Position numbers and translations under genes: made by a program. 64,000 nucleotides of DNA. Source: Parvicella tangerina (lineage in GTDB: Bacteria > Bacteroidota > Bacteroidia > Flavobacteriales_D > Parvicellaceae). The stretch spans positions 186,001 to 250,000 of the forward strand of contig NZ_OU015584.1 of NCBI RefSeq assembly GCF_907165195.1, written 5' to 3'. The notes beneath the pieces were generated by a model. The model was not told the origin of the DNA, did no database searches, and saw only the letters and a list, made by a program, of their open reading frames with translations. Below are positions 1 through 64,000 of this stretch, piece after piece (the stretch's first letter is position 1; each line of letters starts with the position of its first letter).

Positions 1-618
1 ACCTAGAAAATTATCGCCTTCGTGGTCAACAACTTTCATTTCTCCATCTTTGATTCGTACTAAAGCAACATCAAAAGTTCCACCACCCAAATCGTAAACA
101 AGCCAATTTCCATCGGCTAATTCTTTCGACTTCTTCATATTTGCATAAGCTAAACTAGCGGCAATCGGCTCTTGTAATAGAACTACCTGCTTAAAACCTG
201 CTTGCTTACCTGCTTCTTTTGTTGCGTTTGATTGAATTGAATCGAATGAAGCTGGAATTGTAATTACTACAGATTCCAAAGAGTCTCCTGTATTTACAAA
301 AGTTTTTAATTCTTTTAAAACCTGTGCTGAAAGCTCAACAGGCGTTTTTGATTCATTAATCGATTTGATTTGAAAGCTCTCAGAAGTACCCATTTTGCGC
401 TTAAATAGGCCGACAACATTTTTCGGGTCTCTTTCTAAGTATTCCTTGGCTTTATTACCAACGACAATTCTGTCCTTTTTGTAATAAACTACGGATGGTA
501 ATGTAGAACGTCCATAATCTAATGGGTTATTAAAAACGACTACGTCACCTTTAACAAATTTTGCTATTGCTGAGTTGGTTGTACCCAAATCAATTCCGAA
601 GTTGATAGTATTCTCCAT
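1..618 (-). CDS. Hsp70-family chaperone, N-terminal part (cut by window edge)
   Basis: The frame starts at an ATG at 618 and runs uninterrupted to base 1, giving 206 residues of an Hsp70 nucleotide-binding domain. The phosphate-1 motif GIDLGTTNSAIA lies near residue 8 and the phosphate-2 motif VYDLGGGTFDVAL near residue 179. Hsp70 proteins bind ATP and cycle on and off unfolded clients with J-proteins and exchange factors. The sequence between the motifs (two short insertions and a degenerate IPASF segment) looks unlike housekeeping DnaK, and it sits with its own GrpE-like and J-like partners rather than with dnaJ/grpE. I therefore infer a specialised accessory Hsp70. The upstream gene ends only 2 nt away, so the three genes form one operon. 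The substrate-binding part lies outside the window. Confidence 0.9.
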   Translation of the reverse strand, partial: MENTINFGIDLGTTNSAIAKFVKGDVVVFNNPLDYGRSTLPSVVYYKKDRIVVGNKAKEYLERDPKNVVGLFKRKMGTSESFQIKSINESKTPVELSAQVLKELKTFVNTGDSLESVVITIPASFDSIQSNATKEAGKQAGFKQVVLLQEPIAASLAYANMKKSKELADGNWLVYDLGGGTFDVALVRIKDGEMKVVDHEGDNFLG

Positions 619-620
619 TT

Positions 621-992
621 TTATTTTGTGTTTTTTGATTCAACGACAACTACGCCTTTTCTGGCAATTAAAGTGCTTGCACCACTTTTGTATCGTATGA
701 TTGGTTTAATTACTTCTGTTACTACAAGATTTTCGCTTGAGTTACCTGCGATACTCGCTTCTAAATCTAGGCGAGTTTCATTGTACTGCTCACCTATAGG
801 GTCGTGATAAGTAAAACCAACTTCTGACCCTGATGAATTAGAAAATAAGTTCTCGAAAATGTCTTTCATCTTATTTAAGTTTCGGGGTATACTGTTGGCT
901 TCTTGAATCTTATCAATTTTTCTTTCCACTTCAAAGAGTTGATCTAGAAGTTCGAAATACGGTTTGTATTGTTTAAAATTTGGCTCTATCAT
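621..992 (-). CDS. GrpE-like small protein of the Hsp70 cassette
   Basis: About 123 residues if translation starts at the ATG at 992 (MIEPNFKQYK), which is 12 nt after the preceding stop; a longer start at 1031 would overlap the upstream gene. The N-terminal third is probably helical (YFELLDQLFEVERKIDKI). The C-terminal part ends in VTEVIKPIIRY followed by TLIARKGVVVV, a layout recalling the beta domain of GrpE nucleotide-exchange factors, which ends in a GY...RPA.V.V pattern. The assignment rests on that weak pattern and on its place between a J-like gene and an Hsp70 gene. If correct, it would release ADP from the Hsp70 encoded next to it. Confidence 0.55.
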   Translation of the reverse strand: MIEPNFKQYKPYFELLDQLFEVERKIDKIQEANSIPRNLNKMKDIFENLFSNSSGSEVGFTYHDPIGEQYNETRLDLEASIAGNSSENLVVTEVIKPIIRYKSGASTLIARKGVVVVESKNTK

Positions 993-1003
993 ATTTTTTT
1001 GTT

Positions 1004-2611
1004 TTATGCGGTGGGTTTTGAAAATGTCCATCCACTTTTTGTACGTTCAACTAATAAAGGATGACTTGCTAAGGTCGAATCTGAAGAGTCTTTAATTCCA
1101 CCTTTTTTGACCTGATTTCCTTCAATTATCTTTCCTACTATCCAACCCGCAACAGCACCGATAATTCCGCCAGTAATGAAATGTTCTCCTTCAGTTGCAG
1201 CACCGATTATAACACCTAGAATCAACAAACCAAAAAAGACTAAATAGTAATTATTACTGCCCTTTGAATGAACTACTTTGCAATTTCTGCATCTTGGGAT
1301 TGTGATTTCTGAATAAGTGTATTGAACAGATCTTCTTGGGAACCAACTTCTGCTTGTTTCCTTGTAAATAGTAGTATTTATCTCACAGCCTTTATCTGGT
1401 GTATTGCTTTCACAAAAATGACACAAAAGCACTCCTTTGTACTTCTTCTCTAATTCTTCAAGTTCTGTCCTGTCTTGAATAAACTTTTCTTTAGCACTCT
1501 TATTCACATTGATTTTTAAAGCATAATCAATCAGAGCTAAAGAATTCTTAATGTCACTCTGCTTATTCCAACTCGCAATTGACATACTACGAATTGAATA
1601 TCCAATTTGAGTTCTAATTTCATCAGCAAATTGAGGCAAACTGTTGAGTTTATCTAAATCGAAGGTCGATTTTACGAAATTGAGAGCATCAGTTGCACTG
1701 AACGTTTCATTTTCAACATCTTCAACTTTTTCTTGAATTGAAATAAGAATCTTCGCCCATTCCTTAAGAAGCGGTGCATTTTTTTCTTGTTCGAGACGTT
1801 CTTGGTGCTTTTTCTTAACGATAGAATAGTTTTTCTCAAAAGTTGGCTTTGATACACTTTCAATGTTTAATTCAAGCAAATGCTCTAAGAGACTTACAGG
1901 CACATAGGTTGTGTTGTATTCATTCCAAATATTTAATTGCAGAAAATTTATTGATGCAGCAATTTTATTGATCTGACTTTGAAAGAATATTGGCAGTTTG
2001 TTCAGGAATTTTGTTGGAAACCTACTTTTAATGACCTGAATAACATTATCAATATTGTCATCTGAATAATCTGAAATCTCTTCTTTGATTTGTTTGGTTA
2101 GCTTATCTGTTTCGTTGATTCTTTGCTGAATCTCATTACTTAAACTCTTGAAGGCTTTATTCAAATCATTTTTTGAAATAAGATGCTCGGCTCGAAGAGC
2201 CGAAGAAAATAATTCATAATCTCCTTTCTGAAATGATTTTAATAGAATGTGGTCAATTTTTGATGCAAAAAATGGACTTATAAAGTTTACGAATTCAGGT
2301 AGTTTGTAAATACTTTCTTGCTTAAGGTTATTCAGTAGCTCATTACTACCATTGGCTAAAAATGTATTTAGTTCAAAATTTGAAGCCAAGTGCGAATAAA
2401 ATTCGATTTTTTCTTTGTCTTCTAATTCTTCAATAGCTCTTTCACAATCAGATTTCGTTAATTTTTGTCCATTGTAGTCAAGGAGTCCGCTGTCTGATAA
2501 ATCAATATCAGCAAATAATCTTCGTTTTGCTTTTTTTATCAAACTCGAGTCTATCTCGGTAACATTTTTGTCGCCAAGTTCGAGTATCTCAATAGGATTA
2601 ACGTATATCAT
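1004..2611 (-). CDS. Large J-like, zinc-ribbon membrane protein of the Hsp70 cassette
   Basis: 535 residues. The start (NPIEILELG, then SLIKKAKRRLFADIDLSD at 23-40) resembles the first helices of a J domain, but no HPD triad is visible. Residues 60-390 look all-helical, with long charged stretches. Two cysteine pairs follow (C397/C400 and C441/C444, with C409 between), suggesting a zinc ribbon. Two adjacent hydrophobic segments come next (about 454-472 and 478-496), the second rich in glycine. The protein is first in the operon with the GrpE-like and Hsp70 genes. I infer a membrane-anchored co-chaperone or client receptor; no biochemical role can be read from the sequence. It is not a canonical DnaJ. 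Confidence 0.6.
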   Translation of the reverse strand: MIYVNPIEILELGDKNVTEIDSSLIKKAKRRLFADIDLSDSGLLDYNGQKLTKSDCERAIEELEDKEKIEFYSHLASNFELNTFLANGSNELLNNLKQESIYKLPEFVNFISPFFASKIDHILLKSFQKGDYELFSSALRAEHLISKNDLNKAFKSLSNEIQQRINETDKLTKQIKEEISDYSDDNIDNVIQVIKSRFPTKFLNKLPIFFQSQINKIAASINFLQLNIWNEYNTTYVPVSLLEHLLELNIESVSKPTFEKNYSIVKKKHQERLEQEKNAPLLKEWAKILISIQEKVEDVENETFSATDALNFVKSTFDLDKLNSLPQFADEIRTQIGYSIRSMSIASWNKQSDIKNSLALIDYALKINVNKSAKEKFIQDRTELEELEKKYKGVLLCHFCESNTPDKGCEINTTIYKETSRSWFPRRSVQYTYSEITIPRCRNCKVVHSKGSNNYYLVFFGLLILGVIIGAATEGEHFITGGIIGAVAGWIVGKIIEGNQVKKGGIKDSSDSTLASHPLLVERTKSGWTFSKPTA

Positions 2612-2678
2612 ACCTTATTAAGAGTTTTTCGGTTGGTAATATATTTCATTTCATTCATTTTATTTCAGCGTTGGCAAA

Positions 2679-2743
2679 AAACAGGCTCTTTTGGTTTTTC
2701 AACGTTGGCTTTGCGTGTCGGCAAAAACCAAATGTGCCTGTTT
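2679..2743. repeat. Imperfect 21-bp inverted repeat with GTTGGC repeats
   Basis: Arms at 2679-2699 and 2723-2743 match at 19 of 21 positions once one is reverse-complemented. The hexamer GTTGGC occurs before, within and after the hairpin (2670, 2704 and 2748). It lies 70-130 bp upstream of the Hsp70 operon and directly next to the attC-like element that starts at 2770. Confidence 0.6.
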
Positions 2744-2769
2744 GCGCGTTGGCTTTCTTTGTATGCCGC

Positions 2770-2839
2770 ACAACGATCAGTCTAAAAAACGTAGCAACGG
2801 TAAGGTAGGTTTGGGCTATGTTTTTTGAGACATTGTTGT
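2770..2839. repeat. attC-like foldback element, copy 1
   Basis: Outer arms are ACAAC (2770-2774) and GTTGT (2835-2839). Inner arms AAAAAACGTAGC (2784-2795) and GCTATGTTTTTT (2815-2826) pair at 11 of 12 positions plus a G-T wobble. The asymmetric centre GGTAGGTTTGGGCTATG (2804-2820) recurs in the second copy near 4108. Size (about 70 bp), AAC/GTT ends and imperfect two-step arms are the layout of integron attC sites, but the canonical GTTRRRY core is not met and no integrase gene is in view. Confidence 0.5.
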
Positions 2840-2986
2840 CAGTAGTATTTTTTTATTCTGCTAAAGATATAAAACTTGCAGCATAAAAAACTGCGGAGTA
2901 GAACTCAAAAGCTTCAGGTACATTTCGTAGGGATGTCAAGAGTTCCTATGACCTTTTAGGGTTGCTAAGAGTCGTAGAAAAGAACG

Positions 2987-3188
2987 CCTGCCAACTTAAT
3001 TATTTTTCGATTAATTTAATTGAATCTAAGTCAATCGCTTGACTTTGTGGTTTTTAACCCCTAACTTTGCAAAGTCTTAGAAGATGCTCTGCGACTTCCG
3101 AAAACAGTCTCCGACATGATTTTCAAGATCTTCGAGATCAAGACTTTGAAAAATTAATTCAATCAACTTACTCGAAAAATCTGGCAGG
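2987..3188. mobile_element. MITE-like element, about 200 bp, with imperfect terminal inverted repeats
   Basis: The ends are CCTGCCA (2987-2993) and TGGCAGG (3182-3188). Inside them, arms of about 40 bp (2987-3030 and 3148-3188) remain complementary with small gaps; the shared core ATTTTTCGA and ATTGAAT blocks are easy to see. The interior has a second dyad, ACTTTGCAAAGT, and no coding capacity. A small non-autonomous transposon or its relic is the simplest reading; no clear target-site duplication was found. Confidence 0.5.
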
Positions 3189-3238
3189 TTGACATCCCTC
3201 AGAAATCTGAAATTTTTGTTCTATTACTGACAACGTAT

Positions 3239-3266
3239 ATATATCAACCACTAGTGGTTGATATAT
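3239..3266. repeat. Perfect 28-bp palindrome
   Basis: Two 14-base halves (ATATATCAACCACT and its exact reverse complement) meet without a loop at CTAG (3251-3254). It lies 85 bp beyond the 3' end of the small gene that ends at 3351. There is no T-tract, so an ordinary terminator is unlikely. A protein-binding dyad or a recombination/replication site is possible. Confidence 0.8.
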
Positions 3267-3350
3267 CCATTATATCTTATAAATAATTTAGACTCCGAAG
3301 ATAATTCTAAATTGTTGAAAACAAAAGCACTAAATGAAAATATACGTTTA

Positions 3351-3527
3351 TTACTCGGTAATATCCGGATAATTACGCTTAAGTAGTCCTTCATAATATT
3401 TGTCATTTTTCATGCACTCGCTCATGCGCTTATGTTCTCTCCTCACATAGAGTTTACCGTTCAGTCGGTTAAAAACCAGATCACCAACATTTTCGCTAGG
3501 ATTTAATAGAGTCACTACTTTCGCCAT
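3351..3527 (-). CDS. Small hypothetical protein, 58 residues
   Basis: The ATG at 3527 (MAKVVTLLNPSENVGDLVF) is the most natural start; the frame is open to 3569 but the extra 14 residues look like non-coding translation. The pattern of a short basic N-terminus, then GDLVFNRLNGKLYVRR, recalls small Bacteroidota proteins found in mobile and phage-like contexts (a G-x-[LV]-x-[FY]...NGK-x-x-VR pattern). I do not know their function. The gene is isolated between repeat-rich non-coding stretches and is probably part of the accessory region. Confidence 0.5.
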   Translation of the reverse strand: MAKVVTLLNPSENVGDLVFNRLNGKLYVRREHKRMSECMKNDKYYEGLLKRNYPDITE

Positions 3528-3584
3528 ACCAAGGATATGACAACTATTATTCCAAATTGACAAACACACGCATAATATGCCGCA

Positions 3585-3628
3585 TCACATAGGGGTCACA
3601 TAGGGGTCATGAAGGTATCACATAGGGG
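3585..3628. repeat. Three direct copies of TCACATAGGGG
   Basis: Exact 11-base copies start at 3585, 3596 and 3618; the first two abut and the third follows after 11 bases. They lie 58-101 bp upstream of the small gene starting at 3527, where they could serve as operator-like sites. They are too short and too close to be a CRISPR array. Confidence 0.75.
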
Positions 3629-3797
3629 GTCCGCCATCCTATACAGCACTAACAGCCGCACAATATGCCCACCTTTATAGCACAAAGACACGCCAACTAC
3701 ACGCCAAACACTCGACAAAACAACCTACCAGACAACTGAAAAACTAAAGAACACAACAACTCATAACTCGTCAACCATCAAGCCGCTATCAACATTT

Positions 3798-4074
3798 GTC
3801 ATCCTGAAGGAAGAGCAACGTAGTGAAGCCTTGCCTACCGGCAGGTAGAGATCTCCCACTATATAGCACTATCCCTCACTCACAATTCATAACTATCATC
3901 TGTCAAGCGTCCAGCATCCAGTGTCTAACATCTAGCGTCAACCCTCCTCACCAATCATGTCATATTGAGTGAATCCGTCAACTCACCGCACCGAAGGTCC
4001 TGACCTTTAGCGTCTGGAGTCGAAATATCTTCCACTATCTAACACTGTCCCTCACACTACCAACTCACAGCTAC
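3798..4074. repeat. Two degenerate copies of a dispersed intergenic repeat
   Basis: Copy one (about 3798-3905) begins GTCATCCTGAAGGAAGAG and contains CGTAGTGAAG and AGATCTCCCACTATATAGCA. Copy two (about 3959-4074) begins GTCATATTGAGTGAATCC and contains GGAGTCGAAATATCTTCCAC and ACACTGTCCCTCACAC. Both follow the GTCAT-y-TGAG...GAAG-r-ATCT plan of repeats common between genes in Bacteroidota. Shorter relatives appear at 12477 and 57528. Confidence 0.5.
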
Positions 4075-4141
4075 CAACGCCTTGAGTATAAAGCGCAGTG
4101 TCGGTTTGGTAGGTTAGGGCTGTGATTTTTACTCCTTGTTG
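4075..4141. repeat. attC-like foldback element, copy 2
   Basis: Outer arms are CAAC (4075-4078) and GTTG (4138-4141). Inner arms GAGTATAAAGCGCAG (4084-4098) and CTGTGATTTTTACTC (4120-4134) pair at 12 of 15 positions. The centre GGTAGGTTAGGGCTGTG (4108-4124) matches copy 1 at 15 of 17 positions, and its distance to the right-hand GTTG is the same within one base. It lies immediately downstream of the HepT stop codon at 4149, where an attC site of a gene cassette would lie. Confidence 0.5.
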
Positions 4142-4148
4142 TGGTCCG

Positions 4149-4484
4149 TTATTTTTTTATTAATTCAGTTACTTCACCGTAGAGTAATGGCAGATCCTTC
4201 ACAACTATCGCCCAGATAATATCCTCAGACACTTTATCGTAACCGTGAATGATACGATTTCGAGTGTCCACAATTTTTCTTGCGTTTTCAATTGGAAAAT
4301 TTTCGTCAACTGTTAAGATGCGATTCATTGCTTCACCAATGATTTCAATATTTCTTTCAATCGCCCTTTTGGTTTTTAGATCGTTTTGGAATTGAAAGAA
4401 ATCCTTCTTGTCAGGAATGAACAGGTTAATCTCTTCAATGGCATTTTGAATGTCCATTAACCATGTTTTAATTTTATTCTCCAT
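4149..4484 (-). CDS. hepT: HepT-type HEPN ribonuclease toxin
   Basis: 111 residues, the usual length of HepT. The diagnostic RX4HXY motif is present as RNRIIHGY in the second half, preceded by the typical AIERNIEIIGEAMNR helix. HEPN toxins of this family form dimers that cleave RNA; the arginine and histidine are catalytic, and the tyrosine is the residue modified by the partner MntA in characterised pairs. The gene overlaps the upstream mntA by 11 nt, so the two are translated together. The toxin appears intact. Confidence 0.9.
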   Translation of the reverse strand: MENKIKTWLMDIQNAIEEINLFIPDKKDFFQFQNDLKTKRAIERNIEIIGEAMNRILTVDENFPIENARKIVDTRNRIIHGYDKVSEDIIWAIVVKDLPLLYGEVTELIKK

Positions 4485-4776
4485 AAACTAAAACTTTAGT
4501 CTGATCAATCTCTTCAATCAGATATGGGTTTTTTAGAGACTTTTGCTCCAAAAGGTCAACATTTCGATTGAATAATTTTTCCAATTGAAACTTCAAGTTA
4601 AAGTACTTCTCAGAGTAAGAGATAGGATCTGGATCATCAATATCAACCACTAGATCAATATCACTACTTGAATTGAAACGATCAGTAATAACAGATCCAA
4701 AAGCAAATAAAGATCTCACCTTATTCGAAGAACAAAGCCTTTTTATTTGCGCCATATATCTATCCAATTCTGCCAT
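4474..4776 (-). CDS. mntA: MntA-type minimal nucleotidyltransferase antitoxin
   Basis: 100 residues. The nucleotidyltransferase signature GSX10DXD is complete (FGSV, then SSSDIDLVVDID), and the third acidic position is provided by the FNRNVDLLEQ strand. Characterised MntA enzymes transfer AMP groups onto the tyrosine of the HepT motif and so silence the RNase. Gene order here (antitoxin first, toxin overlapping behind it) is a common one. The nearest upstream structure is the hairpin at 4834-4860, a possible operator. Confidence 0.9.
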   Translation of the reverse strand: MAELDRYMAQIKRLCSSNKVRSLFAFGSVITDRFNSSSDIDLVVDIDDPDPISYSEKYFNLKFQLEKLFNRNVDLLEQKSLKNPYLIEEIDQTKVLVYGE

Positions 4777-4833
4777 TAACTCAAAGATACGAAATATTTG
4801 AAAAGTTGTTTCGTCTTAGATGGACCACAACAA

Positions 4834-4860
4834 TGGAATAACAACATTGATGTTATTCCA
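4834..4860. repeat. 10-bp hairpin upstream of mntA
   Basis: TGGAATAACA (4834-4843) and TGTTATTCCA (4851-4860) are exact inverted repeats around a 7-base loop, with AAC (4829-4831) and GTT (4861-4863) just outside. It sits 58-84 bp above the mntA start. It could be an autoregulatory operator or a short relic of a foldback element like those at 2770 and 4075; no T-run supports a terminator. Confidence 0.55.
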
Positions 4861-5007
4861 GTTATATGATCTCTCAAAAATAAGAAATTTCATCGACCTT
4901 TTAGAAACCTTTAAAAACAAGGGGTTTATTGGATCAATGCTTTTAAAAAAATCGCCCAAAAACTAACCGTGAAATTATCCGTTTAATTCTACGGGTAAAA
5001 AGCACAC

Positions 5008-5487
5008 TCAATAACCAGGGATCTGCTCCAACTCCAACCGATAATCGTATTGTAAATCTTCGTGCAAAGAATCCACTGCTTTTTCGATTAGCTCTACTTG
5101 TTTGTTGTGGAGATTTACCAAAACTACATTATTCTTGTAAGAAGGTTTAAGCTGTCTTAATTCGAAGCAAAAATGGAGTAAGATCTCTGCTTCTGTTTCC
5201 TTCTTTTTTGAAAACCGAATTTTCTTTTTACAAAACCTCAAAACCTTACGAACGCTCTTTTTCATAAGGTAATACGAACTCGTGTTCATCACTTCAAACT
5301 GCTGCGTTACTTCTTCACAAACGTCTTTAATGAATTGCTCTTCATCCGTTGATTCATAAATGAGGTAAGTGAGTAATTCTTTGTTCTCTTTCTTATGCTT
5401 AGATAAACGCAGAATGATATCGATCAATTCTCCTTGCGTACAATGGGATAGTTCTTGCTTGATTTCACGAACGCTGGCTGTTTTCAT
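5008..5487 (-). CDS. Conserved hypothetical protein, 159 residues
   Basis: Starting at the ATG at 5487 the protein begins MKTASVREIKQELSHC and is mostly helical. A very basic middle region (KKSVRKVLRFCKKKIRFSKKK) lies between an acidic helix and a C-terminal helical part ending EQIPGY. The open frame extends upstream to 5532, but that would overlap the TetR-like gene and lacks support. The 5' gene ends 19 nt away, so the two are likely cotranscribed. No known family was recognised. Confidence 0.65.
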   Translation of the reverse strand: MKTASVREIKQELSHCTQGELIDIILRLSKHKKENKELLTYLIYESTDEEQFIKDVCEEVTQQFEVMNTSSYYLMKKSVRKVLRFCKKKIRFSKKKETEAEILLHFCFELRQLKPSYKNNVVLVNLHNKQVELIEKAVDSLHEDLQYDYRLELEQIPGY

Positions 5488-5506
5488 GAAACTAAGGTAC
5501 AGATAA

Positions 5507-6160
5507 TCAATAAGCTTTGTGCTGGTAAGCAAACTTTACAAAGTCTACTAACATGTCGATCGGTCCTTTTTTCATGAGCTCAAAGAGTAAGACACTCGTT
5601 TTTTCAACCGCAGCATCTGTCACCTGAAAATCTTCTGACTCATCATTGATCCACACGCGAATCACATAAAGAATCTGTGCCCAAAGCACTTCGTGATAAC
5701 GGTCGGTGATGATTGGTCGTGAAGCAATTTCTTCCGTTTCTAAACCTGCCCCAATCACCTCTTTTATAAAATCTTTGAACAAACTTCTCATCCCCTCCAT
5801 AAACCATGGGCGGAATTCTTTTCTTTCCAAGTGCTCACATCTCAACATCACATAGCTTCTGTTTTCTTTCAAGACCTCAATGAAGGTATAAAGGAATGAA
5901 AGCCACTTTTCGTAGCTCGAATAGTGAGCGTAATTTTCATCCTGATTTAAGATACCTTCTACTTGTTTAAAAAGCGCTTTCCAGATGTCTTTTTCTATGG
6001 CCTTGAAACTGCCGTAATGTTGATAAAATTCAGACTCTTCTTTACCCAATTGCTCGCAAAAAGCGTAAACCGTCACGGGTGTTTCGCCAGTTCTAAGTAA
6101 ATGAAGCTGAAACTCCTTTCGAAGCTCTGCTTTGGGGTCTATGTTCGTTTCTGCAATCAT
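5507..6160 (-). CDS. TetR/AcrR-like transcriptional regulator
   Basis: About 217 residues from an ATG at 6160 (MIAETNIDPKAELRK); a start 4 codons upstream is also open. Residues 10-60 follow the TetR DNA-binding layout: a first helix, then VTVYAFCEQLGKEESEFYQHYGSF, where the FYQHYGS part matches the usual FYxHFxS recognition helix. The rest is an all-helical ligand-binding domain with many aromatics. Its target and ligand cannot be told. It precedes the hypothetical gene at 5487 on the same strand and is preceded by the membrane protein ending at 6203. Confidence 0.7.
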   Translation of the reverse strand: MIAETNIDPKAELRKEFQLHLLRTGETPVTVYAFCEQLGKEESEFYQHYGSFKAIEKDIWKALFKQVEGILNQDENYAHYSSYEKWLSFLYTFIEVLKENRSYVMLRCEHLERKEFRPWFMEGMRSLFKDFIKEVIGAGLETEEIASRPIITDRYHEVLWAQILYVIRVWINDESEDFQVTDAAVEKTSVLLFELMKKGPIDMLVDFVKFAYQHKAY

Positions 6161-6202
6161 GAGGGACGCCAAAGGTAATGAAAAGCGAAGGAATGATCGA
6201 AA

Positions 6203-7777
6203 TCATTTATGCAAAATGACATAGGAGCCTTCTTCATACGTATAGGTAGGGTGAAACATAAATTCGTAACCGTTCAAAATCAACGTATCGGTCTGATGTT
6301 CTCCAAAAAAGGAGCGAATAAATGATTTCCTTTGATCGTTATCAATAATGGAGAATTCAAACAAGGGTTCGCTTCCTTCACTCGGGTGCTTGCTAAATAG
6401 ATGGGTGCTGGTAGCATGATCATACGGTAGTAAAGCGTCAAACGTAGGCACTACAAGAACCCCGTGTTTCGAGAAAATGGTGGCCACTTTTGCTTCCCAG
6501 TATCCTCCAGTACCGCAGTTTACCTGATAATTCTCATGGAGGTAGTCCACATTTTTAGCCACCTGTGGATAGTAGTTGAAATAGATCATGGGTTGTTCAA
6601 GCACCTTAATGACGCTAGTCAGCATTAGAACCAATAATAAACCATTGGATGTCCAACTCAATCGGTGAAGTTTCACGGAAGCACCTATAGTATGAACAAT
6701 TAGATAAGGCAACATGAATACTAGTGTCAAATAGGCGTGATAGTTATAACGTATTGTATCCGGGCCAGTATAATTGCCTGCAAGAACAGGAGCAAAAAGT
6801 ACCGCATTGATCATGGTGAAAAGCAATAAAGTGCCCCAAAATTGTGGTGTATTTCGTTTTTTGAAGAGATATATGAGGTAAAAAAAATAGGCAATAAACG
6901 ATAGCACAAAAATGACTGATGTAAAACTAAGTGCAGTTAAATACCCTGCATATTGTCGCAGTAATTCTTTAAAAGAGGGGATAATATTCTCGAAATTGAG
7001 GAAAGAATGAGGTTCTTCAATAAATAATAACCCTGAATTGGTGAGCCACTCTAGCAAGAGCCAACCAATTCCGTAGCTTACAATTAATACAATGCTGAGC
7101 TGTGTTCCAAATTTGCGAAGTGCTGGTTTTCTCAGGATCAAATATAGACTCGTTAACACCCCCGGAACGATTAAGCTAACCAGAAGCAGCCGGTCTGAAG
7201 GGTAACCAAGTAAGATTACTAATATGAGTAAACTCCATTTCACAATTGATGGACTTTTTGATAGGGAAAGAATCAAGGAAATGCCCAGTAATGTAAAGAC
7301 AAAACTCCCGATATGGTAGGAGTTAGAAAGTAAATAGAATGAAAACAAGGAATCATTTCCCCAAAGACTAGTAAGCGCAAAAAGGGAGAGCAATAGGTTT
7401 CCAAGTGTCATAAACAGAAAACTTCTCCTTGGATCAAAAAACGAGATGATTTTCCAGAGTAGCAGTTCGATCAGAACTAATTGAATTAAGGAGAATAAGA
7501 ACGTACTCCACAGGATGCTTCCTCCAGTCAATAACATCAATACAAAGTAGATGGGCATATCAGGAAAGAAGTTTGGCGAAGGATTTAGGTGCCAGGCAGA
7601 TAGTTCATTTCCGTGCTCTATAAGATCTACATAAAGCGAAGGTTGATAGAGTGTGTCCGTGTTTAGGTAAGTTGCCGCGATCTCTTGTTCCGTAAGATCT
7701 AAATAGACCAAAGAGAATAGTCCAAGAATAAGAACCAAAGAGATCCAAAAAGCATATTTAGGAGTTAGTAGACTCAC
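6203..7777 (-). CDS. Polytopic membrane protein, possibly GT-C-like
   Basis: 524 residues with about ten hydrophobic segments filling residues 8-400, followed by a soluble C-terminal part of about 120 residues. An N-terminal loop after the first membrane segment (residues 28-75, with DLIEHGNELSAWHLNPSPNF) faces the periplasm by the usual topology. This plan (first helix, long acidic loop, many helices, periplasmic tail) is that of lipid-linked-sugar glycosyltransferases of the GT-C fold, but I see no decisive motif, so the function is a guess. It is divergent from the lipoprotein gene starting at 7814. Confidence 0.55.
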   Translation of the reverse strand: MSLLTPKYAFWISLVLILGLFSLVYLDLTEQEIAATYLNTDTLYQPSLYVDLIEHGNELSAWHLNPSPNFFPDMPIYFVLMLLTGGSILWSTFLFSLIQLVLIELLLWKIISFFDPRRSFLFMTLGNLLLSLFALTSLWGNDSLFSFYLLSNSYHIGSFVFTLLGISLILSLSKSPSIVKWSLLILVILLGYPSDRLLLVSLIVPGVLTSLYLILRKPALRKFGTQLSIVLIVSYGIGWLLLEWLTNSGLLFIEEPHSFLNFENIIPSFKELLRQYAGYLTALSFTSVIFVLSFIAYFFYLIYLFKKRNTPQFWGTLLLFTMINAVLFAPVLAGNYTGPDTIRYNYHAYLTLVFMLPYLIVHTIGASVKLHRLSWTSNGLLLVLMLTSVIKVLEQPMIYFNYYPQVAKNVDYLHENYQVNCGTGGYWEAKVATIFSKHGVLVVPTFDALLPYDHATSTHLFSKHPSEGSEPLFEFSIIDNDQRKSFIRSFFGEHQTDTLILNGYEFMFHPTYTYEEGSYVILHK

Positions 7778-7813
7778 AGGTACAAACCTAAAAAGATTAA
7801 TCTACATTTCGTA

Positions 7814-10624
7814 GTGTATAATCTCTTCAAAGAGAAGTTTATTTCAGCGAATACTCGCCTACCTTTAGGCTTGGAAAACTATTCCCGTTTGTCTAAACTA
7901 CATTACATATTCGCCCTATTAGGTCTGTCTTTGCTGCTCAGTTGTGCGGAAGATGATGCACAAAAGGAATATGAAGTTGCAGAAGTGCCCGAGCCTCCAG
8001 CTGCTATTGACCTCTATACGCCAGAAATTGATTCCATCATAGGATCCATGTCTCCACAGCAAAAGGTCAATGAATTAGTTTGGCTGGATATTAATCCTGA
8101 TCTCAAACTAAAAAAGGATCACCAACTTGCTTACTGGGGAGCACTCAATATCCAAGCAAATGGAATAAAAAAACTAAAGACCGATACCTCATATACTTAT
8201 CGGTATTATTCAGATGATGTTTACGCTCCATTTCGAAATATGAAAGAAGTAGAAGCTTTTGAGGAAGCCGACTTAAACAGTATTCAGGATACCTTGTTCT
8301 GGCAAAAGCTACATACAACACGTCAGGCTTATTTCAATGAAAAAGAGACTACAATTCTCTTATTTGATTCTTTACAAGGGCTTGGTCGATTAACGGATTC
8401 GACTGCTTTGCAAGAGGTAAAATCACTTTATGAACAAAAGTTCTTAGTTGGAGGCTTTTTGGATACACTCAAAAAAAAGACAATTGCTCATTTTGAGGAA
8501 ATGCCCATTGGGTTAATTCATAATGCTGATTCTGTGGAAGAATTTGGTGATACCATAGTAAGGCTGTACCTGAAATCGGCTCCCTGGAATGATTCCACCA
8601 AAGAGGTTTTCAAAGAGCAAGTTTTACTGGGCAAGTATGACGCAATACGTTTTAAAGTTGAAGATATAGCTTCAATAGAGCAAATCACGGCATTTATGCA
8701 GTCTGAAGAGATTATCGATCTCATTAATGATGAACTGCTCGACTACAAGGTAAGAAAGAGTGTTGCCCTTAAATTGTGGTCAGCACAAGCTAAAAGTGAT
8801 TTAAAGAAACATTTGATCCCAGTCAACGCAAAAAGTATTGCTTATGAGAGTAAGTACAAGAGCATTACCCTGATCAAAAATGAAAAGTCTTATCTTCCAA
8901 TAACGGATTTTCCAGATAAAAAATGGAAGTTTATTTACATTGGTAGCGACAATAAAAAGTCGTTTGATCAAGGGATCAGTTATTACGGGAGTATTTCAGG
9001 TGTCAGCCAAAAGTTAAGTTCGTTTAATCCTGATGCAGTAGGACCAAGCCCGGTGGTAATTTTAATTGACGATCAGGAAATTGATAGCCTGATGGGTTCT
9101 ACAGTTGTGCAGAAAGTAAAAGAATCTTCTCGAAAATGCATTGTAGTAAATATTGGAAACCCAGCTAATTTAAATTATCTCAAAGAGCTCCCTACACTCG
9201 TTCAGGTTTGGAATTCAGGTGATGTTTATGGGAGTCATTTGGCACAGCTTGTTATGGGAGGAAATCGTTTTGTTGGTGGGGTTCCTGAAGGGTATGCGCT
9301 ACAGGCAAAAACAACAGACAAAATTCGACTGGCCTACACCATTCCCGAGGAAGTCGGATTTTCAAAGGATTCAATCAAGAAAATCGACAAAATTGCTGCT
9401 GAGGCGATTTGGGGTGGTGTTACTCCAGGCTGTCAGGTGTTCATGGCCAAAGAGGGTAAAGTGATTGTCAACAAGGGATATGGTTATCACACGTATGCGC
9501 ATGAGCACAAGGTCAATACAGAAACCACTTATGATATTGCTTCTGTGACCAAAGTTGCTGCAACTACGATGTGCGGCATGCACATGTATGAAAAAGGGTA
9601 CTATGGTTTGAACGATTCCTTAAAACTTCATCTGCCCGATTCACTTTACGATTGTCTGGGACATTTTAGTCGACTTTATAATGTGACTTTTCAAAGACTC
9701 TTTACGCATACAAGTGGCTTGCCAGCTGGTTTGCCCATTTACAAATACATGATGTATACAGATAGCACCATTGGTAGGTGGGATGCTTATTATTGTGATG
9801 AACCGAATCAGTATTTCAAGGTTGAGGTGGCTAAGAATTTTTACATCGATTCCGCATGGTTAGATACATTATGGTTAGAGACCAATGACATCTGGACGGG
9901 TACCAAGAAGTATAAGTATAGTGACGCCAACATGAACATCTTATACCAGATCTTTCGCTCCAAGTTAAACAAGAATCAACGGTATGAAAAGTACCTGGAT
10001 TCCGTTTTTTATGATCCGCTGGGGATGGACGGAACCGCTTTTTTACCATTGAAAAATTTAGACACGTTAAGACATCCAATTACGCCAACAGAAAATGAGA
10101 CTTACTGGAGGAAACAACTCTTAAAAGGGTATGTTCATGACCCGAATGCCGCCATGTATGGTGGGGTTGCCGGAAATGCTGGACTTTTTAGCAATGCACA
10201 TGACCTTGGAATTCTCATGCAGATGCTGATGAATGGTGGTAGTTATGGCGGAAAACAGTTTCTTCAGGCATCAACAATAAAGAAATTTAGCATTCATCAG
10301 GAAGGTAGTCATCGAGGTTTAGGGTTTGACAAACCTACGCCTACTAGTGGCAATGTAGTTGCTCCAGACTGTCCATACACCGCTTATGGTCATACAGGAT
10401 TCACCGGAATTTGCGTTTGGAACGATCCAGAAAATGATCTCGTTTTCGTGTTTACCAGTAACCGTGTTCACCCCAATGCGAACAATAAAAAGATCATTAC
10501 CTACGGAATTCGTAAGCGATTGCACCAAGTGATCTATGATCAGCTATTTTATAATGGAACGTACCGTAATAAAGCCACGGAAAATCAGCCAATTACGAGA
10601 GGCGGAGCGAATAAAGCGGTCTGA
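7814..10624 (+). CDS. GH3-like/serine-hydrolase (beta-lactamase-type) lipoprotein
   Basis: 936 residues from GTG 7814; a TTG at 7889 (LSKLHYIFALLG) would give a more normal signal peptide. The lipobox LLSC places the acylated cysteine at C44. Residues 70-500 look like a worn glycoside hydrolase family 3 region: an MSPQQKVNELVW opening and a late LAQLVMGGNRFVGGVPEG segment, but no recognisable KH-x-PGHG catalytic loop. Residues 505-930 form a class-C-beta-lactamase-type domain with nucleophile motif SVTK (577-580), YSD (702-704) and HTG (860-862). Such two-part proteins are known in Bacteroidota and are linked to peptidoglycan breakdown or recycling. Here only the hydrolase half looks catalytically intact. 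Confidence 0.8.
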   Translation: MYNLFKEKFISANTRLPLGLENYSRLSKLHYIFALLGLSLLLSCAEDDAQKEYEVAEVPEPPAAIDLYTPEIDSIIGSMSPQQKVNELVWLDINPDLKLKKDHQLAYWGALNIQANGIKKLKTDTSYTYRYYSDDVYAPFRNMKEVEAFEEADLNSIQDTLFWQKLHTTRQAYFNEKETTILLFDSLQGLGRLTDSTALQEVKSLYEQKFLVGGFLDTLKKKTIAHFEEMPIGLIHNADSVEEFGDTIVRLYLKSAPWNDSTKEVFKEQVLLGKYDAIRFKVEDIASIEQITAFMQSEEIIDLINDELLDYKVRKSVALKLWSAQAKSDLKKHLIPVNAKSIAYESKYKSITLIKNEKSYLPITDFPDKKWKFIYIGSDNKKSFDQGISYYGSISGVSQKLSSFNPDAVGPSPVVILIDDQEIDSLMGSTVVQKVKESSRKCIVVNIGNPANLNYLKELPTLVQVWNSGDVYGSHLAQLVMGGNRFVGGVPEGYALQAKTTDKIRLAYTIPEEVGFSKDSIKKIDKIAAEAIWGGVTPGCQVFMAKEGKVIVNKGYGYHTYAHEHKVNTETTYDIASVTKVAATTMCGMHMYEKGYYGLNDSLKLHLPDSLYDCLGHFSRLYNVTFQRLFTHTSGLPAGLPIYKYMMYTDSTIGRWDAYYCDEPNQYFKVEVAKNFYIDSAWLDTLWLETNDIWTGTKKYKYSDANMNILYQIFRSKLNKNQRYEKYLDSVFYDPLGMDGTAFLPLKNLDTLRHPITPTENETYWRKQLLKGYVHDPNAAMYGGVAGNAGLFSNAHDLGILMQMLMNGGSYGGKQFLQASTIKKFSIHQEGSHRGLGFDKPTPTSGNVVAPDCPYTAYGHTGFTGICVWNDPENDLVFVFTSNRVHPNANNKKIITYGIRKRLHQVIYDQLFYNGTYRNKATENQPITRGGANKAV

Positions 10625-10658
10625 GGTATTTTTTTCGAAGGTATTTTGTGGTTTTCTT

Positions 10659-10688
10659 TTTGACAATTACTAATTTTTATTAACTTTG
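10659..10688 (+). promoter_or_regulatory. Bacteroidota-type promoter for yceD-rpmF
   Basis: TTTG at 10659-10662 and TAACTTTG at 10681-10688 are 18 nt apart, close to the phylum consensus TTTG-N19-TAnnTTTG. The predicted start of transcription is about 15 nt before the ATG at 10710. Confidence 0.7.
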
Positions 10689-10709
10689 CCGTCCATTTTT
10701 TCGGACCGA

Positions 10710-11258
10710 ATGAGCAGTGAGAACGAATATGTTATCCAGTATTCTGGACTAAAGTTAGGAACTCACACCTTCGATTTCGAAATTGGGAGCAAGTTCTTTG
10801 AGTCTTTTGAATACAGTGATATTCAGGAATGTGCAGTTCACGTGAAGATGAGCATGGAAAAGTCTTCGACCATGATGGTCTTACTTTTTGATGTGGAGGG
10901 AAAGGTTGAGTTTCCTTGTGACAGATGCTTGGAACCTGTGAGTTTGCCCATTCATGGAGATTATAGACAAGTGGTTAAATTCTCTGACTATGAAGAGAGT
11001 AGTGACGAAGAAATCATCATACTACCAACAGGTGAGTATGAAATCGATGTCAAAAAACTGATCTATGATTTCATCATGTTGAGTGTTCCGTTAAAAAGAG
11101 CACACGAAGAGGGTGAATGCGATGAGGAGTTGGTTGAAAAACTGAATGACTTCTTAATTGATGAACTACCTGAAGAACCGACTGACTCAGAAGAAAATGA
11201 AGACGATATTGATCCTAGATGGCAAGCCCTGAAGGATCTGAAGAATAAAGAGAATTAA
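10710..11258 (+). CDS. yceD: YceD/DUF177 family protein
   Basis: 182 residues from ATG 10710; an upstream TTG at 10686 lies inside the promoter and is rejected. The family core is clear: FPCDRCLEPVSLPI carries the C-x-R-C-L-x-P signature, followed by an acidic tail with many Glu/Asp. YceD genes almost always precede rpmF, as here (30 nt gap), and have been linked to ribosomal RNA or ribosome maturation. The function is not firmly established. Confidence 0.88.
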   Translation: MSSENEYVIQYSGLKLGTHTFDFEIGSKFFESFEYSDIQECAVHVKMSMEKSSTMMVLLFDVEGKVEFPCDRCLEPVSLPIHGDYRQVVKFSDYEESSDEEIIILPTGEYEIDVKKLIYDFIMLSVPLKRAHEEGECDEELVEKLNDFLIDELPEEPTDSEENEDDIDPRWQALKDLKNKEN

Positions 11259-11288
11259 ATTAATTGACAATACTTAATAGTTGTAGAT

Positions 11289-11480
11289 ATGGCACATCCT
11301 AAACGAAAGATCTCGAAAACGAGAAGAGACAAAAGAAGAACACACAAGAAGGCAGAAGCTCCTCAGTTAGCAACATGCCCAACTACTGGTGCTACTCACC
11401 GTTACCACAGAGCTCACTGGGTAGAAGGTAAGCTTTACTATAAAGGTAGAGTGGTGATGGAGAAAGACACCATCGTTTAA
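11289..11480 (+). CDS. rpmF: 50S ribosomal protein L32
   Basis: 63 residues, the normal size. It starts [17 protein letters not shown], the strongly basic N-terminus of L32, followed by the conserved [17 protein letters not shown] region. A single cysteine remains in the zinc-ribbon region, as in C-minus variants. It is cotranscribed with yceD, and a strong terminator follows. Confidence 0.96.
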
Positions 11481-11508
11481 GAAAAGAATTTTAAATTTCT
11501 CAAGATAT

Positions 11509-11550
11509 AAAGCTTTTCGTCCCATTGTTATGGGGTGAAAGGCTTTTGTT
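11509..11550 (+). terminator. Rho-independent terminator after rpmF
   Basis: Arms 11509-11525 (AAAGCTTTTCGTCCCAT) and 11530-11546 (ATGGGGTGAAAGGCTTT) pair at 15 of 17 positions, with a 4-base loop and a short T-run after the stem. It is 29 nt beyond the rpmF stop codon. Confidence 0.85.
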
Positions 11551-11567
11551 CGTTATAGCAACTTTAT

Positions 11568-12464
11568 ATGTTAAAGCAACCTAATTCCTTAAAACCAGGC
11601 GACCTGATTGAGATCATCTCTACAGCAAGGAAGATTGATATATCCCAGATGGATGGAGTGCAGAAGCTCCTGGAGGGCTGGGGCTTTCGCGTGAAATGGG
11701 GCGCAGCTATTCGAAAAGAGTTTCATCAGTTTTGTGGAACAGACGAAGAACGTGCAAAAGATCTTCAAGATGCAATAGATAATCCTGAGGTGAAAGCCAT
11801 TCTGTGTTTTAGAGGAGGTTACGGCACAATTCGGATCCTGGATAAGGTTGACTTTTCTGGTTTAGTGCAAAACCCGAAATGGATTGTTGGTTATAGTGAT
11901 GTGACAGCACTTCATGGACAACTCAACAAACTGGGTTTGATGTCTATTCACGGTTCGATGCCCGTCAATTTCATGGGAAATACACCAGAAGCATTAAATT
12001 CACTAAGAAATGCCTTAGAAGGATCTTCAAATACGTATAGGTTTGATGCCCGTGAGCTCAATAGACTCGGGTCAGCCACAGGAGAGTTGATCGGAGGAAA
12101 CCTCTCCATGATTTATAGTATAGCGGGCACTCCTTACGACTTCGATTTTGAAGACAAAATCCTCTTCATAGAAGATTTAGACGAATACCTTTACCATATC
12201 GACCGTATGATGCAGAACTTGAAGCATAGCGGTAAATTGGCCGAGCTAAAAGGGTTGATTGTTGGCGGAATGACAGATATGAATGACAACACCATTCCTT
12301 TTGGTTCTTCAGCAGTAGAGACTATTTCGAAAGCCGTAAGTGAATATGATTATCCTGTTTGCTTTGATTTTCCCGTAGGACACATAGATGACAATCGAGC
12401 TTTAGTGATAGGGAAAGAATGTGCGATATCTGTGTCCAATCAGGAGGTAATCTTCAAGCAATAA
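11568..12464 (+). CDS. ldcA: LD-carboxypeptidase, peptidase family S66
   Basis: 298 residues, the usual size. Members of this family release the terminal D-alanine from murein tetrapeptides during cell-wall recycling in the cytoplasm. The nucleophile serine is S110 in IVGYSDVTALHG. The acid/base residues lie in FIEDLDEYLYHIDRM (about 203) and PVGHIDDNRAL (about 273). An RGGYG segment near 82 is also typical. No signal peptide is present, as expected for LdcA. The gene starts 22 nt beyond the rpmF terminator. Confidence 0.9.
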   Translation: MLKQPNSLKPGDLIEIISTARKIDISQMDGVQKLLEGWGFRVKWGAAIRKEFHQFCGTDEERAKDLQDAIDNPEVKAILCFRGGYGTIRILDKVDFSGLVQNPKWIVGYSDVTALHGQLNKLGLMSIHGSMPVNFMGNTPEALNSLRNALEGSSNTYRFDARELNRLGSATGELIGGNLSMIYSIAGTPYDFDFEDKILFIEDLDEYLYHIDRMMQNLKHSGKLAELKGLIVGGMTDMNDNTIPFGSSAVETISKAVSEYDYPVCFDFPVGHIDDNRALVIGKECAISVSNQEVIFKQ

Positions 12465-12476
12465 AGCCTTTATGTA

Positions 12477-12522
12477 GGTCAGTTCGAGTTGAGCCGTTGG
12501 CGAAGTATCGAGAACTAGACCA
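12477..12522. repeat. Short dispersed inverted repeat after ldcA
   Basis: GGTCAGTTC near 12477 faces GAACTAGACC ending near 12522, enclosing GAGTTGAGCCGTTGGCGAAG. It belongs to the same TTCGAG...CGAGAA style as the element at 57528. It lies between two convergent genes and may act as a bidirectional terminator. Confidence 0.45.
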
Positions 12523-12533
12523 CCAGTAACTCA

Positions 12534-13217
12534 TTAGAACCCATAGAAGGCATGGTGATCAACTATTTGATTCCCCTTTATCGTCCAAACTACAATATAT
12601 CCGCCAGCGCCATCACTATTCGAAGCAGATAGGTATATCGTTGAATTATGTACGGCACAACTTGAATAGGTTAAATTAGGTTGAAAGTAATGGGATATTT
12701 CTGGACTTATTGAGGAATATTCATTTGAATTGATGGTGATGTACTGATATCCTCGGTATGGTCGCCCTCCATCAGTTCCCCATATTCGCTTGCCGTCCTT
12801 TGCAAAATAACAGTACCCATGTTCATCTTCACAGTCTAAAATATTCAACTCATTGACACTCAGATCTTGCTCTTTCATGATGATTGTAACAGGACCAATA
12901 TGAAAGGAAACAACATGATTTTCTTCTTTACTGGGTTCAAAAACTTCTAAAGAGTCTAAAAATTGAATTCGATCAAAATATACAAATCCTTGTTTTAGTG
13001 AATCGCCAATATATACTTCTACGGGAACCCAGTTGCCATCTCTATCGTAACAAAAAACAGGCGTCTCATTTGGAATTGTTGATATGATGTTATTATCAAT
13101 ACTTGGGTTCGACCTGACATTGACATAACCATCAGGGTCTACAATTATTCCAAGTCCATATTGTGAAAAGCAGCTATTAACAATGATAGCAAGTATTAAT
13201 GTTAGAATATTTTTCAT
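12534..13217 (-). CDS. Secreted SH3b-domain protein
   Basis: 227 residues from ATG 13217 (MKNILTLILAIIVNSCFSQ), giving a signal peptide; a longer frame to 13244 is not needed. Residues 20-85 form a bacterial SH3 (SH3b) domain: GYVNVRSNPSIDNNIIST carries the VRSxPS core, followed by GNWVPVEVY. The rest has no family I recognise. SH3b domains in secreted proteins often bind cell-wall peptide. The cysteine in NSC could be a lipobox but fits poorly, so a soluble or periplasmic location is preferred. Confidence 0.65.
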   Translation of the reverse strand: MKNILTLILAIIVNSCFSQYGLGIIVDPDGYVNVRSNPSIDNNIISTIPNETPVFCYDRDGNWVPVEVYIGDSLKQGFVYFDRIQFLDSLEVFEPSKEENHVVSFHIGPVTIIMKEQDLSVNELNILDCEDEHGYCYFAKDGKRIWGTDGGRPYRGYQYITINSNEYSSISPEISHYFQPNLTYSSCAVHNSTIYLSASNSDGAGGYIVVWTIKGNQIVDHHAFYGF

Positions 13218-13293
13218 AAAACTAAGGTAATAGCAAGCGTTCAATGAATGCGCCCGATCTTAGTATATGCAAAAGGTAGACTATTATTCGCAA

Positions 13294-13328
13294 CAAAAAA
13301 GCCTCCTATCAAAAGACAGAAGGCTTTG
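13294..13328 (-). terminator. Terminator for the DUF4412 gene
   Basis: Read on the minus strand, AAAGCCTTCT and AGGAGGCTTT form a stem directly followed by a run of T residues (the A-run at 13294-13300 on the plus strand). It lies 22-56 nt after the stop at 13350. Confidence 0.75.
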
Positions 13329-13349
13329 AACTAATTTTTTAATTAGAGA

Positions 13350-13988
13350 TTATTTCTCAAACTTCGAGAATCCAGCAGGAACCTCAAACATGTCTTTAGA
13401 TAGTTTCTTTTCAGTCATTTTTCCAGCTGTTAATTCAGAAACCTGAGTTCCGTCAGAAAGCGTAGTTTCTGTGCTCAACATGGGGAAGTAACCATCCATT
13501 CCAGGAATCTCCATAAAGAACATCGACTGATTTTCTTTTCGGTTTAATGTTTTAAGCATTGGGATAAAGAAATCGTAATCTCCTTTCGCTACCCAGTATT
13601 CTATCTTTCTATCCTTGTCTGAACAAGTTACAATGATTTGTTCACATTTCTTGCCATTGATCGTTTTGGTCTTTCCAGTTTTATCAACCTCAACATCAAG
13701 ATCAGATGCTGGTCGTTTATTCGGAACTTCCATATACATTTTTCGTTCTGGGCTTACGGCTAGCATGGTTCCTTCGTCTAGATCCATAAGCTGAACACCT
13801 TCAATTTTTCCATCTGTTATTTCTTCAACCCTTACGTTATCTCCAGAAACGTAATATTTATAGTGTACCTCGATGCTACCAACTTTTTTGGTAAATTCAA
13901 TCTCTCCACCGAATTGAGCAAATGATGTTGCTGTAAGCATAAAAGCGGCAGCTACAGCTAGGATAGATTTCTTAAAATTCATTTTCAT
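13350..13988 (-). CDS. Secreted DUF4412-type protein
   Basis: 212 residues with a clear signal peptide (MKMNFKKSILAVAAAFML, cleaved after SFAQ). The body matches the DUF4412 plan: an early GSIEVHYKYYVSGDNVRVEE strand pair, a GTMLAVSPERKMYMEVP block, and a late EYWVAKGDYDFFIPMLK segment ending in FEVPAGFSKFEK. A disulphide is possible between C114 and C121. These proteins are exported and common in Bacteroidota; their function is unknown. The gene stands alone with its own terminator. Confidence 0.75.
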   Translation of the reverse strand: MKMNFKKSILAVAAAFMLTATSFAQFGGEIEFTKKVGSIEVHYKYYVSGDNVRVEEITDGKIEGVQLMDLDEGTMLAVSPERKMYMEVPNKRPASDLDVEVDKTGKTKTINGKKCEQIIVTCSDKDRKIEYWVAKGDYDFFIPMLKTLNRKENQSMFFMEIPGMDGYFPMLSTETTLSDGTQVSELTAGKMTEKKLSKDMFEVPAGFSKFEK

Positions 13989-14088
13989 GACTATTTTTTG
14001 TTTAAGCGTTGACTAAAGTAATAATTTAATTTTTAATATCTAACTTAGATGGTCAAAGCTTAACAAACTCCGTTCCAAAACGCTAAAT

Positions 14089-14454
14089 ATGTCCACAAAA
14101 AAAGAAACAGGATCCTTCGGTGAGGACCATGCAATACAATTTTTGCAAAACGCAGACTATAAAATTATTACCAGAAACTGGCGATATTTAAAAGGAGAAA
14201 TAGACATCATTGCCAAAAAAGATGATTGGTTGGTTTTTGTGGAAGTTAAAACGAGAAGCTCGCTTGATTTTGGTAACCCAGAAGAGTTTGTCACGCCCAA
14301 ACAACAGCGCTTGATCATCAACACAGCACACCAGTTTATCGTAGATAATGATCGGCAGGAAGAAGCCCGCTTTGATGTAATTGGAGTGGTTGTTCAAAAC
14401 GGCAAAGTAGTGCAGTTGGATCACATCGAAGGGGCTTTTTATCCAACGTTATAA
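14089..14454 (+). CDS. yraN: YraN/UPF0102 nuclease-like protein
   Basis: 121 residues. The restriction-endonuclease-like core is visible: GSFGEDHAIQFL, then GEIDIIAKKDDWLVFVEVKT, which gives the D-x(n)-E-x-K metal site (E-V-K). Small members of this family are widespread, often near genes for replication or processing, and have an unclear role. It is divergently placed from the DUF4412 gene and is 106 nt upstream of the hydroxyacyl-CoA dehydrogenase gene. Confidence 0.85.
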   Translation: MSTKKETGSFGEDHAIQFLQNADYKIITRNWRYLKGEIDIIAKKDDWLVFVEVKTRSSLDFGNPEEFVTPKQQRLIINTAHQFIVDNDRQEEARFDVIGVVVQNGKVVQLDHIEGAFYPTL

Positions 14455-14560
14455 ACTTTGCGTTACCTCTTTATTATTTGAGAGCATTGAGTGATTGAAT
14501 AATTACCCCATTCGACCATTAATAACTATATTCGCATGATATAAACCAAAAAAGATAATC

Positions 14561-15451
14561 ATGCAGAATATTTCAGTTATTGGAGCAGGAACAATGGGTA
14601 ATGGAATAGCTCACGTTTTCGCACAATCAGGATACAAAGTAAGTTTAGTAGACATTTCAGAAGCAGCATTAGAAAAGGGATTAGCAACCATTGCTAAGAA
14701 CTTGGATAGAATGGTGAATAAAGAAAAGATCACTGCTGCTGATAAAGACAAGACCCTGGCAAATATTACAACGTATACTGATATGGCGGCTGGAGTTGGA
14801 AATGCTGAATTGGTGGTTGAAGCGGCAACTGAAAATGTAGATCTTAAACTGAAAATATTTAAGCAACTAGATGAGGCTGCGCCAGAGGGATGTATCCTTA
14901 GCACAAATACATCATCCATCTCGATTACAAAGATTGCTGCAGTTACCAATAGACCAGAGAAAGTGATCGGAATGCACTTTATGAACCCGGTGCCAGTGAT
15001 GAAGTTGGTGGAGATCATTAGAGGATACTCAACTACTGATGAAGTGTTGAACGTGATTATGGAGACTTCGAAATCACTCAATAAAGTTCCAGTTGAAGTT
15101 AATGACTATCCAGGATTTGTTGCGAATAAGATCTTAATGCCAATGATCAACGAAGCGATCATTACTTTACACGAGGGAACTGCTGGTGTTGAAGAAATTG
15201 ATACCGTTATGAAGTTGGGAATGGCTCATCCAATGGGACCCTTGCAATTAGCTGACTTCATTGGCTTGGATGTTTGTTTGGCAATTCTTAGAGTCTTACA
15301 AGATGGATATGGAGATCCAAAATATGCACCATGCCCGTTACTTGTGAATATGGTTACTGCTGGTAAGTTAGGCGTGAAGTCAGGAGAAGGTTTCTATTCA
15401 TGGGGACATGGAACGAAGGACCTCATCGTTGCGGATAATTTCAAAAAGTAA
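14561..15451 (+). CDS. hbd: 3-hydroxybutyryl-CoA dehydrogenase
   Basis: 296 residues, the normal short form. The NAD-binding Rossmann motif is VIGAGTMGNGIA at residues 6-17. The catalytic His lies in GMHFMNPVPVMKLVE and the partner Asn follows NDYPGFVANKIL. The C-terminal dimer domain includes GTAGVEEIDTVMKLGMAHPMGPL. It oxidises (S)-3-hydroxyacyl-CoA in beta-oxidation-type or butyrate/acetoacetate metabolism. The lgt gene follows by 4 nt, so they may share a transcript, though the functions are unrelated. Confidence 0.92.
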   Translation: MQNISVIGAGTMGNGIAHVFAQSGYKVSLVDISEAALEKGLATIAKNLDRMVNKEKITAADKDKTLANITTYTDMAAGVGNAELVVEAATENVDLKLKIFKQLDEAAPEGCILSTNTSSISITKIAAVTNRPEKVIGMHFMNPVPVMKLVEIIRGYSTTDEVLNVIMETSKSLNKVPVEVNDYPGFVANKILMPMINEAIITLHEGTAGVEEIDTVMKLGMAHPMGPLQLADFIGLDVCLAILRVLQDGYGDPKYAPCPLLVNMVTAGKLGVKSGEGFYSWGHGTKDLIVADNFKK

Positions 15452-15455
15452 TTGA

Positions 15456-16583
15456 ATGAGTGATGTGTTAGCTTTCATAACCTGGGATGTAGATTGGAAT
15501 GCCTTGGAATCGCCCATTGCGGTGCGTTATTATGGCATTCTATGGGCACTGAGTTTTTTAATCGGGATTTTCCTGATGAAGAAAATGATGGCTAACGATA
15601 ATGCCCCTGAAGAGTATACCGATAAGATTTTTCTTTATGTCTTGATCGGAGGTGTAGTGGGAGCACGGCTAGGGCATGTAGTTTTTTATGATCCGCAGTA
15701 TTACTTCACATCAGAGCACTGGACGGAGATTCCAATGATCTGGAAAGGAGGTTTAGCAAGTCACGGAGGTGCTATTGGAGTACTTTTAGCCAACTGGTTG
15801 TATTCCAGAAGAGTTTCCAAAAGGTCATTTCTGTGGTCCGTTGATAAGATTGTAGTGGCGGTTGCGCTCGCAGGGTGTTTGATTCGGGTCGGGAACTTAA
15901 TGAATTCCGAAATCATTGGTAGAGAGAGTGAAAGTAGCACAGCTATGTTTTTTCAGTTTGCTGCAGAAGAGGATATTGCCACAGACATTTACTACAAATC
16001 GGGGAAGAATATTGAAGCAGTAAGTGTTGAGATCACACCTCAAGGAGAAGACTACATCGTAAAAATGAACGTCAAGGCGAATGGTACGCTAACGAATGAA
16101 CACTTGTCAAGCTTGCTTAATGCTGTAAAGACGGAGCATCGGGAAGGTAGTGAAGGTTTTAATGAGTACGAAGATCATATCAAAACAATGGATAATCCAT
16201 CGTTAGAGGTGGTCCAGGCGAATGGAAATACAGGGTATATGCAGTTCAGCATTTCCCCTATTCCTCGAATACCCACGCAAATCTGGGAAGCTGGAGTTTA
16301 TTTATTAATTTTCTTTTTCTTGTTCTGGGGCTACTGGAAACAACACTGGTATAGACGAGAAGGGTTACTTTTTGGCCTATTTTTAGTGCTCGTCTTTGGA
16401 GCTCGATTTATTATTGAGTTCTATAAAGAGAATCAAGTTGAAGACCTCACCGATGAGGTGATGTTAAACATGGGTCAGCGATTGAGTATACCTGCAATTC
16501 TTATCGGAATATATTGTATTTACAGAGCTTTTGCGAATCCTCAGAAGGACACAAAAGTACACATTGAAAAAACAGAAGAATGA
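15456..16583 (+). CDS. lgt: Prolipoprotein diacylglyceryl transferase
   Basis: 375 residues, longer than the usual 260-290 because of an insert of about 100 residues (around 165-265) after the signature. Lgt moves a diacylglyceryl group from phosphatidylglycerol to the cysteine of lipobox precursors in the inner membrane. The sequence has the SHGGAIGV loop with the essential histidine and a good family signature, RVGNLMNSEIIG. The insert lies in a periplasmic-facing loop and is a known kind of expansion in Bacteroidota. This is the housekeeping copy; an Lgt-like paralogue lies at 32115. Confidence 0.93.
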   Translation: MSDVLAFITWDVDWNALESPIAVRYYGILWALSFLIGIFLMKKMMANDNAPEEYTDKIFLYVLIGGVVGARLGHVVFYDPQYYFTSEHWTEIPMIWKGGLASHGGAIGVLLANWLYSRRVSKRSFLWSVDKIVVAVALAGCLIRVGNLMNSEIIGRESESSTAMFFQFAAEEDIATDIYYKSGKNIEAVSVEITPQGEDYIVKMNVKANGTLTNEHLSSLLNAVKTEHREGSEGFNEYEDHIKTMDNPSLEVVQANGNTGYMQFSISPIPRIPTQIWEAGVYLLIFFFLFWGYWKQHWYRREGLLFGLFLVLVFGARFIIEFYKENQVEDLTDEVMLNMGQRLSIPAILIGIYCIYRAFANPQKDTKVHIEKTEE

Positions 16584-18115
16584 AACACATCGCATGGAGT
16601 ATATTGACCGCTAGCTTTCTGATGGCTTGTGCTGATCAGTCCGCTACAAATGAAGATACCATTGAAACCGAAGCTACTGCAACGGATAGTGTAGTACCTC
16701 AGGATGTTGTGGAGACGATTCCGCTGGATAGTCTTTTTGAGGAAGTGGATTCAAGTTATTCGCATAGCACACTACTTGTACCTGAAGGGTTGACGATTCA
16801 AATTCTCTTTAGAGAAAGTTTGGATACGGTAGTTCGGGCAGATGGAATGAAAGCTCCTGCAAAAGGTAGTCATGATATGTTGACCTTCTTAGCGGATGAA
16901 GATGATCCGAACAAAGGATGGCTCTACGTGAGTCATGAAACGAAGTATAGAGATGATATATTGGGAGATGGAGGAGGAGCCACCATGTTTCAGGTAGAAA
17001 AGGACAGTCTGGGAAATTGGAACAGGATATCAGATTTCAAGCATGTTGATTTTACCACCGTGAGTAATACCCAACGTAACTGCGGAGGAACCCTCGGACC
17101 TAATGGTATGATCTACACTTGTGAGGAATCACAACCGATGGGAAATGGAGCTTTGACCCGAAAAGGCAAAGGTCATCAAAATCCTCATAAAGTAGGCAAC
17201 CTCGAATATTGGCAGAACTTTGGGTATGTCGTTGAGGTAGATCCAACCACCTTCAAAGCAACGCAGAAAATGATCAGTTGGGGGCGTTTCTATCATGAAG
17301 ATGTTGAGTTCATGGATGACAACAAAACCGTTTATTTAACTGACGATCATGAACCGGGTATTTTCTTCAAGTTTGTGGCTGATGTACCAGGTGAGTACGC
17401 TGAAGGTCAACTATACGCTTTCAGAAGGTCTGAGGAAGGTACTGCAGGAACATGGATTGCCATGCCTAGAGATACAGCATCACTATTGAAAATTAGAGAT
17501 GTGGCAATTGATTCGGGAGCTACAATGTATATGCGTCATGAGTGGTTTGAGAGAGTAGGCAATAAGATATATATCACAGAAACGGGTCACGATGAAGAAG
17601 ACTGGGCGGAGTATTTGGCGAAAGGAGCAAATGTTGGTGCTGCACTAGAGCAGTACATGGAGGGAACTGTTGCCCATGACGTGCATGGAAGAATTCTGGT
17701 TTTTGATATAGAGACGAATCATATGTCCACGCACCTTGAAGGAGGCTTCAGTTCAGATAGCTCGAAGATTTTCTCTAATCCTGACAATATTACGAGTGTT
17801 TCTTTTGGAGGTAAAGACTATCTGTTGATCTGTGAAGACCTAAATGGAACCGATAAGGGTAGAATTCCTGCTTATGCTGATAAAAAAGGGGTATATTATA
17901 CAGAAATGTATTTACTAGACCTCAGCATAGCCAATCCTACTGTAGATGACCTTTTTCGATTTGCAGTTGGACCAAACAGAGCAGAGTTGAGTGGAGCAAT
18001 GATGTCTCCAGATAAGAGCACCTTATTTTTTAATGTGATGCACCCGATCTACTCAAATGGAGCACCTTATAACCGTTCGTTAACAGTGGCTGTATCGGGT
18101 TGGGAAATTAAATAA
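16580..18115 (+). CDS. PhoX/DUF839-family lipoprotein
   Basis: 511 residues. The signal sequence ends in LMAC, making it a lipoprotein. The DUF839 beta-propeller features include NCGGTLGPNGMIYTCEE in the first third and a later EDLNGTDKGRIPAYADKKG-like region. PhoX enzymes are calcium- and iron-dependent phosphatases; whether this member keeps activity cannot be read here. Its ATG overlaps the lgt stop by 4 nt, and the ABC ATPase gene starts 2 nt after its stop, so all are translationally close. Confidence 0.8.
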   Translation: MKHIAWSILTASFLMACADQSATNEDTIETEATATDSVVPQDVVETIPLDSLFEEVDSSYSHSTLLVPEGLTIQILFRESLDTVVRADGMKAPAKGSHDMLTFLADEDDPNKGWLYVSHETKYRDDILGDGGGATMFQVEKDSLGNWNRISDFKHVDFTTVSNTQRNCGGTLGPNGMIYTCEESQPMGNGALTRKGKGHQNPHKVGNLEYWQNFGYVVEVDPTTFKATQKMISWGRFYHEDVEFMDDNKTVYLTDDHEPGIFFKFVADVPGEYAEGQLYAFRRSEEGTAGTWIAMPRDTASLLKIRDVAIDSGATMYMRHEWFERVGNKIYITETGHDEEDWAEYLAKGANVGAALEQYMEGTVAHDVHGRILVFDIETNHMSTHLEGGFSSDSSKIFSNPDNITSVSFGGKDYLLICEDLNGTDKGRIPAYADKKGVYYTEMYLLDLSIANPTVDDLFRFAVGPNRAELSGAMMSPDKSTLFFNVMHPIYSNGAPYNRSLTVAVSGWEIK

Positions 18116-18116
18116 T

Positions 18117-18746
18117 ATGATAGAAGTAAAAGATCTCACATATCACTACAGGATCGATCAGCCGATTCAGTTTCCTGATTTTAGCTATCAGCAAGGTCAG
18201 CAGGCCCTGATCCTGGGGGAGAGTGGCTGTGGAAAAACAACCTTACTACATCTACTATCGGGGTTGCTCAAACCTAAAAAGGGGTTTGTCTCCATTGATG
18301 GAAAAAAGCTGAATGGTCTTTCTGGGGCGCAACTCGACAAATTTAGAGGAGCCAATATTGGGATTGTTTTTCAGACGCCTCATTTTATTGAAGCATTGTC
18401 GGTTAAGGAAAACTTGCAATTTGCTCAAACTTTAGCGGGTAATAAGAAAGATACCGAAGCAATAAAAAGCATCCTCAGTGACCTTGGAATTGGTCATAAG
18501 CTAAACGATTCAGTAAAGAGTTTATCGCAAGGAGAAAAGCAGCGTGTTACCATAGCCAGAGCATTAGTCAATCAACCCAAATTGATCCTGGCAGATGAAC
18601 CTACCTCTGCTTTGGACGATAAAAATTGTCGTGCTGTAGTGAAATTGTTGAAGGAACAGGCAAAGAAAAACAATGCTACGCTTTTGATCGTTACTCACGA
18701 CAATCGATTAAATGATGAGTTCGAACAAAAACTTAAGTTGTCATGA
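18117..18746 (+). CDS. ABC transporter ATPase, LolD/MacB type
   Basis: 209 residues. Walker A GESGCGKTT (34-42), signature LSQGEKQR (about 139) and Walker B LILADEPTSALDD are all intact. It starts 2 nt after the PhoX-like gene and overlaps the permease gene by 4 nt. Such ATPases drive type-VII ABC exporters (LolCDE, MacB, FtsE-like) that work on the periplasmic side. With the FtsX-type permease next to it, it forms a complete half-set; a partner permease was not seen. Confidence 0.92.
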   Translation: MIEVKDLTYHYRIDQPIQFPDFSYQQGQQALILGESGCGKTTLLHLLSGLLKPKKGFVSIDGKKLNGLSGAQLDKFRGANIGIVFQTPHFIEALSVKENLQFAQTLAGNKKDTEAIKSILSDLGIGHKLNDSVKSLSQGEKQRVTIARALVNQPKLILADEPTSALDDKNCRAVVKLLKEQAKKNNATLLIVTHDNRLNDEFEQKLKLS

Positions 18747-20110
18747 ACCTGTTTAGATTAAGCTGGAGAAATATTATTTATCGCCCGTTGGCTTCGGGAT
18801 TGGCGGTATTGCTTTTGGCAGCTGGCGTTTCCATTATTCTAATCACCCTGCTCACCACCAGTCAACTGGATGAAAAGTTCAAGAATAACGTAAAAGATGT
18901 GGACTTTGTAGTGGGTGCTAAAGGAAGTAGATTGCAGTTGATCTTATGTAATATTTTTCAGATAGATAATCCAACAGGAAATATAAAATATGCCAAAGCG
19001 AATGCCATTAAGATGCATCCTTTTGTAAAAAAGGCGATTCCACTTTCTATAGGAGATAACTATCAAACGTATAGAATTGTTGGCACAACAAAAGAGTACA
19101 TTGACCTGTATAACGGAGAAATTGCTGAAGGTAGAATTTGGGAGCAACCCATGGAGGCAGTTATTGGGGCTGGAATTGCAGAGAAGTTTCACCTGGAAAT
19201 AGGAGACAAGTTCGCAGGCGGGCATGGTCTAGGGGAGTCCACACATATTCATGATGACATGATGTATGAGGTGGTAGGTATTCTAGCGTCTAGCAATACG
19301 GTTATGGACAACTTGCTGCTGACTTCTTTGGAGAGCGTCTGGGTGGTGCATGCGGGAGAAGCCCATCAGGCAAAAGGATCTTTAGAGATCAAAACGCTGA
19401 GTGATTTGGACAGCAACTCCAAGGATTCAATCATGACCCTGGAAGAATTCAAGGCTCAGAATACCTTAGAAGCAGAAGAGTTTGTCGAAGAGATAGAGCA
19501 TCATCATGATCACAGCCATGGAAAGGTCAATTACGACTCTCTACTGGCAATGATCAGCCCGTTGGATCGAGAAGTTACCGGAATGCTTATTCAGGTAGAA
19601 GAGGGTGGTAAAGCTAAACTTTCGGTTCAGGGAACGATTAATACGTATGAAGGTATGATGGCTGCAGATGTTGCAATAGAGATGCAACAACTCAAGGAAA
19701 TCATGAGCCCTGCTACAGGTGTAATGGAAATGCTGGCCTACGTGATTATGATTATTGCTGCAATCAGTATGTTCGTGGCCATGTTCAATTCTCTGAAAGA
19801 TCGACAATATGAAATCGCCTTGATGAGAGTAATGGGGAGTTCTTCAGGAAAAGTATTTGTCTCTATTCTATTGGAAGGCATTTATTTGGCCATTCTTGGT
19901 TTTGGTCTGGGTTGGTTGTTGAGTCATCTTGGAATGCAAGTATTCTCGGGTTACTTGACAGAAGAATATCACTACGACTTTAGTGGCTGGATTTTTCTTT
20001 CTGAAGAAATCTATTTGTTGATTGGTGCTATTATTATTGGGATTCTTTCTGGAATCTATCCAGCGTTCAAAGCTTACAGTGCTGATATTTCGAAAACGCT
20101 AAGCAAGTGA
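18743..20110 (+). CDS. FtsX/MacB-type ABC permease with a His-rich loop
   Basis: 455 residues: one N-terminal membrane helix (about 14-37), a large periplasmic domain, then three helices (about 329-350, 373-395 and 415-435), the type-VII exporter layout. A run of histidines (EHHHDHSHG, near residue 252) lies in the periplasmic domain and suggests metal binding. It overlaps the ATPase gene by 4 nt and the next small membrane protein by 4 nt. Confidence 0.85.
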   Translation: MNLFRLSWRNIIYRPLASGLAVLLLAAGVSIILITLLTTSQLDEKFKNNVKDVDFVVGAKGSRLQLILCNIFQIDNPTGNIKYAKANAIKMHPFVKKAIPLSIGDNYQTYRIVGTTKEYIDLYNGEIAEGRIWEQPMEAVIGAGIAEKFHLEIGDKFAGGHGLGESTHIHDDMMYEVVGILASSNTVMDNLLLTSLESVWVVHAGEAHQAKGSLEIKTLSDLDSNSKDSIMTLEEFKAQNTLEAEEFVEEIEHHHDHSHGKVNYDSLLAMISPLDREVTGMLIQVEEGGKAKLSVQGTINTYEGMMAADVAIEMQQLKEIMSPATGVMEMLAYVIMIIAAISMFVAMFNSLKDRQYEIALMRVMGSSSGKVFVSILLEGIYLAILGFGLGWLLSHLGMQVFSGYLTEEYHYDFSGWIFLSEEIYLLIGAIIIGILSGIYPAFKAYSADISKTLSK

Positions 20111-20652
20111 TGGAAGAAGCCTTTTTAAGGTTATTGCGAAAAGGTACGATCACGAACAGGGTGCAAACCTACGTGTTCTATACACTCGTCATTTTGGTGA
20201 TAGGAGGAAACCTGGTCTTGATCAATAAGGATAACTATGAACAGAACTTGTCGTTTATCCTTGTTATTGCAATCGTTTTTGGGTTGTACTATTGGTTCAA
20301 CAGGTATCGTTTTAAGCCACTTAGCTTTTGGATTGAATTGTTTGAACATCATCCAGAAGATCTGATCTGGGTTAAACCAATCACTACTAACCACAACGCT
20401 CTTTTGGTGATTACTTATTCCAAATCGTATCAGTTTCAACTCTATTTAAAAGATGGAACCAATATTAAAATCGATTGCCCTGAATCCAGTAAAAAAACAT
20501 TCTATAGGTTATTGAGAGAGCATGCTCCTCATGCTCATGTAGGCTACTCTAGAGCTATTCAAAAAGTCTACAGAAAACATAGGGAGCGGTTTCTGCAGAG
20601 GCTCAATGAAAAAGGTTTGCTACGGACTGTAAAAGACTATGGAAGTCTTTAA
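20107..20652 (+). CDS. Small membrane protein with cytoplasmic tail
   Basis: 181 residues. Two hydrophobic segments (about 22-38 and 49-66) are followed by a soluble, basic C-terminal part (KVYRKHRERFLQRLNEKG near the end). It overlaps the permease stop by 4 nt and is probably a third component or an accessory of the exporter. No family was recognised. Confidence 0.7.
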   Translation: MMEEAFLRLLRKGTITNRVQTYVFYTLVILVIGGNLVLINKDNYEQNLSFILVIAIVFGLYYWFNRYRFKPLSFWIELFEHHPEDLIWVKPITTNHNALLVITYSKSYQFQLYLKDGTNIKIDCPESSKKTFYRLLREHAPHAHVGYSRAIQKVYRKHRERFLQRLNEKGLLRTVKDYGSL

Positions 20653-20745
20653 GCGATAAGATATTTGACAGGATTCCAATGCTTGCCAGAAGAGGAATTA
20701 ATATTCTCATTTTTTTGCCCTATATTCGACCAGCCTTAACCAAGT

Positions 20746-22392
20746 ATGATGAAAACACCAATAATTATCACGACTTTTTTAGCTTTTTCAACGTTTTCTT
20801 TTGCCCAGAATGTTGGAATAAATGCCACTGGAGCAATCCCTGACAATAGTGCGATGTTAGATGTTCAATCGACAGACAAAGGGATGTTGATACCTAGAAT
20901 GACCACGGCACAAAGAACAGCTATTGGAACTCCGGCTACAGGGCTAGAAGTTTACGATACCTCTACTGGTACGTTTTGGTATTATAACGGTACAGTTTGG
21001 GTAGAAGAAGCAATCGGTGATGATGATTGGACGGTTTCTGGAGTAGATATGTATTCTGCTGTAACAGGTGATGTGGGTATCGGAACAAACAACCCTACAG
21101 CCAAGCTCACAGTTCAAGGAGTGTCGGGAGATGAAAACACGAATGGGATGCTTCGCTTGCTAGGTCCTGCAGGAAATGCAAATTTAAGGTTAGGTGTTGT
21201 CGATGGTAGTCGGTCTTGGATACAGTCTCATGGGGCACTTCCACTATACCTAAATACTTTAGGAAATGACTTAATTCTTAATGCTAATGCAGGAGAAGTT
21301 GGAATAGGGATTACTAATCCAACGCAAAAATTAGATGTTCAAGGAGGTAATGCAAGAATTAATAATGCATTTGTAGGTGATGTTGGTCATGGCGCTAATT
21401 GGGCAGGATTTTCTCATCAAAATCAGGCATCAACAACAGGGTATAGTTTTTTGTCAGGTATTAATGGCGACTATACATTAATCAACAAAGCAAATACTGG
21501 AGCGGGTTATATTGGATTTCGCCAAGGAAATGTTGATATGGCTGTAATTGATTACAATGGAAATATGGGAATAGGTACCACAACACCTCCTTCTTATGCC
21601 CGATTGCAAACAGTTGGCGGTTCTATCATGCCAGAAGTAGGTAACTCAAATGCCTCAGGGATATACTTCCCATCGAACCCAGGTGGTGGTGCGGGTGATG
21701 AAGCCTACATCCGTTATTATGCTGAGTCGGGTGAAAACACCAAGTTAGTAATTGCGAATCAAAATGACCCTGATGACGACCTAGATCTTCAAACAGGTGG
21801 TCAAAGTAGAATTAATATAGATGGAGACGGATCGGTTCGAATAGATGAGGGAGTATTGTTTGATTGTGACGACTGTGGAGATGTTGCTACGATTGACGGT
21901 GCATCCAACTGGGGAGACCTTGTAATTCAAGGACGAGTTCTGAGTACAAATTCAAATTTGCATTTATCGCCTCCAGGAGGATACCGAGTTATTATTAATT
22001 CCACATATAGATCAGCAGGCGGAGCTACTGGTACAACAGGATTAGATATTCAAGATGGAGGAATTAGAATGAGAAAGAATTATTACTATTTCCAACGTTA
22101 TGAGTACTGTAACTGTTATGGAGCTGGAGCTGCCACCCATACAATAGGATCATACGACTTCTGTAGCGTATCTCATTTCGGGTTCAAGAATAATCAAAGC
22201 GCTACGGATGAGGATGATGATGTGCAATGTGCTGTTTACCCTAGTGGACATGGAGGCTCGGGAGAGCAGACTGATTACAGTACATCCTTCACCTATCAAT
22301 ACAACGCAAGACCGACCTGGATAATGTACCTAGAGGCCTATCAAGATACGAATGGAGTTACTTGTGGGGCTATTTGTATCAACTTTGATTAA
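20746..22392 (+). CDS. Secreted fibre-like repeat protein
   Basis: 548 residues with a signal peptide (cleavage after SFAQ). The first part carries the MLDVQSTDKGMLIPRMT module found in many secreted Bacteroidota proteins. Three GIG-type repeats follow: VGIGTNNPTAKLTVQG, VGIGITNPTQKLDVQG and MGIGTTTPPSYARL. The last third has cysteine pairs (FDCDDCG and EYCNCYG). Repeats of this type occur in surface or tail-fibre-like proteins. The next gene begins on the base right after its stop. Confidence 0.75.
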   Translation: MMKTPIIITTFLAFSTFSFAQNVGINATGAIPDNSAMLDVQSTDKGMLIPRMTTAQRTAIGTPATGLEVYDTSTGTFWYYNGTVWVEEAIGDDDWTVSGVDMYSAVTGDVGIGTNNPTAKLTVQGVSGDENTNGMLRLLGPAGNANLRLGVVDGSRSWIQSHGALPLYLNTLGNDLILNANAGEVGIGITNPTQKLDVQGGNARINNAFVGDVGHGANWAGFSHQNQASTTGYSFLSGINGDYTLINKANTGAGYIGFRQGNVDMAVIDYNGNMGIGTTTPPSYARLQTVGGSIMPEVGNSNASGIYFPSNPGGGAGDEAYIRYYAESGENTKLVIANQNDPDDDLDLQTGGQSRINIDGDGSVRIDEGVLFDCDDCGDVATIDGASNWGDLVIQGRVLSTNSNLHLSPPGGYRVIINSTYRSAGGATGTTGLDIQDGGIRMRKNYYYFQRYEYCNCYGAGAATHTIGSYDFCSVSHFGFKNNQSATDEDDDVQCAVYPSGHGGSGEQTDYSTSFTYQYNARPTWIMYLEAYQDTNGVTCGAICINFD

Positions 22393-23796
22393 ATGAAGTT
22401 TTTCTTTTGTGTCGTTTTCATTCAGCTTTTTACTTTAGTTTCGTCCCAACAAAAGCTAGAGGTTAATCTCACTGCTATTCCTCCAGATCAGGAGGACTTC
22501 CAATTAGAACTATATTTATTTACCGAAAACCATTTTGAGTTGGTTTTGACTAAAGATGTAGCGGTAATTGATACCGTTGAAAGAATTATTATGCCCACTC
22601 CAGTCACGGACACAACGGTTCGGTTGTTTCAATTAAAGGTTGCGGATAGCCCAAACACTTCGGAGTTTCTTTTCTCTCCAAAAGAGAATATGACTCTTTC
22701 AGGTCCATTATATGATCTCTTAAATGGTCAGATAGGTGTCGAAAACTCAGATGAAAATGCAGCTTATGCTCGATTGCTGAGAGTACTTGGAGAATATGAA
22801 CAGATTATGAATGCTTTGGAAGAAGAATCATCGAATTACTCGGTCTATGATCACGACTTCAATGCAAAAGTAAATGAGCATGCCTCATTAGTAGAAGAAG
22901 TTCAACACAAACTGAATTTAAACCTAGAGAAGGTGCAAATCTCATTCCCCAAAACTTATACAGCGCAAGTGCTAGTCCCGCTTTCTAAGATCCCTGTAAG
23001 ATCTTACACAAAGGAATGGTTCAGTTATTATGATGGTTACTTATCGTTCTTACACGATTACTTTTTCTATTTTGTTAACGTAGAGGATGAACGAATATTG
23101 AATCACTACGCTTTTCAAGATAAACTATTTCAATACTTGAATGAATATGTAGAAAAGGAACAGGTGGCTACAGAAGAGGCCATAGGAGAATTGATGGATG
23201 TTTTTTCTAAGAATACGCGGGTAAGGTCTTTTGTTTATAACCAGTTGATGAAGACATATATTCAACTGGATAGTGAGCATTTTGTAAACTATCTCACGGA
23301 AAATTTTGGAGGAGGCTGTGGTTTGAATTTGAGTTTTGAAGAACTGAAAAAAATGAACCAAATCACGGCTACGAATATAGGGGCAGAAGCACCTGACATT
23401 TTGTTGTATGACCTTGAAAATAAAGCTCAATCACTAAAAAATACAATAGATGAAAATCAATACACTGTTGTGTTGTTCTGGGTGGGGTGGTGTGAACATT
23501 GTAAAAAGAAGATGCCAGACTTGGTCTCTTTAGCTTCGGAATTAAAAAAGACCACAGGTTTCTTTGCGGTTTCATTGGATAATGATGAGAGCAAGTGGAA
23601 GGAGGCAACAGGAGTATATAGCTTTCCAAAGAACTGGGTAAATGTTTGTGAAAAAGTAACTATCGAGAAGTCTACTTACGCTCCACTGTATAATGTGAGT
23701 ACAACTCCATCCATTTTTTTAGTGGATGCAGAAGGTAAAATCGTAGCTAAGAAGTTAACGGTTGAGGAGTTGCGGGACCGCCTCATAAACGACTAA
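22393..23796 (+). CDS. Thioredoxin-fold (TlpA-like) exported protein
   Basis: 467 residues. A signal peptide (MKFFFCVVFIQLFTLVSS) is followed by a long N-terminal region of about 320 residues that is helical in its middle, then a redoxin domain with the active site WCEHC near 365-369 and the cis-Pro region STTPSIFLVDAEGKIV. The plan is that of TlpA/ResA-like periplasmic thiol-disulphide proteins of Bacteroidota. The gene abuts the fibre-like gene, which has several cysteine pairs, so it may act on that protein's disulphides (inference). Its stop overlaps the opposite gene's stop by 4 nt. Confidence 0.82.
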   Translation: MKFFFCVVFIQLFTLVSSQQKLEVNLTAIPPDQEDFQLELYLFTENHFELVLTKDVAVIDTVERIIMPTPVTDTTVRLFQLKVADSPNTSEFLFSPKENMTLSGPLYDLLNGQIGVENSDENAAYARLLRVLGEYEQIMNALEEESSNYSVYDHDFNAKVNEHASLVEEVQHKLNLNLEKVQISFPKTYTAQVLVPLSKIPVRSYTKEWFSYYDGYLSFLHDYFFYFVNVEDERILNHYAFQDKLFQYLNEYVEKEQVATEEAIGELMDVFSKNTRVRSFVYNQLMKTYIQLDSEHFVNYLTENFGGGCGLNLSFEELKKMNQITATNIGAEAPDILLYDLENKAQSLKNTIDENQYTVVLFWVGWCEHCKKKMPDLVSLASELKKTTGFFAVSLDNDESKWKEATGVYSFPKNWVNVCEKVTIEKSTYAPLYNVSTTPSIFLVDAEGKIVAKKLTVEELRDRLIND

Positions 23797-25379
23797 TCTC
23801 TAATCTCCCAGTTGATATCCATGTCCCAACCTTTCTTGATTTGAATAGGATCCATGTAATATTCGATACGTTCGGGTTGTTTGTTATCAAAATAGCTTCC
23901 AGTATCCCAGACCCCGTTGGTGTTTTCGTCAAATATGATTCTCAGAAAGTAAGTTCCGGGAAGGAGATTGCCGTAGGTTTTTGAGAGTTCAGTTCCCGAT
24001 AGCATAGCACGATCAACTACTTTTCCCTCATTCAGCAATTCAACAATGTACTGTCCTTTTGGTGCCGCAATAGTAGTTGCCAATGCTCCAACATCATTCG
24101 GTCTTAAGACATCAAAATAAGCCGCAATAGTGTCGTTTTCAATGTTTCGATAGGAGCGAACGGCACCTGGTAATAGATGTATTTCATAGCTCACACTTTC
24201 TTGCCAGTCTGCTGCTATGATTAACCCATTCGTTCCAGATTTGACCAGTTCATGCTGAACACTTTTATCCTCAGTTTTAACTTCGATTTTCAGCTCGTTT
24301 ATGTCTGATAGTGGTTGAGAAAATTGGAAACGAGGATTTTCACCTGGCTTTAACCCGCTGGAAATATTCGTACGAAAGGTTAGTGAAGTATCTGGTTGTA
24401 GTGGAATTAGCGTCTTTCTGGTTGTTGACTGGATTCCAACAGGGTGCTTCTTACCGGCCTCTAAAGTGGGCTTAACAAAAAAGAAGAGAGTGTCCCTGGT
24501 TGGATTAATTTTAACTGTGTTTTTATAGGCAAAAGACTTGACCAATGAATCATTTTCAGGTCTATAATCTTTGTCGAGTGCTTGATTAAATGCTACCCAA
24601 CCTTTGCCACTGGAGGTGATCATTGCTTCTTCTATATTCAACTCATCAGGTTGGTTTGAAAAGACGGTCATGGTGTCTACAATCGTGTCTTGTGCAGCAT
24701 TGAATAGCCTATTGGAATAGCCAATCATTTCATTATCTGGCTCCCATAAATAGTTGCCGTTGTCCTCCTGAAAAGTCAATACTTTATAGGTTCCACTCGC
24801 AATGTTTTCAATGGTGCAATTACCCATAGCGTCTGTAACGCCAAAATAATTAGGCTTTTTCTTGAGTAAAACAGAGTCTTGATGGTCTTTGTATAGCATA
24901 ACGTAAGCCCCTTCAACAGGTGTTTTATTAAAGGCATCGTATACAGAGGCACTATACTTCAAAGAATCGATGTAGGATCCTGTAGAAAACACATAACGGT
25001 AGTTGACCATTTCATTCCCTTCCGTCAAGTCGATAATGCTTTTTCCAAAATTGATGATGTAGGTGGTGTTATTTTCCAGCGGAGCCTTGAAGTCAACAAT
25101 TACCTTTTTCCCCTTGACGTAAATCTCTGGAGGCGTTTCAAGAAATGGGGTGATGAGGATCTGTTTTTCTTTATCTTTTAGTTGAACATATTCATCAAAT
25201 GGAATGATAATCCTACTAGCTTGAAAGTTAAGGGTTCCGTTAGCAGGAACTACCGTTTTCGTAGAGTCCAGCTGTGGGGGAGTCGTGTCTCGATCTCCTC
25301 CTCCCAAAGAAGTTTGTTGCGCACATTGAGCGAAACCAATGACAACCAAAACAAGGCAGTATAATATCGACTTATTCAA
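23793..25379 (-). CDS. Ig-like (Big_5-type) exported lipoprotein
   Basis: 528 residues. The signal sequence ends GFAQC, compatible with a lipobox, followed by SLGGGDRDTTPPQLDSTKTV. Residues 35-110 form an Ig-like unit of the Big_5 type (FDEYVQLKDKEKQILITP, then NTTYIINFGKSIIDLTEGN). A carboxypeptidase-regulatory-like beta domain follows at about 115-200 (VEGAYVMLY, GTYKVLTFQEDN). Function is unknown; it is probably a surface or periplasmic protein. It starts on the base after the stop of the fRMsr gene behind it, and its own stop overlaps the neighbour on the other strand. Confidence 0.75.
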   Translation of the reverse strand: MNKSILYCLVLVVIGFAQCAQQTSLGGGDRDTTPPQLDSTKTVVPANGTLNFQASRIIIPFDEYVQLKDKEKQILITPFLETPPEIYVKGKKVIVDFKAPLENNTTYIINFGKSIIDLTEGNEMVNYRYVFSTGSYIDSLKYSASVYDAFNKTPVEGAYVMLYKDHQDSVLLKKKPNYFGVTDAMGNCTIENIASGTYKVLTFQEDNGNYLWEPDNEMIGYSNRLFNAAQDTIVDTMTVFSNQPDELNIEEAMITSSGKGWVAFNQALDKDYRPENDSLVKSFAYKNTVKINPTRDTLFFFVKPTLEAGKKHPVGIQSTTRKTLIPLQPDTSLTFRTNISSGLKPGENPRFQFSQPLSDINELKIEVKTEDKSVQHELVKSGTNGLIIAADWQESVSYEIHLLPGAVRSYRNIENDTIAAYFDVLRPNDVGALATTIAAPKGQYIVELLNEGKVVDRAMLSGTELSKTYGNLLPGTYFLRIIFDENTNGVWDTGSYFDNKQPERIEYYMDPIQIKKGWDMDINWEIRD

Positions 25380-25865
25380 CTATAGTATTCGTTCAATTAA
25401 TTTAGCTATTCTTTCTAACCCTTCTACATCCGCTTCGTCAAAATCATCCAACCGATCACTATCAACATCCAGCACACCAATTACGTTGCCTTTAGTGTCT
25501 TGGATGGGAACAACAACTTCTGATTTGGATGCACTACTGCAAGCAATATGACCAGGAAACTCGTCTACATTCGGAACAAGTTGTGTTTGATTTTTCTCCC
25601 AGGCAACACCACAAACTCCTTTACCTTTTTTAATTCTTGTACACGCCAGAGGTCCTTGAAAGGGCCCCAAAACTAGTTCCTCATCCTTTACCAAGTAAAC
25701 GCCCACCCAGAAAAAGCCAAAGCCATATTTAAGGCAAGCCATGATGTTCGCCAAATTAGCTGTAACATCAGTTTCGTCTTCAATGAGCATATTCAGCTGA
25801 GCTAGTGCTTCATCGTATTGCTCTTTTTGAGACTTGTCTTTTTGAATTATAAATGATTCTGCCAT
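25380..25865 (-). CDS. msrC: Free methionine-(R)-sulfoxide reductase (GAF domain)
   Basis: 161 residues, a single GAF domain. The three cysteines of fRMsr enzymes are in place: C75 in PLACTRI, C85 in GKGVCGVAW and C109 in HIACSSASKSE. The enzyme reduces free methionine-R-sulfoxide, using thioredoxin for recycling. It has its own promoter just upstream and is cotranscribed with the Ig-like lipoprotein gene. Confidence 0.9.
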   Translation of the reverse strand: MAESFIIQKDKSQKEQYDEALAQLNMLIEDETDVTANLANIMACLKYGFGFFWVGVYLVKDEELVLGPFQGPLACTRIKKGKGVCGVAWEKNQTQLVPNVDEFPGHIACSSASKSEVVVPIQDTKGNVIGVLDVDSDRLDDFDEADVEGLERIAKLIERIL

Positions 25866-25883
25866 GATTTAATGTGTTGGCAG

Positions 25884-25912
25884 CAAAGTTAAACTTATTG
25901 TCTTACAAACAA
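25884..25912 (-). promoter_or_regulatory. Promoter for the fRMsr gene
   Basis: On the minus strand TTG (complement of 25910-25912) and TAACTTTG (complement of 25884-25891) are 18 nt apart, a near-ideal Bacteroidota promoter. The -33 element lies just outside the response-regulator stop codon, so the promoter overlaps the 3' end of that gene. Confidence 0.7.
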
Positions 25913-26584
25913 CTTAAAGCCCTTACCGTGAACGTTTACGATCTCTACGTTCTCATCCTGCTTGAGGTATTTACGAAGCTTCGCAATATAAACATCCATG
26001 CTTCGGCCATTAAAATAGTTGTCATCTCCCCAAACAGCTTTTAAGGCATTGTTTCTCTCCAACACACCATTTACGTTCTTACAAAGCAACTTCAATAACT
26101 CATTTTCTTTAGTGGTTAGTTTGTGTTGCTCTTCCCCAAGCTTAAGCTGGCGCTCCTCAGAGTTGAATAGGTATTTACCAATTTGGAACTGGGTCATATC
26201 TTCCTCTTCACTTCCTGCTCTTCGCATAATGGCTTGAATACGCACCAATAGCTCTTCCATGGAGAATGGCTTGGTCATGTAGTCGTCAGCCCCAACGGCA
26301 AAACCTTTTAAAGTATCCTCCTTGAGTGATTTTGCAGTTAAGAAGAGCATAGGAACCTTTTTGTCAATCCCACGAATTTCCTCCGCCAATGTGAAACCGT
26401 CTTTTACAGGCATCATGACATCCAATATCAAGAAGTCATAGTCTTCTTTTACGAACAGGTCGTAGCCTTTTTGACCATCTGTTGCCAGGGTACAGTTATA
26501 TCCTTTTGCAATCAGGTATTCGCTCAGTAATGCACCCAAGTTTGGGTCGTCCTCAACTAAAAGTATATTGATTTTCTTACTCAT
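25895..26584 (-). CDS. OmpR-family response regulator
   Basis: 229 residues from ATG 26584 (MSKKINILLVEDD); a longer frame to 26668 would run into the kinase gene. The receiver domain has acidic residues E11, D12 and D13 and phosphoacceptor D55 in LILDVMMP, with K in YMTKPFSMEELL. The winged-helix output domain spans about 130-228. It overlaps the kinase gene by 8 nt. The pair forms a two-component system whose signal is unknown. Confidence 0.94.
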   Translation of the reverse strand: MSKKINILLVEDDPNLGALLSEYLIAKGYNCTLATDGQKGYDLFVKEDYDFLILDVMMPVKDGFTLAEEIRGIDKKVPMLFLTAKSLKEDTLKGFAVGADDYMTKPFSMEELLVRIQAIMRRAGSEEEDMTQFQIGKYLFNSEERQLKLGEEQHKLTTKENELLKLLCKNVNGVLERNNALKAVWGDDNYFNGRSMDVYIAKLRKYLKQDENVEIVNVHGKGFKLFVRQ

Positions 26585-28001
26585 CTTCGTTAGGTTTAAT
26601 AGTTGGTAAAAATATGATGAAGGTACTGCCTTTTCCAAGTGAACTATCCAAAGAAATTTCACCGTCATGGTTTTCCACGATTGACTTTACATAGCTTAAT
26701 CCAAGCCCAAATCCTTTGACATCATGCCGATCTCCAGTTGGTACACGATAGAGCTTTTCAAAGACTTTATTCTGATGTTCTTTAGCAATGCCGATGCCAT
26801 TATCTTTAATCTTGATAACTACTCCGCCCACCAACTTTGTGACGTTAATACTTATCTCTGGCGCACCCGCTGTGTACTTAATAGCATTGTCCAGCAAATT
26901 GTAAAAGACGTTTGAGATATGTACTTTATCTGCATAGATATTAGTGTCTTTTGCTTCATTGATAATTGTGAGGGAACCACCTCGTTTTTGAACCTGAATG
27001 TTAATATGCTGCACGGCACTTTCAATTACTTCGTCAAGCGATACAGTGGATTTTTTCAATTTCAACTCACCCCTTTCGATAACCGCACTTTGCAAAACAC
27101 TTTCAACGAGTGTTCCCAATCTTTTATTCTCATCAGAGATCATGTTGACAAAACGTTCTCTGGAAGTTTCTGTTTTTCCAATATCTTGATCACTCAACGC
27201 CTCACAGGCCAATGAAATGGTTGAAATAGGCGTCTTCAACTCATGGGTCATATTGTTAATGAAGTCGTTTTTAATAATGGATAGCTTTTTCTGCTTAACG
27301 ATCGTACTGATGGTATAGTAGAACGCAAAAATGATAATCAACAGGAACAATGCAGAAAAACCAAGCATCATCCACATGGACCTGATTACAATTCCTCGCT
27401 CATCGGGAATACTCATCAGCAAGAAATAACGTGCTCCAAACATATCCAGCGGAAAAAGTTCAACCTGATATTTACTGTTCAACAATTTATCTTCATCGGT
27501 AGTGTTGGCATAATGCATCTCGCCAAAATCATTGAAAACACCGAATTTAAACTTGGCTTTGATACCGTTAGTCAAGAGCACTCGATCAATAATTGAATCC
27601 AACACCTCTTGTGGCAGTCTTTCTTCTATCGGCAATGGATTGCCAAAGGAAAACAGTTCCTGCATCAGGTCATTCATCATCTTGTTTTTCGCCTGAATAT
27701 TCGTGCTGGCATTGGAGTAGTGAATTGCCCCGGTCACAGAGTCATAGACTATAGTGCCATGTACTTTTTGGTTGATTTTATTGATCAGCTGGTAAGGATC
27801 TTTTTCTTGCATAACATGCATGGCCTCATATCGATTCACTTCATCAATGATGTCTACCATGGATGCGTTGACCTTATTTTCCAACTCATTTCTTCCCTGT
27901 TCAATAGCGCCATTGATCCAGTAGAACTGAATAAAGACAAGCCCAAGGAGCGCAATCCCTGAAATGATCGTAATGATGATAATGTAACTCTTCTGAAACA
28001 A
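26577..28001 (-). CDS. Sensor histidine kinase
   Basis: 474 residues. Two membrane segments (about 6-30 and 212-233) enclose a periplasmic sensor domain of about 180 residues. The phosphorylated histidine is H253 in THELKTPIS. The ATP-binding boxes follow: YNLLDNAIKYT (N), DNGIGIAK (G1) and GFGLGLSYV (G2). It is the HisKA/HATPase type and partners with the response regulator overlapping its 3' end. The sensor region has no family I can name. Confidence 0.94.
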   Translation of the reverse strand: MFQKSYIIIITIISGIALLGLVFIQFYWINGAIEQGRNELENKVNASMVDIIDEVNRYEAMHVMQEKDPYQLINKINQKVHGTIVYDSVTGAIHYSNASTNIQAKNKMMNDLMQELFSFGNPLPIEERLPQEVLDSIIDRVLLTNGIKAKFKFGVFNDFGEMHYANTTDEDKLLNSKYQVELFPLDMFGARYFLLMSIPDERGIVIRSMWMMLGFSALFLLIIIFAFYYTISTIVKQKKLSIIKNDFINNMTHELKTPISTISLACEALSDQDIGKTETSRERFVNMISDENKRLGTLVESVLQSAVIERGELKLKKSTVSLDEVIESAVQHINIQVQKRGGSLTIINEAKDTNIYADKVHISNVFYNLLDNAIKYTAGAPEISINVTKLVGGVVIKIKDNGIGIAKEHQNKVFEKLYRVPTGDRHDVKGFGLGLSYVKSIVENHDGEISLDSSLGKGSTFIIFLPTIKPNEDE

Positions 28002-28127
28002 ATCTGTACTAATCTAAAACTCAAAAATAAAGTAGAAAGTATAGCTTTCAACGTTTGTTAACAGTATTTAACGCAAAAGAGCCTTTTTCTACGAAAGGTA
28101 GTATAAGTCACATAACTCGATTAGGAT

Positions 28128-28159
28128 ATTGCCGACTAGTTAAGTTCAGGTTATATTTG
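28128..28159 (+). promoter_or_regulatory. Promoter for the nitroreductase gene
   Basis: ATTG (28128-28131) and TATATTTG (28152-28159) are 20 nt apart, matching the Bacteroidota promoter. The gene starts at 28178, so the leader is about 12 nt. Confidence 0.68.
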
Positions 28160-28177
28160 TGAATATTATTTAAGACA

Positions 28178-28768
28178 ATGAAATACAACCTAAGTGAAAT
28201 AACCGAAGTAATCCAGAACAGAAGAACCATCTTTCCAGAGCAATACTCTGAGCGTAAGGTGCATCGGGAGATCGTGGAGAAGATCCTGAATAATGCTGTT
28301 TGGGCTCCCTCTCATGGCATGACACAGCCGTGGAGGTTTAGAGTCTATATGAACGATCAATTAACGGAGCTAAGTGATTTTTTAAGTAATACTTACAAAG
28401 AATTTATTGGGGACAATTTTGATCAGGGAAAGTTCGACAAAATTAAGAGAAGACCCTTGTTAAGTTCTGCCGTTATCGTAGTGAATATGGCTCGTGATAA
28501 ACGTGAAAAAATCTTAGAAATCGAGGAAGTAGAAGCGGTAGCATGTGCTGTTCAAAATATGTACTTGACAGCAACGGCTTACGGAATAGGAGGGTTTTGG
28601 TCGACTCCAAAATTTATTTACACAGACCTAGTGAAGGAGTTTTTTGAACTGGGAGAAAATGATAAGTGCCTTGGCATCTTTTACCTGGGATATCCCAAGG
28701 AAGAAATTGGTTGGCCAAAAGGACAAAGAAAGCCCATAGAGTACGTAACGAAATGGGTGGGAGAATAA
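28178..28768 (+). CDS. Nitroreductase-family protein
   Basis: 196 residues. The FMN-binding fold is seen in the early RRTIFPEQYSERKVHRE region, the WAPSHGMTQPWRFRVY segment (flavin-phosphate loop) and the GIGGFWSTPKF motif. The closing KEEIGWPKGQRKP is the usual C-terminal tail. Members use NAD(P)H to reduce nitro compounds, quinones or similar acceptors. The gene stands alone with its own promoter. Confidence 0.88.
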   Translation: MKYNLSEITEVIQNRRTIFPEQYSERKVHREIVEKILNNAVWAPSHGMTQPWRFRVYMNDQLTELSDFLSNTYKEFIGDNFDQGKFDKIKRRPLLSSAVIVVNMARDKREKILEIEEVEAVACAVQNMYLTATAYGIGGFWSTPKFIYTDLVKEFFELGENDKCLGIFYLGYPKEEIGWPKGQRKPIEYVTKWVGE

Positions 28769-28813
28769 TCGGCAAAAAATTCTTGAGAAAGATTCATTAT
28801 TCCAATGTCTGAT

Positions 28814-28821
28814 TATATTTG
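28814..28821 (+). promoter_or_regulatory. -7 box for pdhB
   Basis: TATATTTG at 28814-28821 matches TAnnTTTG exactly, 20 nt before the ATG at 28842. A good -33 TTTG is not obvious at the expected distance. Confidence 0.5.
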
Positions 28822-28841
28822 TAAGACAAAACTATACACAC

Positions 28842-29822
28842 ATGAGAGAAGTACAATTCAGAGAAGCACTTAACGAAGCAATGAGTGAAGAAATGCGAAG
28901 AGACCGAGATGTCTTTTTGTTAGGGGAGGAAGTTGCTGAATATAATGGTGCTTATAAAGTGTCTCAGGGCATGCTGGATGAATTTGGCGCAGATCGAGTG
29001 ATCGATACACCAATTGCAGAACTAGGTTTTGCTGGAATTGCCGTTGGAGCATCCATGAACGGGTTAAGACCAATCGTTGAATTCATGACCTGGAACTTTG
29101 CAATCCTTGCAGCTGATCAGATCATCAACTCGGCTGCGAAAATGCTGCAGATGTCTGGTGGTCAGTACGGTTGTCCGATTGTCTTTAGAGGAGGTAACGG
29201 ACAAGCAGGTCAGTTAGCGGCTACGCACTCTCAAAGTTTTGAAGCATTTTATGCGCACGTACCTGGTTTGAAAGTGATCACACCTTCTAATCCAGCAGAT
29301 GCTAAAGGACTATTGAAATCTGCTATTAGAGATAATGATCCTGTTGTTTTCTTGGAGTCTGAAAAGATGTATGGAGATAAGGGTATGATTCCAGAAGGAG
29401 AATACCTAACTCCAATCGGGAAAGCAGATATTAAAAGGAAAGGTTCTGATGTGACGATCGTCTCTTTCGGTAAGATCATCAAAGTTGCTTATGAAGCTGC
29501 TGACGTCTTAGCGAAGGAAGGCATCGAATGCGAGATCATCGACTTGAGAACGATCCGACCTATTGATTATGATACTGTGATTGAGTCGATTAAGAAAACG
29601 AATCGATGTGTGGTGGTAGAAGAGAGCTGGCCATTGGCTTCTATCTCTTCAGAATTAGCGTACTGGATCCAGCGATATGCATTTGATTTTATGGATGCGC
29701 CAGTTTACAGAGTTACGCAATCAGATACACCTTTTGCGTTCGCAAAACCATTGATTGAAGAGGCATTACCGAATGTTAAAAGAATTGTAGATGCGGTGAA
29801 AGCATCGATGTATGTGGCGTAA
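28842..29822 (+). CDS. pdhB: Pyruvate dehydrogenase E1 beta subunit
   Basis: 326 residues, the normal length. It starts MREVQFREALNEAMSEEM and has the family blocks LLGEEVAEYNGAYKVSQG, PIAELGFAGIAVGASMNG and RGGNGQAGQLAATHSQSF. A DPVVFLESEKMYG block follows. Together with an alpha subunit it forms the thiamine-dependent E1 that decarboxylates pyruvate. The alpha subunit gene is not adjacent, and a terminator follows, so this beta gene is a single unit. A branched-chain 2-oxoacid E1 is possible but less likely from the sequence. Confidence 0.9.
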   Translation: MREVQFREALNEAMSEEMRRDRDVFLLGEEVAEYNGAYKVSQGMLDEFGADRVIDTPIAELGFAGIAVGASMNGLRPIVEFMTWNFAILAADQIINSAAKMLQMSGGQYGCPIVFRGGNGQAGQLAATHSQSFEAFYAHVPGLKVITPSNPADAKGLLKSAIRDNDPVVFLESEKMYGDKGMIPEGEYLTPIGKADIKRKGSDVTIVSFGKIIKVAYEAADVLAKEGIECEIIDLRTIRPIDYDTVIESIKKTNRCVVVEESWPLASISSELAYWIQRYAFDFMDAPVYRVTQSDTPFAFAKPLIEEALPNVKRIVDAVKASMYVA

Positions 29823-29844
29823 GTTGAGTATAAGATAATTGTAG

Positions 29845-29870
29845 AAAGGGAGCCAATGGTTCCCTTTTTT
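29845..29870 (+). terminator. Rho-independent terminator after pdhB
   Basis: AAAGGGAGCC and GGTTCCCTTT form a stem around a 3-base loop and are followed by six T residues. It begins 23 nt after the stop codon. Confidence 0.88.
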
Positions 29871-29924
29871 ATTTGGTAAATAATCCCTTTCACTTAATTA
29901 GCCTAATAGATCCTTACAATTTAA

Positions 29925-30392
29925 TTACATCCCATGACTGTTCAACAGCGCCTCTACATCCTTAATTAATGCTGATTGGTCATGATCAAAAGAAATACCT
30001 TGCCAGTTGGGTTCTTCAGAGAGTGAAAATGAATGTTCATTGCTCATGTTGAGTTGCAGCATGAACTTCGTTTGCTCCAACCATCTTTTGGCTTTGGTTT
30101 TCTTGTCTGCTGCTAATTCAACCTTAGCGTATTCAAGGAATAATTTTGCTAGATCGTTGAGATGATCATTCGTGAAATTTCGCGCTTCGAAGAATGCCTG
30201 CAACTCACCTTCTGGCAATTGCAAGAAGACGTCAATATCAATATTCAGTTCTTCTTTCAATGTTTGCGTAGTATGTTCTGAAGCAGTACCGATTTGTCCT
30301 TTGCTTTTCAGACTAAAGAAGGTATCCAGCATTTTGGTCAGTACCTTACCCAATTGCTCAATTTGATCCTTTATGAGGTCACGTCTTTTCAT
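29925..30392 (-). CDS. Conserved hypothetical helical protein
   Basis: 155 residues beginning MKRRDLIKDQIEQLGKVLTK. It appears helical and acidic in its second half and has no membrane segment or signal. The overall pattern (an N-terminal IEQL...LGKVL helix, then a long helical body) resembles a Bacteroidota family of unknown function, possibly DUF6483; that is a guess. It starts 3 nt after the small membrane protein gene and closes the six-gene run. Confidence 0.65.
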   Translation of the reverse strand: MKRRDLIKDQIEQLGKVLTKMLDTFFSLKSKGQIGTASEHTTQTLKEELNIDIDVFLQLPEGELQAFFEARNFTNDHLNDLAKLFLEYAKVELAADKKTKAKRWLEQTKFMLQLNMSNEHSFSLSEEPNWQGISFDHDQSALIKDVEALLNSHGM

Positions 30393-30395
30393 GGT

Positions 30396-30731
30396 CTAAA
30401 TCGATATTCCGCCCAAACAGGTTCCGAAGCCAATGATTAACATAAAAATAGATGTGATCAGTTGGTAGTTTCCTTGTGATCTGAACTTAGCGTTACTATG
30501 AAACCGCCAGATGAAACCCACTATCAATCCAATAATGAAATGAGCCCCGACTGCTAGAATCATGAAAATTCCGAAACCTAAAACGACTGCTTCACCCTTT
30601 GCTCCAAAGCCAACCAATGCTCTCAGCAGGATACTATAAGTTAACATAATAATCAGATTGATTAAAAAGATTTTTGAAAAGGAGACATCATCCTCTGGAG
30701 GTTGGTCACTATCGATTAGATCTTCATTCAT
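30396..30731 (-). CDS. Small membrane protein beside the radical SAM gene
   Basis: 111 residues with three hydrophobic segments (about 21-43, 46-70 and 85-108). It starts with an ATG overlapping the stop of the radical SAM gene by 4 nt, a sign of tight coupling. No catalytic motif was recognised. Given its place it may anchor or assist the radical SAM enzyme or the Lgt-like protein, but this is only inference. Confidence 0.7.
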   Translation of the reverse strand: MNEDLIDSDQPPEDDVSFSKIFLINLIIMLTYSILLRALVGFGAKGEAVVLGFGIFMILAVGAHFIIGLIVGFIWRFHSNAKFRSQGNYQLITSIFMLIIGFGTCLGGISI

Positions 30732-32128
30732 ATAAAGCTATTTTTCCTGAGTGATTCAAGCTTCTTTTCCATCCCTTTACGATAAAATAAATTCATAGTT
30801 TCGAAGGGAATGATTTGCCCCTTTTCATTGACAATGTGAACACAAGATTTTTTAATTGCCCTTACGTCAAAATCATAGGCGTCCATAAAGTTCATGATAA
30901 TTATCCTGAAGAGGTTATTATACCCTAAGTCTGGCGCAGATACGGACGGCAAGCAACAGAGTAATTGATTCATTTCTTTCGTGCTGAGCTCAGGTGAATT
31001 TCCTGTGCTAAATAATGCCAGTGCATGTTGGTGCAGTTCTGTATCTTGTTCATAAACTATGGTGTTTTTACCATTGTTGAGAAGTAATTCTGGGTCCACA
31101 TAACGTGTCATTGGGATTACATCATTGTTTATTTTAAGTGCATACGCCATGATTAAAGCATCTGGGTTACATGGTACTGGAATAAGATCATTGCTATTAA
31201 AAATAGGAGATTGTTCCAGAATTAGTCGCCTGACCTCCGAGTTGGTAATCCGGTCTTTTGAAGGGTCAAAATTTGCAAGCCTACCGCTAATGGATGTGGG
31301 TTGAAAGGTTACGCCTCGTACACTTTTTTGTTGGAGAGCGAAATCAATTATACTTCCGATTTCTCCTTCATTTAGCCCTTTTTGAAGAGTAACCACCAGC
31401 GTTGTACTAAGGTCAAGTTCATTCAAATTGTCAAGGGCTTCTTTTCTGATGTTCGATAGATCTGCTCCTCTCATTTGCTGAAGAACTTCAGGGTCCAGAG
31501 AATCAAATTGAAGGTAGATTTCAAAGTCTGGCATATAACTCGCAAGTCGTTGGACAAAAGCCTTGTCTTTAGCAATTTTGATTCCGTTTGTATTGACCAT
31601 TAAATGTTTGATCGGTTGCATTTTTGCGTAGTCCAGAATTTCGAAGAAATCAGGGTGTATTGTTGGTTCCCCTCCGCTTAGTTGAACAACATCAGGCTCT
31701 CCTTCGCTTCTGACAATCGAATCGATCATCCCTTTTATCTCATCTAAAGAACGATGACGACCATGTGTCGGAGAGGAGCTGGCGTAACATGTCGGACAGG
31801 TTAAATTACAGCGGTCAGTGACTTCAACCAAAGTTAAACACGAGTGTTGCTCATGATCGGTGCACAAGCCACAATCATATGGACAACCATATTTTACAGG
31901 CGTATGAGGCTTAATTGGATATTCCGAAGCTTTATTGTAGTTTCTAATCTCTTTATAGAAGTCAATATCATCTGCTATGATCGTCTTCTGAAAGCCATGT
32001 TCTTTGCAGTGTTTAAGCATGAAGACTTTGTTGTCTTCAAAAACAATCTTGGCACTAATTTGCTTGTGACACTCTACACAAAGTGAGATGGTGTGATCAT
32101 AGTATATGTAATTCTTATTGGTCAACAA
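30728..32128 (-). CDS. Cysteine-rich radical SAM enzyme, tetraether-synthase (Tes/Mss)-like
   Basis: 466 residues. The radical SAM cluster motif CX3CX2C is C107, C111 and C114 (DRCNLTCPTCY), and SGGEPT (151-156) is the SAM-binding block. Upstream lie C17, C20 and C41, with HG after C41 (a rubredoxin-like pattern), and C82, C86, C89 and C97 (GCPYDCGLC), typical of the COG1964 family. Further cysteines come late (LLCCLPS, KKSCVHI). Known relatives include archaeal tetraether synthase (MJ0619) and bacterial enzymes that join lipid tails. It overlaps the Lgt-like gene by 14 nt and the small membrane protein by 4 nt. The substrate is unknown; a lipid is inferred from family and context. Confidence 0.82.
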   Translation of the reverse strand: MLTNKNYIYYDHTISLCVECHKQISAKIVFEDNKVFMLKHCKEHGFQKTIIADDIDFYKEIRNYNKASEYPIKPHTPVKYGCPYDCGLCTDHEQHSCLTLVEVTDRCNLTCPTCYASSSPTHGRHRSLDEIKGMIDSIVRSEGEPDVVQLSGGEPTIHPDFFEILDYAKMQPIKHLMVNTNGIKIAKDKAFVQRLASYMPDFEIYLQFDSLDPEVLQQMRGADLSNIRKEALDNLNELDLSTTLVVTLQKGLNEGEIGSIIDFALQQKSVRGVTFQPTSISGRLANFDPSKDRITNSEVRRLILEQSPIFNSNDLIPVPCNPDALIMAYALKINNDVIPMTRYVDPELLLNNGKNTIVYEQDTELHQHALALFSTGNSPELSTKEMNQLLCCLPSVSAPDLGYNNLFRIIIMNFMDAYDFDVRAIKKSCVHIVNEKGQIIPFETMNLFYRKGMEKKLESLRKNSFI

Positions 32129-32867
32129 CAGGTTTACGTTTGATCAAAAATACAAAGAAATAATAGGTAAGTCCAATGATGCATGCAATTTGGATAGTAC
32201 TTAACCCAGAGTCCCAGAAAAATACTGGCTTGATGTATTCCAATAGAAACCTAAAGACTAGATAAGCGATCATGAAAAGTTTAAACAGTAGCCCATTTCG
32301 TAAACGGATCTTTTTGGAAATTCCATAAAGGATCGAGGCCAGAACCAATAGAAATATGATTTCATAAAGAGCAACAGGATGTCTGTGCAAACCATCTCCC
32401 AGATCCATTCCGAGAAAAAAGTGGGTTTCTACTCCATAAGTCATTTCGTAAATGCCATTGCTGAAGCAACCAATACGACCAATACTCATCCCCAAAATGA
32501 TCGGAAAAACAAAGATATCTCCAGAATTTTTCTTTTCATGGATCAGTAATTTAACGAGCTCAACACTAAATAGACCTCCAAGTAAGCCTCCCACAATCGT
32601 TTTGGTTGCAAAAAAGTAGAGAAACAGATGTTTTGAGTTAGCAAGGGCATTAGGATCCTCTAAACCTCCTACTAACCTACTCCCTAAAAAGGCACCCAAT
32701 GTTGCACCAATTATAATAAGGAAACGATTGGCTTTTGAAATGGGGTCTTTAGTTTTTTTTCGGAGGAAAATGTAAAAACGAAAAGCAGTAAAAAAGGCCA
32801 ACAATTCAAAAATCAGATGAGCACTGACTTTGTATGAGCCATATCCGAATTCTATTGGGAAAGTCAT
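32115..32867 (-). CDS. Lgt-like membrane transferase (second copy)
   Basis: 250 residues with about seven membrane segments. It keeps family landmarks: TIVGGLLGGLFSVE (90-103), GRIGCFSNG (130-138) and RHPVALYE (162-169), then FRFLLEYIKP near 205. The usual signature GR-x-G-N is altered to GRIGC, as in short Lgt-like paralogues. The housekeeping lgt is at 15456. This one lies in an operon with the cysteine-rich radical SAM enzyme, so its acceptor or donor lipid may differ. It starts 16 nt after the nucleoside transporter stop. Confidence 0.82.
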   Translation of the reverse strand: MTFPIEFGYGSYKVSAHLIFELLAFFTAFRFYIFLRKKTKDPISKANRFLIIIGATLGAFLGSRLVGGLEDPNALANSKHLFLYFFATKTIVGGLLGGLFSVELVKLLIHEKKNSGDIFVFPIILGMSIGRIGCFSNGIYEMTYGVETHFFLGMDLGDGLHRHPVALYEIIFLLVLASILYGISKKIRLRNGLLFKLFMIAYLVFRFLLEYIKPVFFWDSGLSTIQIACIIGLTYYFFVFLIKRKPVVDQ

Positions 32868-32883
32868 GATTGAAGTAATTGCG

Positions 32884-34710
32884 CTACATCGTCATACCAA
32901 CCACCACAGCGGTCAACAAACAAGCAATCGTTCCACCAATCAAAGCCCTAACCCCGAGTTGAGATAATAAACCTTTTCTGGAAGGAACCAACGCTCCAAT
33001 TCCTCCAATTTGAATACCAATAGAAGCAATGTTTGCGAAACCACAAAGCATGTAGGTAGACATGATGATCGATTTTTCATTGAGCATTCCTGCATTCTTC
33101 ATCTCGCCAAGCCTTGGGTAAGCCACAAACTCATTCAAAATGGTTTTTTGGCCAAGTAGTTCGCCCACATTCACACAATCCACCCAATCAACACCCATCA
33201 TCCAAACGATCGGAGAACAGGCATACCCTAGCAAAAATTGAAATGAGAGTTCCTTGTAAGATGTGTTTGAAGCGATCCAATCGTTAATTCCACCAAAACT
33301 TCCCACCCATCCGAGAAGTCCATTTGCCAAAGCCATCATGGCGATGAAAACTAACAACATGGCGCCAACATTTACAGCTAATTTCAAACCGTCTGTTGTC
33401 CCATTCGTTATAGCTTCTAAAGCATTTACACCGATTTTGTCTTTGGAAATCTCAAGCCTCTGGTTGATTTTTTCCGTTTCTGGAACTAATATCTTAGCAG
33501 CGACAATGGCAGCTGGGGCAGAGATAATACTTGCGGTTAGTAAGTGCTTCGCAAAAAAGGCACGTTCTGCGGGATCATCACCACCCAAAAAACCAATGTA
33601 AGCCGCCAATACACCTCCTGCAATCGTAGCCATACCGCCAGTCATCAAACACATTAGTTCAGAGCGTGTCATCTTACTTAAAAATGGTTTTACGAGTAAG
33701 GGAGATTCCGTTTGTCCAAGGAATACGTTCCCTGCTGCAGCTAAACTTTCTGCACCCGATAAATTCATGAACTTCTTCATTAACCATGCAAAAGCATAAA
33801 CAACCTTCTGCAGTATGCCCCAATAGTAGAGCAAGCTCATTAATGCAGAGAAAAAGATAATTGTGGGAAGAACCTTGATCGCAAATGTCAACAGCGGTCC
33901 CTGCACCTCATCAGTTCCCATCTGCTTAAACAGAAAGTTAATACCGTAATCCGTATAGCCAATAAGTGTCACGAATGCCTGAGAAACATAATCAAACCCC
34001 GCTTCTACCAATGGGAATTTTAGAACTAACAAAGCAATAACCAGCTGTAGCCCTACACCCATCCCAACTAGTTTCCAGTCAATGGCCTTGCGATCCATAC
34101 TAAAAACCCATGCAATAGCTATCAGGAAAATCATTCCTAGCATTCCGCGCAAAATTGACATGAGAGAAAATCCACCTTGATGAACTTCTTCTCTAGCCAG
34201 ATGAAAAGTTCCTACTTGATCAAGTTGTAGTACCAATTCTTTATCCGTGTGGGATAAAACCGTAGCATAATGCTTTTTCTGCGCTAGCTTCAATCCATCT
34301 TGACCTACAGATGCCTGTTCCTTTGAAGTAGAATAGAAAAACATTTTAGGACTACCTGTAGAATCAGTTGTCAATTCAACCGAGTCAATTGAAGCATGTG
34401 CGTCTCTCTGTAAATTATCATAAGAGAACCAGATCGTATCCGCTGAAACTTTCCATGTTCCCTTAACCATTTCTCCCGCAGGAAAAGCATTTGTACTGAA
34501 GGTCACCTCATTTTCTCCATAGTTCAGGCTAATCGAGTACTGTGTAGAGTCATCGGTATAGTTTTTTGTAGAAAGATCAAAAGAGGTTACCAACCACTTT
34601 CCCTTCAGTTCTTCTTCGGGAGATTTTTGTTCCTCACCGCATGAGTTGAGCGTAATTAAACCGATTAATACGAAAAGCGTAATGAACCATGATTTGCTTG
34701 ATCTCCCCAT
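32884..34710 (-). CDS. Lipoprotein-domain/NupC-type nucleoside transporter fusion
   Basis: 608 residues from ATG 34710 (MGRSSKSWFITLFVLIGLI); the upstream frame would overlap the BFN gene. The signal-like segment ends in LNSC, a lipobox, and residues 30-185 form a soluble beta-rich domain (GKWLVTSFDLSTKN, then VSADTIWFSYDN) resembling small lipocalin-like domains. Residues 190-605 are a concentrative nucleoside transporter of the NupC/CNT type (MTGGMATIAGGVLAAYIGFL, ITNGTTDGLKLAVNVGAM, NEFVAYPRL). The protein would import nucleosides with sodium or protons, and its periplasmic domain may capture ligand. It follows the BFN gene by 10 nt. Confidence 0.85.
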   Translation of the reverse strand: MGRSSKSWFITLFVLIGLITLNSCGEEQKSPEEELKGKWLVTSFDLSTKNYTDDSTQYSISLNYGENEVTFSTNAFPAGEMVKGTWKVSADTIWFSYDNLQRDAHASIDSVELTTDSTGSPKMFFYSTSKEQASVGQDGLKLAQKKHYATVLSHTDKELVLQLDQVGTFHLAREEVHQGGFSLMSILRGMLGMIFLIAIAWVFSMDRKAIDWKLVGMGVGLQLVIALLVLKFPLVEAGFDYVSQAFVTLIGYTDYGINFLFKQMGTDEVQGPLLTFAIKVLPTIIFFSALMSLLYYWGILQKVVYAFAWLMKKFMNLSGAESLAAAGNVFLGQTESPLLVKPFLSKMTRSELMCLMTGGMATIAGGVLAAYIGFLGGDDPAERAFFAKHLLTASIISAPAAIVAAKILVPETEKINQRLEISKDKIGVNALEAITNGTTDGLKLAVNVGAMLLVFIAMMALANGLLGWVGSFGGINDWIASNTSYKELSFQFLLGYACSPIVWMMGVDWVDCVNVGELLGQKTILNEFVAYPRLGEMKNAGMLNEKSIIMSTYMLCGFANIASIGIQIGGIGALVPSRKGLLSQLGVRALIGGTIACLLTAVVVGMTM

Positions 34711-34720
34711 TACCAATAAG

Positions 34721-35302
34721 TTAGTTGCTATTTCTGCGATTGATCTCATCCCTGATCTTCGAGGCGGTTTCGTAATCCTCATTCTCAATAGCGGTGTTTA
34801 ACTGTTGATTCAACTCATCAAGGGTAAACCTTTTCGGACTTTGTTCTTCTGGCTCGTCTGGAATTGTTTCTTCTGGTTGCCCTTCGAAATCGTCTTCAAG
34901 AAGAATGCCTGCACTGCCCAATACAAATTCATAAGTGTAGATCGGACAGTTAAAACGAACTGCTAGAGCAATGGCATCAGAAGTTCTGGAATCAATTTCA
35001 ACTTCAGTTCCCTCTTTTTCGCAGATCAATTTTGAGAAAAATATCCCCTCTACGAGATTGTAAATGATCACCTCCGAAATGTGAATGTTAAATTCCTCAG
35101 CAAAATTCTTAAAAAGATCATGGGTTAAAGGTCTGCTGGGAGTCATCTTCTCCAACTCAATCGCTATAGCCTGTGCCTCAAAACCACCAATGATGATCGG
35201 TAGCCTTCTTTTCCCATTTGACTCGCCTAGCACGAGAGCATAAGCTCCTGATTGTGTTTGGCTGTAGGAAAGACCTACAATGTCAAGCTTTATTTTTTCC
35301 AT
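34721..35302 (-). CDS. BFN-domain protein with C-terminal UVR motif
   Basis: 193 residues from ATG 35302 (MEKIKLDIVGLSYSQTQSG). Residues 1-140 form the BFN domain (DUF151) with GGFEAQAIAIELEKM and DSRTSDAIALAVRFNCPIY. After an acidic proline-rich linker, residues 158-190 hold a UVR motif (LDELNQQLNTAIENEDYETA). BFN proteins have reported nuclease activity and the UVR motif is a protein-binding element of UvrB/ClpC. The cellular role is not settled. It heads the run of minus-strand genes down to 29925. Confidence 0.87.
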   Translation of the reverse strand: MEKIKLDIVGLSYSQTQSGAYALVLGESNGKRRLPIIIGGFEAQAIAIELEKMTPSRPLTHDLFKNFAEEFNIHISEVIIYNLVEGIFFSKLICEKEGTEVEIDSRTSDAIALAVRFNCPIYTYEFVLGSAGILLEDDFEGQPEETIPDEPEEQSPKRFTLDELNQQLNTAIENEDYETASKIRDEINRRNSN

Positions 35303-35442
35303 TCCCTGCCGCTGTTTGATATAATCAAGATGACGAAAATAACAAAAAAATAGTGAAATCAAGAAGAATACATCCCGCGATTTTGCTGGAAAATCCTCAT
35401 TTTTTGATAATTTTACATAACATTGAAGTACTCGACCTTTTA

Positions 35443-38400
35443 GTGAAACCGACTGCTAAATATTTCATTCTTTGCTTGATAGCTCTTCTGGGTGCTCAAT
35501 TGCCTTCGATGGCGCAAGAGTTTCATGGTGGTTATCAATTTGTGGAAAACAAAGGACAATGGCCTATGCAAGTGACCCACAAAACAGACCTCAGAAGTGG
35601 GTACCTCTACCTGCAAAAAGATGGTTTAGTGTTCGACCTGTACGATGCAAAATCAGTGAACGATTACGTAGATGCTCATCACAATAAAGCTAGTCGAAAT
35701 GGCTTTGACTCCTTGAAATGGCATGCTTTTAAGGTAAGCTTTGAGGGAGCGAACCAGACACTAGAAATTCAAACGCTAGCTAACGGTAAGACAACTCATT
35801 TCAACAACTACTACATCGGTAATGATCCTGATCATTGGGGGGAAAAAGCCTATGGTTTTGGAGAGGTTACCTATCAAAATGTGTATGCCGGTATTGACTT
35901 TAAAATGTACTCGAAGCTATTTGATTTGAAGTACGATTTTGTGGTCCAACCAGGTGCTGACCCTTCTCTGATTTCTTTACGATATGAAGGGCAAAGCAAG
36001 TTGGCTTTGAAGAAGGGTAGACTTCATATTTACACGGAAGTAAATCATGTCATTGAAGATGAACCATTCGTTTATCAAGTAATTGATGGAGAGCGGGTGT
36101 TGGTGGACGCTGAGTATGTGTTGGAGGGCGATCGACTTTCCTATCAGATCAATGATTCCTATGACAAGAGCTTGCCATTGGTTATCGACCCTACATTAAT
36201 CTTTTCCTCTTATTCTGGGTCTTTTTCCAACAACTTTGGCTATTCGGCAACCTTTGACGCGCAAGGGTTTTTGTATTCAGGTAGTTCTGCTTTTGGGAAC
36301 CAATATCCCACTACGCTGGGAGCCTATAGTACTTCCTTTGCTGGCGGAATCGTAGATATCGCATTATCAAAGTTCGATACGACAGGAACATTTCTGATTT
36401 ATTCAACTTATTTAGGGGGGAATAGTGATGAGTTGCCGCATTCATTGATCGTAAATAGCTTAGGTGAATTATTGGTTTTTGGTACAACGAGCTCCTTCAA
36501 CTACCCCACGACACCTGGATGTTATGATAATACCTTTAATGGAGGAACACCGAATAACCTGACTAATGGTTTGGGAGTGAATTATGTAAATGGGTCTGAC
36601 ATTGTTGTTAGCCGCTTGAGCGCAAGTGGTGGAAACTTGCAGGCATCTACCTACATTGGTGGTTCACAAAATGATGGGTTAAACAGTACAAGTACAACGC
36701 CATCGCAAAACATTTTGCGTTATAATTATGCCGATGAGGTGCGTGGTGAAGTGGATATTGATGTCAATAATAACATTTATATCGCAACATGTACGAGAAG
36801 TCCGGATTTTCCGGTAACTAATGGTGTTTTTCAAGAGAATTATGGAGGAGGACCAATGGATGGAATCGTTTTTAAAATGGATAACGACCTGCAGACCCTG
36901 ATTTGGAGTAGTTTTATTGGAGGAGAGGAGCATGATGCCGTATATGCACTGGCATTAGATGATAGTAGTGATATTTATGTGACAGGAGGAACGAACTCCG
37001 ATTCGCTTTTCACTACTCCATCAGCTATCGACACCTCATTTCAAGGAGGACGATCAGATGGTTTTGTTACGCATATTTCAAAAAACGGAGGTTCAATCAT
37101 CAACAGTACCTACATTGGTTCAGCAACTTATGACCAAAGCTATTTTGTTGAATTAGACTTCCACGGAGATGTTTACCTACTTGGACAGACAGAAGCGATA
37201 GACTCCTCGTTTGTGAAAAATGTAACCTGGTCAAATTTTGGCAGTGGTCAATTTGTAAGTAAACTCAGCCCCGAGTTGGATACGATGCTTTATTCAACGG
37301 TTTTTGGAGCAGGTAATGGTATTAATATTTCACCAACTGCTTTTCTGGTAGATCTGTGTAGTAAAATGTATCTCGCGGGTTGGGGTGGCTCGGTGAATAA
37401 TTTGGGTACTTTAGATAACAATGCTGGATATACGAATGGAATGCCCATAACTCCTGATGCTTTTCAAAGCACTACTGATGGGAGTGATTTTTACGTGATG
37501 GTTTTAGAAGATGATGCTTCTGGAGTGGTTTATGGATCGTATTTCGGATCACCGACAGCTTCTGAACACGTGGACGGTGGAACAAGTAGATTTGACCGAA
37601 AAGGAAAAGTTTATCAGGCGATATGCGCAGGTTGTGGAGGTGATGACAACATGCCGATTGTTCCAGCAAATGCAGTGTCTTCCACAAACAACAATAGCTG
37701 CAACCTAGGTGTTTTTAAGATGGACTTTAATTTACCCATTGTCCTGGCTGATTTTGAAGTTGACCCAATAGGTTGTGCACCATATACGGCAAATATTACC
37801 AATACAAGTTTATCTCAGAACTATACAACCTTTGAATGGATATTTGGGGATGGCGGTTCTTCAACACAAATGAATCCATCTTATACGTTCACGCAACCCG
37901 GAACCTATGAGATTACACTGATTCTTAGTGATACGGCTACCTGTAATTTTGGAGATACGCTTACCAAAGAGATCATCATCATGGGTGACACCACCTATTC
38001 GCTTAGTGATTTGTCCATCTGTCCTGACGAGAATGTTCAGGTGGGTATCTTGCCTTCTGGAGATACCTCAATCAGCTATTCTTGGACACCTGCTGCCACC
38101 ATTAGTAATGATACCATCGCTAACCCGATCGCAACGCCCACCTCTACCACACAGTACCAATTGTTGATTAGCAATGGAATCTGTACAGATACGGTGTACC
38201 AAACGGTCAATGTGGATATTCCTCTGCTAACGGTGAGCAACGATACTACACTCTGCACCAATAATGAGGTGGTAACGTTAAGTGCAAATTCTCAAGGAAC
38301 ATCCTCCATTTATGTGTGGTCGCAAAACGAAAACTTTACGGATACGATCAATTCCAACCTAAGTGATAATACCCTTACTGTGAGTCCACCAGCAACCACT

Positions 38401-39225
38401 ACCTATTATGTGGAGATCAGTAATAACGGCTGCACATTATCAGACAGTATTAACGTGAACGTAGCAGGTGGCGATGTGGTAATTACTGGTGCTGGAGGAA
38501 TGTGTCTGGGAGATAGCATCTTGTTGGTTGCCAGTCATAATACACCTGGCCAAAGTTATAGTTATGATTGGGGGCCTGATTCGGTAATTGTTGGGGATGG
38601 AAATGATAGTATTTATGTCACTGCCAGTCAAAGTCAGCAAATTACACTTCTTGCGGCTAATGCCATTGGTTGTGTCGTTACGGATACTGTTTTTGTGACG
38701 GTAGACCCTCTTCCAACGCTTAATATGACGTTAACGGCATCAGCGGATACGATTTATGCTGGAACAGAAGTTGTATTTACGGCTAACCCCCAGGGTTATG
38801 GTTATACCTGGAATTTTGGTGCTGGAAATAGTAATGAACAAACCCTCACATTTGAGGAGTCTGAAACGGTTATTGCAACAGCGATAAGCCCTTATGGGTG
38901 TGCAAAGTCTGACACCGTATTCATTTACGTTAAAGAACTGATCTGCGGAGAACCAGATATTTTTATTCCGAATGCGTTTACGCCTAACGCAGATAACACT
39001 AATGACAATTTATACGTCCGTGGAAATAATATCGATGAATTTGTGTTGCGCATTTATGACCGATGGGGAGAGTTGGTTTTCGAAACGACCGATCAGAGTG
39101 TAGGTTGGGATGGAACATTCAAAGGTAAGGAGTGTGACCCTGCAGTTTATGATTATTACCTGGAAGCTACCTGTATCGATCAGGAGCAGTTTTTTAAGAA
39201 GGGAAATATTACATTAATTAGATGA
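35443..39225 (+). CDS. Large T9SS cargo with SBBP/PKD domains and gliding-type C-terminal sorting domain
   Basis: About 1260 residues from GTG 35443, which gives a normal signal peptide ending PSMAQ; the frame is open from 35353. Residues 25-260 form a conserved N-terminal region (FVENKGQWP). A propeller-like section with repeated YIGG-x-x-xD units (SBBP repeats) follows to about residue 740. A PKD domain lies near 764-830 (GCAPYTANITNTS, FEWIFGDGGSS), then several Ig-like units. The last 90 residues (from FIPNAFTPNADNTNDNLYV to GNITLIR) are the type B sorting domain of T9SS cargo. The protein is expected on the cell surface, perhaps as an adhesin or coat protein. Confidence 0.88.
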   Translation: MKPTAKYFILCLIALLGAQLPSMAQEFHGGYQFVENKGQWPMQVTHKTDLRSGYLYLQKDGLVFDLYDAKSVNDYVDAHHNKASRNGFDSLKWHAFKVSFEGANQTLEIQTLANGKTTHFNNYYIGNDPDHWGEKAYGFGEVTYQNVYAGIDFKMYSKLFDLKYDFVVQPGADPSLISLRYEGQSKLALKKGRLHIYTEVNHVIEDEPFVYQVIDGERVLVDAEYVLEGDRLSYQINDSYDKSLPLVIDPTLIFSSYSGSFSNNFGYSATFDAQGFLYSGSSAFGNQYPTTLGAYSTSFAGGIVDIALSKFDTTGTFLIYSTYLGGNSDELPHSLIVNSLGELLVFGTTSSFNYPTTPGCYDNTFNGGTPNNLTNGLGVNYVNGSDIVVSRLSASGGNLQASTYIGGSQNDGLNSTSTTPSQNILRYNYADEVRGEVDIDVNNNIYIATCTRSPDFPVTNGVFQENYGGGPMDGIVFKMDNDLQTLIWSSFIGGEEHDAVYALALDDSSDIYVTGGTNSDSLFTTPSAIDTSFQGGRSDGFVTHISKNGGSIINSTYIGSATYDQSYFVELDFHGDVYLLGQTEAIDSSFVKNVTWSNFGSGQFVSKLSPELDTMLYSTVFGAGNGINISPTAFLVDLCSKMYLAGWGGSVNNLGTLDNNAGYTNGMPITPDAFQSTTDGSDFYVMVLEDDASGVVYGSYFGSPTASEHVDGGTSRFDRKGKVYQAICAGCGGDDNMPIVPANAVSSTNNNSCNLGVFKMDFNLPIVLADFEVDPIGCAPYTANITNTSLSQNYTTFEWIFGDGGSSTQMNPSYTFTQPGTYEITLILSDTATCNFGDTLTKEIIIMGDTTYSLSDLSICPDENVQVGILPSGDTSISYSWTPAATISNDTIANPIATPTSTTQYQLLISNGICTDTVYQTVNVDIPLLTVSNDTTLCTNNEVVTLSANSQGTSSIYVWSQNENFTDTINSNLSDNTLTVSPPATTTYYVEISNNGCTLSDSINVNVAGGDVVITGAGGMCLGDSILLVASHNTPGQSYSYDWGPDSVIVGDGNDSIYVTASQSQQITLLAANAIGCVVTDTVFVTVDPLPTLNMTLTASADTIYAGTEVVFTANPQGYGYTWNFGAGNSNEQTLTFEESETVIATAISPYGCAKSDTVFIYVKELICGEPDIFIPNAFTPNADNTNDNLYVRGNNIDEFVLRIYDRWGELVFETTDQSVGWDGTFKGKECDPAVYDYYLEATCIDQEQFFKKGNITLIR

Positions 39226-40157
39226 TGAAGGTATTGATCATTGACAACGTTCATCCGCTTGTGGCCGAGCGTTTTTCAAAGCAGGGCTGGCAATGTGACT
39301 TCATGCTGAAGGAAAGTAGGGAAGAAATTATTTCCGTCATTCAAAATTACGATGGATTGGTGTTGCGGAGTAGAATAAAGATCGATGAAGATTTTCTAAA
39401 CAAAGCAAAAAATCTGAAGTTTATTGGAAGACCTGGTGCTGGACTAGAGAACATTGATTTGGAGTATTGTGAACGTAATGATATTCAGGTTTTTCGCTCT
39501 CCAGAAGGTAATAGAGATGCGGTAGCAGAACATGCCGTTGGTATGATCCTCATGCTGTTGAACAACCTGAAGAGAGCAGATCATGAAGTTCGTCAGGGTG
39601 TTTGGAAAAGGGAAGAAAATAGGGGGTATGAACTGATGGGGAAAACCATAGGTATCATCGGTTACGGTTTTATGGGTAAAGCGTTTGCCCAACGGCTAAA
39701 AGGCTTTGGAGTAAATGTTATTGCTCATGATAAATACGAGCATAATTTTACTGATGAATTTGCACGAGAGATAACGCTGGAAGAGTTGAAAAAAGAAGCA
39801 GATATTATTTCTTTGCATCTACCTCAATCAGAGGAGACGATTCATTACATAGATCGCTCTTTCATTGAAACCTGTGCGAAACCTTTTTACCTGATCAACA
39901 CGGCTCGTGGCAAGTCTGTAAACACAACCGATCTGCTTGATGCGCTGGATACTGGAAAGATCTTAGGCGCATGTTTAGATGTACTGGAGTTAGAAAGTTC
40001 CTCCTTCGAAAAAATGGAAGGTAGTAATGAAGTTTTTCAGCGGTTAGTTGCTTCGGATAAAGTTGTGCTCTCTCCGCACATAGCAGGATGGACACATGAG
40101 GCGAAATATAAGTTGGCCGATTTTTTAGTTAAAAAGATTTTTAAAGTTTTTGCCTAG
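39222..40157 (+). CDS. D-2-hydroxyacid dehydrogenase
   Basis: 311 residues. The NAD site is GIIGYGFMGKAFA near 144-156, followed by SLHLPQSEET. The active-site arginine lies in INTARGK and the catalytic histidine in LSPHIAGWT. The family includes phosphoglycerate dehydrogenase, and the short form here (no ACT domain) fits SerA-like or related 2-hydroxyacid enzymes; the substrate is not certain. Its ATG overlaps the stop of the T9SS cargo gene by 4 nt, and the pabB gene starts on its stop codon. Confidence 0.85.
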   Translation: MMKVLIIDNVHPLVAERFSKQGWQCDFMLKESREEIISVIQNYDGLVLRSRIKIDEDFLNKAKNLKFIGRPGAGLENIDLEYCERNDIQVFRSPEGNRDAVAEHAVGMILMLLNNLKRADHEVRQGVWKREENRGYELMGKTIGIIGYGFMGKAFAQRLKGFGVNVIAHDKYEHNFTDEFAREITLEELKKEADIISLHLPQSEETIHYIDRSFIETCAKPFYLINTARGKSVNTTDLLDALDTGKILGACLDVLELESSSFEKMEGSNEVFQRLVASDKVVLSPHIAGWTHEAKYKLADFLVKKIFKVFA

Positions 40158-41344
40158 TGGAACAGGAGAAGGTCATTTGGTTGAATGGTAACCAGAAACA
40201 AACAAGTTATCTGGCCATCGGAAGTGAAACCGAACTGGAAGTTTGGGAGGAAAAAGGAGCATTCGAAAAAGCTACAAAGTTCCTAGATGCTAATGAGCAA
40301 GAGTATGTATTTGGGTGGTTTGGATATGATTTGAAAAATGATATCGAGAACCTTTATTCTGAGAATCCCAGCTGGGTAAATGTCCCTTTGATCTTCCTCA
40401 TGAAGCCTATGCATTTGGCAAGGATCAAAGGAAGTGAACTGAACGTACTTAAGGGAGATGAAGCAACGATTCGACAAACGCTGAATCGTCTGTTGGAAAA
40501 ATCACCTACAATTCCGAACAGCATCAATCTGCATTCTACGCTAACGGAAGCAGATTACTTGAAGAAGATAAGAACCATTAAAGAGCATATTCACCGAGGA
40601 GATATTTATGAGGCTAATTTTTGTTATGAATTTAAGGGGGAAGGAGAAATAGACCCAAAGGAGGTGTATCATCGGATGAATGAACTTACTAAAGCTCCAT
40701 TCTCCGTTTATGCAGATATTGGAAGTCTTTCCGTACTCAGTGCAAGCCCTGAACGGTTTGTCAAAAAGAAAGGAAGTCGAGTGTTCACACAACCCATCAA
40801 AGGAACGCTCAAAAGAGGAAGCAGTGAAGAAGAAGATAAGCAGTTGATCGAACAACTTCGTAATAGTCGTAAGGATCGGTCTGAGAATATCATGATCGTT
40901 GATCTGGTAAGAAACGACCTTTCGCGGATTGCCGAACCTCGTTCTGTTCAGGTGGAAGAACTCTGTGAGGTGTATACCTTTGAGAATATTCATCAGATGA
41001 TTTCCACGGTAAGTGCTGAAGTCAAGCATAAACACCCTATCGAAATTATGAAAGCGCTATTCCCAATGGGTTCAATGACGGGTGCTCCTAAGATCCGAGC
41101 AATGGAGATTATTGAAGAACTGGAGGAGAGTAGAAGAGGCTTGTACTCGGGTTGTATAGGATATTTCACACCTAACGGAGATTTTGACTTCAATGTGGTA
41201 ATTCGAACGATACTTTACGATAAAAAAGCAAAGAGATTGAGCTTTTCTGTGGGCGGAGCGATTACAGACTTGTCTGAGCCTGAAGAAGAGTATGAAGAAA
41301 CGCTTTTAAAAGCAAAAGCCCTAATTGAAGCCTTAAAAGCATGA
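40157..41344 (+). CDS. pabB: Aminodeoxychorismate synthase component I
   Basis: 395 residues from a GTG that overlaps the previous stop (TAGTG). PabB and TrpE share the chorismate-binding fold; the lysine in FTQPIKGTLKRG identifies PabB, since TrpE has PIAGT there. Other marks are IMIVDLVRNDLSRIA and MGSMTGAPKIRAMEIIEELE. It makes 4-amino-4-deoxychorismate for folate with an amidotransferase (PabA), which is not in the window. The tilS gene overlaps its stop by 4 nt. Confidence 0.92.
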   Translation: MEQEKVIWLNGNQKQTSYLAIGSETELEVWEEKGAFEKATKFLDANEQEYVFGWFGYDLKNDIENLYSENPSWVNVPLIFLMKPMHLARIKGSELNVLKGDEATIRQTLNRLLEKSPTIPNSINLHSTLTEADYLKKIRTIKEHIHRGDIYEANFCYEFKGEGEIDPKEVYHRMNELTKAPFSVYADIGSLSVLSASPERFVKKKGSRVFTQPIKGTLKRGSSEEEDKQLIEQLRNSRKDRSENIMIVDLVRNDLSRIAEPRSVQVEELCEVYTFENIHQMISTVSAEVKHKHPIEIMKALFPMGSMTGAPKIRAMEIIEELEESRRGLYSGCIGYFTPNGDFDFNVVIRTILYDKKAKRLSFSVGGAITDLSEPEEEYEETLLKAKALIEALKA

Positions 41345-42642
41345 GATTGATTGAAAAAGTCCAACAGGTTATTGCAGCGCATACGAAAGTTAACGATCGT
41401 TTTCTGCTAGCGGTTAGCGGTGGAAAAGACAGCATGGTACTCTTTCATGTGTTCACTGAACTTGGTCTTGACTTTGTCGTTGCGCACATGAATTATGGCT
41501 TGCGTGAGACAGCTGCTTCTCTTGATGAAAAGTTAGTGGAAAAAGTTGCCAGTGATCGGGAAATACCCTTCTTTGCTAAATCCGTTGACACGAAGACGTT
41601 TTGTCGTGAAAATGGTTTCGCTACTCAGGAAGGGGCCAGAATCTTAAGGTATGATTGGTTTGAGCATCTCCTCAAAGAGAAGAGTTTTGATTGGATCGTC
41701 ACCGCACATCATGAAGAAGACAACAAAGAGACGTTTATCCAAAACCTAAAGAGAGGAAGTGGGCTTAGGGGATTAAAAGCGATGCAGCTGATTCAGAATA
41801 ATCGGTTCAAACCAATGTTGAATTGTTCAAGAGAAGAGATCGATTCATACGCTGAAGAGCAGAATGTGATATATCGAAAAGATGCCAGTAATAACCAAAA
41901 TCACTATCAGCGAAATTTGGTTAGAAATAAAGTGTTGCCCGAACTAGAAAAGGAATTGAAAGGAATAGGAAAGGGAATTTCAAGTTCAATAGCGAACCTC
42001 CAACTCGATTATGATTATTTGCACCAAACTATGGAGCAAGAGACCAAAAGATTACTCCTTAAAGAAAATGATGATTGGAGGATTCCAAACTACAAATCCC
42101 TGCACGTTAGGTTACTCTTTCATATATTGGAGCGCCATGGATTTAACTTTCAGCAAGTTGAAGATTTGTTGCGTTCGAAATCTTCAGGTAAGCGATTGAT
42201 GAATGATCAATTCGCTGTTTACGATAGCTTTGGAGACCTCTATATAACACAAGTTGCGGATAAAGAAATTATTCAATTTAATATCGAACAGCCTGGAGAG
42301 TATGCTATCGGGGATGCGCTAATCCGAATTACACCATCCAGTTATCCAGCATCTTTTGAAGTGGATAACACCATCGTATACATTGATGCAGATACCATTG
42401 ATTGGCCGTTAGAAGTAAGAAGCTACCAACATGGCGATAAGATTAAACCGCTGGGAATGAATGGATCAAAAAAACTTAGCGACTTTTTTACAGATATAAA
42501 AATGCCTGTTCCTGAACGATCACGGCAAAAAGTGCTGCTTTCCAGGGGGGAGATCATCTGGGTGGTGGGAGAATTATTGAGCGATAGCGTAAAGCTCACG
42601 AATCACACAAAAAAAGTTTTAAAAATTGAAACTATTCGGTAA
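41341..42642 (+). CDS. tilS: tRNA(Ile)-lysidine synthase
   Basis: 433 residues. The PP-loop motif SGGKDS is at 26-31, followed by HMNYGLRETA and VTAHHEEDNKETFIQNLKRGS. It joins lysine to the wobble cytidine of tRNA-Ile so the tRNA reads AUA. The C-terminal domains (around GDKIKPLGMNGSKKLSDFFTD) are the usual TilS_C type. Overlaps pabB by 4 nt. Confidence 0.95.
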   Translation: MRLIEKVQQVIAAHTKVNDRFLLAVSGGKDSMVLFHVFTELGLDFVVAHMNYGLRETAASLDEKLVEKVASDREIPFFAKSVDTKTFCRENGFATQEGARILRYDWFEHLLKEKSFDWIVTAHHEEDNKETFIQNLKRGSGLRGLKAMQLIQNNRFKPMLNCSREEIDSYAEEQNVIYRKDASNNQNHYQRNLVRNKVLPELEKELKGIGKGISSSIANLQLDYDYLHQTMEQETKRLLLKENDDWRIPNYKSLHVRLLFHILERHGFNFQQVEDLLRSKSSGKRLMNDQFAVYDSFGDLYITQVADKEIIQFNIEQPGEYAIGDALIRITPSSYPASFEVDNTIVYIDADTIDWPLEVRSYQHGDKIKPLGMNGSKKLSDFFTDIKMPVPERSRQKVLLSRGEIIWVVGELLSDSVKLTNHTKKVLKIETIR

Positions 42643-42725
42643 CTCCTTCGTACAAGTCACTACTTAAAAGGAATTTACTAACCACCATCCGAAGCTTCTC
42701 GGTTTCGGCCTAACCAGTAACCACT

Positions 42726-43025
42726 ATGAAAACAACAACATTAGCAGGAACCCCTACCCTTATTCAAAAAGAAGATATTCCAAATTTGAGATTCCCAAAA
42801 GAGCCTTTGCAACGAAGTAAGGACGAGCAAAGCATCTTGAGAAAAACGCTCAGAGACTCTATGGTTTTGGGGAACATTCATCACCGAAAGATTCGTATCG
42901 TATTTCAAGATGAAGAAGGAATCAAAGAGGTGCGTACCACCATTTGGGCTGCTGATGATCGTTTTATTGTGCTGAAGAAAGGAGTTTCAATTCCAGTAGA
43001 CCGAGTGGTGGAAATAACTTTCTAA
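42726..43025 (+). CDS. Conserved hypothetical protein, 99 residues
   Basis: A compact protein with basic and acidic patches (QRSKDEQSILRKTLRDSM, then KIRIVFQDEEGIKEVRTT). The final strands (WAADDRFIVLKKGVSIPVD) suggest a small beta fold. It is widespread in Bacteroidota to my knowledge, but I do not know a function. It is convergent with the TonB-like gene, with only 4 nt between stops. Confidence 0.7.
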   Translation: MKTTTLAGTPTLIQKEDIPNLRFPKEPLQRSKDEQSILRKTLRDSMVLGNIHHRKIRIVFQDEEGIKEVRTTIWAADDRFIVLKKGVSIPVDRVVEITF

Positions 43026-43029
43026 TGGG

Positions 43030-43779
43030 TTATTGAGCTTGATACTTAAACTCAATCCAGCCTTGTTTCCGTAAAGCATCATTGAAGTCCTGGTTAAATT
43101 TCCATAATTTGGCATATTCAATGGCGGCATCTCGCAAGCAAGTATTCTGTGTGGTTGTTTTTGCCTCGTCTATTTCTGCGGTTACCACTTGCCCTTTTTG
43201 ATTTACTTTAATGTTTACTCTCACCGTTCCTTCTGTTTTGCAGAGGTAGGACGGCTTTTTTTCTTTAAGCACATTCCGGTTATCTAGTTGGTAGTAAACC
43301 GTGGCCACAACATCCATCCCATAACCAGCATGGTCATTCGTCTCCGCATCTTCTTTCACTAAGTTCGGATTAACCTCTTTTTCATTATTCTCTGAGGGGT
43401 CAACAAGGTTCGGATTGTCTTGTTGTAGACTGTTGAACTCCGCCTGCTCCATCGCCTTCAATTCGTTCCAGACCTCCTGATCGGCTTGAGACTTGCTAAA
43501 CTGATTGGTATAGGTTGTCTTCTCCTGAGAAACATTGGCAGCCACATTTGTCATGGGTTGTCCATTTTCATTGTTTGTTATTTCCTTGGGTTGGTCATTC
43601 TCCTCAGGAACTTCCTCCTCAGAATAATCAATCACTGCAATCACTTTTTCATTAGGAGGGTCGGGGGGAATGACCGTTTCGATAACAAACCAGTTTGCCC
43701 AAACGGTGATGAAGGCATAAGTAGCAAAGACACCGATCAAGCTAAATTTAAACCGTTCTATGAATTCAAGGATACCCAT
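43030..43779 (-). CDS. TonB-like energy-transducing protein
   Basis: 249 residues. One N-terminal membrane helix (about 11-31) is followed by a linker rich in Asn, Glu and Pro and a C-terminal TonB domain (TVRVNIKVNQKGQVVTAE, then CLRDAAIEYAKLWKFNQ). TonB proteins carry proton-motive energy to outer-membrane receptors; some Bacteroidota members instead serve as periplasmic scaffolds. It lies 9 nt downstream of the site-2 protease gene in the sprE operon. Confidence 0.82.
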   Translation of the reverse strand: MGILEFIERFKFSLIGVFATYAFITVWANWFVIETVIPPDPPNEKVIAVIDYSEEEVPEENDQPKEITNNENGQPMTNVAANVSQEKTTYTNQFSKSQADQEVWNELKAMEQAEFNSLQQDNPNLVDPSENNEKEVNPNLVKEDAETNDHAGYGMDVVATVYYQLDNRNVLKEKKPSYLCKTEGTVRVNIKVNQKGQVVTAEIDEAKTTTQNTCLRDAAIEYAKLWKFNQDFNDALRKQGWIEFKYQAQ

Positions 43780-43788
43780 CTACCAATG

Positions 43789-44733
43789 CTACAACAATTC
43801 TTTTAAATCGTTCAAATTTATCCAGATGGAATATAGACTTAAAACAATTGCGGCAGCCCAAATAAATACAAAAGAGAGCTTGCCTAACATATTGACGTCA
43901 TTATCTACAGGAGCTCTTAAAATGTTTCTAATTGCTGGGGCAACCACTTCTTCCTTTTCATCATAGTCTTTACTGTCCGGAGAAATCAGTCGGTCCAGAT
44001 TGGCGATCTGTAAGTATTCTTTGCGTAACCTCCAGTAGTCCTTGTCAGAAAGCTTGGCATACGAGACATTAAGTGGAATTTCCAGGTGGTTGAGTCGCTT
44101 TCTGAGACGCATCAGCTTCACATGAGACTGTATTCTGAATAACATAAAACCACCAAAGATCATGATCACATAGGACTGATAAAGAAAGCCTATCAGGATC
44201 ATTACGGCAGAAGAAATCCCATTGAATAGTACCTTAGCAAAATCACTAAATGAGAAAAACAATAGTTCAAACAGTTTGCCGCCATCAAGTGGATCTACTG
44301 GGATGAGGTTAAGCACATTCAGCGCGACAAAAACCAGTCCATAGATCAGAAACATTTGATGAAGATCTCCGAAGTGGTAACCCAACAAAAAGCCTGCACC
44401 AATTAATATACCTGGTATCGGACCTGCCAACACAATGATTAAGCGCTGAAACTGACTCATCTCTTCTTTTCTTCCGGTAACTACCGCACCGAGAAAGGGG
44501 ATGAAGAACATGCCTACATCCTGATAGCCATAAGATTTCATCGCAATGAGATGCCCCATTTCGTGTAAAAATAGAACCAGAACCACCAAAAAGATGAGGT
44601 TAAGAGAGATTCCCAAGAGCGCAAAGAGTCCTACAAACAGAGCCAGACTCCCAATAGTTTTCAGGATGCTGGAGGTGTTTTTGTCTTTTATTTCCGGTTT
44701 GGGAGGGAAATAGGTATACTCTTCGGTTTCCAT
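43789..44733 (-). CDS. Site-2 protease (M50) membrane peptidase
   Basis: 314 residues. The zinc-binding HEMGH motif (H57, E58, H61) lies in the first long membrane region, and the partner motif PVDPLDGGKLF appears at about residue 160. Several further hydrophobic segments follow. M50 proteases cut membrane-embedded regulators. Its first strong candidate start has a -7 box just upstream (44738-44745), so it can be expressed independently of the sprE gene upstream. Confidence 0.87.
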   Translation of the reverse strand: METEEYTYFPPKPEIKDKNTSSILKTIGSLALFVGLFALLGISLNLIFLVVLVLFLHEMGHLIAMKSYGYQDVGMFFIPFLGAVVTGRKEEMSQFQRLIIVLAGPIPGILIGAGFLLGYHFGDLHQMFLIYGLVFVALNVLNLIPVDPLDGGKLFELLFFSFSDFAKVLFNGISSAVMILIGFLYQSYVIMIFGGFMLFRIQSHVKLMRLRKRLNHLEIPLNVSYAKLSDKDYWRLRKEYLQIANLDRLISPDSKDYDEKEEVVAPAIRNILRAPVDNDVNMLGKLSFVFIWAAAIVLSLYSIWINLNDLKELL

Positions 44734-44737
44734 ACAG

Positions 44738-44745
44738 CAAATTTA
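44738..44745 (-). promoter_or_regulatory. -7 box before the M50 peptidase gene
   Basis: TAAATTTG on the minus strand matches TAnnTTTG exactly and lies 4 nt before the ATG at 44733. A -33 element is not evident. If used, the message would be nearly leaderless. Confidence 0.45.
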
Positions 44746-44772
44746 CCGTATTTTTTTGACCCTTAGGGCTTT

Positions 44773-45285
44773 TTAGTCATTCTTATCCTGCTTTTGCCAC
44801 TTGAATTTCCGGTCTTTTGAAAGGTAGTAACGCAAAGAAATATGAAGTTTGTTGTAGTCCGTAAATTGATCAGAACCAACTAAAAAGTTGTAACTGGCCA
44901 GAAGATGAAATCCGATCAATTTGAAACCTATAGTTGGAGAGGCTCCTATTCTGGAGTAGCTGAAATCTGATAAATAAGTCAGATTGACTCCATACGTAAA
45001 ATCGGCTCTTCCCCACTTGAACCAAGGCCCTGCCTTGAAACCAAGATTATTACTTCCAAGGTGGTATTCTCCGTTGGCTGCAATCGCCCAGGTGAATGGC
45101 TTTTTAAGTTTGATCTCTTTCCACTGTCGTTCCATACCTAGCTCTATCCCAAAGAATTTTCCTTTCTGGACACCAATTAATAAACCAGTTTTAACCGTCT
45201 TCAACTCTGGAATAATGCCTGAGGGGTTTCCAGCCCATGAAAATACAGGTGAGGAAAATAATAGAATTAAGAAGAGGTTCTTCAT
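44773..45285 (-). CDS. Exported hypothetical protein, likely beta-barrel
   Basis: 170 residues with a signal peptide (MKNLFLILLFSSPVFSWAG). The remaining sequence alternates hydrophobic and polar residues in short strands and ends in SLRYYLSKDRKF, consistent with a small outer-membrane barrel. No family was recognised. It lies 12 nt after the sprE/porW stop and so shares its operon. Confidence 0.65.
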   Translation of the reverse strand: MKNLFLILLFSSPVFSWAGNPSGIIPELKTVKTGLLIGVQKGKFFGIELGMERQWKEIKLKKPFTWAIAANGEYHLGSNNLGFKAGPWFKWGRADFTYGVNLTYLSDFSYSRIGASPTIGFKLIGFHLLASYNFLVGSDQFTDYNKLHISLRYYLSKDRKFKWQKQDKND

Positions 45286-45297
45286 ACAGAAAATAGA

Positions 45298-47979
45298 TTA
45301 TTCCTGAAGGTAATTTTTCTCAAAGAAGGTCTGGTATGCGTCAAGATCTTTTTCAAGAAACAGTGCCGAGAAGTTTTTATCCGTAATCACGAAATAATCA
45401 AACTCCTTGAGCTTTTTTACTTGGTTTTCGTTTACCTTGAAGGTAAGATAGTAGTCCATTGCATCCTCTTTATTGTTAAAAGGTTTGACAATGATTAACT
45501 GATTGTTCTCATCAATAAAGCTGCTCTTGGTTTCTAGATTTTTGGTGGAAAACGAAGCAATGTTGAGATCGGATACTTTGGTCTTTGCCTGATTCACACT
45601 ACCCGCATCATTAGGAAAAACCAACACAAAGAAGTGTTTCGCTTCCGTCTCATAAATGTAAGTACTTGCTCCTGTCTTAGCATCAATCACGGATTGAACA
45701 TTTCTTAACTTATCCAAGGTTGCCTGGCTCTGAGCAACAATAACTTCGTCATCACAATTTGAAATAACCTCTTCGAGAGCCTCTTCTATTGGACTAAGAT
45801 CTTCAGGATTCTTATTGCTGTAACCTATTGCAGTTGCTTTCATGTACAAGTACTTACACTTAAGTGGATTGTCCTCAATTTCAAGTCGTTTGTCAATGTC
45901 CGAAATAACGCCCTCGTAATCTTTTGAAACAAATTTGTTATAAACCTTTTGATAAGCGATCTCCTCTTTTTGTACGGCACTGTTTAGCTCTTCGGCATAA
46001 TTCGGATTCTCTATCAATTTGGCATATTCTGTATCAGGATAGTCAGCAAGGATCCAATCTTTGTACTTGTTGAGGCTTGTCGTGTTTCCAGCTTGTTTGT
46101 CAATTAAATAAACCTGGTATAAGGACTCAACAGAAAGCTTGTGAGGTAGATATTTTTCAAGTTTTTGGAAAGTTTTCTTTGCACCATCAGGGTCGTCTAA
46201 CTTTTGTTTGTAAATGGTTGCGGCATTGTAATATCCATTAATAACATCTTCTTGTGCTTCTTTCTCTTTTGCAGGCACCCCGCAAGGGAGGTCTTTCTTG
46301 TAGTGATCAATGGTTAGAAGAGGGTCGGCCTCTACTTCAGTGCCGTTTACAGGGTCGTCTTCTGTAAACACGGCAGACTTATCCGCCCTTCGCCAGTCAT
46401 CTTCATTGGGCCGCGTGCCCCAGAGTTCTTTGAACTTATTAAAGCCATCATCTCTCAATTTTTGATTGAAAGCCCAAAAGCTTCCCTTTGCGGCAAGGTC
46501 TCCACCAGCATTCGGTGTTAAAGCGGCAGCTCTTCTGGCTTCTTCTTCTGCTTGACGTTTTGCAATAAGCTCGTCTATTTGCCCCTGTATCTTTTTGTTT
46601 AATTCGTTTTCACTCAATTCACAGAGAGACAATAAACTATCCTGATGATTGGCAGTATTCAAATGGGTAACCAATTCTGTCAAACTGATATTCTGATACT
46701 CGATGGTTTCGTATTCTGGGTGCTCTTGATCCAGCACGGAAAGTGTACTGTCGTAATACTTTTGAGCTTTAATGTAATTCTTGCCTTCATAATAGAGTTT
46801 TCCAAGTCGCAGGAAGGATTTACTCTTTTGCTTGGGGTTTGAAGTGCTCGATTGAACGGATAGCTCTAAGTACTCAATACCTTCTTCTCTATTGCCGTCT
46901 TGCAGTTCAAGATCGCCTAGCGCGTAATAGATCTGATCAAGATATTCTTTATTTTTCTCATCCTTAATCATCTTGCGGAGTTCAGACTTGACTTTGTTTC
47001 GATCACCACCGCTGAAGGCTAGGGCTTTATTGATCTTCGCAACAAATGCCATATCGTACTTGGGGTTTCGCTTCACAACTTCTGCATAAAGCTCACTAGC
47101 CTCAGGATTATTCTGCTTATGCTTGATTTGAGCAAGAATAAAAATTAAACGAGTTTTGAACTGACGATCTTTTGCTAACTCAATAGAGGTTTCTAGTGCT
47201 ACAGTCGCTTTTCCATATTCTTTTTTACGGATATGATAGTCCGCCAGAACTGGATAGTAATTTCTCTTGAAGTCTTCCGTAAACTCAGGAGGACCAGTAG
47301 GTTCATCATCACTAGCGGAAGGACGCTTTGAACGACTACCACCTCTACCTCGATACTTCTTTTTCTTCTTCTTTTTCTCCTTTTTTTCCTTCTTCTCCTT
47401 TTTAGCTTCAACTTGTTCATCCATTTCTTCTTGAAGTTCATCAAGAATGGATTTAGCAGCTGGAAAGTTTTCTTGTTCCATGTAAACCTTAGCCTGCCAA
47501 AGTCTGGCATCGTAGGTGATTTCTTCGGAGGGATATTGTTTTTCGATAAACTCAAACTTCTTTAACGCCTTGTCGAAATCTCGTTTGTAGAATTGCGATT
47601 CACCTATTACAAACCAGTTGTCATCTATCCAGGCACACCACTCTGTTCGTTTGAATTGTCCTACCTTTTTTTCTGGCATTTGATGCTTGAAAATAACCGT
47701 CTCACACTTTTTGATGGCCGTATCCATGGGCGATTTAAAGTTCTTAGATTCGGCCTCATTGGGATAGATAAATACAGGAATTATTTCATCGTAGTTTTCG
47801 GCATATCCAGTCTCAAAACCATTCATGGTTTCTTTGATCAATTCTTTGGCATTCCAATAACCATTGTAATGAGCTGTTACATTGTGATAGGTGCGGTTTA
47901 GCCATGCGTCCTTTTCAGTGCTGCATGCAATAACCCCTATTGCCATAATTAATATGAGTATGTAACTAACCTTTTTCAT
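45298..47979 (-). CDS. sprE: T9SS lipoprotein, PorW/SprE type
   Basis: 893 residues. The signal sequence ends in VIAC (C19), and the mature start STEKDAWLNRTYHNVTAHYNGYWN is the conserved beginning of PorW/SprE. Tetratricopeptide-like helical repeats run through most of the protein. A lysine-rich tract near residues 195-220 (KKEKKEKKEKKKKKKK) is unusual, as it breaks the first repeat section. PorW/SprE is needed for T9SS secretion and, in gliding species, motility. The operon continues into a barrel-like protein, the M50 peptidase and the TonB-like protein. Confidence 0.88.
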   Translation of the reverse strand: MKKVSYILILIMAIGVIACSTEKDAWLNRTYHNVTAHYNGYWNAKELIKETMNGFETGYAENYDEIIPVFIYPNEAESKNFKSPMDTAIKKCETVIFKHQMPEKKVGQFKRTEWCAWIDDNWFVIGESQFYKRDFDKALKKFEFIEKQYPSEEITYDARLWQAKVYMEQENFPAAKSILDELQEEMDEQVEAKKEKKEKKEKKKKKKKYRGRGGSRSKRPSASDDEPTGPPEFTEDFKRNYYPVLADYHIRKKEYGKATVALETSIELAKDRQFKTRLIFILAQIKHKQNNPEASELYAEVVKRNPKYDMAFVAKINKALAFSGGDRNKVKSELRKMIKDEKNKEYLDQIYYALGDLELQDGNREEGIEYLELSVQSSTSNPKQKSKSFLRLGKLYYEGKNYIKAQKYYDSTLSVLDQEHPEYETIEYQNISLTELVTHLNTANHQDSLLSLCELSENELNKKIQGQIDELIAKRQAEEEARRAAALTPNAGGDLAAKGSFWAFNQKLRDDGFNKFKELWGTRPNEDDWRRADKSAVFTEDDPVNGTEVEADPLLTIDHYKKDLPCGVPAKEKEAQEDVINGYYNAATIYKQKLDDPDGAKKTFQKLEKYLPHKLSVESLYQVYLIDKQAGNTTSLNKYKDWILADYPDTEYAKLIENPNYAEELNSAVQKEEIAYQKVYNKFVSKDYEGVISDIDKRLEIEDNPLKCKYLYMKATAIGYSNKNPEDLSPIEEALEEVISNCDDEVIVAQSQATLDKLRNVQSVIDAKTGASTYIYETEAKHFFVLVFPNDAGSVNQAKTKVSDLNIASFSTKNLETKSSFIDENNQLIIVKPFNNKEDAMDYYLTFKVNENQVKKLKEFDYFVITDKNFSALFLEKDLDAYQTFFEKNYLQE

Positions 47980-48003
47980 TCAGGTGTATAAACTAAAAAC
48001 CCC

Positions 48004-48011
48004 CAAAAATA
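48004..48011 (-). promoter_or_regulatory. -7 box for the sprE operon
   Basis: TATTTTTG on the minus strand matches TAnnTTTG, 24 nt before the sprE start. The -33 element looks weak. Confidence 0.45.
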
Positions 48012-48164
48012 TTATAAAATCAGCGAAAATTAAATTTATTTCAGGTTGGTCAGGTTTTAGCGATGACAGATAACGGGGTGTAATAGCGATAAAAGATAGG
48101 TAGGGTGGCGTTAAAAACTGTTATATTCGGGTTGAGGAGACTCATTTTTTACCATATTTGTAAA

Positions 48165-49079
48165 ATGGCGAAGACCAATAAAGATAATGAAGATAAGGTC
48201 TCACTTTGGGAACGGCTGAATAAGAAATCAAGACTTTCTGTTGTCGACCCAGTTACATTTGAAGTTAGAAATGAGTTCTCATTTACCCCTATGAGCTTCA
48301 TAGTAGTTAGCCTCTTTGTTTTGATTATTATCGTGGCAGCTACCTGGACGATCATCGCCTTCACCCCACTTAGACAATCCATCCCCGGATATCCCGATAT
48401 CGCTAAGCAAGAGCAGATGGAACGTATGCACAAGGAAAATCTGGAGTATCTGGAAGAATTGAAAAAAAAGGAAGCGATCTTGGAACAATACAACAAACCA
48501 TTGATAGCGATTCTGAACGAGGAAGAACCTCCAGATCCTTCCATTCCGTTGGATTCTTTATCACTTTTGGATACGACAGAACTCAATCAGATTGCTTTTG
48601 AGATGAGTGAGAAGGATTCCTTACTTCGAGAAAAAATAGAAGCCAAAGAAAAATATGGTTTTAGTATTCAAAATAACATCACTACTGGAAACGCAGATAA
48701 TATTGCCGGAGTTTACTTCTTTTCTCCATTAAAGGGAGAAGTCAGCGGAGAGGTAGATGTTAAGGCAGGACATTACGGTATTGATGTTAAGGCTCCAAAG
48801 AATGAAGCGGTAAAATCAACGCTAGATGGAACAGTAATTTATGCGGAATGGACACCAGAGAATGGTCATGTAGTACATGTTCAGCACGCTCATAATTTAG
48901 TGTCTGTATATAAACACAATTCTGCCTTGTTAAAGAAACAGGGTGATGCGGTAAAAAGTGGTGAGCCGATCGCCATTATTGGTAACTCAGGAATCCTGAG
49001 CTTAGGTACTCATTTGCATTTTGAATTATGGTATAATGGCGTACCTCTTGACCCAAAACTATTTGTCGATTTCCAATAG
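48165..49079 (+). CDS. Membrane-anchored M23 metallopeptidase
   Basis: 304 residues from ATG 48165 (MAKTNKDNEDKVSLWERL); the open frame starts earlier at 48105. One membrane helix (about 45-67) is followed by a coiled linker and an M23 domain at the C-terminus. Zinc ligands H and D of HYGIDV and the HLHF histidines are intact, so it should be an active peptidoglycan endopeptidase, acting in the periplasm. A -7-like CATATTTG lies 4 nt before the start. Confidence 0.85.
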   Translation: MAKTNKDNEDKVSLWERLNKKSRLSVVDPVTFEVRNEFSFTPMSFIVVSLFVLIIIVAATWTIIAFTPLRQSIPGYPDIAKQEQMERMHKENLEYLEELKKKEAILEQYNKPLIAILNEEEPPDPSIPLDSLSLLDTTELNQIAFEMSEKDSLLREKIEAKEKYGFSIQNNITTGNADNIAGVYFFSPLKGEVSGEVDVKAGHYGIDVKAPKNEAVKSTLDGTVIYAEWTPENGHVVHVQHAHNLVSVYKHNSALLKKQGDAVKSGEPIAIIGNSGILSLGTHLHFELWYNGVPLDPKLFVDFQ

Positions 49080-49090
49080 GTTGTTAGCGG

Positions 49091-50119
49091 TTATTTTGAA
49101 TACCACTGAATAGCACGCTGGATTTCTTCTTCACTGGCGGACTGATTAAAAATGCCTTTACCTATACCTTCTAACAAAGTAAAGTTAATGCTGTCGTTAT
49201 GATTTTTCTTGTCATTTTTCATCCGTTCGATCATAAATGGGATGTCATTGGAAGTAATTGTGATTCGATCATATAACTGATCAAGAGCATTGACAATTTT
49301 GTTGAAGTAATGATCATTAATTAACCCTTTATCAAAAGATATTTTAGTTTCCACGAGCATACCTGCAACTACTCCAAAACCATGAAGGATAGGATTGCCT
49401 TGTTCTAAACGGAGCGATTCTAACGCATGTCCAATGGTATGTCCGAAATTCAACAACTTTCTTCTTCCTTTTTCAAACGGATCCTCGGCAACTATTTCTC
49501 CCTTGATGCGAACACTTCCTTCCACGATCTTCTCCCATTTGAGTTCTTCAAAAGGAGTATAGGTACAATAATCAAAGTATTTGCTATCCGCTACTAAACC
49601 GTGTTTAAGCACTTCAGCAAAACCCGACATCAACTCCTCTTTTGGAAGGGATCCTAGAAATGCGACATCGCAAAATACGCCCTCAGCCTCTTTGATCACA
49701 CCAATTTGATTTTTGAAGTCGAAGAAGTCAACTCCCGTTTTTCCTCCAATAGCTGCATCAACCATAGCCAATAAAGTGGTTGGGATATTGATAAAATCAA
49801 CGCCTCGTTTATACGTAGCTGCCGCAAAACCACCCATATCAGTGATCACCCCACCACCAAGATTGATGATTAAACCATCTCTTCTGAATTGGTTGTCCGT
49901 AAGATCTTTCCAAATGGCTGCAACCGTTTGAATATTCTTATGATTCTCTCCAGATGGTAGCTGAATCGCATCAATATTAATGTCTGTGATTAAGTGGATT
50001 TCATCTAAATATGGAGCGGTATTTTCGTCAACGATCGCAATAATCTGACTCGGGTCATAAGTCGAGATCAATTGATTAAAATGGTCTTCAGTGATTGATC
50101 CTATGTGAACATTCTTCAT
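49091..50119 (-). CDS. aroB: 3-dehydroquinate synthase
   Basis: 342 residues from ATG 50119 (MKNVHIGSITEDHFNQ); the frame is open further upstream. The NAD site and family blocks are clear: INLGGGVITDMGGFAAATYK, INIPTTLLAMVDAAIGGKTG and LNFGHTIGHALES, the last with a zinc-ligand histidine. AroB is the second enzyme of the shikimate pathway and forms the ring of chorismate, which the pabB gene product later uses. It is convergent with the M23 gene at 49079 and divergent from the next one. Confidence 0.95.
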   Translation of the reverse strand: MKNVHIGSITEDHFNQLISTYDPSQIIAIVDENTAPYLDEIHLITDINIDAIQLPSGENHKNIQTVAAIWKDLTDNQFRRDGLIINLGGGVITDMGGFAAATYKRGVDFINIPTTLLAMVDAAIGGKTGVDFFDFKNQIGVIKEAEGVFCDVAFLGSLPKEELMSGFAEVLKHGLVADSKYFDYCTYTPFEELKWEKIVEGSVRIKGEIVAEDPFEKGRRKLLNFGHTIGHALESLRLEQGNPILHGFGVVAGMLVETKISFDKGLINDHYFNKIVNALDQLYDRITITSNDIPFMIERMKNDKKNHNDSINFTLLEGIGKGIFNQSASEEEIQRAIQWYSK

Positions 50120-50230
50120 GGCGGAAAATAATTTTCTGACTACAAATAAAAGACTATTCAAAGATTTGTCGTTAACAAATTCTAAAATTGCGTTCTAAAT
50201 CAGGTCATTTTAGATCGAAATTTGCAACTT

Positions 50231-51556
50231 ATGAACTTACGAACAAACAAAAATGCGTTGCTGCCCTTTGCAATAGTCGTGACTTTGCTTATTGCAATCA
50301 CGAGTGTTTCGTGCGAGGATAGTCCCACGGAGAACAAAGAAACAGAAACAGTGCAACCATTACCGCCACCGCCACCAGAGCCCACGATGGCTTACAATAT
50401 TGTCATTGATAGCTTTGAAGTGGATACAGGTGTGGTCCTTCAAAATCAAGGACTTACTCATATCCTTCCGAAGTATGGAATCTCCTTGACTGAGATCTAT
50501 AACATGACCAATAAGTATGATTCGCTATTTGACGTAAAAAAGATTAAAACAGATCAGCCTTACATGGTACTGAGTAATTGGGTGGATGATACACTTAAGA
50601 AAGCAGAGTACTTCATCTATGAGATTAATAAAATTGATTATCTGGTTTACCATTTTGGAAAAGATTCACTGCATGCTTATATCGAAGCAAAGCCAGTCGA
50701 CACAGTAGTTTCCATGTCTGGAGGTGTAGTCACTTCGAGCCTTTGGAATTCATTTATGGACAATGATCTTCCTCCTGCTCTATTGGTGGAGTATGCTAAA
50801 TTATTTGCCTGGAGTGTAGATTTCTTTGGAGTGCAGAAAGGAGACTATTACAAAGTGATCTATGAAGGTAAATATGTTAACGATGAGTTAGTTGGAATTG
50901 GAGATATTCATGCCGTACTCTTTAATCACTATGACCATGATTATTATTTCTTCAGGTACAAGGCTCATGACACTTTGCAAACAACGTTCTACACAGACTC
51001 AGGTGAAAGCATGCAAAGAGCTTTATTAAGTGCTCCGTTGGAGTATACCCGAGTTTCTTCCAAGTTCTCACACAGCAGATTCCACCCGGTATTGAAGATT
51101 TATAGACCACACCATGGTGTAGATTATGCAGCGCCATTAGGAACAGAGGTTGTGGCAACGGGAAGTGGAACTGTTATTTTTGCTGGGTATTCAGGAGGAG
51201 CTGGTAATATGATTAAAATCAAGCATGATGTAGGAGATATCTTGACGAAATACTTACACCTCTCTAAATTCGGACCCGGCATTAAAAAAGGAGCGCACGT
51301 TATGCAAGGACAAAAAATCGGAGAAGTTGGTAGTACTGGCATCTCAACAGGGCCGCACCTTGATTACCGAGTGTATATCAACGATGAACCTGTAGACCCC
51401 CTAAGCATTGATATTCCTGCAGGCGATCCTTTGTCAGATAGTGCTTTGGCCGAATATCTTAACTTTATCGAACCCATTAAATACTCACTGGACAGTATAC
51501 CAGCGGTTATTGTCCAAAAACAAGATGTGGATGCTGACTCAACCCTTATGGAATAG
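50231..51556 (+). CDS. M23-family lipoprotein with a variant HxH motif
   Basis: 441 residues from ATG 50231. The signal sequence ends SVSC, a lipobox, and a proline stretch (PLPPPPPEP) follows. An OapA/LysM-like N-terminal part precedes an M23 domain with RPHHGVDYA. The final motif is PHLDYR, so the usual second histidine of HxH is an aspartate. Such lipoproteins with HLD are familiar in Bacteroidota, so the site may still bind zinc. It overlaps the next gene by 26 nt. Confidence 0.8.
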   Translation: MNLRTNKNALLPFAIVVTLLIAITSVSCEDSPTENKETETVQPLPPPPPEPTMAYNIVIDSFEVDTGVVLQNQGLTHILPKYGISLTEIYNMTNKYDSLFDVKKIKTDQPYMVLSNWVDDTLKKAEYFIYEINKIDYLVYHFGKDSLHAYIEAKPVDTVVSMSGGVVTSSLWNSFMDNDLPPALLVEYAKLFAWSVDFFGVQKGDYYKVIYEGKYVNDELVGIGDIHAVLFNHYDHDYYFFRYKAHDTLQTTFYTDSGESMQRALLSAPLEYTRVSSKFSHSRFHPVLKIYRPHHGVDYAAPLGTEVVATGSGTVIFAGYSGGAGNMIKIKHDVGDILTKYLHLSKFGPGIKKGAHVMQGQKIGEVGSTGISTGPHLDYRVYINDEPVDPLSIDIPAGDPLSDSALAEYLNFIEPIKYSLDSIPAVIVQKQDVDADSTLME

Positions 51557-52907
51557 AATCGTACTTATTTGCAGCTTATTGTTCGTAATCGGAAACTCTT
51601 TTGCGCAAGATGAACTGGAAATGTTTATCCCCAGAGCTGAAGATTCTTATGTTACCCATCCAATTATTGAAATACGCACAGTTGTTCATATCGTAAAAAG
51701 GTACGAAGATGATGCGCAGAACCTGAATGAAGATAGCCTAACATTCCTCAAACAACAATTTGATTGGGTTAATCAGTTTTATACAAATATGGCAAAGCCC
51801 ACACTTCCTACTTCAGATGGTGTGGAACATTGGGTGCCAGACTCTCGCATTCGATTTGTTATTGATACAGTCCTCTATCATTTAGATGAGATCGGTTGGG
51901 ACCGCATTAGAACAATTGAGGTGACACAAACCCCATTGGAAATTTTAGAAGTAAACAAAGAGGCGAACACAGTTACCGTGGACGGCAGATGGAAATCAAG
52001 AATGTTTCGTGCCGAGGACAGTCTTAAAGTGATTGATCAAGATGGAAATGTACAAACGCTCCATTATTCTAATATCAGCGAGGGAGGAAATAAATCAACC
52101 TTTACGATCAAAGAAGGTTTGAGCAGTGAAAATCTGGTTTCGATGACCTACTATAAAGAGCAAAATGATAATTGTTCTCTTGATCTCTGGGAAAAATATA
52201 CAAATGGAGATAGAACAGCTTTGCACGTCTTTTATACTGGAAGTAGTAAGTCTGCCATCGCATTTGGTTGTGGTCCTACACCTTACTATTTGAATGTTAG
52301 TAACTTGGTGAAAGGCGGAAGTTGGGCTGGTGCTCAGCTCACAGCTCATGAGTTGGGTCATACCATTGGGCTTCGACATACTAACTATCCTCAGTTTGAT
52401 GACCTTCCGAAGAAAGATAAGTTTGGGTTTGTAGAGTGTAACAGTACAGAGACAAGTAATAATATTATGGGGTATAACGTGTGCCGCAACTATCTCTCCC
52501 CAAAGCAGATTGGATTTGTACATCAGTTGTACACAACCAATGAAAGTCGCATTCAGTTGACCAATGCAAATAAGTTCGTAGACACCGCAGCGATAAAAAT
52601 ATGGGGTGAGGTCCATTGGGACAAGCCGATGGTAGTGCGACAGGATATTGTGGTGAAAAGAGGACAGACTTTGGTAATCAATCAGCCGCTGCACATGGCG
52701 GCCAATGCTGGTATCTATGTGGAAGCAAAAGCAAAACTGGTTGTTAATGGTAGGATTTATAACTGTTTTGGTGACGAATGGGAGGGAATCATCTTGTGCA
52801 AGAGCTATCTAAAGCGCCACAAAATGCCTTGTAAGAAGAAAAATTATGGGCTGGTTATTCTTGATGAGACAGGTAGTGTGAAAAACGCGAAGCTTACCAC
52901 TCCCTAA
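51531..52907 (+). CDS. Exported zinc metalloprotease (HExxHxxGxxH)
   Basis: 458 residues from ATG 51531 (MLTQPLWNRIVLICSLLF); another ATG two codons upstream is possible. A signal peptide ends NSFAQ. The zinc motif HELGHTIGLRH starts at H273, followed by a Met-turn in NNIMGYN, making it a metzincin-type protease (archaemetzincin or M43-like). The C-terminal 150 residues may bind a partner (GIYVEAKAKLVVNG). It overlaps the M23 lipoprotein gene, and its stop abuts the next gene's stop. Confidence 0.85.
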   Translation: MLTQPLWNRIVLICSLLFVIGNSFAQDELEMFIPRAEDSYVTHPIIEIRTVVHIVKRYEDDAQNLNEDSLTFLKQQFDWVNQFYTNMAKPTLPTSDGVEHWVPDSRIRFVIDTVLYHLDEIGWDRIRTIEVTQTPLEILEVNKEANTVTVDGRWKSRMFRAEDSLKVIDQDGNVQTLHYSNISEGGNKSTFTIKEGLSSENLVSMTYYKEQNDNCSLDLWEKYTNGDRTALHVFYTGSSKSAIAFGCGPTPYYLNVSNLVKGGSWAGAQLTAHELGHTIGLRHTNYPQFDDLPKKDKFGFVECNSTETSNNIMGYNVCRNYLSPKQIGFVHQLYTTNESRIQLTNANKFVDTAAIKIWGEVHWDKPMVVRQDIVVKRGQTLVINQPLHMAANAGIYVEAKAKLVVNGRIYNCFGDEWEGIILCKSYLKRHKMPCKKKNYGLVILDETGSVKNAKLTTP

Positions 52908-53849
52908 TCATTTGAGCTTTATCTTATCTCCAATGTGGAGAATATCGGTTGATTTGATGCCGTTCAACTTACAGAGCTTGTCTACTGTTGTTCCATACTT
53001 TAGTGCAATATAATAAAGCGAATCTCCAGAGGTTACAACGTGAACAGAGGCGTTGCTATTGGTTGAAGAACTTTTTGAAGAACTACTCGATTTTTTGTAG
53101 GACTTGCTATTATGCTTGAACATGTCAGAGTAAAGCAGCAGGTTGTTTTTCTTCAAGGTCTTGTTTTCAAAATCAATGATCTCTTCTGGATTCAGAGCAT
53201 TTCCATAGATTCGTACTTCAAAATGAAGATGGTCTCCATAAGACTTACCGGTATTTCCACCTAAACCGATTACATCGCCAGCACGAACTTCTTGATTAGG
53301 CACAACCAAGAGCTCTGATAAATGCGCATAGTACGTTTCAAGTCCGTTGTAATGCCTGATGATAACCAGATTTCCGAAGCCTCCATCATTAAACTGGGCA
53401 TAACGAACAATACCGTTGAACGCAGCAACCAGCGTGTCACCTGTTTCAAGATCTACATCTATTCCGTAGTGAAAACGTTTGCCTCTATATTTAAACGTAG
53501 AAGTAACCATTCCAGGATGCGGCATGCAAAACTCATTGTTTTCATCATCAACCACACAAACCCAGACGGTATCTTCCATCGAAGAAAGATCATTGTCATA
53601 GGTATACGGAACATGGTTGTCCCAGTCTTCTTGCCAACCAAGATCTAGCGCAATAGAGTTCAAATACGCGTTCATGATTCCGTCAAAGTTGATCATCTTG
53701 ATAAATTCCCAGCTTTTGTCTGAAAACAGTACCACAGAATCTTCGCCTATCATTACAGTATCAACTGCTTTTTTGCTCCCTTGACTATAACCCGAATTTA
53801 AAAAGGCACTACCAATAGCCAGTAGCAAAATGAATAATAGTTGTTTCAT
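52908..53849 (-). CDS. M23 peptidase with C-terminal LysM domain
   Basis: 313 residues. A signal peptide (MKQLLFILLLAIGSAFLNSG) is followed by an M23 domain with HYGIDVDLETGD and HLHFEVRIYG, both complete. A serine-rich linker (KKSSSSSKSSSTNSN) leads to a LysM domain (TSGDSLYYIALKYGTTVDK) that binds peptidoglycan glycan. It should act as an exported wall endopeptidase. Confidence 0.92.
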   Translation of the reverse strand: MKQLLFILLLAIGSAFLNSGYSQGSKKAVDTVMIGEDSVVLFSDKSWEFIKMINFDGIMNAYLNSIALDLGWQEDWDNHVPYTYDNDLSSMEDTVWVCVVDDENNEFCMPHPGMVTSTFKYRGKRFHYGIDVDLETGDTLVAAFNGIVRYAQFNDGGFGNLVIIRHYNGLETYYAHLSELLVVPNQEVRAGDVIGLGGNTGKSYGDHLHFEVRIYGNALNPEEIIDFENKTLKKNNLLLYSDMFKHNSKSYKKSSSSSKSSSTNSNASVHVVTSGDSLYYIALKYGTTVDKLCKLNGIKSTDILHIGDKIKLK

Positions 53850-53869
53850 TGGATAAAATTACTAGCCTG

Positions 53870-53877
53870 CAAAGGTA
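53870..53877 (-). promoter_or_regulatory. -7 box for the M23/LysM gene
   Basis: TACCTTTG on the minus strand matches TAnnTTTG exactly, 20 nt before the start at 53849. A weak TTTA stands 17 nt further upstream. Confidence 0.5.
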
Positions 53878-53889
53878 GCAATTTTCAAG

Positions 53890-54531
53890 TTACTTAAAGG
53901 TTGGGATGATTGCATAGAAGCCAAAACCAACCGAAAAATACTGATACTTTCCCTGGTTATAACTGTCATTTGCGGCAGGAAAATTCTCGAGATACAGATT
54001 GCTGGGGGTGAACTCTGCTCCCATAAGTGTATAACCTCCATTTATCCCGAAATAAAGAAGGTTGGAAGCCTGCAGATAGAAACTTAGCTTCGGAGATAGG
54101 ATCATGGCATCTTGCACGTATGCCTTATCATTTTGGTTGGAACTGGTAAAGAGTCTTCCATAACCTCCATTTAACTCGATATCTAAAAAAGTTTTTTCGC
54201 CCATTATAGAACGGTACCCCAGGTTGATAAAAGGACTAACAACCTCCAATCTACCTGTAACTATATCATTTGGAAAATTGGCAGATTCTAGGTTCCAGTA
54301 GCTGTATTTGATGCCAGCTCCAGCAATCAAATGAATGTCTTCAAAATGATAGGTGTAATTCAGGTCAACATCAGCTAAACCACTCATCATGTTTCTAAAA
54401 CTGTGATTGGTTAACCCTGACGGGAGTTTAAAGTCTAATTTGATAGCACTGCGAGTGGGAGTGCCTTCTTCCTGTCCGTAAAGACTGAAAGGCAAAAATA
54501 GACCAATCGCTATGAGAACTCTAATTATCAA
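53890..54531 (-). CDS. Exported hypothetical protein (outer-membrane barrel-like)
   Basis: 213 residues with a signal peptide (MIIRVLIAIGLFLPFSLYG). The body has alternating strands and glycine-rich turns (HLIAGAGIKYSYWN, FINLGYRSIMGEK, FLDIELNGGYGRLF) and ends in FYAIIPTFK, with the terminal aromatic typical of outer-membrane beta-barrels. No family was recognised. It overlaps the upstream gene by 11 nt and belongs to a group with the two genes above it. Confidence 0.65.
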   Translation of the reverse strand: MIIRVLIAIGLFLPFSLYGQEEGTPTRSAIKLDFKLPSGLTNHSFRNMMSGLADVDLNYTYHFEDIHLIAGAGIKYSYWNLESANFPNDIVTGRLEVVSPFINLGYRSIMGEKTFLDIELNGGYGRLFTSSNQNDKAYVQDAMILSPKLSFYLQASNLLYFGINGGYTLMGAEFTPSNLYLENFPAANDSYNQGKYQYFSVGFGFYAIIPTFK

Positions 54532-54940
54532 TAATAAACTTTTTACTTACCTTCTGAACATCACTAACGTACTGGTAGTAGTAGATATTGTTAGGGTGCT
54601 TGGTAGAGTCAAATAACAAGGGGTGAATACCAGCCTCCAATTCGCCATTATGCAGTTGAACCACAAGATTGTCATGTTTATCGAGAATATTAAACTCCAC
54701 TTTTGTAGGTTCTTCCAATTCAAAACCAAATTGAACCGTTCCTTTAGCAAAAGGTGGTTTTAATTCAAAAACGTTTGCATATTTTACCGTAACTTTCTTT
54801 TTTCGGCCTCTACCGTAGGCTGCCACCAATTTTCGGTAGGCAATGTATAAAAGGTATAGCGCAACAACAGCACTTACACCAACAATTACATTGGCTAAAA
54901 TCCTTCCCCAAGTACCGCTAAACCATAATTCTCGTAACAT
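54521..54940 (-). CDS. Small membrane protein with an Ig-like/FlgD-type domain
   Basis: 139 residues. One membrane helix (about 15-37) is followed by a basic stretch (AYGRGRKKKVTVKYA) and a C-terminal beta-rich part (VQFGFELEEPTKVEFNI, NNIYYYQYVSDVQKV) like FlgD-type Ig domains. The helix and basic flank suggest cytoplasmic entry. Start and stop overlap with genes on both sides, so it is part of a tight three-gene group. Confidence 0.65.
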   Translation of the reverse strand: MLRELWFSGTWGRILANVIVGVSAVVALYLLYIAYRKLVAAYGRGRKKKVTVKYANVFELKPPFAKGTVQFGFELEEPTKVEFNILDKHDNLVVQLHNGELEAGIHPLLFDSTKHPNNIYYYQYVSDVQKVSKKFIIDN

Positions 54941-55527
54941 TAACGCTTGTTTTTTTCGTCAACAAATTTACAATATTTGATAGACTTGTTGATTTCTTTT
55001 TTTAAGGAGGGAACTGCGTCAAGATTTGTGGTTAGATCAATTGACGAGTCAATGGATTTTAGTTCTGAAATGATAATACCTGAATCAATATAGTCTGATA
55101 ACTTCGTGCTGGTATCAGGTTCATGTTGGTTGAAGTGATTGAAGAGTAGTCGGAATTTAGTGTTTTCCAGCTCTGCTAAAAGGTTAAGAAGCTGCGCCAC
55201 GATTCTGGGATGAAAGGCTTGCATCAATTGCAGTTTTAATTGACTTGAATGCTTTTCGTATTGTCTGTAAAAGTCAAGAATTTGACCAACAGATGCGTCA
55301 ATTAGTGTTAAATCGAAAGCCTGTTGATCCAAAGACTCATCTTCAAAGTCAAGCACCACTAACGCTTCAGCTAGTAGTGACAGTTTTTCTGCTTTTTTTT
55401 TCAAAACCTGTGGCACTAATGTTCCTTTTAGCAATTTCGTTTTGAGATCAAAAACTTCTTGCGTGATGAATTCTTCTACATGGTCCTCATGACCACCCAA
55501 ATAGGATATGGCTTCTTCGTGCGTCAT
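54940..55527 (-). CDS. Hypothetical helical protein
   Basis: 195 residues starting MTHEEAISYLGGHEDHVEEF. It is mostly helical, without membrane segments, and has an ending that is basic (KEINKSIKYCKFVDEKNKR). No family was recognised. Its last base is shared with the start of the following gene, and the methyltransferase gene ends 12 nt upstream of it, so they may form one unit. Confidence 0.65.
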   Translation of the reverse strand: MTHEEAISYLGGHEDHVEEFITQEVFDLKTKLLKGTLVPQVLKKKAEKLSLLAEALVVLDFEDESLDQQAFDLTLIDASVGQILDFYRQYEKHSSQLKLQLMQAFHPRIVAQLLNLLAELENTKFRLLFNHFNQHEPDTSTKLSDYIDSGIIISELKSIDSSIDLTTNLDAVPSLKKEINKSIKYCKFVDEKNKR

Positions 55528-55539
55528 TCAAACGATTTG

Positions 55540-56274
55540 TTACTTTTTTCCAATCAGAATCAAGCGATCAGAAGTGTCTTCATGGAAGGCGTTCAGATCG
55601 TAGTCTCCAAATGTTTCCAATAATTGAAGGTCAGACTCCCGAATGAGGTCTTTGAAATCATCCAGAAAAATTGTCTGCACCTTTTCTTCAAAGTGAAAAT
55701 CCTGACCCTGATCAGTAAAGTCGATGGTTTTGATGATTTGACCATTTTCGTGTCTGCGTGTGATGTCAAAAGACAATTTGGAGCGATGAACAGTCTCTGC
55801 TTTAACCAAGTTATCGATTACTTTTTTTGCATTCATAAAATCAATCACAAATACGCCATCAGGCTCCAGCATGCGATGGATTGCCTTCATCACTTTAAGA
55901 TTCTCTTCCAGTGAATTGAAGTAACCAAAAGAAGTGAACAGGTTGAAAATAGCGTCAAACTGCTCTCCTGGTATAACCTCTCGAATATCAGAAACGGCAA
56001 ATCGCAACCCTTCTTTCTGCATTTTTTTGGCAGCCGCGATAGAGTTAAAAGAGAGATCTACACCCAAAACATCATACCCCAGCCTGTTTAAAAAGTACGC
56101 ATGACGCCCTTTGCCACATGCAAAATCTAAAATAGTAGACCCCATAGGTAGCTCAAGGTGATTACACAAATTGTGAATGAATTGCTCGGCTTCCTCGTAA
56201 TTTCGATGACTATATAGGGTGTGGTAATAAGAGGTGTCAAACCATGCTTCAAACCACTCTTTTTCTGATTCCAT
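55540..56274 (-). CDS. Class I SAM-dependent methyltransferase
   Basis: 244 residues from ATG 56274 (MESEKEWFEAWFDTSYYHT). SAM-binding motif I is ILDFACGKGRHAYFL, followed by VLGVDLSFNSI and AIFNLFTSFGYF. The family is related to UbiE-like and similar small-molecule methyltransferases. The substrate is unknown. A -7 box lies just upstream. Confidence 0.87.
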   Translation of the reverse strand: MESEKEWFEAWFDTSYYHTLYSHRNYEEAEQFIHNLCNHLELPMGSTILDFACGKGRHAYFLNRLGYDVLGVDLSFNSIAAAKKMQKEGLRFAVSDIREVIPGEQFDAIFNLFTSFGYFNSLEENLKVMKAIHRMLEPDGVFVIDFMNAKKVIDNLVKAETVHRSKLSFDITRRHENGQIIKTIDFTDQGQDFHFEEKVQTIFLDDFKDLIRESDLQLLETFGDYDLNAFHEDTSDRLILIGKK

Positions 56275-56279
56275 GGTTG

Positions 56280-56287
56280 CAAATGTA
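56280..56287 (-). promoter_or_regulatory. -7 box for the methyltransferase gene
   Basis: TACATTTG on the minus strand matches TAnnTTTG exactly, 5 nt before the ATG at 56274. The message would be nearly leaderless if this box is used. Confidence 0.45.
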
Positions 56288-56415
56288 GTAATCATTCTTA
56301 GGCAATGGTATGAAGATTACTTTAAGAAGTGTAAATGTGACATGGACTTAGTTTCATATTGCAACTCATATCAAATTAATTCATTTCTTTGCAGTTCCTA
56401 AAATTAGACAAAAAG

Positions 56416-57513
56416 ATGGCATTAAAATGTGGAATTGTAGGTTTACCGAATGTTGGAAAATCAACATTGTTTAACTGCTTGAGTAATGCAAAGGCACAAA
56501 GTGCAAACTTTCCTTTCTGTACCATTGAGCCGAATGTTGGAACAATCACGGTACCAGACCCAAGATTAAATAAATTGGAAGAATTGGTAAATCCTGAAAG
56601 AGTGGTTCCAACCACTATTGAGATTGTAGATATCGCAGGATTGGTGAAAGGAGCCTCTAAAGGTGAAGGGCTGGGTAATCAGTTTCTTGGGAATATCAGA
56701 GAATGTGATGCCATCATTCACGTGTTAAGGTGTTTTGATAACGGAAACATTGTTCATGTCGATGGCAGTGTTGATCCAATCCGAGATAAGGAAGTGATAG
56801 ACACAGAACTTCAATTGAAAGATCTGGAGACCATCGAGAAATCGATTGGAGGAATTAGTAGAAAAGCAAAGTCTGGTGACAAAGAAGGAATGAAATTACT
56901 GGAAATCTATGAAGCATTAAAGGCACATTTAGAAAGTGGTAAGAACGCTAGAATGCTGGAGATGGGTGAAGAAAAGTGGGAGTTGGTAAAAGATCTTCAT
57001 TTACTGACATCTAAACCGGTTCTTTATGTGTGTAATGTGGATGAAGCTTCTGTGAAAACAGGGAATGCCTATGTGGATAAAGTGAAAGAAGAAGTTAAAG
57101 GAGAAAATGCGGAAGTCTTGGTGCTTGGTGCTGCGATTGAAGCGGATATCACAGAATTGGACTCCTATGAAGAGCGTCAGATGTTCCTAGATGATTTGGG
57201 TCTGGACGAACCTGGGGTTTCTAAATTGATTCGATCTGCCTATAAGTTATTGAACCTACAAACCTATTTCACGGCTGGTGTGAAGGAAGTGAGGGCATGG
57301 ACCATTGAAAAAGGGATGACTGCTCCACAAGCTGCTGGTGTTATTCACTCAGACTTTGAGAAAGGATTTATTCGAGCGGAGGTAATGAAGTATGATGACT
57401 TCGTATCATTGGGGTCTGAGTCTGCTTGTAAGGATGCTGGTAAACTGCATATTGAAGGAAAAACATACGTTCCTGCTGATGGAGATATCATGCACTTTAG
57501 ATTTAACGTGTAG
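56416..57513 (+). CDS. ychF: YchF/Obg-like ATPase
   Basis: 365 residues from ATG 56416 (MALKCGIVGLPNVGKSTLF). The P-loop GLPNVGKS (9-16) and the G2/G3 parts NFPFCTIEPNVG and VDIAGLVKGASKGEGLGNQF are intact. The C-terminal TGS-like domain contains FTAGVKEVRAW and DFEKGFIRAEV. YchF hydrolyses ATP rather than GTP and binds ribosomes. The gene stands alone. Confidence 0.95.
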   Translation: MALKCGIVGLPNVGKSTLFNCLSNAKAQSANFPFCTIEPNVGTITVPDPRLNKLEELVNPERVVPTTIEIVDIAGLVKGASKGEGLGNQFLGNIRECDAIIHVLRCFDNGNIVHVDGSVDPIRDKEVIDTELQLKDLETIEKSIGGISRKAKSGDKEGMKLLEIYEALKAHLESGKNARMLEMGEEKWELVKDLHLLTSKPVLYVCNVDEASVKTGNAYVDKVKEEVKGENAEVLVLGAAIEADITELDSYEERQMFLDDLGLDEPGVSKLIRSAYKLLNLQTYFTAGVKEVRAWTIEKGMTAPQAAGVIHSDFEKGFIRAEVMKYDDFVSLGSESACKDAGKLHIEGKTYVPADGDIMHFRFNV

Positions 57514-57527
57514 CAAATATGCCTACT

Positions 57528-57597
57528 GTCATTTCGAGCGTAGTCGAGAAATCTTTTGAATTGGGCAGATAGATTTCTCCATTTCAGTCGAAATGAC
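57528..57597. repeat. Dispersed intergenic inverted repeat
   Basis: GTCATTTCGA (57528-57537) and TCGAAATGAC (57588-57597) are exact inverted repeats. Inside them GAGAAATCT (57546-57554) pairs exactly with AGATTTCTC (57571-57579). This is the common GTCATTTCGAGCGTAGTCGAGAAATC type of Bacteroidota intergenic element, here between ychF and hemW. It may also work as a terminator. Confidence 0.8.
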
Positions 57598-57651
57598 AAA
57601 TAAGGAATCATTTTTCCAATGGCATATTTATTTAATCATTAACTACTAAAA

Positions 57652-58770
57652 ATGGCTGGCTTATATTTTCACATACCATTTTGCAAGCAAGCCTGTATTT
57701 ATTGCGATTTTCATTTTTCAACTTCGCTGAAGCAAGCTGATGAGATGGTGGATACCATTATCATGGAGCTTTTGTTGCGTAAGGATCAAGTAGAAGAACC
57801 AATTGAAACGATCTATTTCGGTGGAGGAACACCAAGTTTATTAAGCCATCACCAGTTTCAAAAAATATTAAATACCGTTCGGTTTAATTTTCTGTTGAGC
57901 GATCTCCTAGAGCTGACTGTGGAAGTGAATCCAGATGACCTCTCCACAGAAAAGTTGGAGGAATTGAAGACACTTGGTGTTAATCGACTGAGTATCGGAG
58001 TGCAAAGTTTTTTCGAAGAACACTTAAAATGGATGGGGCGTGCTCACACTGCTCATGAAGCTGAAGAATGCATTCTTTTGGCACAAGAAGTAGGTTTTGA
58101 CAATATCACGATAGATCTGATCTACGGAATTCCGATTATGTCGGATGAGGAATGGGCGCAAAATGTGCAAAAAGCAATAGCCTTGGGTGTGCCTCATATT
58201 TCAGCCTACAATCTTACTGTAGAAGAGAAAACAGTGTTGAGTTATATGGTAAAAAAAGGTATGACTCAAGATGTTGATGATGAACAAGGAGAGCGAAACT
58301 TCCAATACCTGAAAGATCAATTACTGGCCAATGATTTTATACAATATGAGATCTCTAACTTTGGAAAGGAAGGTTTCTTTTCTAAGCACAATAGTTCTTA
58401 TTGGTTAGGTAAAAAGTACTTGGGAATTGGACCATCGGCTCACTCATTTGACGGTAAGGTCAGAAGGTGGAATGTTTCCAACAATTCGGTTTATATCAGA
58501 GGTCTGAAAAGTGGAGCGCCTTCATTTGAAGAAGAAGTGTTGTCCCCAAAAGACCGTGTGAATGAACACCTCATGATAGGATTAAGGAATAAGTGGGGTT
58601 GCAGTTGGGAATATTTGAATGAGACTGGCTTAGATCTTACTCAATTGAAAACAGAAGTTGTTTCAAAGATCAATACGGGTTATCTCGAAAAAACAGCTGG
58701 CGGTTTTAAAACGACCGACCAGGGATTGCTTTTTGCGGATGCTATTGCAGCAGATTTATTCTTGGAGTAG
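57652..58770 (+). CDS. hemW: HemW-type radical SAM heme chaperone
   Basis: 372 residues. The iron-sulphur motif is C11, C15 and C18 (FCKQACIYCDF), followed by FGGGTPSLL and VNPDDLSTEKL. HemW resembles oxygen-independent coproporphyrinogen III oxidase HemN but lacks its extended N-terminal region, and it binds and hands on heme. The short length and CX3CX2CxF pattern support HemW rather than HemN. Confidence 0.92.
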   Translation: MAGLYFHIPFCKQACIYCDFHFSTSLKQADEMVDTIIMELLLRKDQVEEPIETIYFGGGTPSLLSHHQFQKILNTVRFNFLLSDLLELTVEVNPDDLSTEKLEELKTLGVNRLSIGVQSFFEEHLKWMGRAHTAHEAEECILLAQEVGFDNITIDLIYGIPIMSDEEWAQNVQKAIALGVPHISAYNLTVEEKTVLSYMVKKGMTQDVDDEQGERNFQYLKDQLLANDFIQYEISNFGKEGFFSKHNSSYWLGKKYLGIGPSAHSFDGKVRRWNVSNNSVYIRGLKSGAPSFEEEVLSPKDRVNEHLMIGLRNKWGCSWEYLNETGLDLTQLKTEVVSKINTGYLEKTAGGFKTTDQGLLFADAIAADLFLE

Positions 58771-58810
58771 ATCTATGGATTTAATCACCTAAGAGTGATA
58801 GCCCCAAAAA

Positions 58811-59266
58811 TCATTTCTTCTTTTCTTCCTTTTGCTTTTTGACCTGTTTCGTTTTACGTTTGATTACTTTTTTTTCAATCACACTACCCGCTTTGTTGTA
58901 ATAAGTAATGATGGATTTTGAACAATCGCAAATATCTTTTTGCTCGAAAGATTTGATGCCATTGGGGTGGTAACTAATGTAATGACTTATCAATTCTTTA
59001 CAAGGTCTGCCATAGGTTGCACGCTTATGAACTGATCTATACGTTGATTTTACGGACCCATCTTTATAAAACTCTGTATAGGAGTTCTCCCATTTCTGGT
59101 AGTGGTCATACATATCCATCTTTTTAGATTTCGTATAAATCCATTCTCCTTTAGCTTGTAGTTGTCCTGATGAAGAGCGAATTTCACCGGTATCTCCAGA
59201 GGTGATGTAGAGATCACACGAAACGAGCAGAGAAAGACTCAATATCAGATAAACGATTGTTCTCAT
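58811..59266 (-). CDS. Lipoprotein with MORN/YwqK-like repeats
   Basis: 151 residues. The signal sequence ends LLVSC. The body has turn-rich repeats of the YwqK type (YTEFYKDGSVKST, then ISYHPNGIKSFEQKD, then ITYYNKAGSVIEKK). The C-terminus is a lysine-rich tail (KRKTKQVKKQKEEKKK). The function is unknown; such repeats form extended beta-hairpin arrays. It is convergent with hemW. Confidence 0.7.
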   Translation of the reverse strand: MRTIVYLILSLSLLVSCDLYITSGDTGEIRSSSGQLQAKGEWIYTKSKKMDMYDHYQKWENSYTEFYKDGSVKSTYRSVHKRATYGRPCKELISHYISYHPNGIKSFEQKDICDCSKSIITYYNKAGSVIEKKVIKRKTKQVKKQKEEKKK

Positions 59267-59335
59267 GGTTAGTAAGGTGCTACTTTAGATCAAATTCCAT
59301 AATACCATAGTCAAAGTTAGTGATATATTAATTCC

Positions 59336-59343
59336 TACCTTTG
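59336..59343 (+). promoter_or_regulatory. -7 box for the arfB frame
   Basis: TACCTTTG matches TAnnTTTG exactly and ends 5 nt before the ATG at 59349. The expected transcript start is at or near the ATG itself, so the gene may be leaderless. Confidence 0.5.
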
Positions 59344-59348
59344 AAGTA

Positions 59349-60401
59349 ATGACGGATGAGCGTTTCAATAGTGTTTTACATGAAGTTATCTTTTCCACTG
59401 CAAGAAGCGGTGGGCCTGGAGGACAACATGTCAATAAAACGGAAACAAAGGTCATTCTCAAATGGAACTTTGAAGGTACAGAGCTCTTTAATGAAGAGGA
59501 AAAGGAGTTAATGCAAAAGAATTTGTCTACGCAGCTAGATACAAATGGTCAGTTATCCCTAAGCTCCACTCTTACCAGAAGTCAGTTGAGTAATAAGGAA
59601 GACGTGATCCGTAAGTTTAGAGACCTACTAGAGAAGGCACTCATAAAACCAAAGAAGAGAAAAGAGACCAAAGTTCCCAAATCGGTGATTGCAAAAAGAA
59701 AAAAGGACAAAAAAGTTCAATCTGAACGAAAGAGCACCCGAAAAAAGATCGATCCACGAAATTTGATGATCGCACTGCTTGTTGCTCTTTCTATAAATGC
59801 TTTTGGGCAAGAACTGCAAGCGCCAAGGTTGTACAGTGAAGTGATCTGGGCAGCAAAGATAGATAGTCTCAGAAAAGCTGTGGGAGAGCATAAAACCTTT
59901 ATCCCTGAATATGAACTTGCCAGCTTGGTTGCTTTGATGCATTACCCTGAATTGAAGGATACGAAAATTGAATTTAAAACCAAGTCGCTCAGCAGTACTA
60001 TGGCTGCAAGACCAAAGGGATTAAATGTGTTTCGAAGAAAAGGGAAACGTCTCTATGTGGTGATCATTAATAATACCGAAGATGTAAAAGTACCCGTTGA
60101 TAGTGTCTCATTCAACGCAAAAGTAGGCGTGATTGGTCATGAATTAGCACATATTCTGGATTATGAAAGCAAGTGCTCACTTCGTGTAATGGGTAATGGA
60201 ATAGGTTACTCCAGCAAAAAATTCAGAGCAAGATTTGAACGAGCAACGGATCAGCGTACGATTGATCATGGTCTGGGTTGGCAGTGTTACGACTGGAGTC
60301 ACTATGTCTATCACTACAAGCACACGCCTAAGGAGTACTTGGAGTACAAAAAGAAAACCTACATGAGCTATGAGGAGATTCAGGAGCAACTAAACAACTA
60401 A
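59349..60401 (+). CDS. arfB: ArfB ribosome-rescue hydrolase in frame with an exported HExxH protein
   Basis: 350 residues in one open frame. Residues 1-138 are a complete ArfB: RSGGPGGQHVNKTETKV carries the GGQ motif (24-26) and residues 100-135 are the lysine-rich tail that enters the mRNA channel in known ArfB proteins. ArfB frees stalled ribosomes by hydrolysing peptidyl-tRNA. At residue 139 the sequence turns into a hydrophobic stretch, LMIALLVALSINAFGQ, that looks like a signal peptide, followed by a domain with VGVIGHELAHILDYES (zinc HExxH). An internal ATG at 59766 could start that part alone. Either a real fusion, independent internal initiation, or a lost stop codon may be responsible. 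Confidence 0.82.
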   Translation: MTDERFNSVLHEVIFSTARSGGPGGQHVNKTETKVILKWNFEGTELFNEEEKELMQKNLSTQLDTNGQLSLSSTLTRSQLSNKEDVIRKFRDLLEKALIKPKKRKETKVPKSVIAKRKKDKKVQSERKSTRKKIDPRNLMIALLVALSINAFGQELQAPRLYSEVIWAAKIDSLRKAVGEHKTFIPEYELASLVALMHYPELKDTKIEFKTKSLSSTMAARPKGLNVFRRKGKRLYVVIINNTEDVKVPVDSVSFNAKVGVIGHELAHILDYESKCSLRVMGNGIGYSSKKFRARFERATDQRTIDHGLGWQCYDWSHYVYHYKHTPKEYLEYKKKTYMSYEEIQEQLNN

Positions 60402-61615
60402 ACCTTGCCCTTCGCAATTCGCTTGATATACTTTCTGGTATTCAAAATATTGATTACGATGAATAGCCCCAGAAAGGCCAGCATCGCCATAATGGTTTGC
60501 CAGGAAATGATAGGGAGATCTTCAAAGGCCAGGCTGTTCACGATAATTCTGTCTAAAAAGATTTTCGCAATAAAGAAGATCACCAAAGATATTCCGGCAA
60601 TGATTGCATAAATCTTTAAGAAGAACTTATTAAATATGGCTGAAATTACTTTCCATCTGAACCCAAGTAAGGACAATACGTGAATGTCATACTTTGATTT
60701 GATGATCAGTATCTCTCCGTAGAGCATAAAGATCAAAACGGTCATGATAATAATAATAACACAAAGGGTAGCGCTGAAAATCAACGTTGGCATGATCAAC
60801 TTCTCGATGATAGTACCTCGGAGTTGTTCCTTGTTGGCAACCAAATTGTGCTGTTCCAGGTATTTCGTTATTCGAGGATCTTTGTTGTTTTGTGTTGCGA
60901 TCATAACCTGAGAAGGTTGTTGTTCTGTCCCGGATCCATATCGCTCATTCGCAAAGTTGAGGAAACTGTATGGAACCAATGCTGAATTAATGCGATCACT
61001 AAAAGCAACAATATAAGCCATGTAAGTAGCTGATTGTCCATTCCCCGAAATGGTAACCTCAATAGGAATACTTCCCGCAATTTCTTTGGATACTTTAGGC
61101 TGATTCATAGAAACAGATAATCCATGATTATACATGTCTAAGAAACTAATCGACATGATCAGCGGGATATAATCATCTCCTTCTTTCCATTGCCAATCAT
61201 CAGGGTCCACATCAATAAATCGATCGGGTAGTGAGGCAATAAAGCCGAGCGTGCTTCCCTGGCTCCCGTTATTTAACTTAACCTTGGCAGAGACTTTAAA
61301 GTTCCTTCCTGAAGAGAAAGGAGCGTAGTCCTGAACAAAAGGCTGGCTGGTCAGGTCATTAATTTCTTCCTCTGTAAACAGCGCCTCGTCTTCACTTTGA
61401 TTAATAAACCCTGAGAAGGTACTGGCTGAAGAAACTTCTTTACTTAAGACCAAAAATTGCTCGTTGATCGCTCCGGATTCACCATCTTTGACAATACTCA
61501 AGTTTGTTAAGACCTGAGTAACCGTCATTAGTAACGAAAGGCCAATAATAGCCCCAGCCATGCTTAAGATCAGCACAATAGGCTTTTGCGATTTTTGTAT
61601 GGCTTTATTGATCAT
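60398..61615 (-). CDS. FtsX-type ABC permease
   Basis: 405 residues with the type-VII layout: one N-terminal helix (about 13-36), a large periplasmic region and three helices at about 280-305, 330-352 and 370-392. It starts with an ATG overlapping the ATPase stop by 4 nt, and its own stop overlaps the stop of the arfB frame (CTAA). It is probably a LolE/MacB-like exporter with the ATPase next to it; the substrate is not known. Confidence 0.85.
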   Translation of the reverse strand: MINKAIQKSQKPIVLILSMAGAIIGLSLLMTVTQVLTNLSIVKDGESGAINEQFLVLSKEVSSASTFSGFINQSEDEALFTEEEINDLTSQPFVQDYAPFSSGRNFKVSAKVKLNNGSQGSTLGFIASLPDRFIDVDPDDWQWKEGDDYIPLIMSISFLDMYNHGLSVSMNQPKVSKEIAGSIPIEVTISGNGQSATYMAYIVAFSDRINSALVPYSFLNFANERYGSGTEQQPSQVMIATQNNKDPRITKYLEQHNLVANKEQLRGTIIEKLIMPTLIFSATLCVIIIIMTVLIFMLYGEILIIKSKYDIHVLSLLGFRWKVISAIFNKFFLKIYAIIAGISLVIFFIAKIFLDRIIVNSLAFEDLPIISWQTIMAMLAFLGLFIVINILNTRKYIKRIAKGKV

Positions 61616-62253
61616 AACTGAATGACTTTGTTTCCGGTTATACCATAATCATACCCCAACGTGGTAAGAATGTAACCTGCTTGTTGTTTGTCACATTCTT
61701 CCAGAATGATCTTAAGTGCTCTTATAATGTTGGCTTTATCAATATGGCTAAAAGGTTCATCCATTAAAAGTAACTCGAAAGGTTGAAGTAAAGATCTGAT
61801 CAACGCTACTCGCTGTTGCTGACCTAGCGATAATGTTCCGGCCCGTTGTTCCCATTTATGATCAAGCTCCAGTTGACCAAGCATAGCTTTGATTTCTCCT
61901 TCAGATTTGAAGTCGGTCAGTTTATTCTTGATCAATAAGTTCTCTCCTGCTGTGAGGTTAGGAAACAGACGCATATCCTGAGCAAGAAAAGCCAGTTTTT
62001 TCGTTCGGATGGAAGACCATTCATCTAGTGTAACCTTTTTTTGATCTTTTCCATCTATAGTGATCTTTCCAGAGTAGTCTGTCCGAAGACCCATAACATA
62101 AGCTGCAAAAGTGGATTTCCCTTTTCCACTTCCCGATTGTAAAAAGTAAGCGTGCTGACTATCTATTTCACAGGAATGGCTCCAGACACTATCTTCAGAG
62201 AAAGTGTCTTTCTTCATGGGGTCAGGTATTACATTTTCAAAGCGTATCAGCAT
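61612..62253 (-). CDS. ABC ATPase, LolD-like
   Basis: 213 residues. Walker A is QSGSGKGKST, where the first glycine of the GxxxxGK[ST] pattern is replaced by serine; the lysine and hydroxyl residues are intact. The signature LSLGQQQR and Walker B ELLLMDEPFSHID are present. The gene has a good promoter just upstream and overlaps the permease by 4 nt. Substrate unknown; such pairs export lipoproteins or small molecules. Confidence 0.87.
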   Translation of the reverse strand: MLIRFENVIPDPMKKDTFSEDSVWSHSCEIDSQHAYFLQSGSGKGKSTFAAYVMGLRTDYSGKITIDGKDQKKVTLDEWSSIRTKKLAFLAQDMRLFPNLTAGENLLIKNKLTDFKSEGEIKAMLGQLELDHKWEQRAGTLSLGQQQRVALIRSLLQPFELLLMDEPFSHIDKANIIRALKIILEECDKQQAGYILTTLGYDYGITGNKVIQL

Positions 62254-62261
62254 ATAGCAAT

Positions 62262-62290
62262 CAAAGATAAAAGATTAGAACGGACAACAA
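62262..62290 (-). promoter_or_regulatory. Promoter for the LolD/FtsX-like pair
   Basis: TTG (complement of 62288-62290) and TATCTTTG (complement of 62262-62269) are separated by 18 nt, as in the phylum consensus. The start codon lies 8 nt beyond the -7 box. Confidence 0.68.
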
Positions 62291-62367
62291 TTGAAATTTA
62301 TTTACAAGAAACATGCAACCCTTTCAAAAAGCACTGTCAACTAAGTGAAAAACAAAACAAGAAAAGC

Positions 62368-63069
62368 ATGAAAAAGATAGCATTAGTAGCTTTAGTTGGG
62401 ATGACCTTAACAAGTTGCCATGATCTTATTGATGGAACAGCAGGGGCAGTAACTACAGAAATGAGAACTGAGCCAGCATTCCACTCAATTAACATGGAGG
62501 GCAATGTGGATGTGTTTGTCTCTTACGATACCATTAATTCCATCAAAATAGAGGCAGGAGAGAATTTGATAGATTACATCGAAACTTCAGTCATCGGAGA
62601 TGAATTATTTGTCTATGAAGCTCCAAATAATATTGTGAATACGAAACCAATCCGGGTATATGTAACGATGGATTCGTTAGAAAGTGTGCACATGGAAGGA
62701 AGTGGAGATCTGGATGTCAATGATATGAGTAGCGATCATTTGAATGTACTTTCCATTGGTAGTGGAGATGCTAATTTTGAAATTGACGCAAATAACATCA
62801 ACTACGAAAATACAGGAAGTGGGGATGCACGTTTCACTGGGACAGTAAACTCGCTAAATGTTTTTCTGGAAGGTTCAGGAGATTTTAAAGGGAAGTATAT
62901 GTATGCTTTTGACGCTAATGTGGAGATCGAGGGCAGTGGAGATGCTTTGGTGCGTGCAAGCAATTCCTTAGTCGCAACCATTTCTGGCTCTGGAGATATT
63001 ACTTACTATGGAAACCCAACAACCGTAACTACTTCCGTAACTGGTAGTGGGGATGTGTACGGAAATTAA
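62368..63069 (+). CDS. DUF2807-type lipoprotein with GSGD repeats
   Basis: 233 residues from ATG 62368 (MKKIALVALVGMTLTSC); the open frame begins earlier but the start region is a poor fit. The lipobox cysteine is C17. The mature part is a DUF2807 beta-helix: seven GSGD tetrapeptides occur at regular spacing (for example MEGSGDLDV and VTGSGDVYG), marking the turns of the coil. The function is unknown; members are exported. It is directly upstream of the hypothetical gene at 63095, and a third gene begins 6 nt after that. Confidence 0.85.
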   Translation: MKKIALVALVGMTLTSCHDLIDGTAGAVTTEMRTEPAFHSINMEGNVDVFVSYDTINSIKIEAGENLIDYIETSVIGDELFVYEAPNNIVNTKPIRVYVTMDSLESVHMEGSGDLDVNDMSSDHLNVLSIGSGDANFEIDANNINYENTGSGDARFTGTVNSLNVFLEGSGDFKGKYMYAFDANVEIEGSGDALVRASNSLVATISGSGDITYYGNPTTVTTSVTGSGDVYGN

Positions 63070-63094
63070 TAAAAAGACACTAAAAACAAAAGAC

Positions 63095-63748
63095 ATGAAA
63101 ACGTTATCAACCTTTATTTTACTAACACTCGCCCTTGTCGCTTTCGGACAGGAAGAAAAAGAACAACAGTCAGACTATAACCCACAGACGATCCTGGGAA
63201 CGAAAGATAAAAGCGTAAGAGGATACCTGAGCTTTAACGAAAAAGGAGTAATCCTCAATGATCAGGTAGGTTTGCTTACGGGAGGAGAGATCAGTTTGGT
63301 ATTTGGACACCGTTTAAATATTGGATTCTTCGGTTACGGAAAAACAAATCGTGTTCAAAGTGACTATATTGATACAGATGGATTCCGTCATTTCTACGAA
63401 ATGGGAATGGGAGGAATGAAGTTAGAGCGCGTATTCTTCACGAATAGTGCTGTACATTTTACTGTTCCGTTGAGTTTTGGGGTGGGCGCAATGACCTTGA
63501 ATAGGTATGCCTTGACTGACTATGAATTCTATAACAATCATATTAATTGGGAAAATTCACTTTATGATTTTGATACATTTGTATTCATTGAGCCCGGTTT
63601 AAATGTAGAATTGAATTTGTTAAAGCATTTGAGACTGGATGCAGGAGTGGGGTATATGTTTACAGATGAGGTTCATTTGGCAGGAACTAACAATTGGCCG
63701 CTAAATAATTTTACAGGAAACATTTCGCTGAAACTGGGCTGGTTTTAA
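63095..63748 (+). CDS. Exported hypothetical protein, beta-barrel-like
   Basis: 217 residues from ATG 63095 (MKTLSTFILLTLALVAFGQ). A signal peptide ends AFGQ. The rest alternates hydrophobic and polar residues in many strands (GEISLVFGHRLNIGFFGYG, VPLSFGVGAMTLNRY) and ends in LKLGWF with a terminal aromatic, like an outer-membrane barrel. No family recognised. The sigma-factor gene starts just 6 nt later. Confidence 0.7.
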   Translation: MKTLSTFILLTLALVAFGQEEKEQQSDYNPQTILGTKDKSVRGYLSFNEKGVILNDQVGLLTGGEISLVFGHRLNIGFFGYGKTNRVQSDYIDTDGFRHFYEMGMGGMKLERVFFTNSAVHFTVPLSFGVGAMTLNRYALTDYEFYNNHINWENSLYDFDTFVFIEPGLNVELNLLKHLRLDAGVGYMFTDEVHLAGTNNWPLNNFTGNISLKLGWF

Positions 63749-63754
63749 AAGACC

Positions 63755-64000
63755 TTGGAGAGTAAACTGAGCATATCCCAAAATGTTGTTGATCGCTGCC
63801 GAAAAGGAGATGGATCTGCCTACAATGAAGTGTATCAAATGTGCTCAAAAGGGGTGTTCAATTCGATCTTGAGGATTGTTAGGCAACGAGAAGAGGCAGA
63901 GGATCTTTTGCAGGAGACGTTCATGAGTGCATTCCAAAACATTAAGAGCTACCGGGGAGAAGCTTCATTATTTGGATGGATCAAGAGAATTGGGGTAAAC
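63755..64000 (+). CDS. ECF RNA polymerase sigma factor, N-terminal part (cut by window edge)
   Basis: A frame from TTG 63755 runs to the end of the window (82 codons). It carries the conserved region-2 sequence of ECF sigma factors, including REEAEDLLQETFMSAFQNI and GEASLFGWIKRI. The N-terminal SAYNEVYQM part is the usual entry to the region. Starts other than TTG are absent in frame, so the start is uncertain. It follows the envelope genes closely and may be co-expressed with them. The sigma-4 domain and any anti-sigma gene lie outside. Confidence 0.85.
   Translation, partial: MESKLSISQNVVDRCRKGDGSAYNEVYQMCSKGVFNSILRIVRQREEAEDLLQETFMSAFQNIKSYRGEASLFGWIKRIGVN

Follow-up and report, generated by a model that had tools for sequence, protein, structure and literature searches.

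The closest described counterpart of the radical-SAM enzyme reported here is the archaeal tetraether synthase Tes/GDGT-MAS (MJ0619, PDB 7TOL), which is built from a rubredoxin site (C9X2C12X20C33X2H36), an N-terminal cluster motif, a radical-SAM core, and a C-terminal domain, and whose C-terminal cysteines, Tyr459, and labile Met439 have been reported as completely conserved. Mss, the bacterial membrane-spanning lipid synthase and a radical-SAM enzyme that couples fatty-acid tails, is reported to have the catalytic architecture of Tes (PMC13274423), and we liken it to the enzyme described below by description only. A further point of reference is the radical-SAM (seleno)protein TrsS (NF045646); in the two TrsS-like loci that we examined, a methyltransferase gene follows and an Lgt-like gene is absent. 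The other enzyme of relevance is the prolipoprotein diacylglyceryl transferase Lgt of E. coli (PDB 5AZB), in which Y26, H103, R143, N146, and R239 are listed as essential (PMC13251419). In the window, i.e. the 64,000-nucleotide stretch of the Parvicella tangerina genome analyzed here, an Lgt-like gene, a radical-SAM gene of the Tes/TrsS type, and a gene for a small membrane protein are found together. Together, they probably constitute a hitherto undescribed system for attaching a lipid to, or remodeling a lipid at, a cysteine of the small protein.

Gene layout and the two enzymes

All of the features described below are on the minus strand. The Lgt-like membrane protein (250 aa) is encoded at 32115..32867, the radical-SAM enzyme (rSAM; 466 aa, TTG start) at 30728..32128, and the small membrane protein (111 aa, with three hydrophobic segments) at 30396..30731. 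The rSAM gene overlaps the Lgt-like gene by 14 nt and is itself overlapped by the small gene by 4 nt, just as a preliminary description of this DNA had placed them. A 155-aa ORF (29925..30392) that follows the small gene after 3 nt is possibly a fourth gene of the operon, albeit outside of the conserved trio. It had no relatives among 19 related genomes and yielded a single weak match in Pfam, which was below the cut-off.

The Lgt homology of the first gene, and the GRIGC sequence that was said to replace its GRxGN signature, were both borne out. The protein scores 67 bits on PF01790 (gathering cut-off 24.9) and 47.6 on the TIGR00544 equivalog model (cut-off 118.9), and its AF2 model (pLDDT 92.6) has 5azb as its sole PDB match under E 0.001 (Foldseek, E 2.4e-7). 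A canonical Lgt is encoded separately in the same genome (G000:C1:201510-202523), and the Lgt-like protein is a paralogue of it. Within the GRIGC signature (G130-C134, 32466..32480; C134 codon 32466-32468), R131 aligns with R143 of E. coli Lgt and C134 aligns with N146, while G130, R131, G133, and C134 are invariant in 20/20 aligned Lgt-like proteins. When compared with the residues described for E. coli Lgt (PMC4728403 and PMC13251419), the protein retains equivalents of R143, R239, Y235, E202, and the GG motif, while H103 is replaced by V, N146 by C, and Y26 by H. The N146 to C change is family-wide, as is the replacement of H103 by V, I, M, or L. Only R143 and R239 of the essential set are therefore kept, and because Y26, H103, and N146 are all replaced, the protein may no longer carry out diacylglyceryl transfer.

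The best match of rSAM is 7TOL both by sequence (E 4e-67, or 8.6e-130 with a profile, at about 30% identity) and by fold (TM 0.81, Foldseek 2.6e-36), and all four parts of Tes are present. The next-best fold matches are the peptide-modifying radical-SAM enzymes SuiB and SkfB (Foldseek 6.5e-10). The Tes-type architecture and the cysteine motifs of the preliminary description were thus confirmed, whereas its assignment of rSAM to Tes was not: on NF045702 (Tes), rSAM reaches 289.6 of the 450 bits required, with the best stretch limited to residues 13-323, while a Tes-type protein of the same phylum scores 493.8. The best-scoring curated model is NF045646 (TrsS), for which rSAM is likewise below the cut-off (322.3 vs 490 bits), and in the same curated-model search no peptide-maturase family was near its cut-off. 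As modelled, the two enzymes of the locus carry the Lgt and Tes folds with their catalytic residues partly retained.

The cysteine map of rSAM begins with a rubredoxin-type site, C17-X2-C20-X20-C41-X2-H44 (31997..32080), which has a spacing identical to that of Tes and is kept in 13/13 rows of the ligand map. It is followed by the N-terminal auxiliary cluster C82, C86, and C89 (GCPYDCGLC, 31862..31885), which is conserved with Tes, is accompanied by H92 as the Tes motif requires, and is missing from actinobacterial members of the family, and by the invariant radical-SAM cluster C107-X3-C111-X2-C114 (31787..31810). Beyond what is found in Tes, rSAM has C97, C320, C391, and C392, as well as the Lgt-like and small-protein partners. 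C97 and C320 (PVPC, 31169..31171) are common to TrsS, and C320 occurs in the TrsS/Lgt-linked group but not in the three Tes-type rows. C429 is the one position at which a C-terminal cysteine of Tes persists; S428 and E443 occupy Tes cysteine positions and I432 that of Tyr459, so that rSAM deviates from the reported complete conservation. The window rSAM does retain an equivalent of Met439 (M412), which is not conserved across the family. From the ligand map, C391, C392, and C429 (30842..30958) likely coordinate a C-terminal auxiliary cluster whose arrangement differs from that of Tes. On the curated cut-offs and the cysteine map, an assignment of rSAM to either Tes or TrsS was rejected. In a tree, a weakly supported branch (82/44) sets the Lgt-linked rSAMs apart, TrsS forms the branches nearest to them, and the actinobacterial clade is on a long branch. 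Given this weak support and long branch, we do not claim that the Lgt-linked rSAMs are monophyletic.

This distinction has a bearing upon surveys of bacterial Tes homologues, which have employed thresholds such as E < 1e-50 and identity > 20% (PMC8941075) and which serve to infer where membrane-spanning lipids and palaeotemperature proxies come from. At such loose thresholds, these surveys probably sweep in the Lgt-linked rSAM family, which differs in its C-terminal cysteines and gene partners, and this would apply even if the product of the locus were a free lipid.

Co-occurrence of the three genes and features of the small proteins

Close relatives of rSAM were recovered at 80 Bacteroidota loci. 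By pattern, 76 of the 80 have a GRxGCF-type Lgt-like ORF. At all 80, a small ORF with the C-terminal Cys motif lies no more than 1.3 kb downstream of rSAM; this motif is present in 71/78 adjacent ORFs vs 3/2817 other ORFs. The association with Lgt-like and Cys-tailed ORFs at these 80 loci therefore exceeds chance. Both at these loci and in the window, the Lgt-like and small-protein genes are found in place of the adjacent methyltransferase gene of the TrsS type; three distant loci do include an ICMT/PEMT-family methyltransferase within the cluster. Among 396 Bacteroidota genomes, the Lgt-like gene (called at a score of at least 232 bits, with every other match at or below 144 bits) is present in 33, rSAM in 34, and both in 32 (Fisher p = 1e-43, uncorrected for relatedness). 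The Lgt-like and rSAM genes are on separate contigs in G330 and G093, the latter of which also encodes an unlinked small protein ending in LTCGGFFTLS. In G076, as a counter-example, the Lgt-like gene has neither partner nearby. A chance operon or loose linkage was rejected given the 396-genome co-occurrence and the unlinked cases. The three genes almost certainly form one functional system.

Beyond Bacteroidota, the trio is carried by mycobacterial plasmids and by Nonomuraea. In the actinobacterial trios of M. branderi, M. avium, and Nonomuraea, the small proteins look unrelated to the others and end in G-[ILVY]-C-T-G. A search for a phage origin turned up nothing among 50,697 phage records, and IMG/VR yielded only relatives of 23-32% identity. 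A literature search found no paper on the trio.

In the small protein of the window, Lys/Arg precede the last hydrophobic segment and the C-terminus reads ...LIIGFGTCLGGISI. C105 (codon 30417..30419) is present in 12/12 aligned window-type proteins, which have little in common beyond M1, Y32, G101, and C105, and the corresponding Cys is the sole invariant column in an alignment of a second type of small protein. A C-terminal Cys is the main feature common to the small proteins, and neither the window protein nor its relatives have a Pfam family above cut-off. It should be noted that C105, the strongest clue at this locus, was absent from the preliminary description. The spacing between Lys/Arg and the Cys is 17 residues in 81/91 small proteins, the motif is usually LG[IV]C, the tail after the Cys is mostly 5-7 residues long, and the residue at -1 is I or V in 74/91 and G/A/S in only 5/91. 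The spacing thus imitates that of a lipoprotein signal peptide, with a -1 residue that is ill-suited to cleavage. Window-type small proteins have 15-30% identity to the window protein vs about 70% for rSAM, and there are 1-4 copies per locus; such fast divergence and varying copy number are what might be expected of substrates. Six of the 80 loci also have an adjacent Cys-less paralogue (e.g. SLGIFG at L133), in each case beside a Cys-bearing copy. The possibility that the small ORFs are spurious was rejected on their median dN/dS of 0.12, which is only indicative as dS is near saturation, and on the 4-nt overlap with the rSAM gene in 43/78 loci. From these conserved patterns, we consider it quite probable that the Cys is the reaction site.

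Proposed mechanism and its alternatives

Our tentative proposal, which we hold with a little less than even confidence when all of its steps are taken jointly, is that the trio is a three-part membrane modification system. The small protein would insert such that its last helix extends from a cytoplasmic turn rich in Lys/Arg to the periplasmic side and terminates in a lipobox-like LG[IV]C or GF[GS]xC, whose Cys is no more than about 13 residues from the C-terminus. By analogy with E. coli Lgt, the active site of the Lgt-like enzyme should face the periplasm, where the enzyme would recognize the last helix as ordinary Lgt does a lipoprotein signal peptide and move a glyceride from phospholipid onto the Cys thiol. 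The proposed acceptor would be C-terminal, whereas the acceptor helix of E. coli Lgt is N-terminal. LspA would not be expected to cleave next to so bulky a -1 residue, and the product would therefore be the whole small protein lipidated near its C-terminus. For its part, rSAM would generate a 5'-deoxyadenosyl radical and functionalize or couple a lipid chain before or after its attachment. Judging from sequence, we lean slightly toward lipidation of the small-protein Cys by the Lgt-like enzyme, while our view of rSAM as acting upon a lipid chain is evenly balanced. The complete scheme, in which the Cys of the tail helix is lipidated by the Lgt paralogue and left uncleaved by LspA before rSAM forges a carbon-carbon or carbon-sulfur bond to yield a radical-modified, possibly membrane-spanning anchor, is doubtful. 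If true, bacteria would lipidate proteins near the C-terminus in a manner analogous to lipoproteins, and nature would employ Tes-type radical chemistry for a second purpose. The presence of the trio in culturable Flavobacteria such as F. glycines and F. aquaticum makes the scheme open to genetic testing.

Several observations weigh against the mechanism. The likeness to a lipobox is one of spacing and pattern, with a -1 residue that is not the canonical G/A/S, and the joint action of both enzymes upon one substrate is assumed from their co-occurrence. A shared substrate must also be reached from both sides, since rSAM presumably works in the cytoplasm and the Lgt site faces the periplasm.

A rather unlikely but serious alternative is that rSAM and the Lgt-like enzyme produce a free membrane lipid of unusual structure (e.g. 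tail-joined or glycerol-extended), with the small protein as a scaffold or regulatory subunit and its Cys having a structural or redox role. The closest characterized relative of rSAM is, after all, a lipid-tail joiner, Mss is reported with the same architecture, Lgt binds phospholipid (PMC4728403), and a methyltransferase is present in the cluster at the three distant loci. However, this leaves unexplained why the small proteins are alike in little but a lipobox-framed C-terminal Cys, vary in copy number, and diverge far faster than the enzymes, and rSAM itself neither reaches the Tes cut-off nor shows the arrangement of C-terminal ligands found in Tes. Since rSAM is outside of Tes and also below the cut-off of TrsS, its closest curated family, the unusual membrane lipid of the preliminary description is only one of several options. 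The lipid-linked anchor that it named as the other product fares at least as well, as the Cys tail, the 1-4 copies, and the lipobox-like spacing fit a protein-linked lipid.

It is less probable still that rSAM modifies the small protein itself by installing a thioether or another radical crosslink on or close to the Cys, with the Lgt-like protein as a membrane partner or transfer helper. A small, fast-evolving, and sometimes multi-copy ORF with a strongly conserved Cys beside a radical-SAM gene is reminiscent of RiPP-type clusters, and SuiB and SkfB are the second-best fold matches of rSAM. Tes is nevertheless far closer than these peptide enzymes, peptide-maturase families are all far from their cut-offs, and the helix of the small protein is predicted to place the Cys at its periplasmic end, distant from a cytoplasmic rSAM. 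A thiol relay, in which C134 of the Lgt-like protein and the small-protein Cys either pair as a disulfide or hand an acyl, glyceryl, or sulfur group from one to the other while rSAM supplies a sulfur-bearing lipid, seems very improbable. It would account for an invariant C134 exactly at the N146 position beside R143, for the rearranged C-terminal cysteines of rSAM, and for a parallel with the Tes intermediate, in which a substrate carbon is bonded to a cluster sulfur (PMC9433317), but the N146C of Leptospira Lgt has been proposed to form a stabilizing intramolecular disulfide (PMC13251419). Lastly, an ordinary second lipoprotein Lgt with incidental linkage is hardly credible despite its PF01790 score and the two lgt copies reported in about 1,300 genomes (PMC13251419), and was rejected given the canonical copy elsewhere in the genome, the clean score gap, the near-perfect co-occurrence with rSAM, and the family-wide replacement of N146 and H103.

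The trio also provides a context for GRxGC Lgt paralogues, which otherwise resemble defective lipoprotein enzymes. We searched the literature for an operon of Lgt and radical-SAM genes, as well as for MSMEG_5408, the second Lgt of M. smegmatis, and found nothing of use. MSMEG_5408 is reported to carry Y26H and N146C, the pattern of the GRxGC Lgt-like family, and is presumed to have low Lgt activity (mBio 2026, PMC13251419); as a lead, it may therefore be a member of this family.

Gene organization and the Lgt-like protein

The three genes lie on the minus strand and encode a 250-aa Lgt homologue (32115-32867), a 466-aa radical-SAM (rSAM) protein (30728-32128), and a hydrophobic small protein of 111 aa (30396-30731). 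They overlap, as the preliminary description had noted, by 14 nt (Lgt-like/rSAM) and 4 nt (rSAM/small gene). A 155-aa ORF (29925-30392, minus strand) begins only 3 nt further downstream, and no relative of it was found in 19 related genomes, which places it outside the conserved unit. The trio is flanked upstream by a nucleoside transporter gene and downstream by a transketolase-family subunit gene on the opposite strand. The transporter ORF (32884-34788, minus strand) is an apparent lipocalin-transporter fusion: its N-terminus resembles that of a lipoprotein (LITLNSCGEEQ), and a weak lipocalin-like match precedes the CNT transporter domain.

In profile searches, the Lgt-like protein passed Pfam LGT and failed the Lgt equivalog model. 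Its predicted fold (pLDDT 92.6) had E. coli Lgt as the sole significant PDB match (E 2.4e-7, TM 0.63), and a separate canonical Lgt is encoded elsewhere in the same genome (200 bits). Among 20 aligned Lgt-like proteins, the equivalents of R143, R239, Y235, and E202 (E. coli numbering) are retained, while the N146 position is Cys in all 20 (C134 in the window), the H103 position is hydrophobic, and the Y26 position is usually His. Thus, the earlier reading of an Lgt paralogue with an altered signature holds across the group. E. coli Lgt needs Y26, N146, and H103 (PMC4728403, PMC13251419). M. smegmatis has an additional Lgt, MSMEG_5408, which is reported with the same Y26H/N146C pair (PMC13251419) and may therefore belong to this group.

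The radical-SAM protein

Tes (GDGT-MAS) is the nearest solved structure to the rSAM protein by sequence (4e-67; profile 8.6e-130) and also the nearest fold to its model, in which residues 355-399 are of low confidence (TM 0.81, E 2.6e-36; next non-Tes match 6.5e-10). The protein reproduces the Tes rubredoxin spacing exactly and carries the N-terminal and radical-SAM motifs, whereas in the C-terminal part two Tes Cys positions correspond to S428 and E443, Tes Tyr459 corresponds to I432, and C97, C320, C391, and C392 are additional. Some of these Cys may serve as auxiliary-cluster ligands. The proposed Tes-type assignment was therefore borne out in fold and motif spacing but not in family membership, as the profile check found the protein nearest to Tes and TrsS yet under both cut-offs (289.6 vs 450 and 322.3 vs 490 bits, respectively). 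Another protein from the Bacteroidota phylum, one with no Lgt-like neighbour (locus L144), passes Tes at 493.8. Tes-type proteins resolve as a firm clade (100/99) in the rSAM tree. Those of the TrsS-like kind are nearest, while the Lgt-linked proteins all fall on one side of a weakly supported branch (82/44). Many contigs of the IMG/VR viral collection (L196-L275) encode distant (23-32%) relatives matching the rubredoxin-to-radical-SAM region of Tes-type enzymes.

The small protein, its cysteine, and a working model

We collected 80 loci that encode close relatives of the rSAM; wherever the record gives an organism, it belongs to Bacteroidota. By pattern, a GRxGCF-type Lgt-like ORF lies upstream in 76 of them, some of the remainder being contig ends, and all 80 have at least one motif-bearing small ORF downstream of rSAM. 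The motif consists of a hydrophobic C-terminal segment with Lys/Arg ahead, Gly nearby, and Cys near the end. It was found in 71/78 directly adjacent ORFs vs 3 of the 2817 remaining ORFs at these loci, where one of the three is a further copy in an array (L064); because the control ORFs include non-genes, this ratio is indicative only and the absolute frequency is the point. The last Lys/Arg precedes the Cys by 17 in 81 of 91 cases, with Leu mostly at -3, Gly at -2, and Ile/Val at -1, a -1 residue that LspA should reject, followed by a tail of usually 5-7 residues. In canonical lipoprotein-like N-termini encoded at these loci, the equivalent stretch is 13-19 residues long, but Ser/Ala stands at -1. 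The window protein is of a second type with three hydrophobic segments, whose members share only 15-30% identity with it, yet G101 and C105 are retained throughout. The sole invariant column of the other type is the Cys. At six loci (L133, L125, L120, L132, L072, L079), the adjacent copy lacks the Cys (e.g. L133 2976-3182) and a neighbouring copy has it; the Cys-less paralogues possibly serve a second, non-substrate role.

Both enzymes are variants on known families, and neither passes every test for belonging to its own; none of the open-access papers searched describes the three-part system. By the positive-inside rule, the charge pattern would orient the last helix with its Cys end towards the periplasm, which is where the Lgt active site lies (PMC4728403). 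With the Cys predicted where that site lies, the last segment resembles a lipoprotein signal peptide at the opposite protein end. Our working model is that the Lgt-like enzyme probably lipidates this Cys and that rSAM would modify the lipid by radical chemistry or couple it. The leading alternative is a free-lipid pathway with the small protein as a subunit; next comes modification of the small protein itself by rSAM.

Distribution and distant versions

A profile search of 396 Bacteroidota genomes gave a clean gap for the Lgt-like protein, with 33 genomes at ≥232 bits and all others ≤144. rSAM is present in 32 of these 33, and the Lgt-like gene in 32 of 34 rSAM genomes (Fisher p = 1e-43, uncorrected for kinship); both exceptions among the latter carry Tes-like proteins. 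The two genes occur together in ~12 families, including on separate contigs in genomes G330 and G093, and in G093 a profile search recovered a small protein at an unlinked position, with the C-terminus LTCGGFFTLS. Of 60 genomes in the same genus, family, and order as the window, only 3 carry the system, so it is patchy and accessory. In genome G076, where rSAM was not detected, a lone GRVGCF Lgt-like gene (L190 3153-3998), perhaps a relic, sits between clpC-like and rhodanese-like genes.

Elsewhere in the phylum, distant loci (L145, L147-L151, L060/L061) carry the same three parts, with small proteins not alignable to those of close relatives (e.g. ...LLFGACMVGIGG and ...LLSGGMCIFLPQPL). Three of these loci have an ICMT/PEMT-family membrane methyltransferase beside a DUF4395-type protein between the rSAM and Lgt-like genes (L147 3285-5126; L148 4383-6588; L149 4366-6617). 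Actinomycetota trios were found on Mycobacterium branderi and M. avium plasmids and in Nonomuraea, with the Lgt-like signature GR[IL]GC and small proteins that end G[ILVY]CTG[LI]NP and are likewise not alignable to the close-relative ones. The actinobacterial rSAMs (L157 and L159, Mycobacterium plasmids; L155, Nonomuraea) lack the N-terminal auxiliary-cluster Cys while their partners are kept, and some small proteins of these loci have Pro-rich N-termini.
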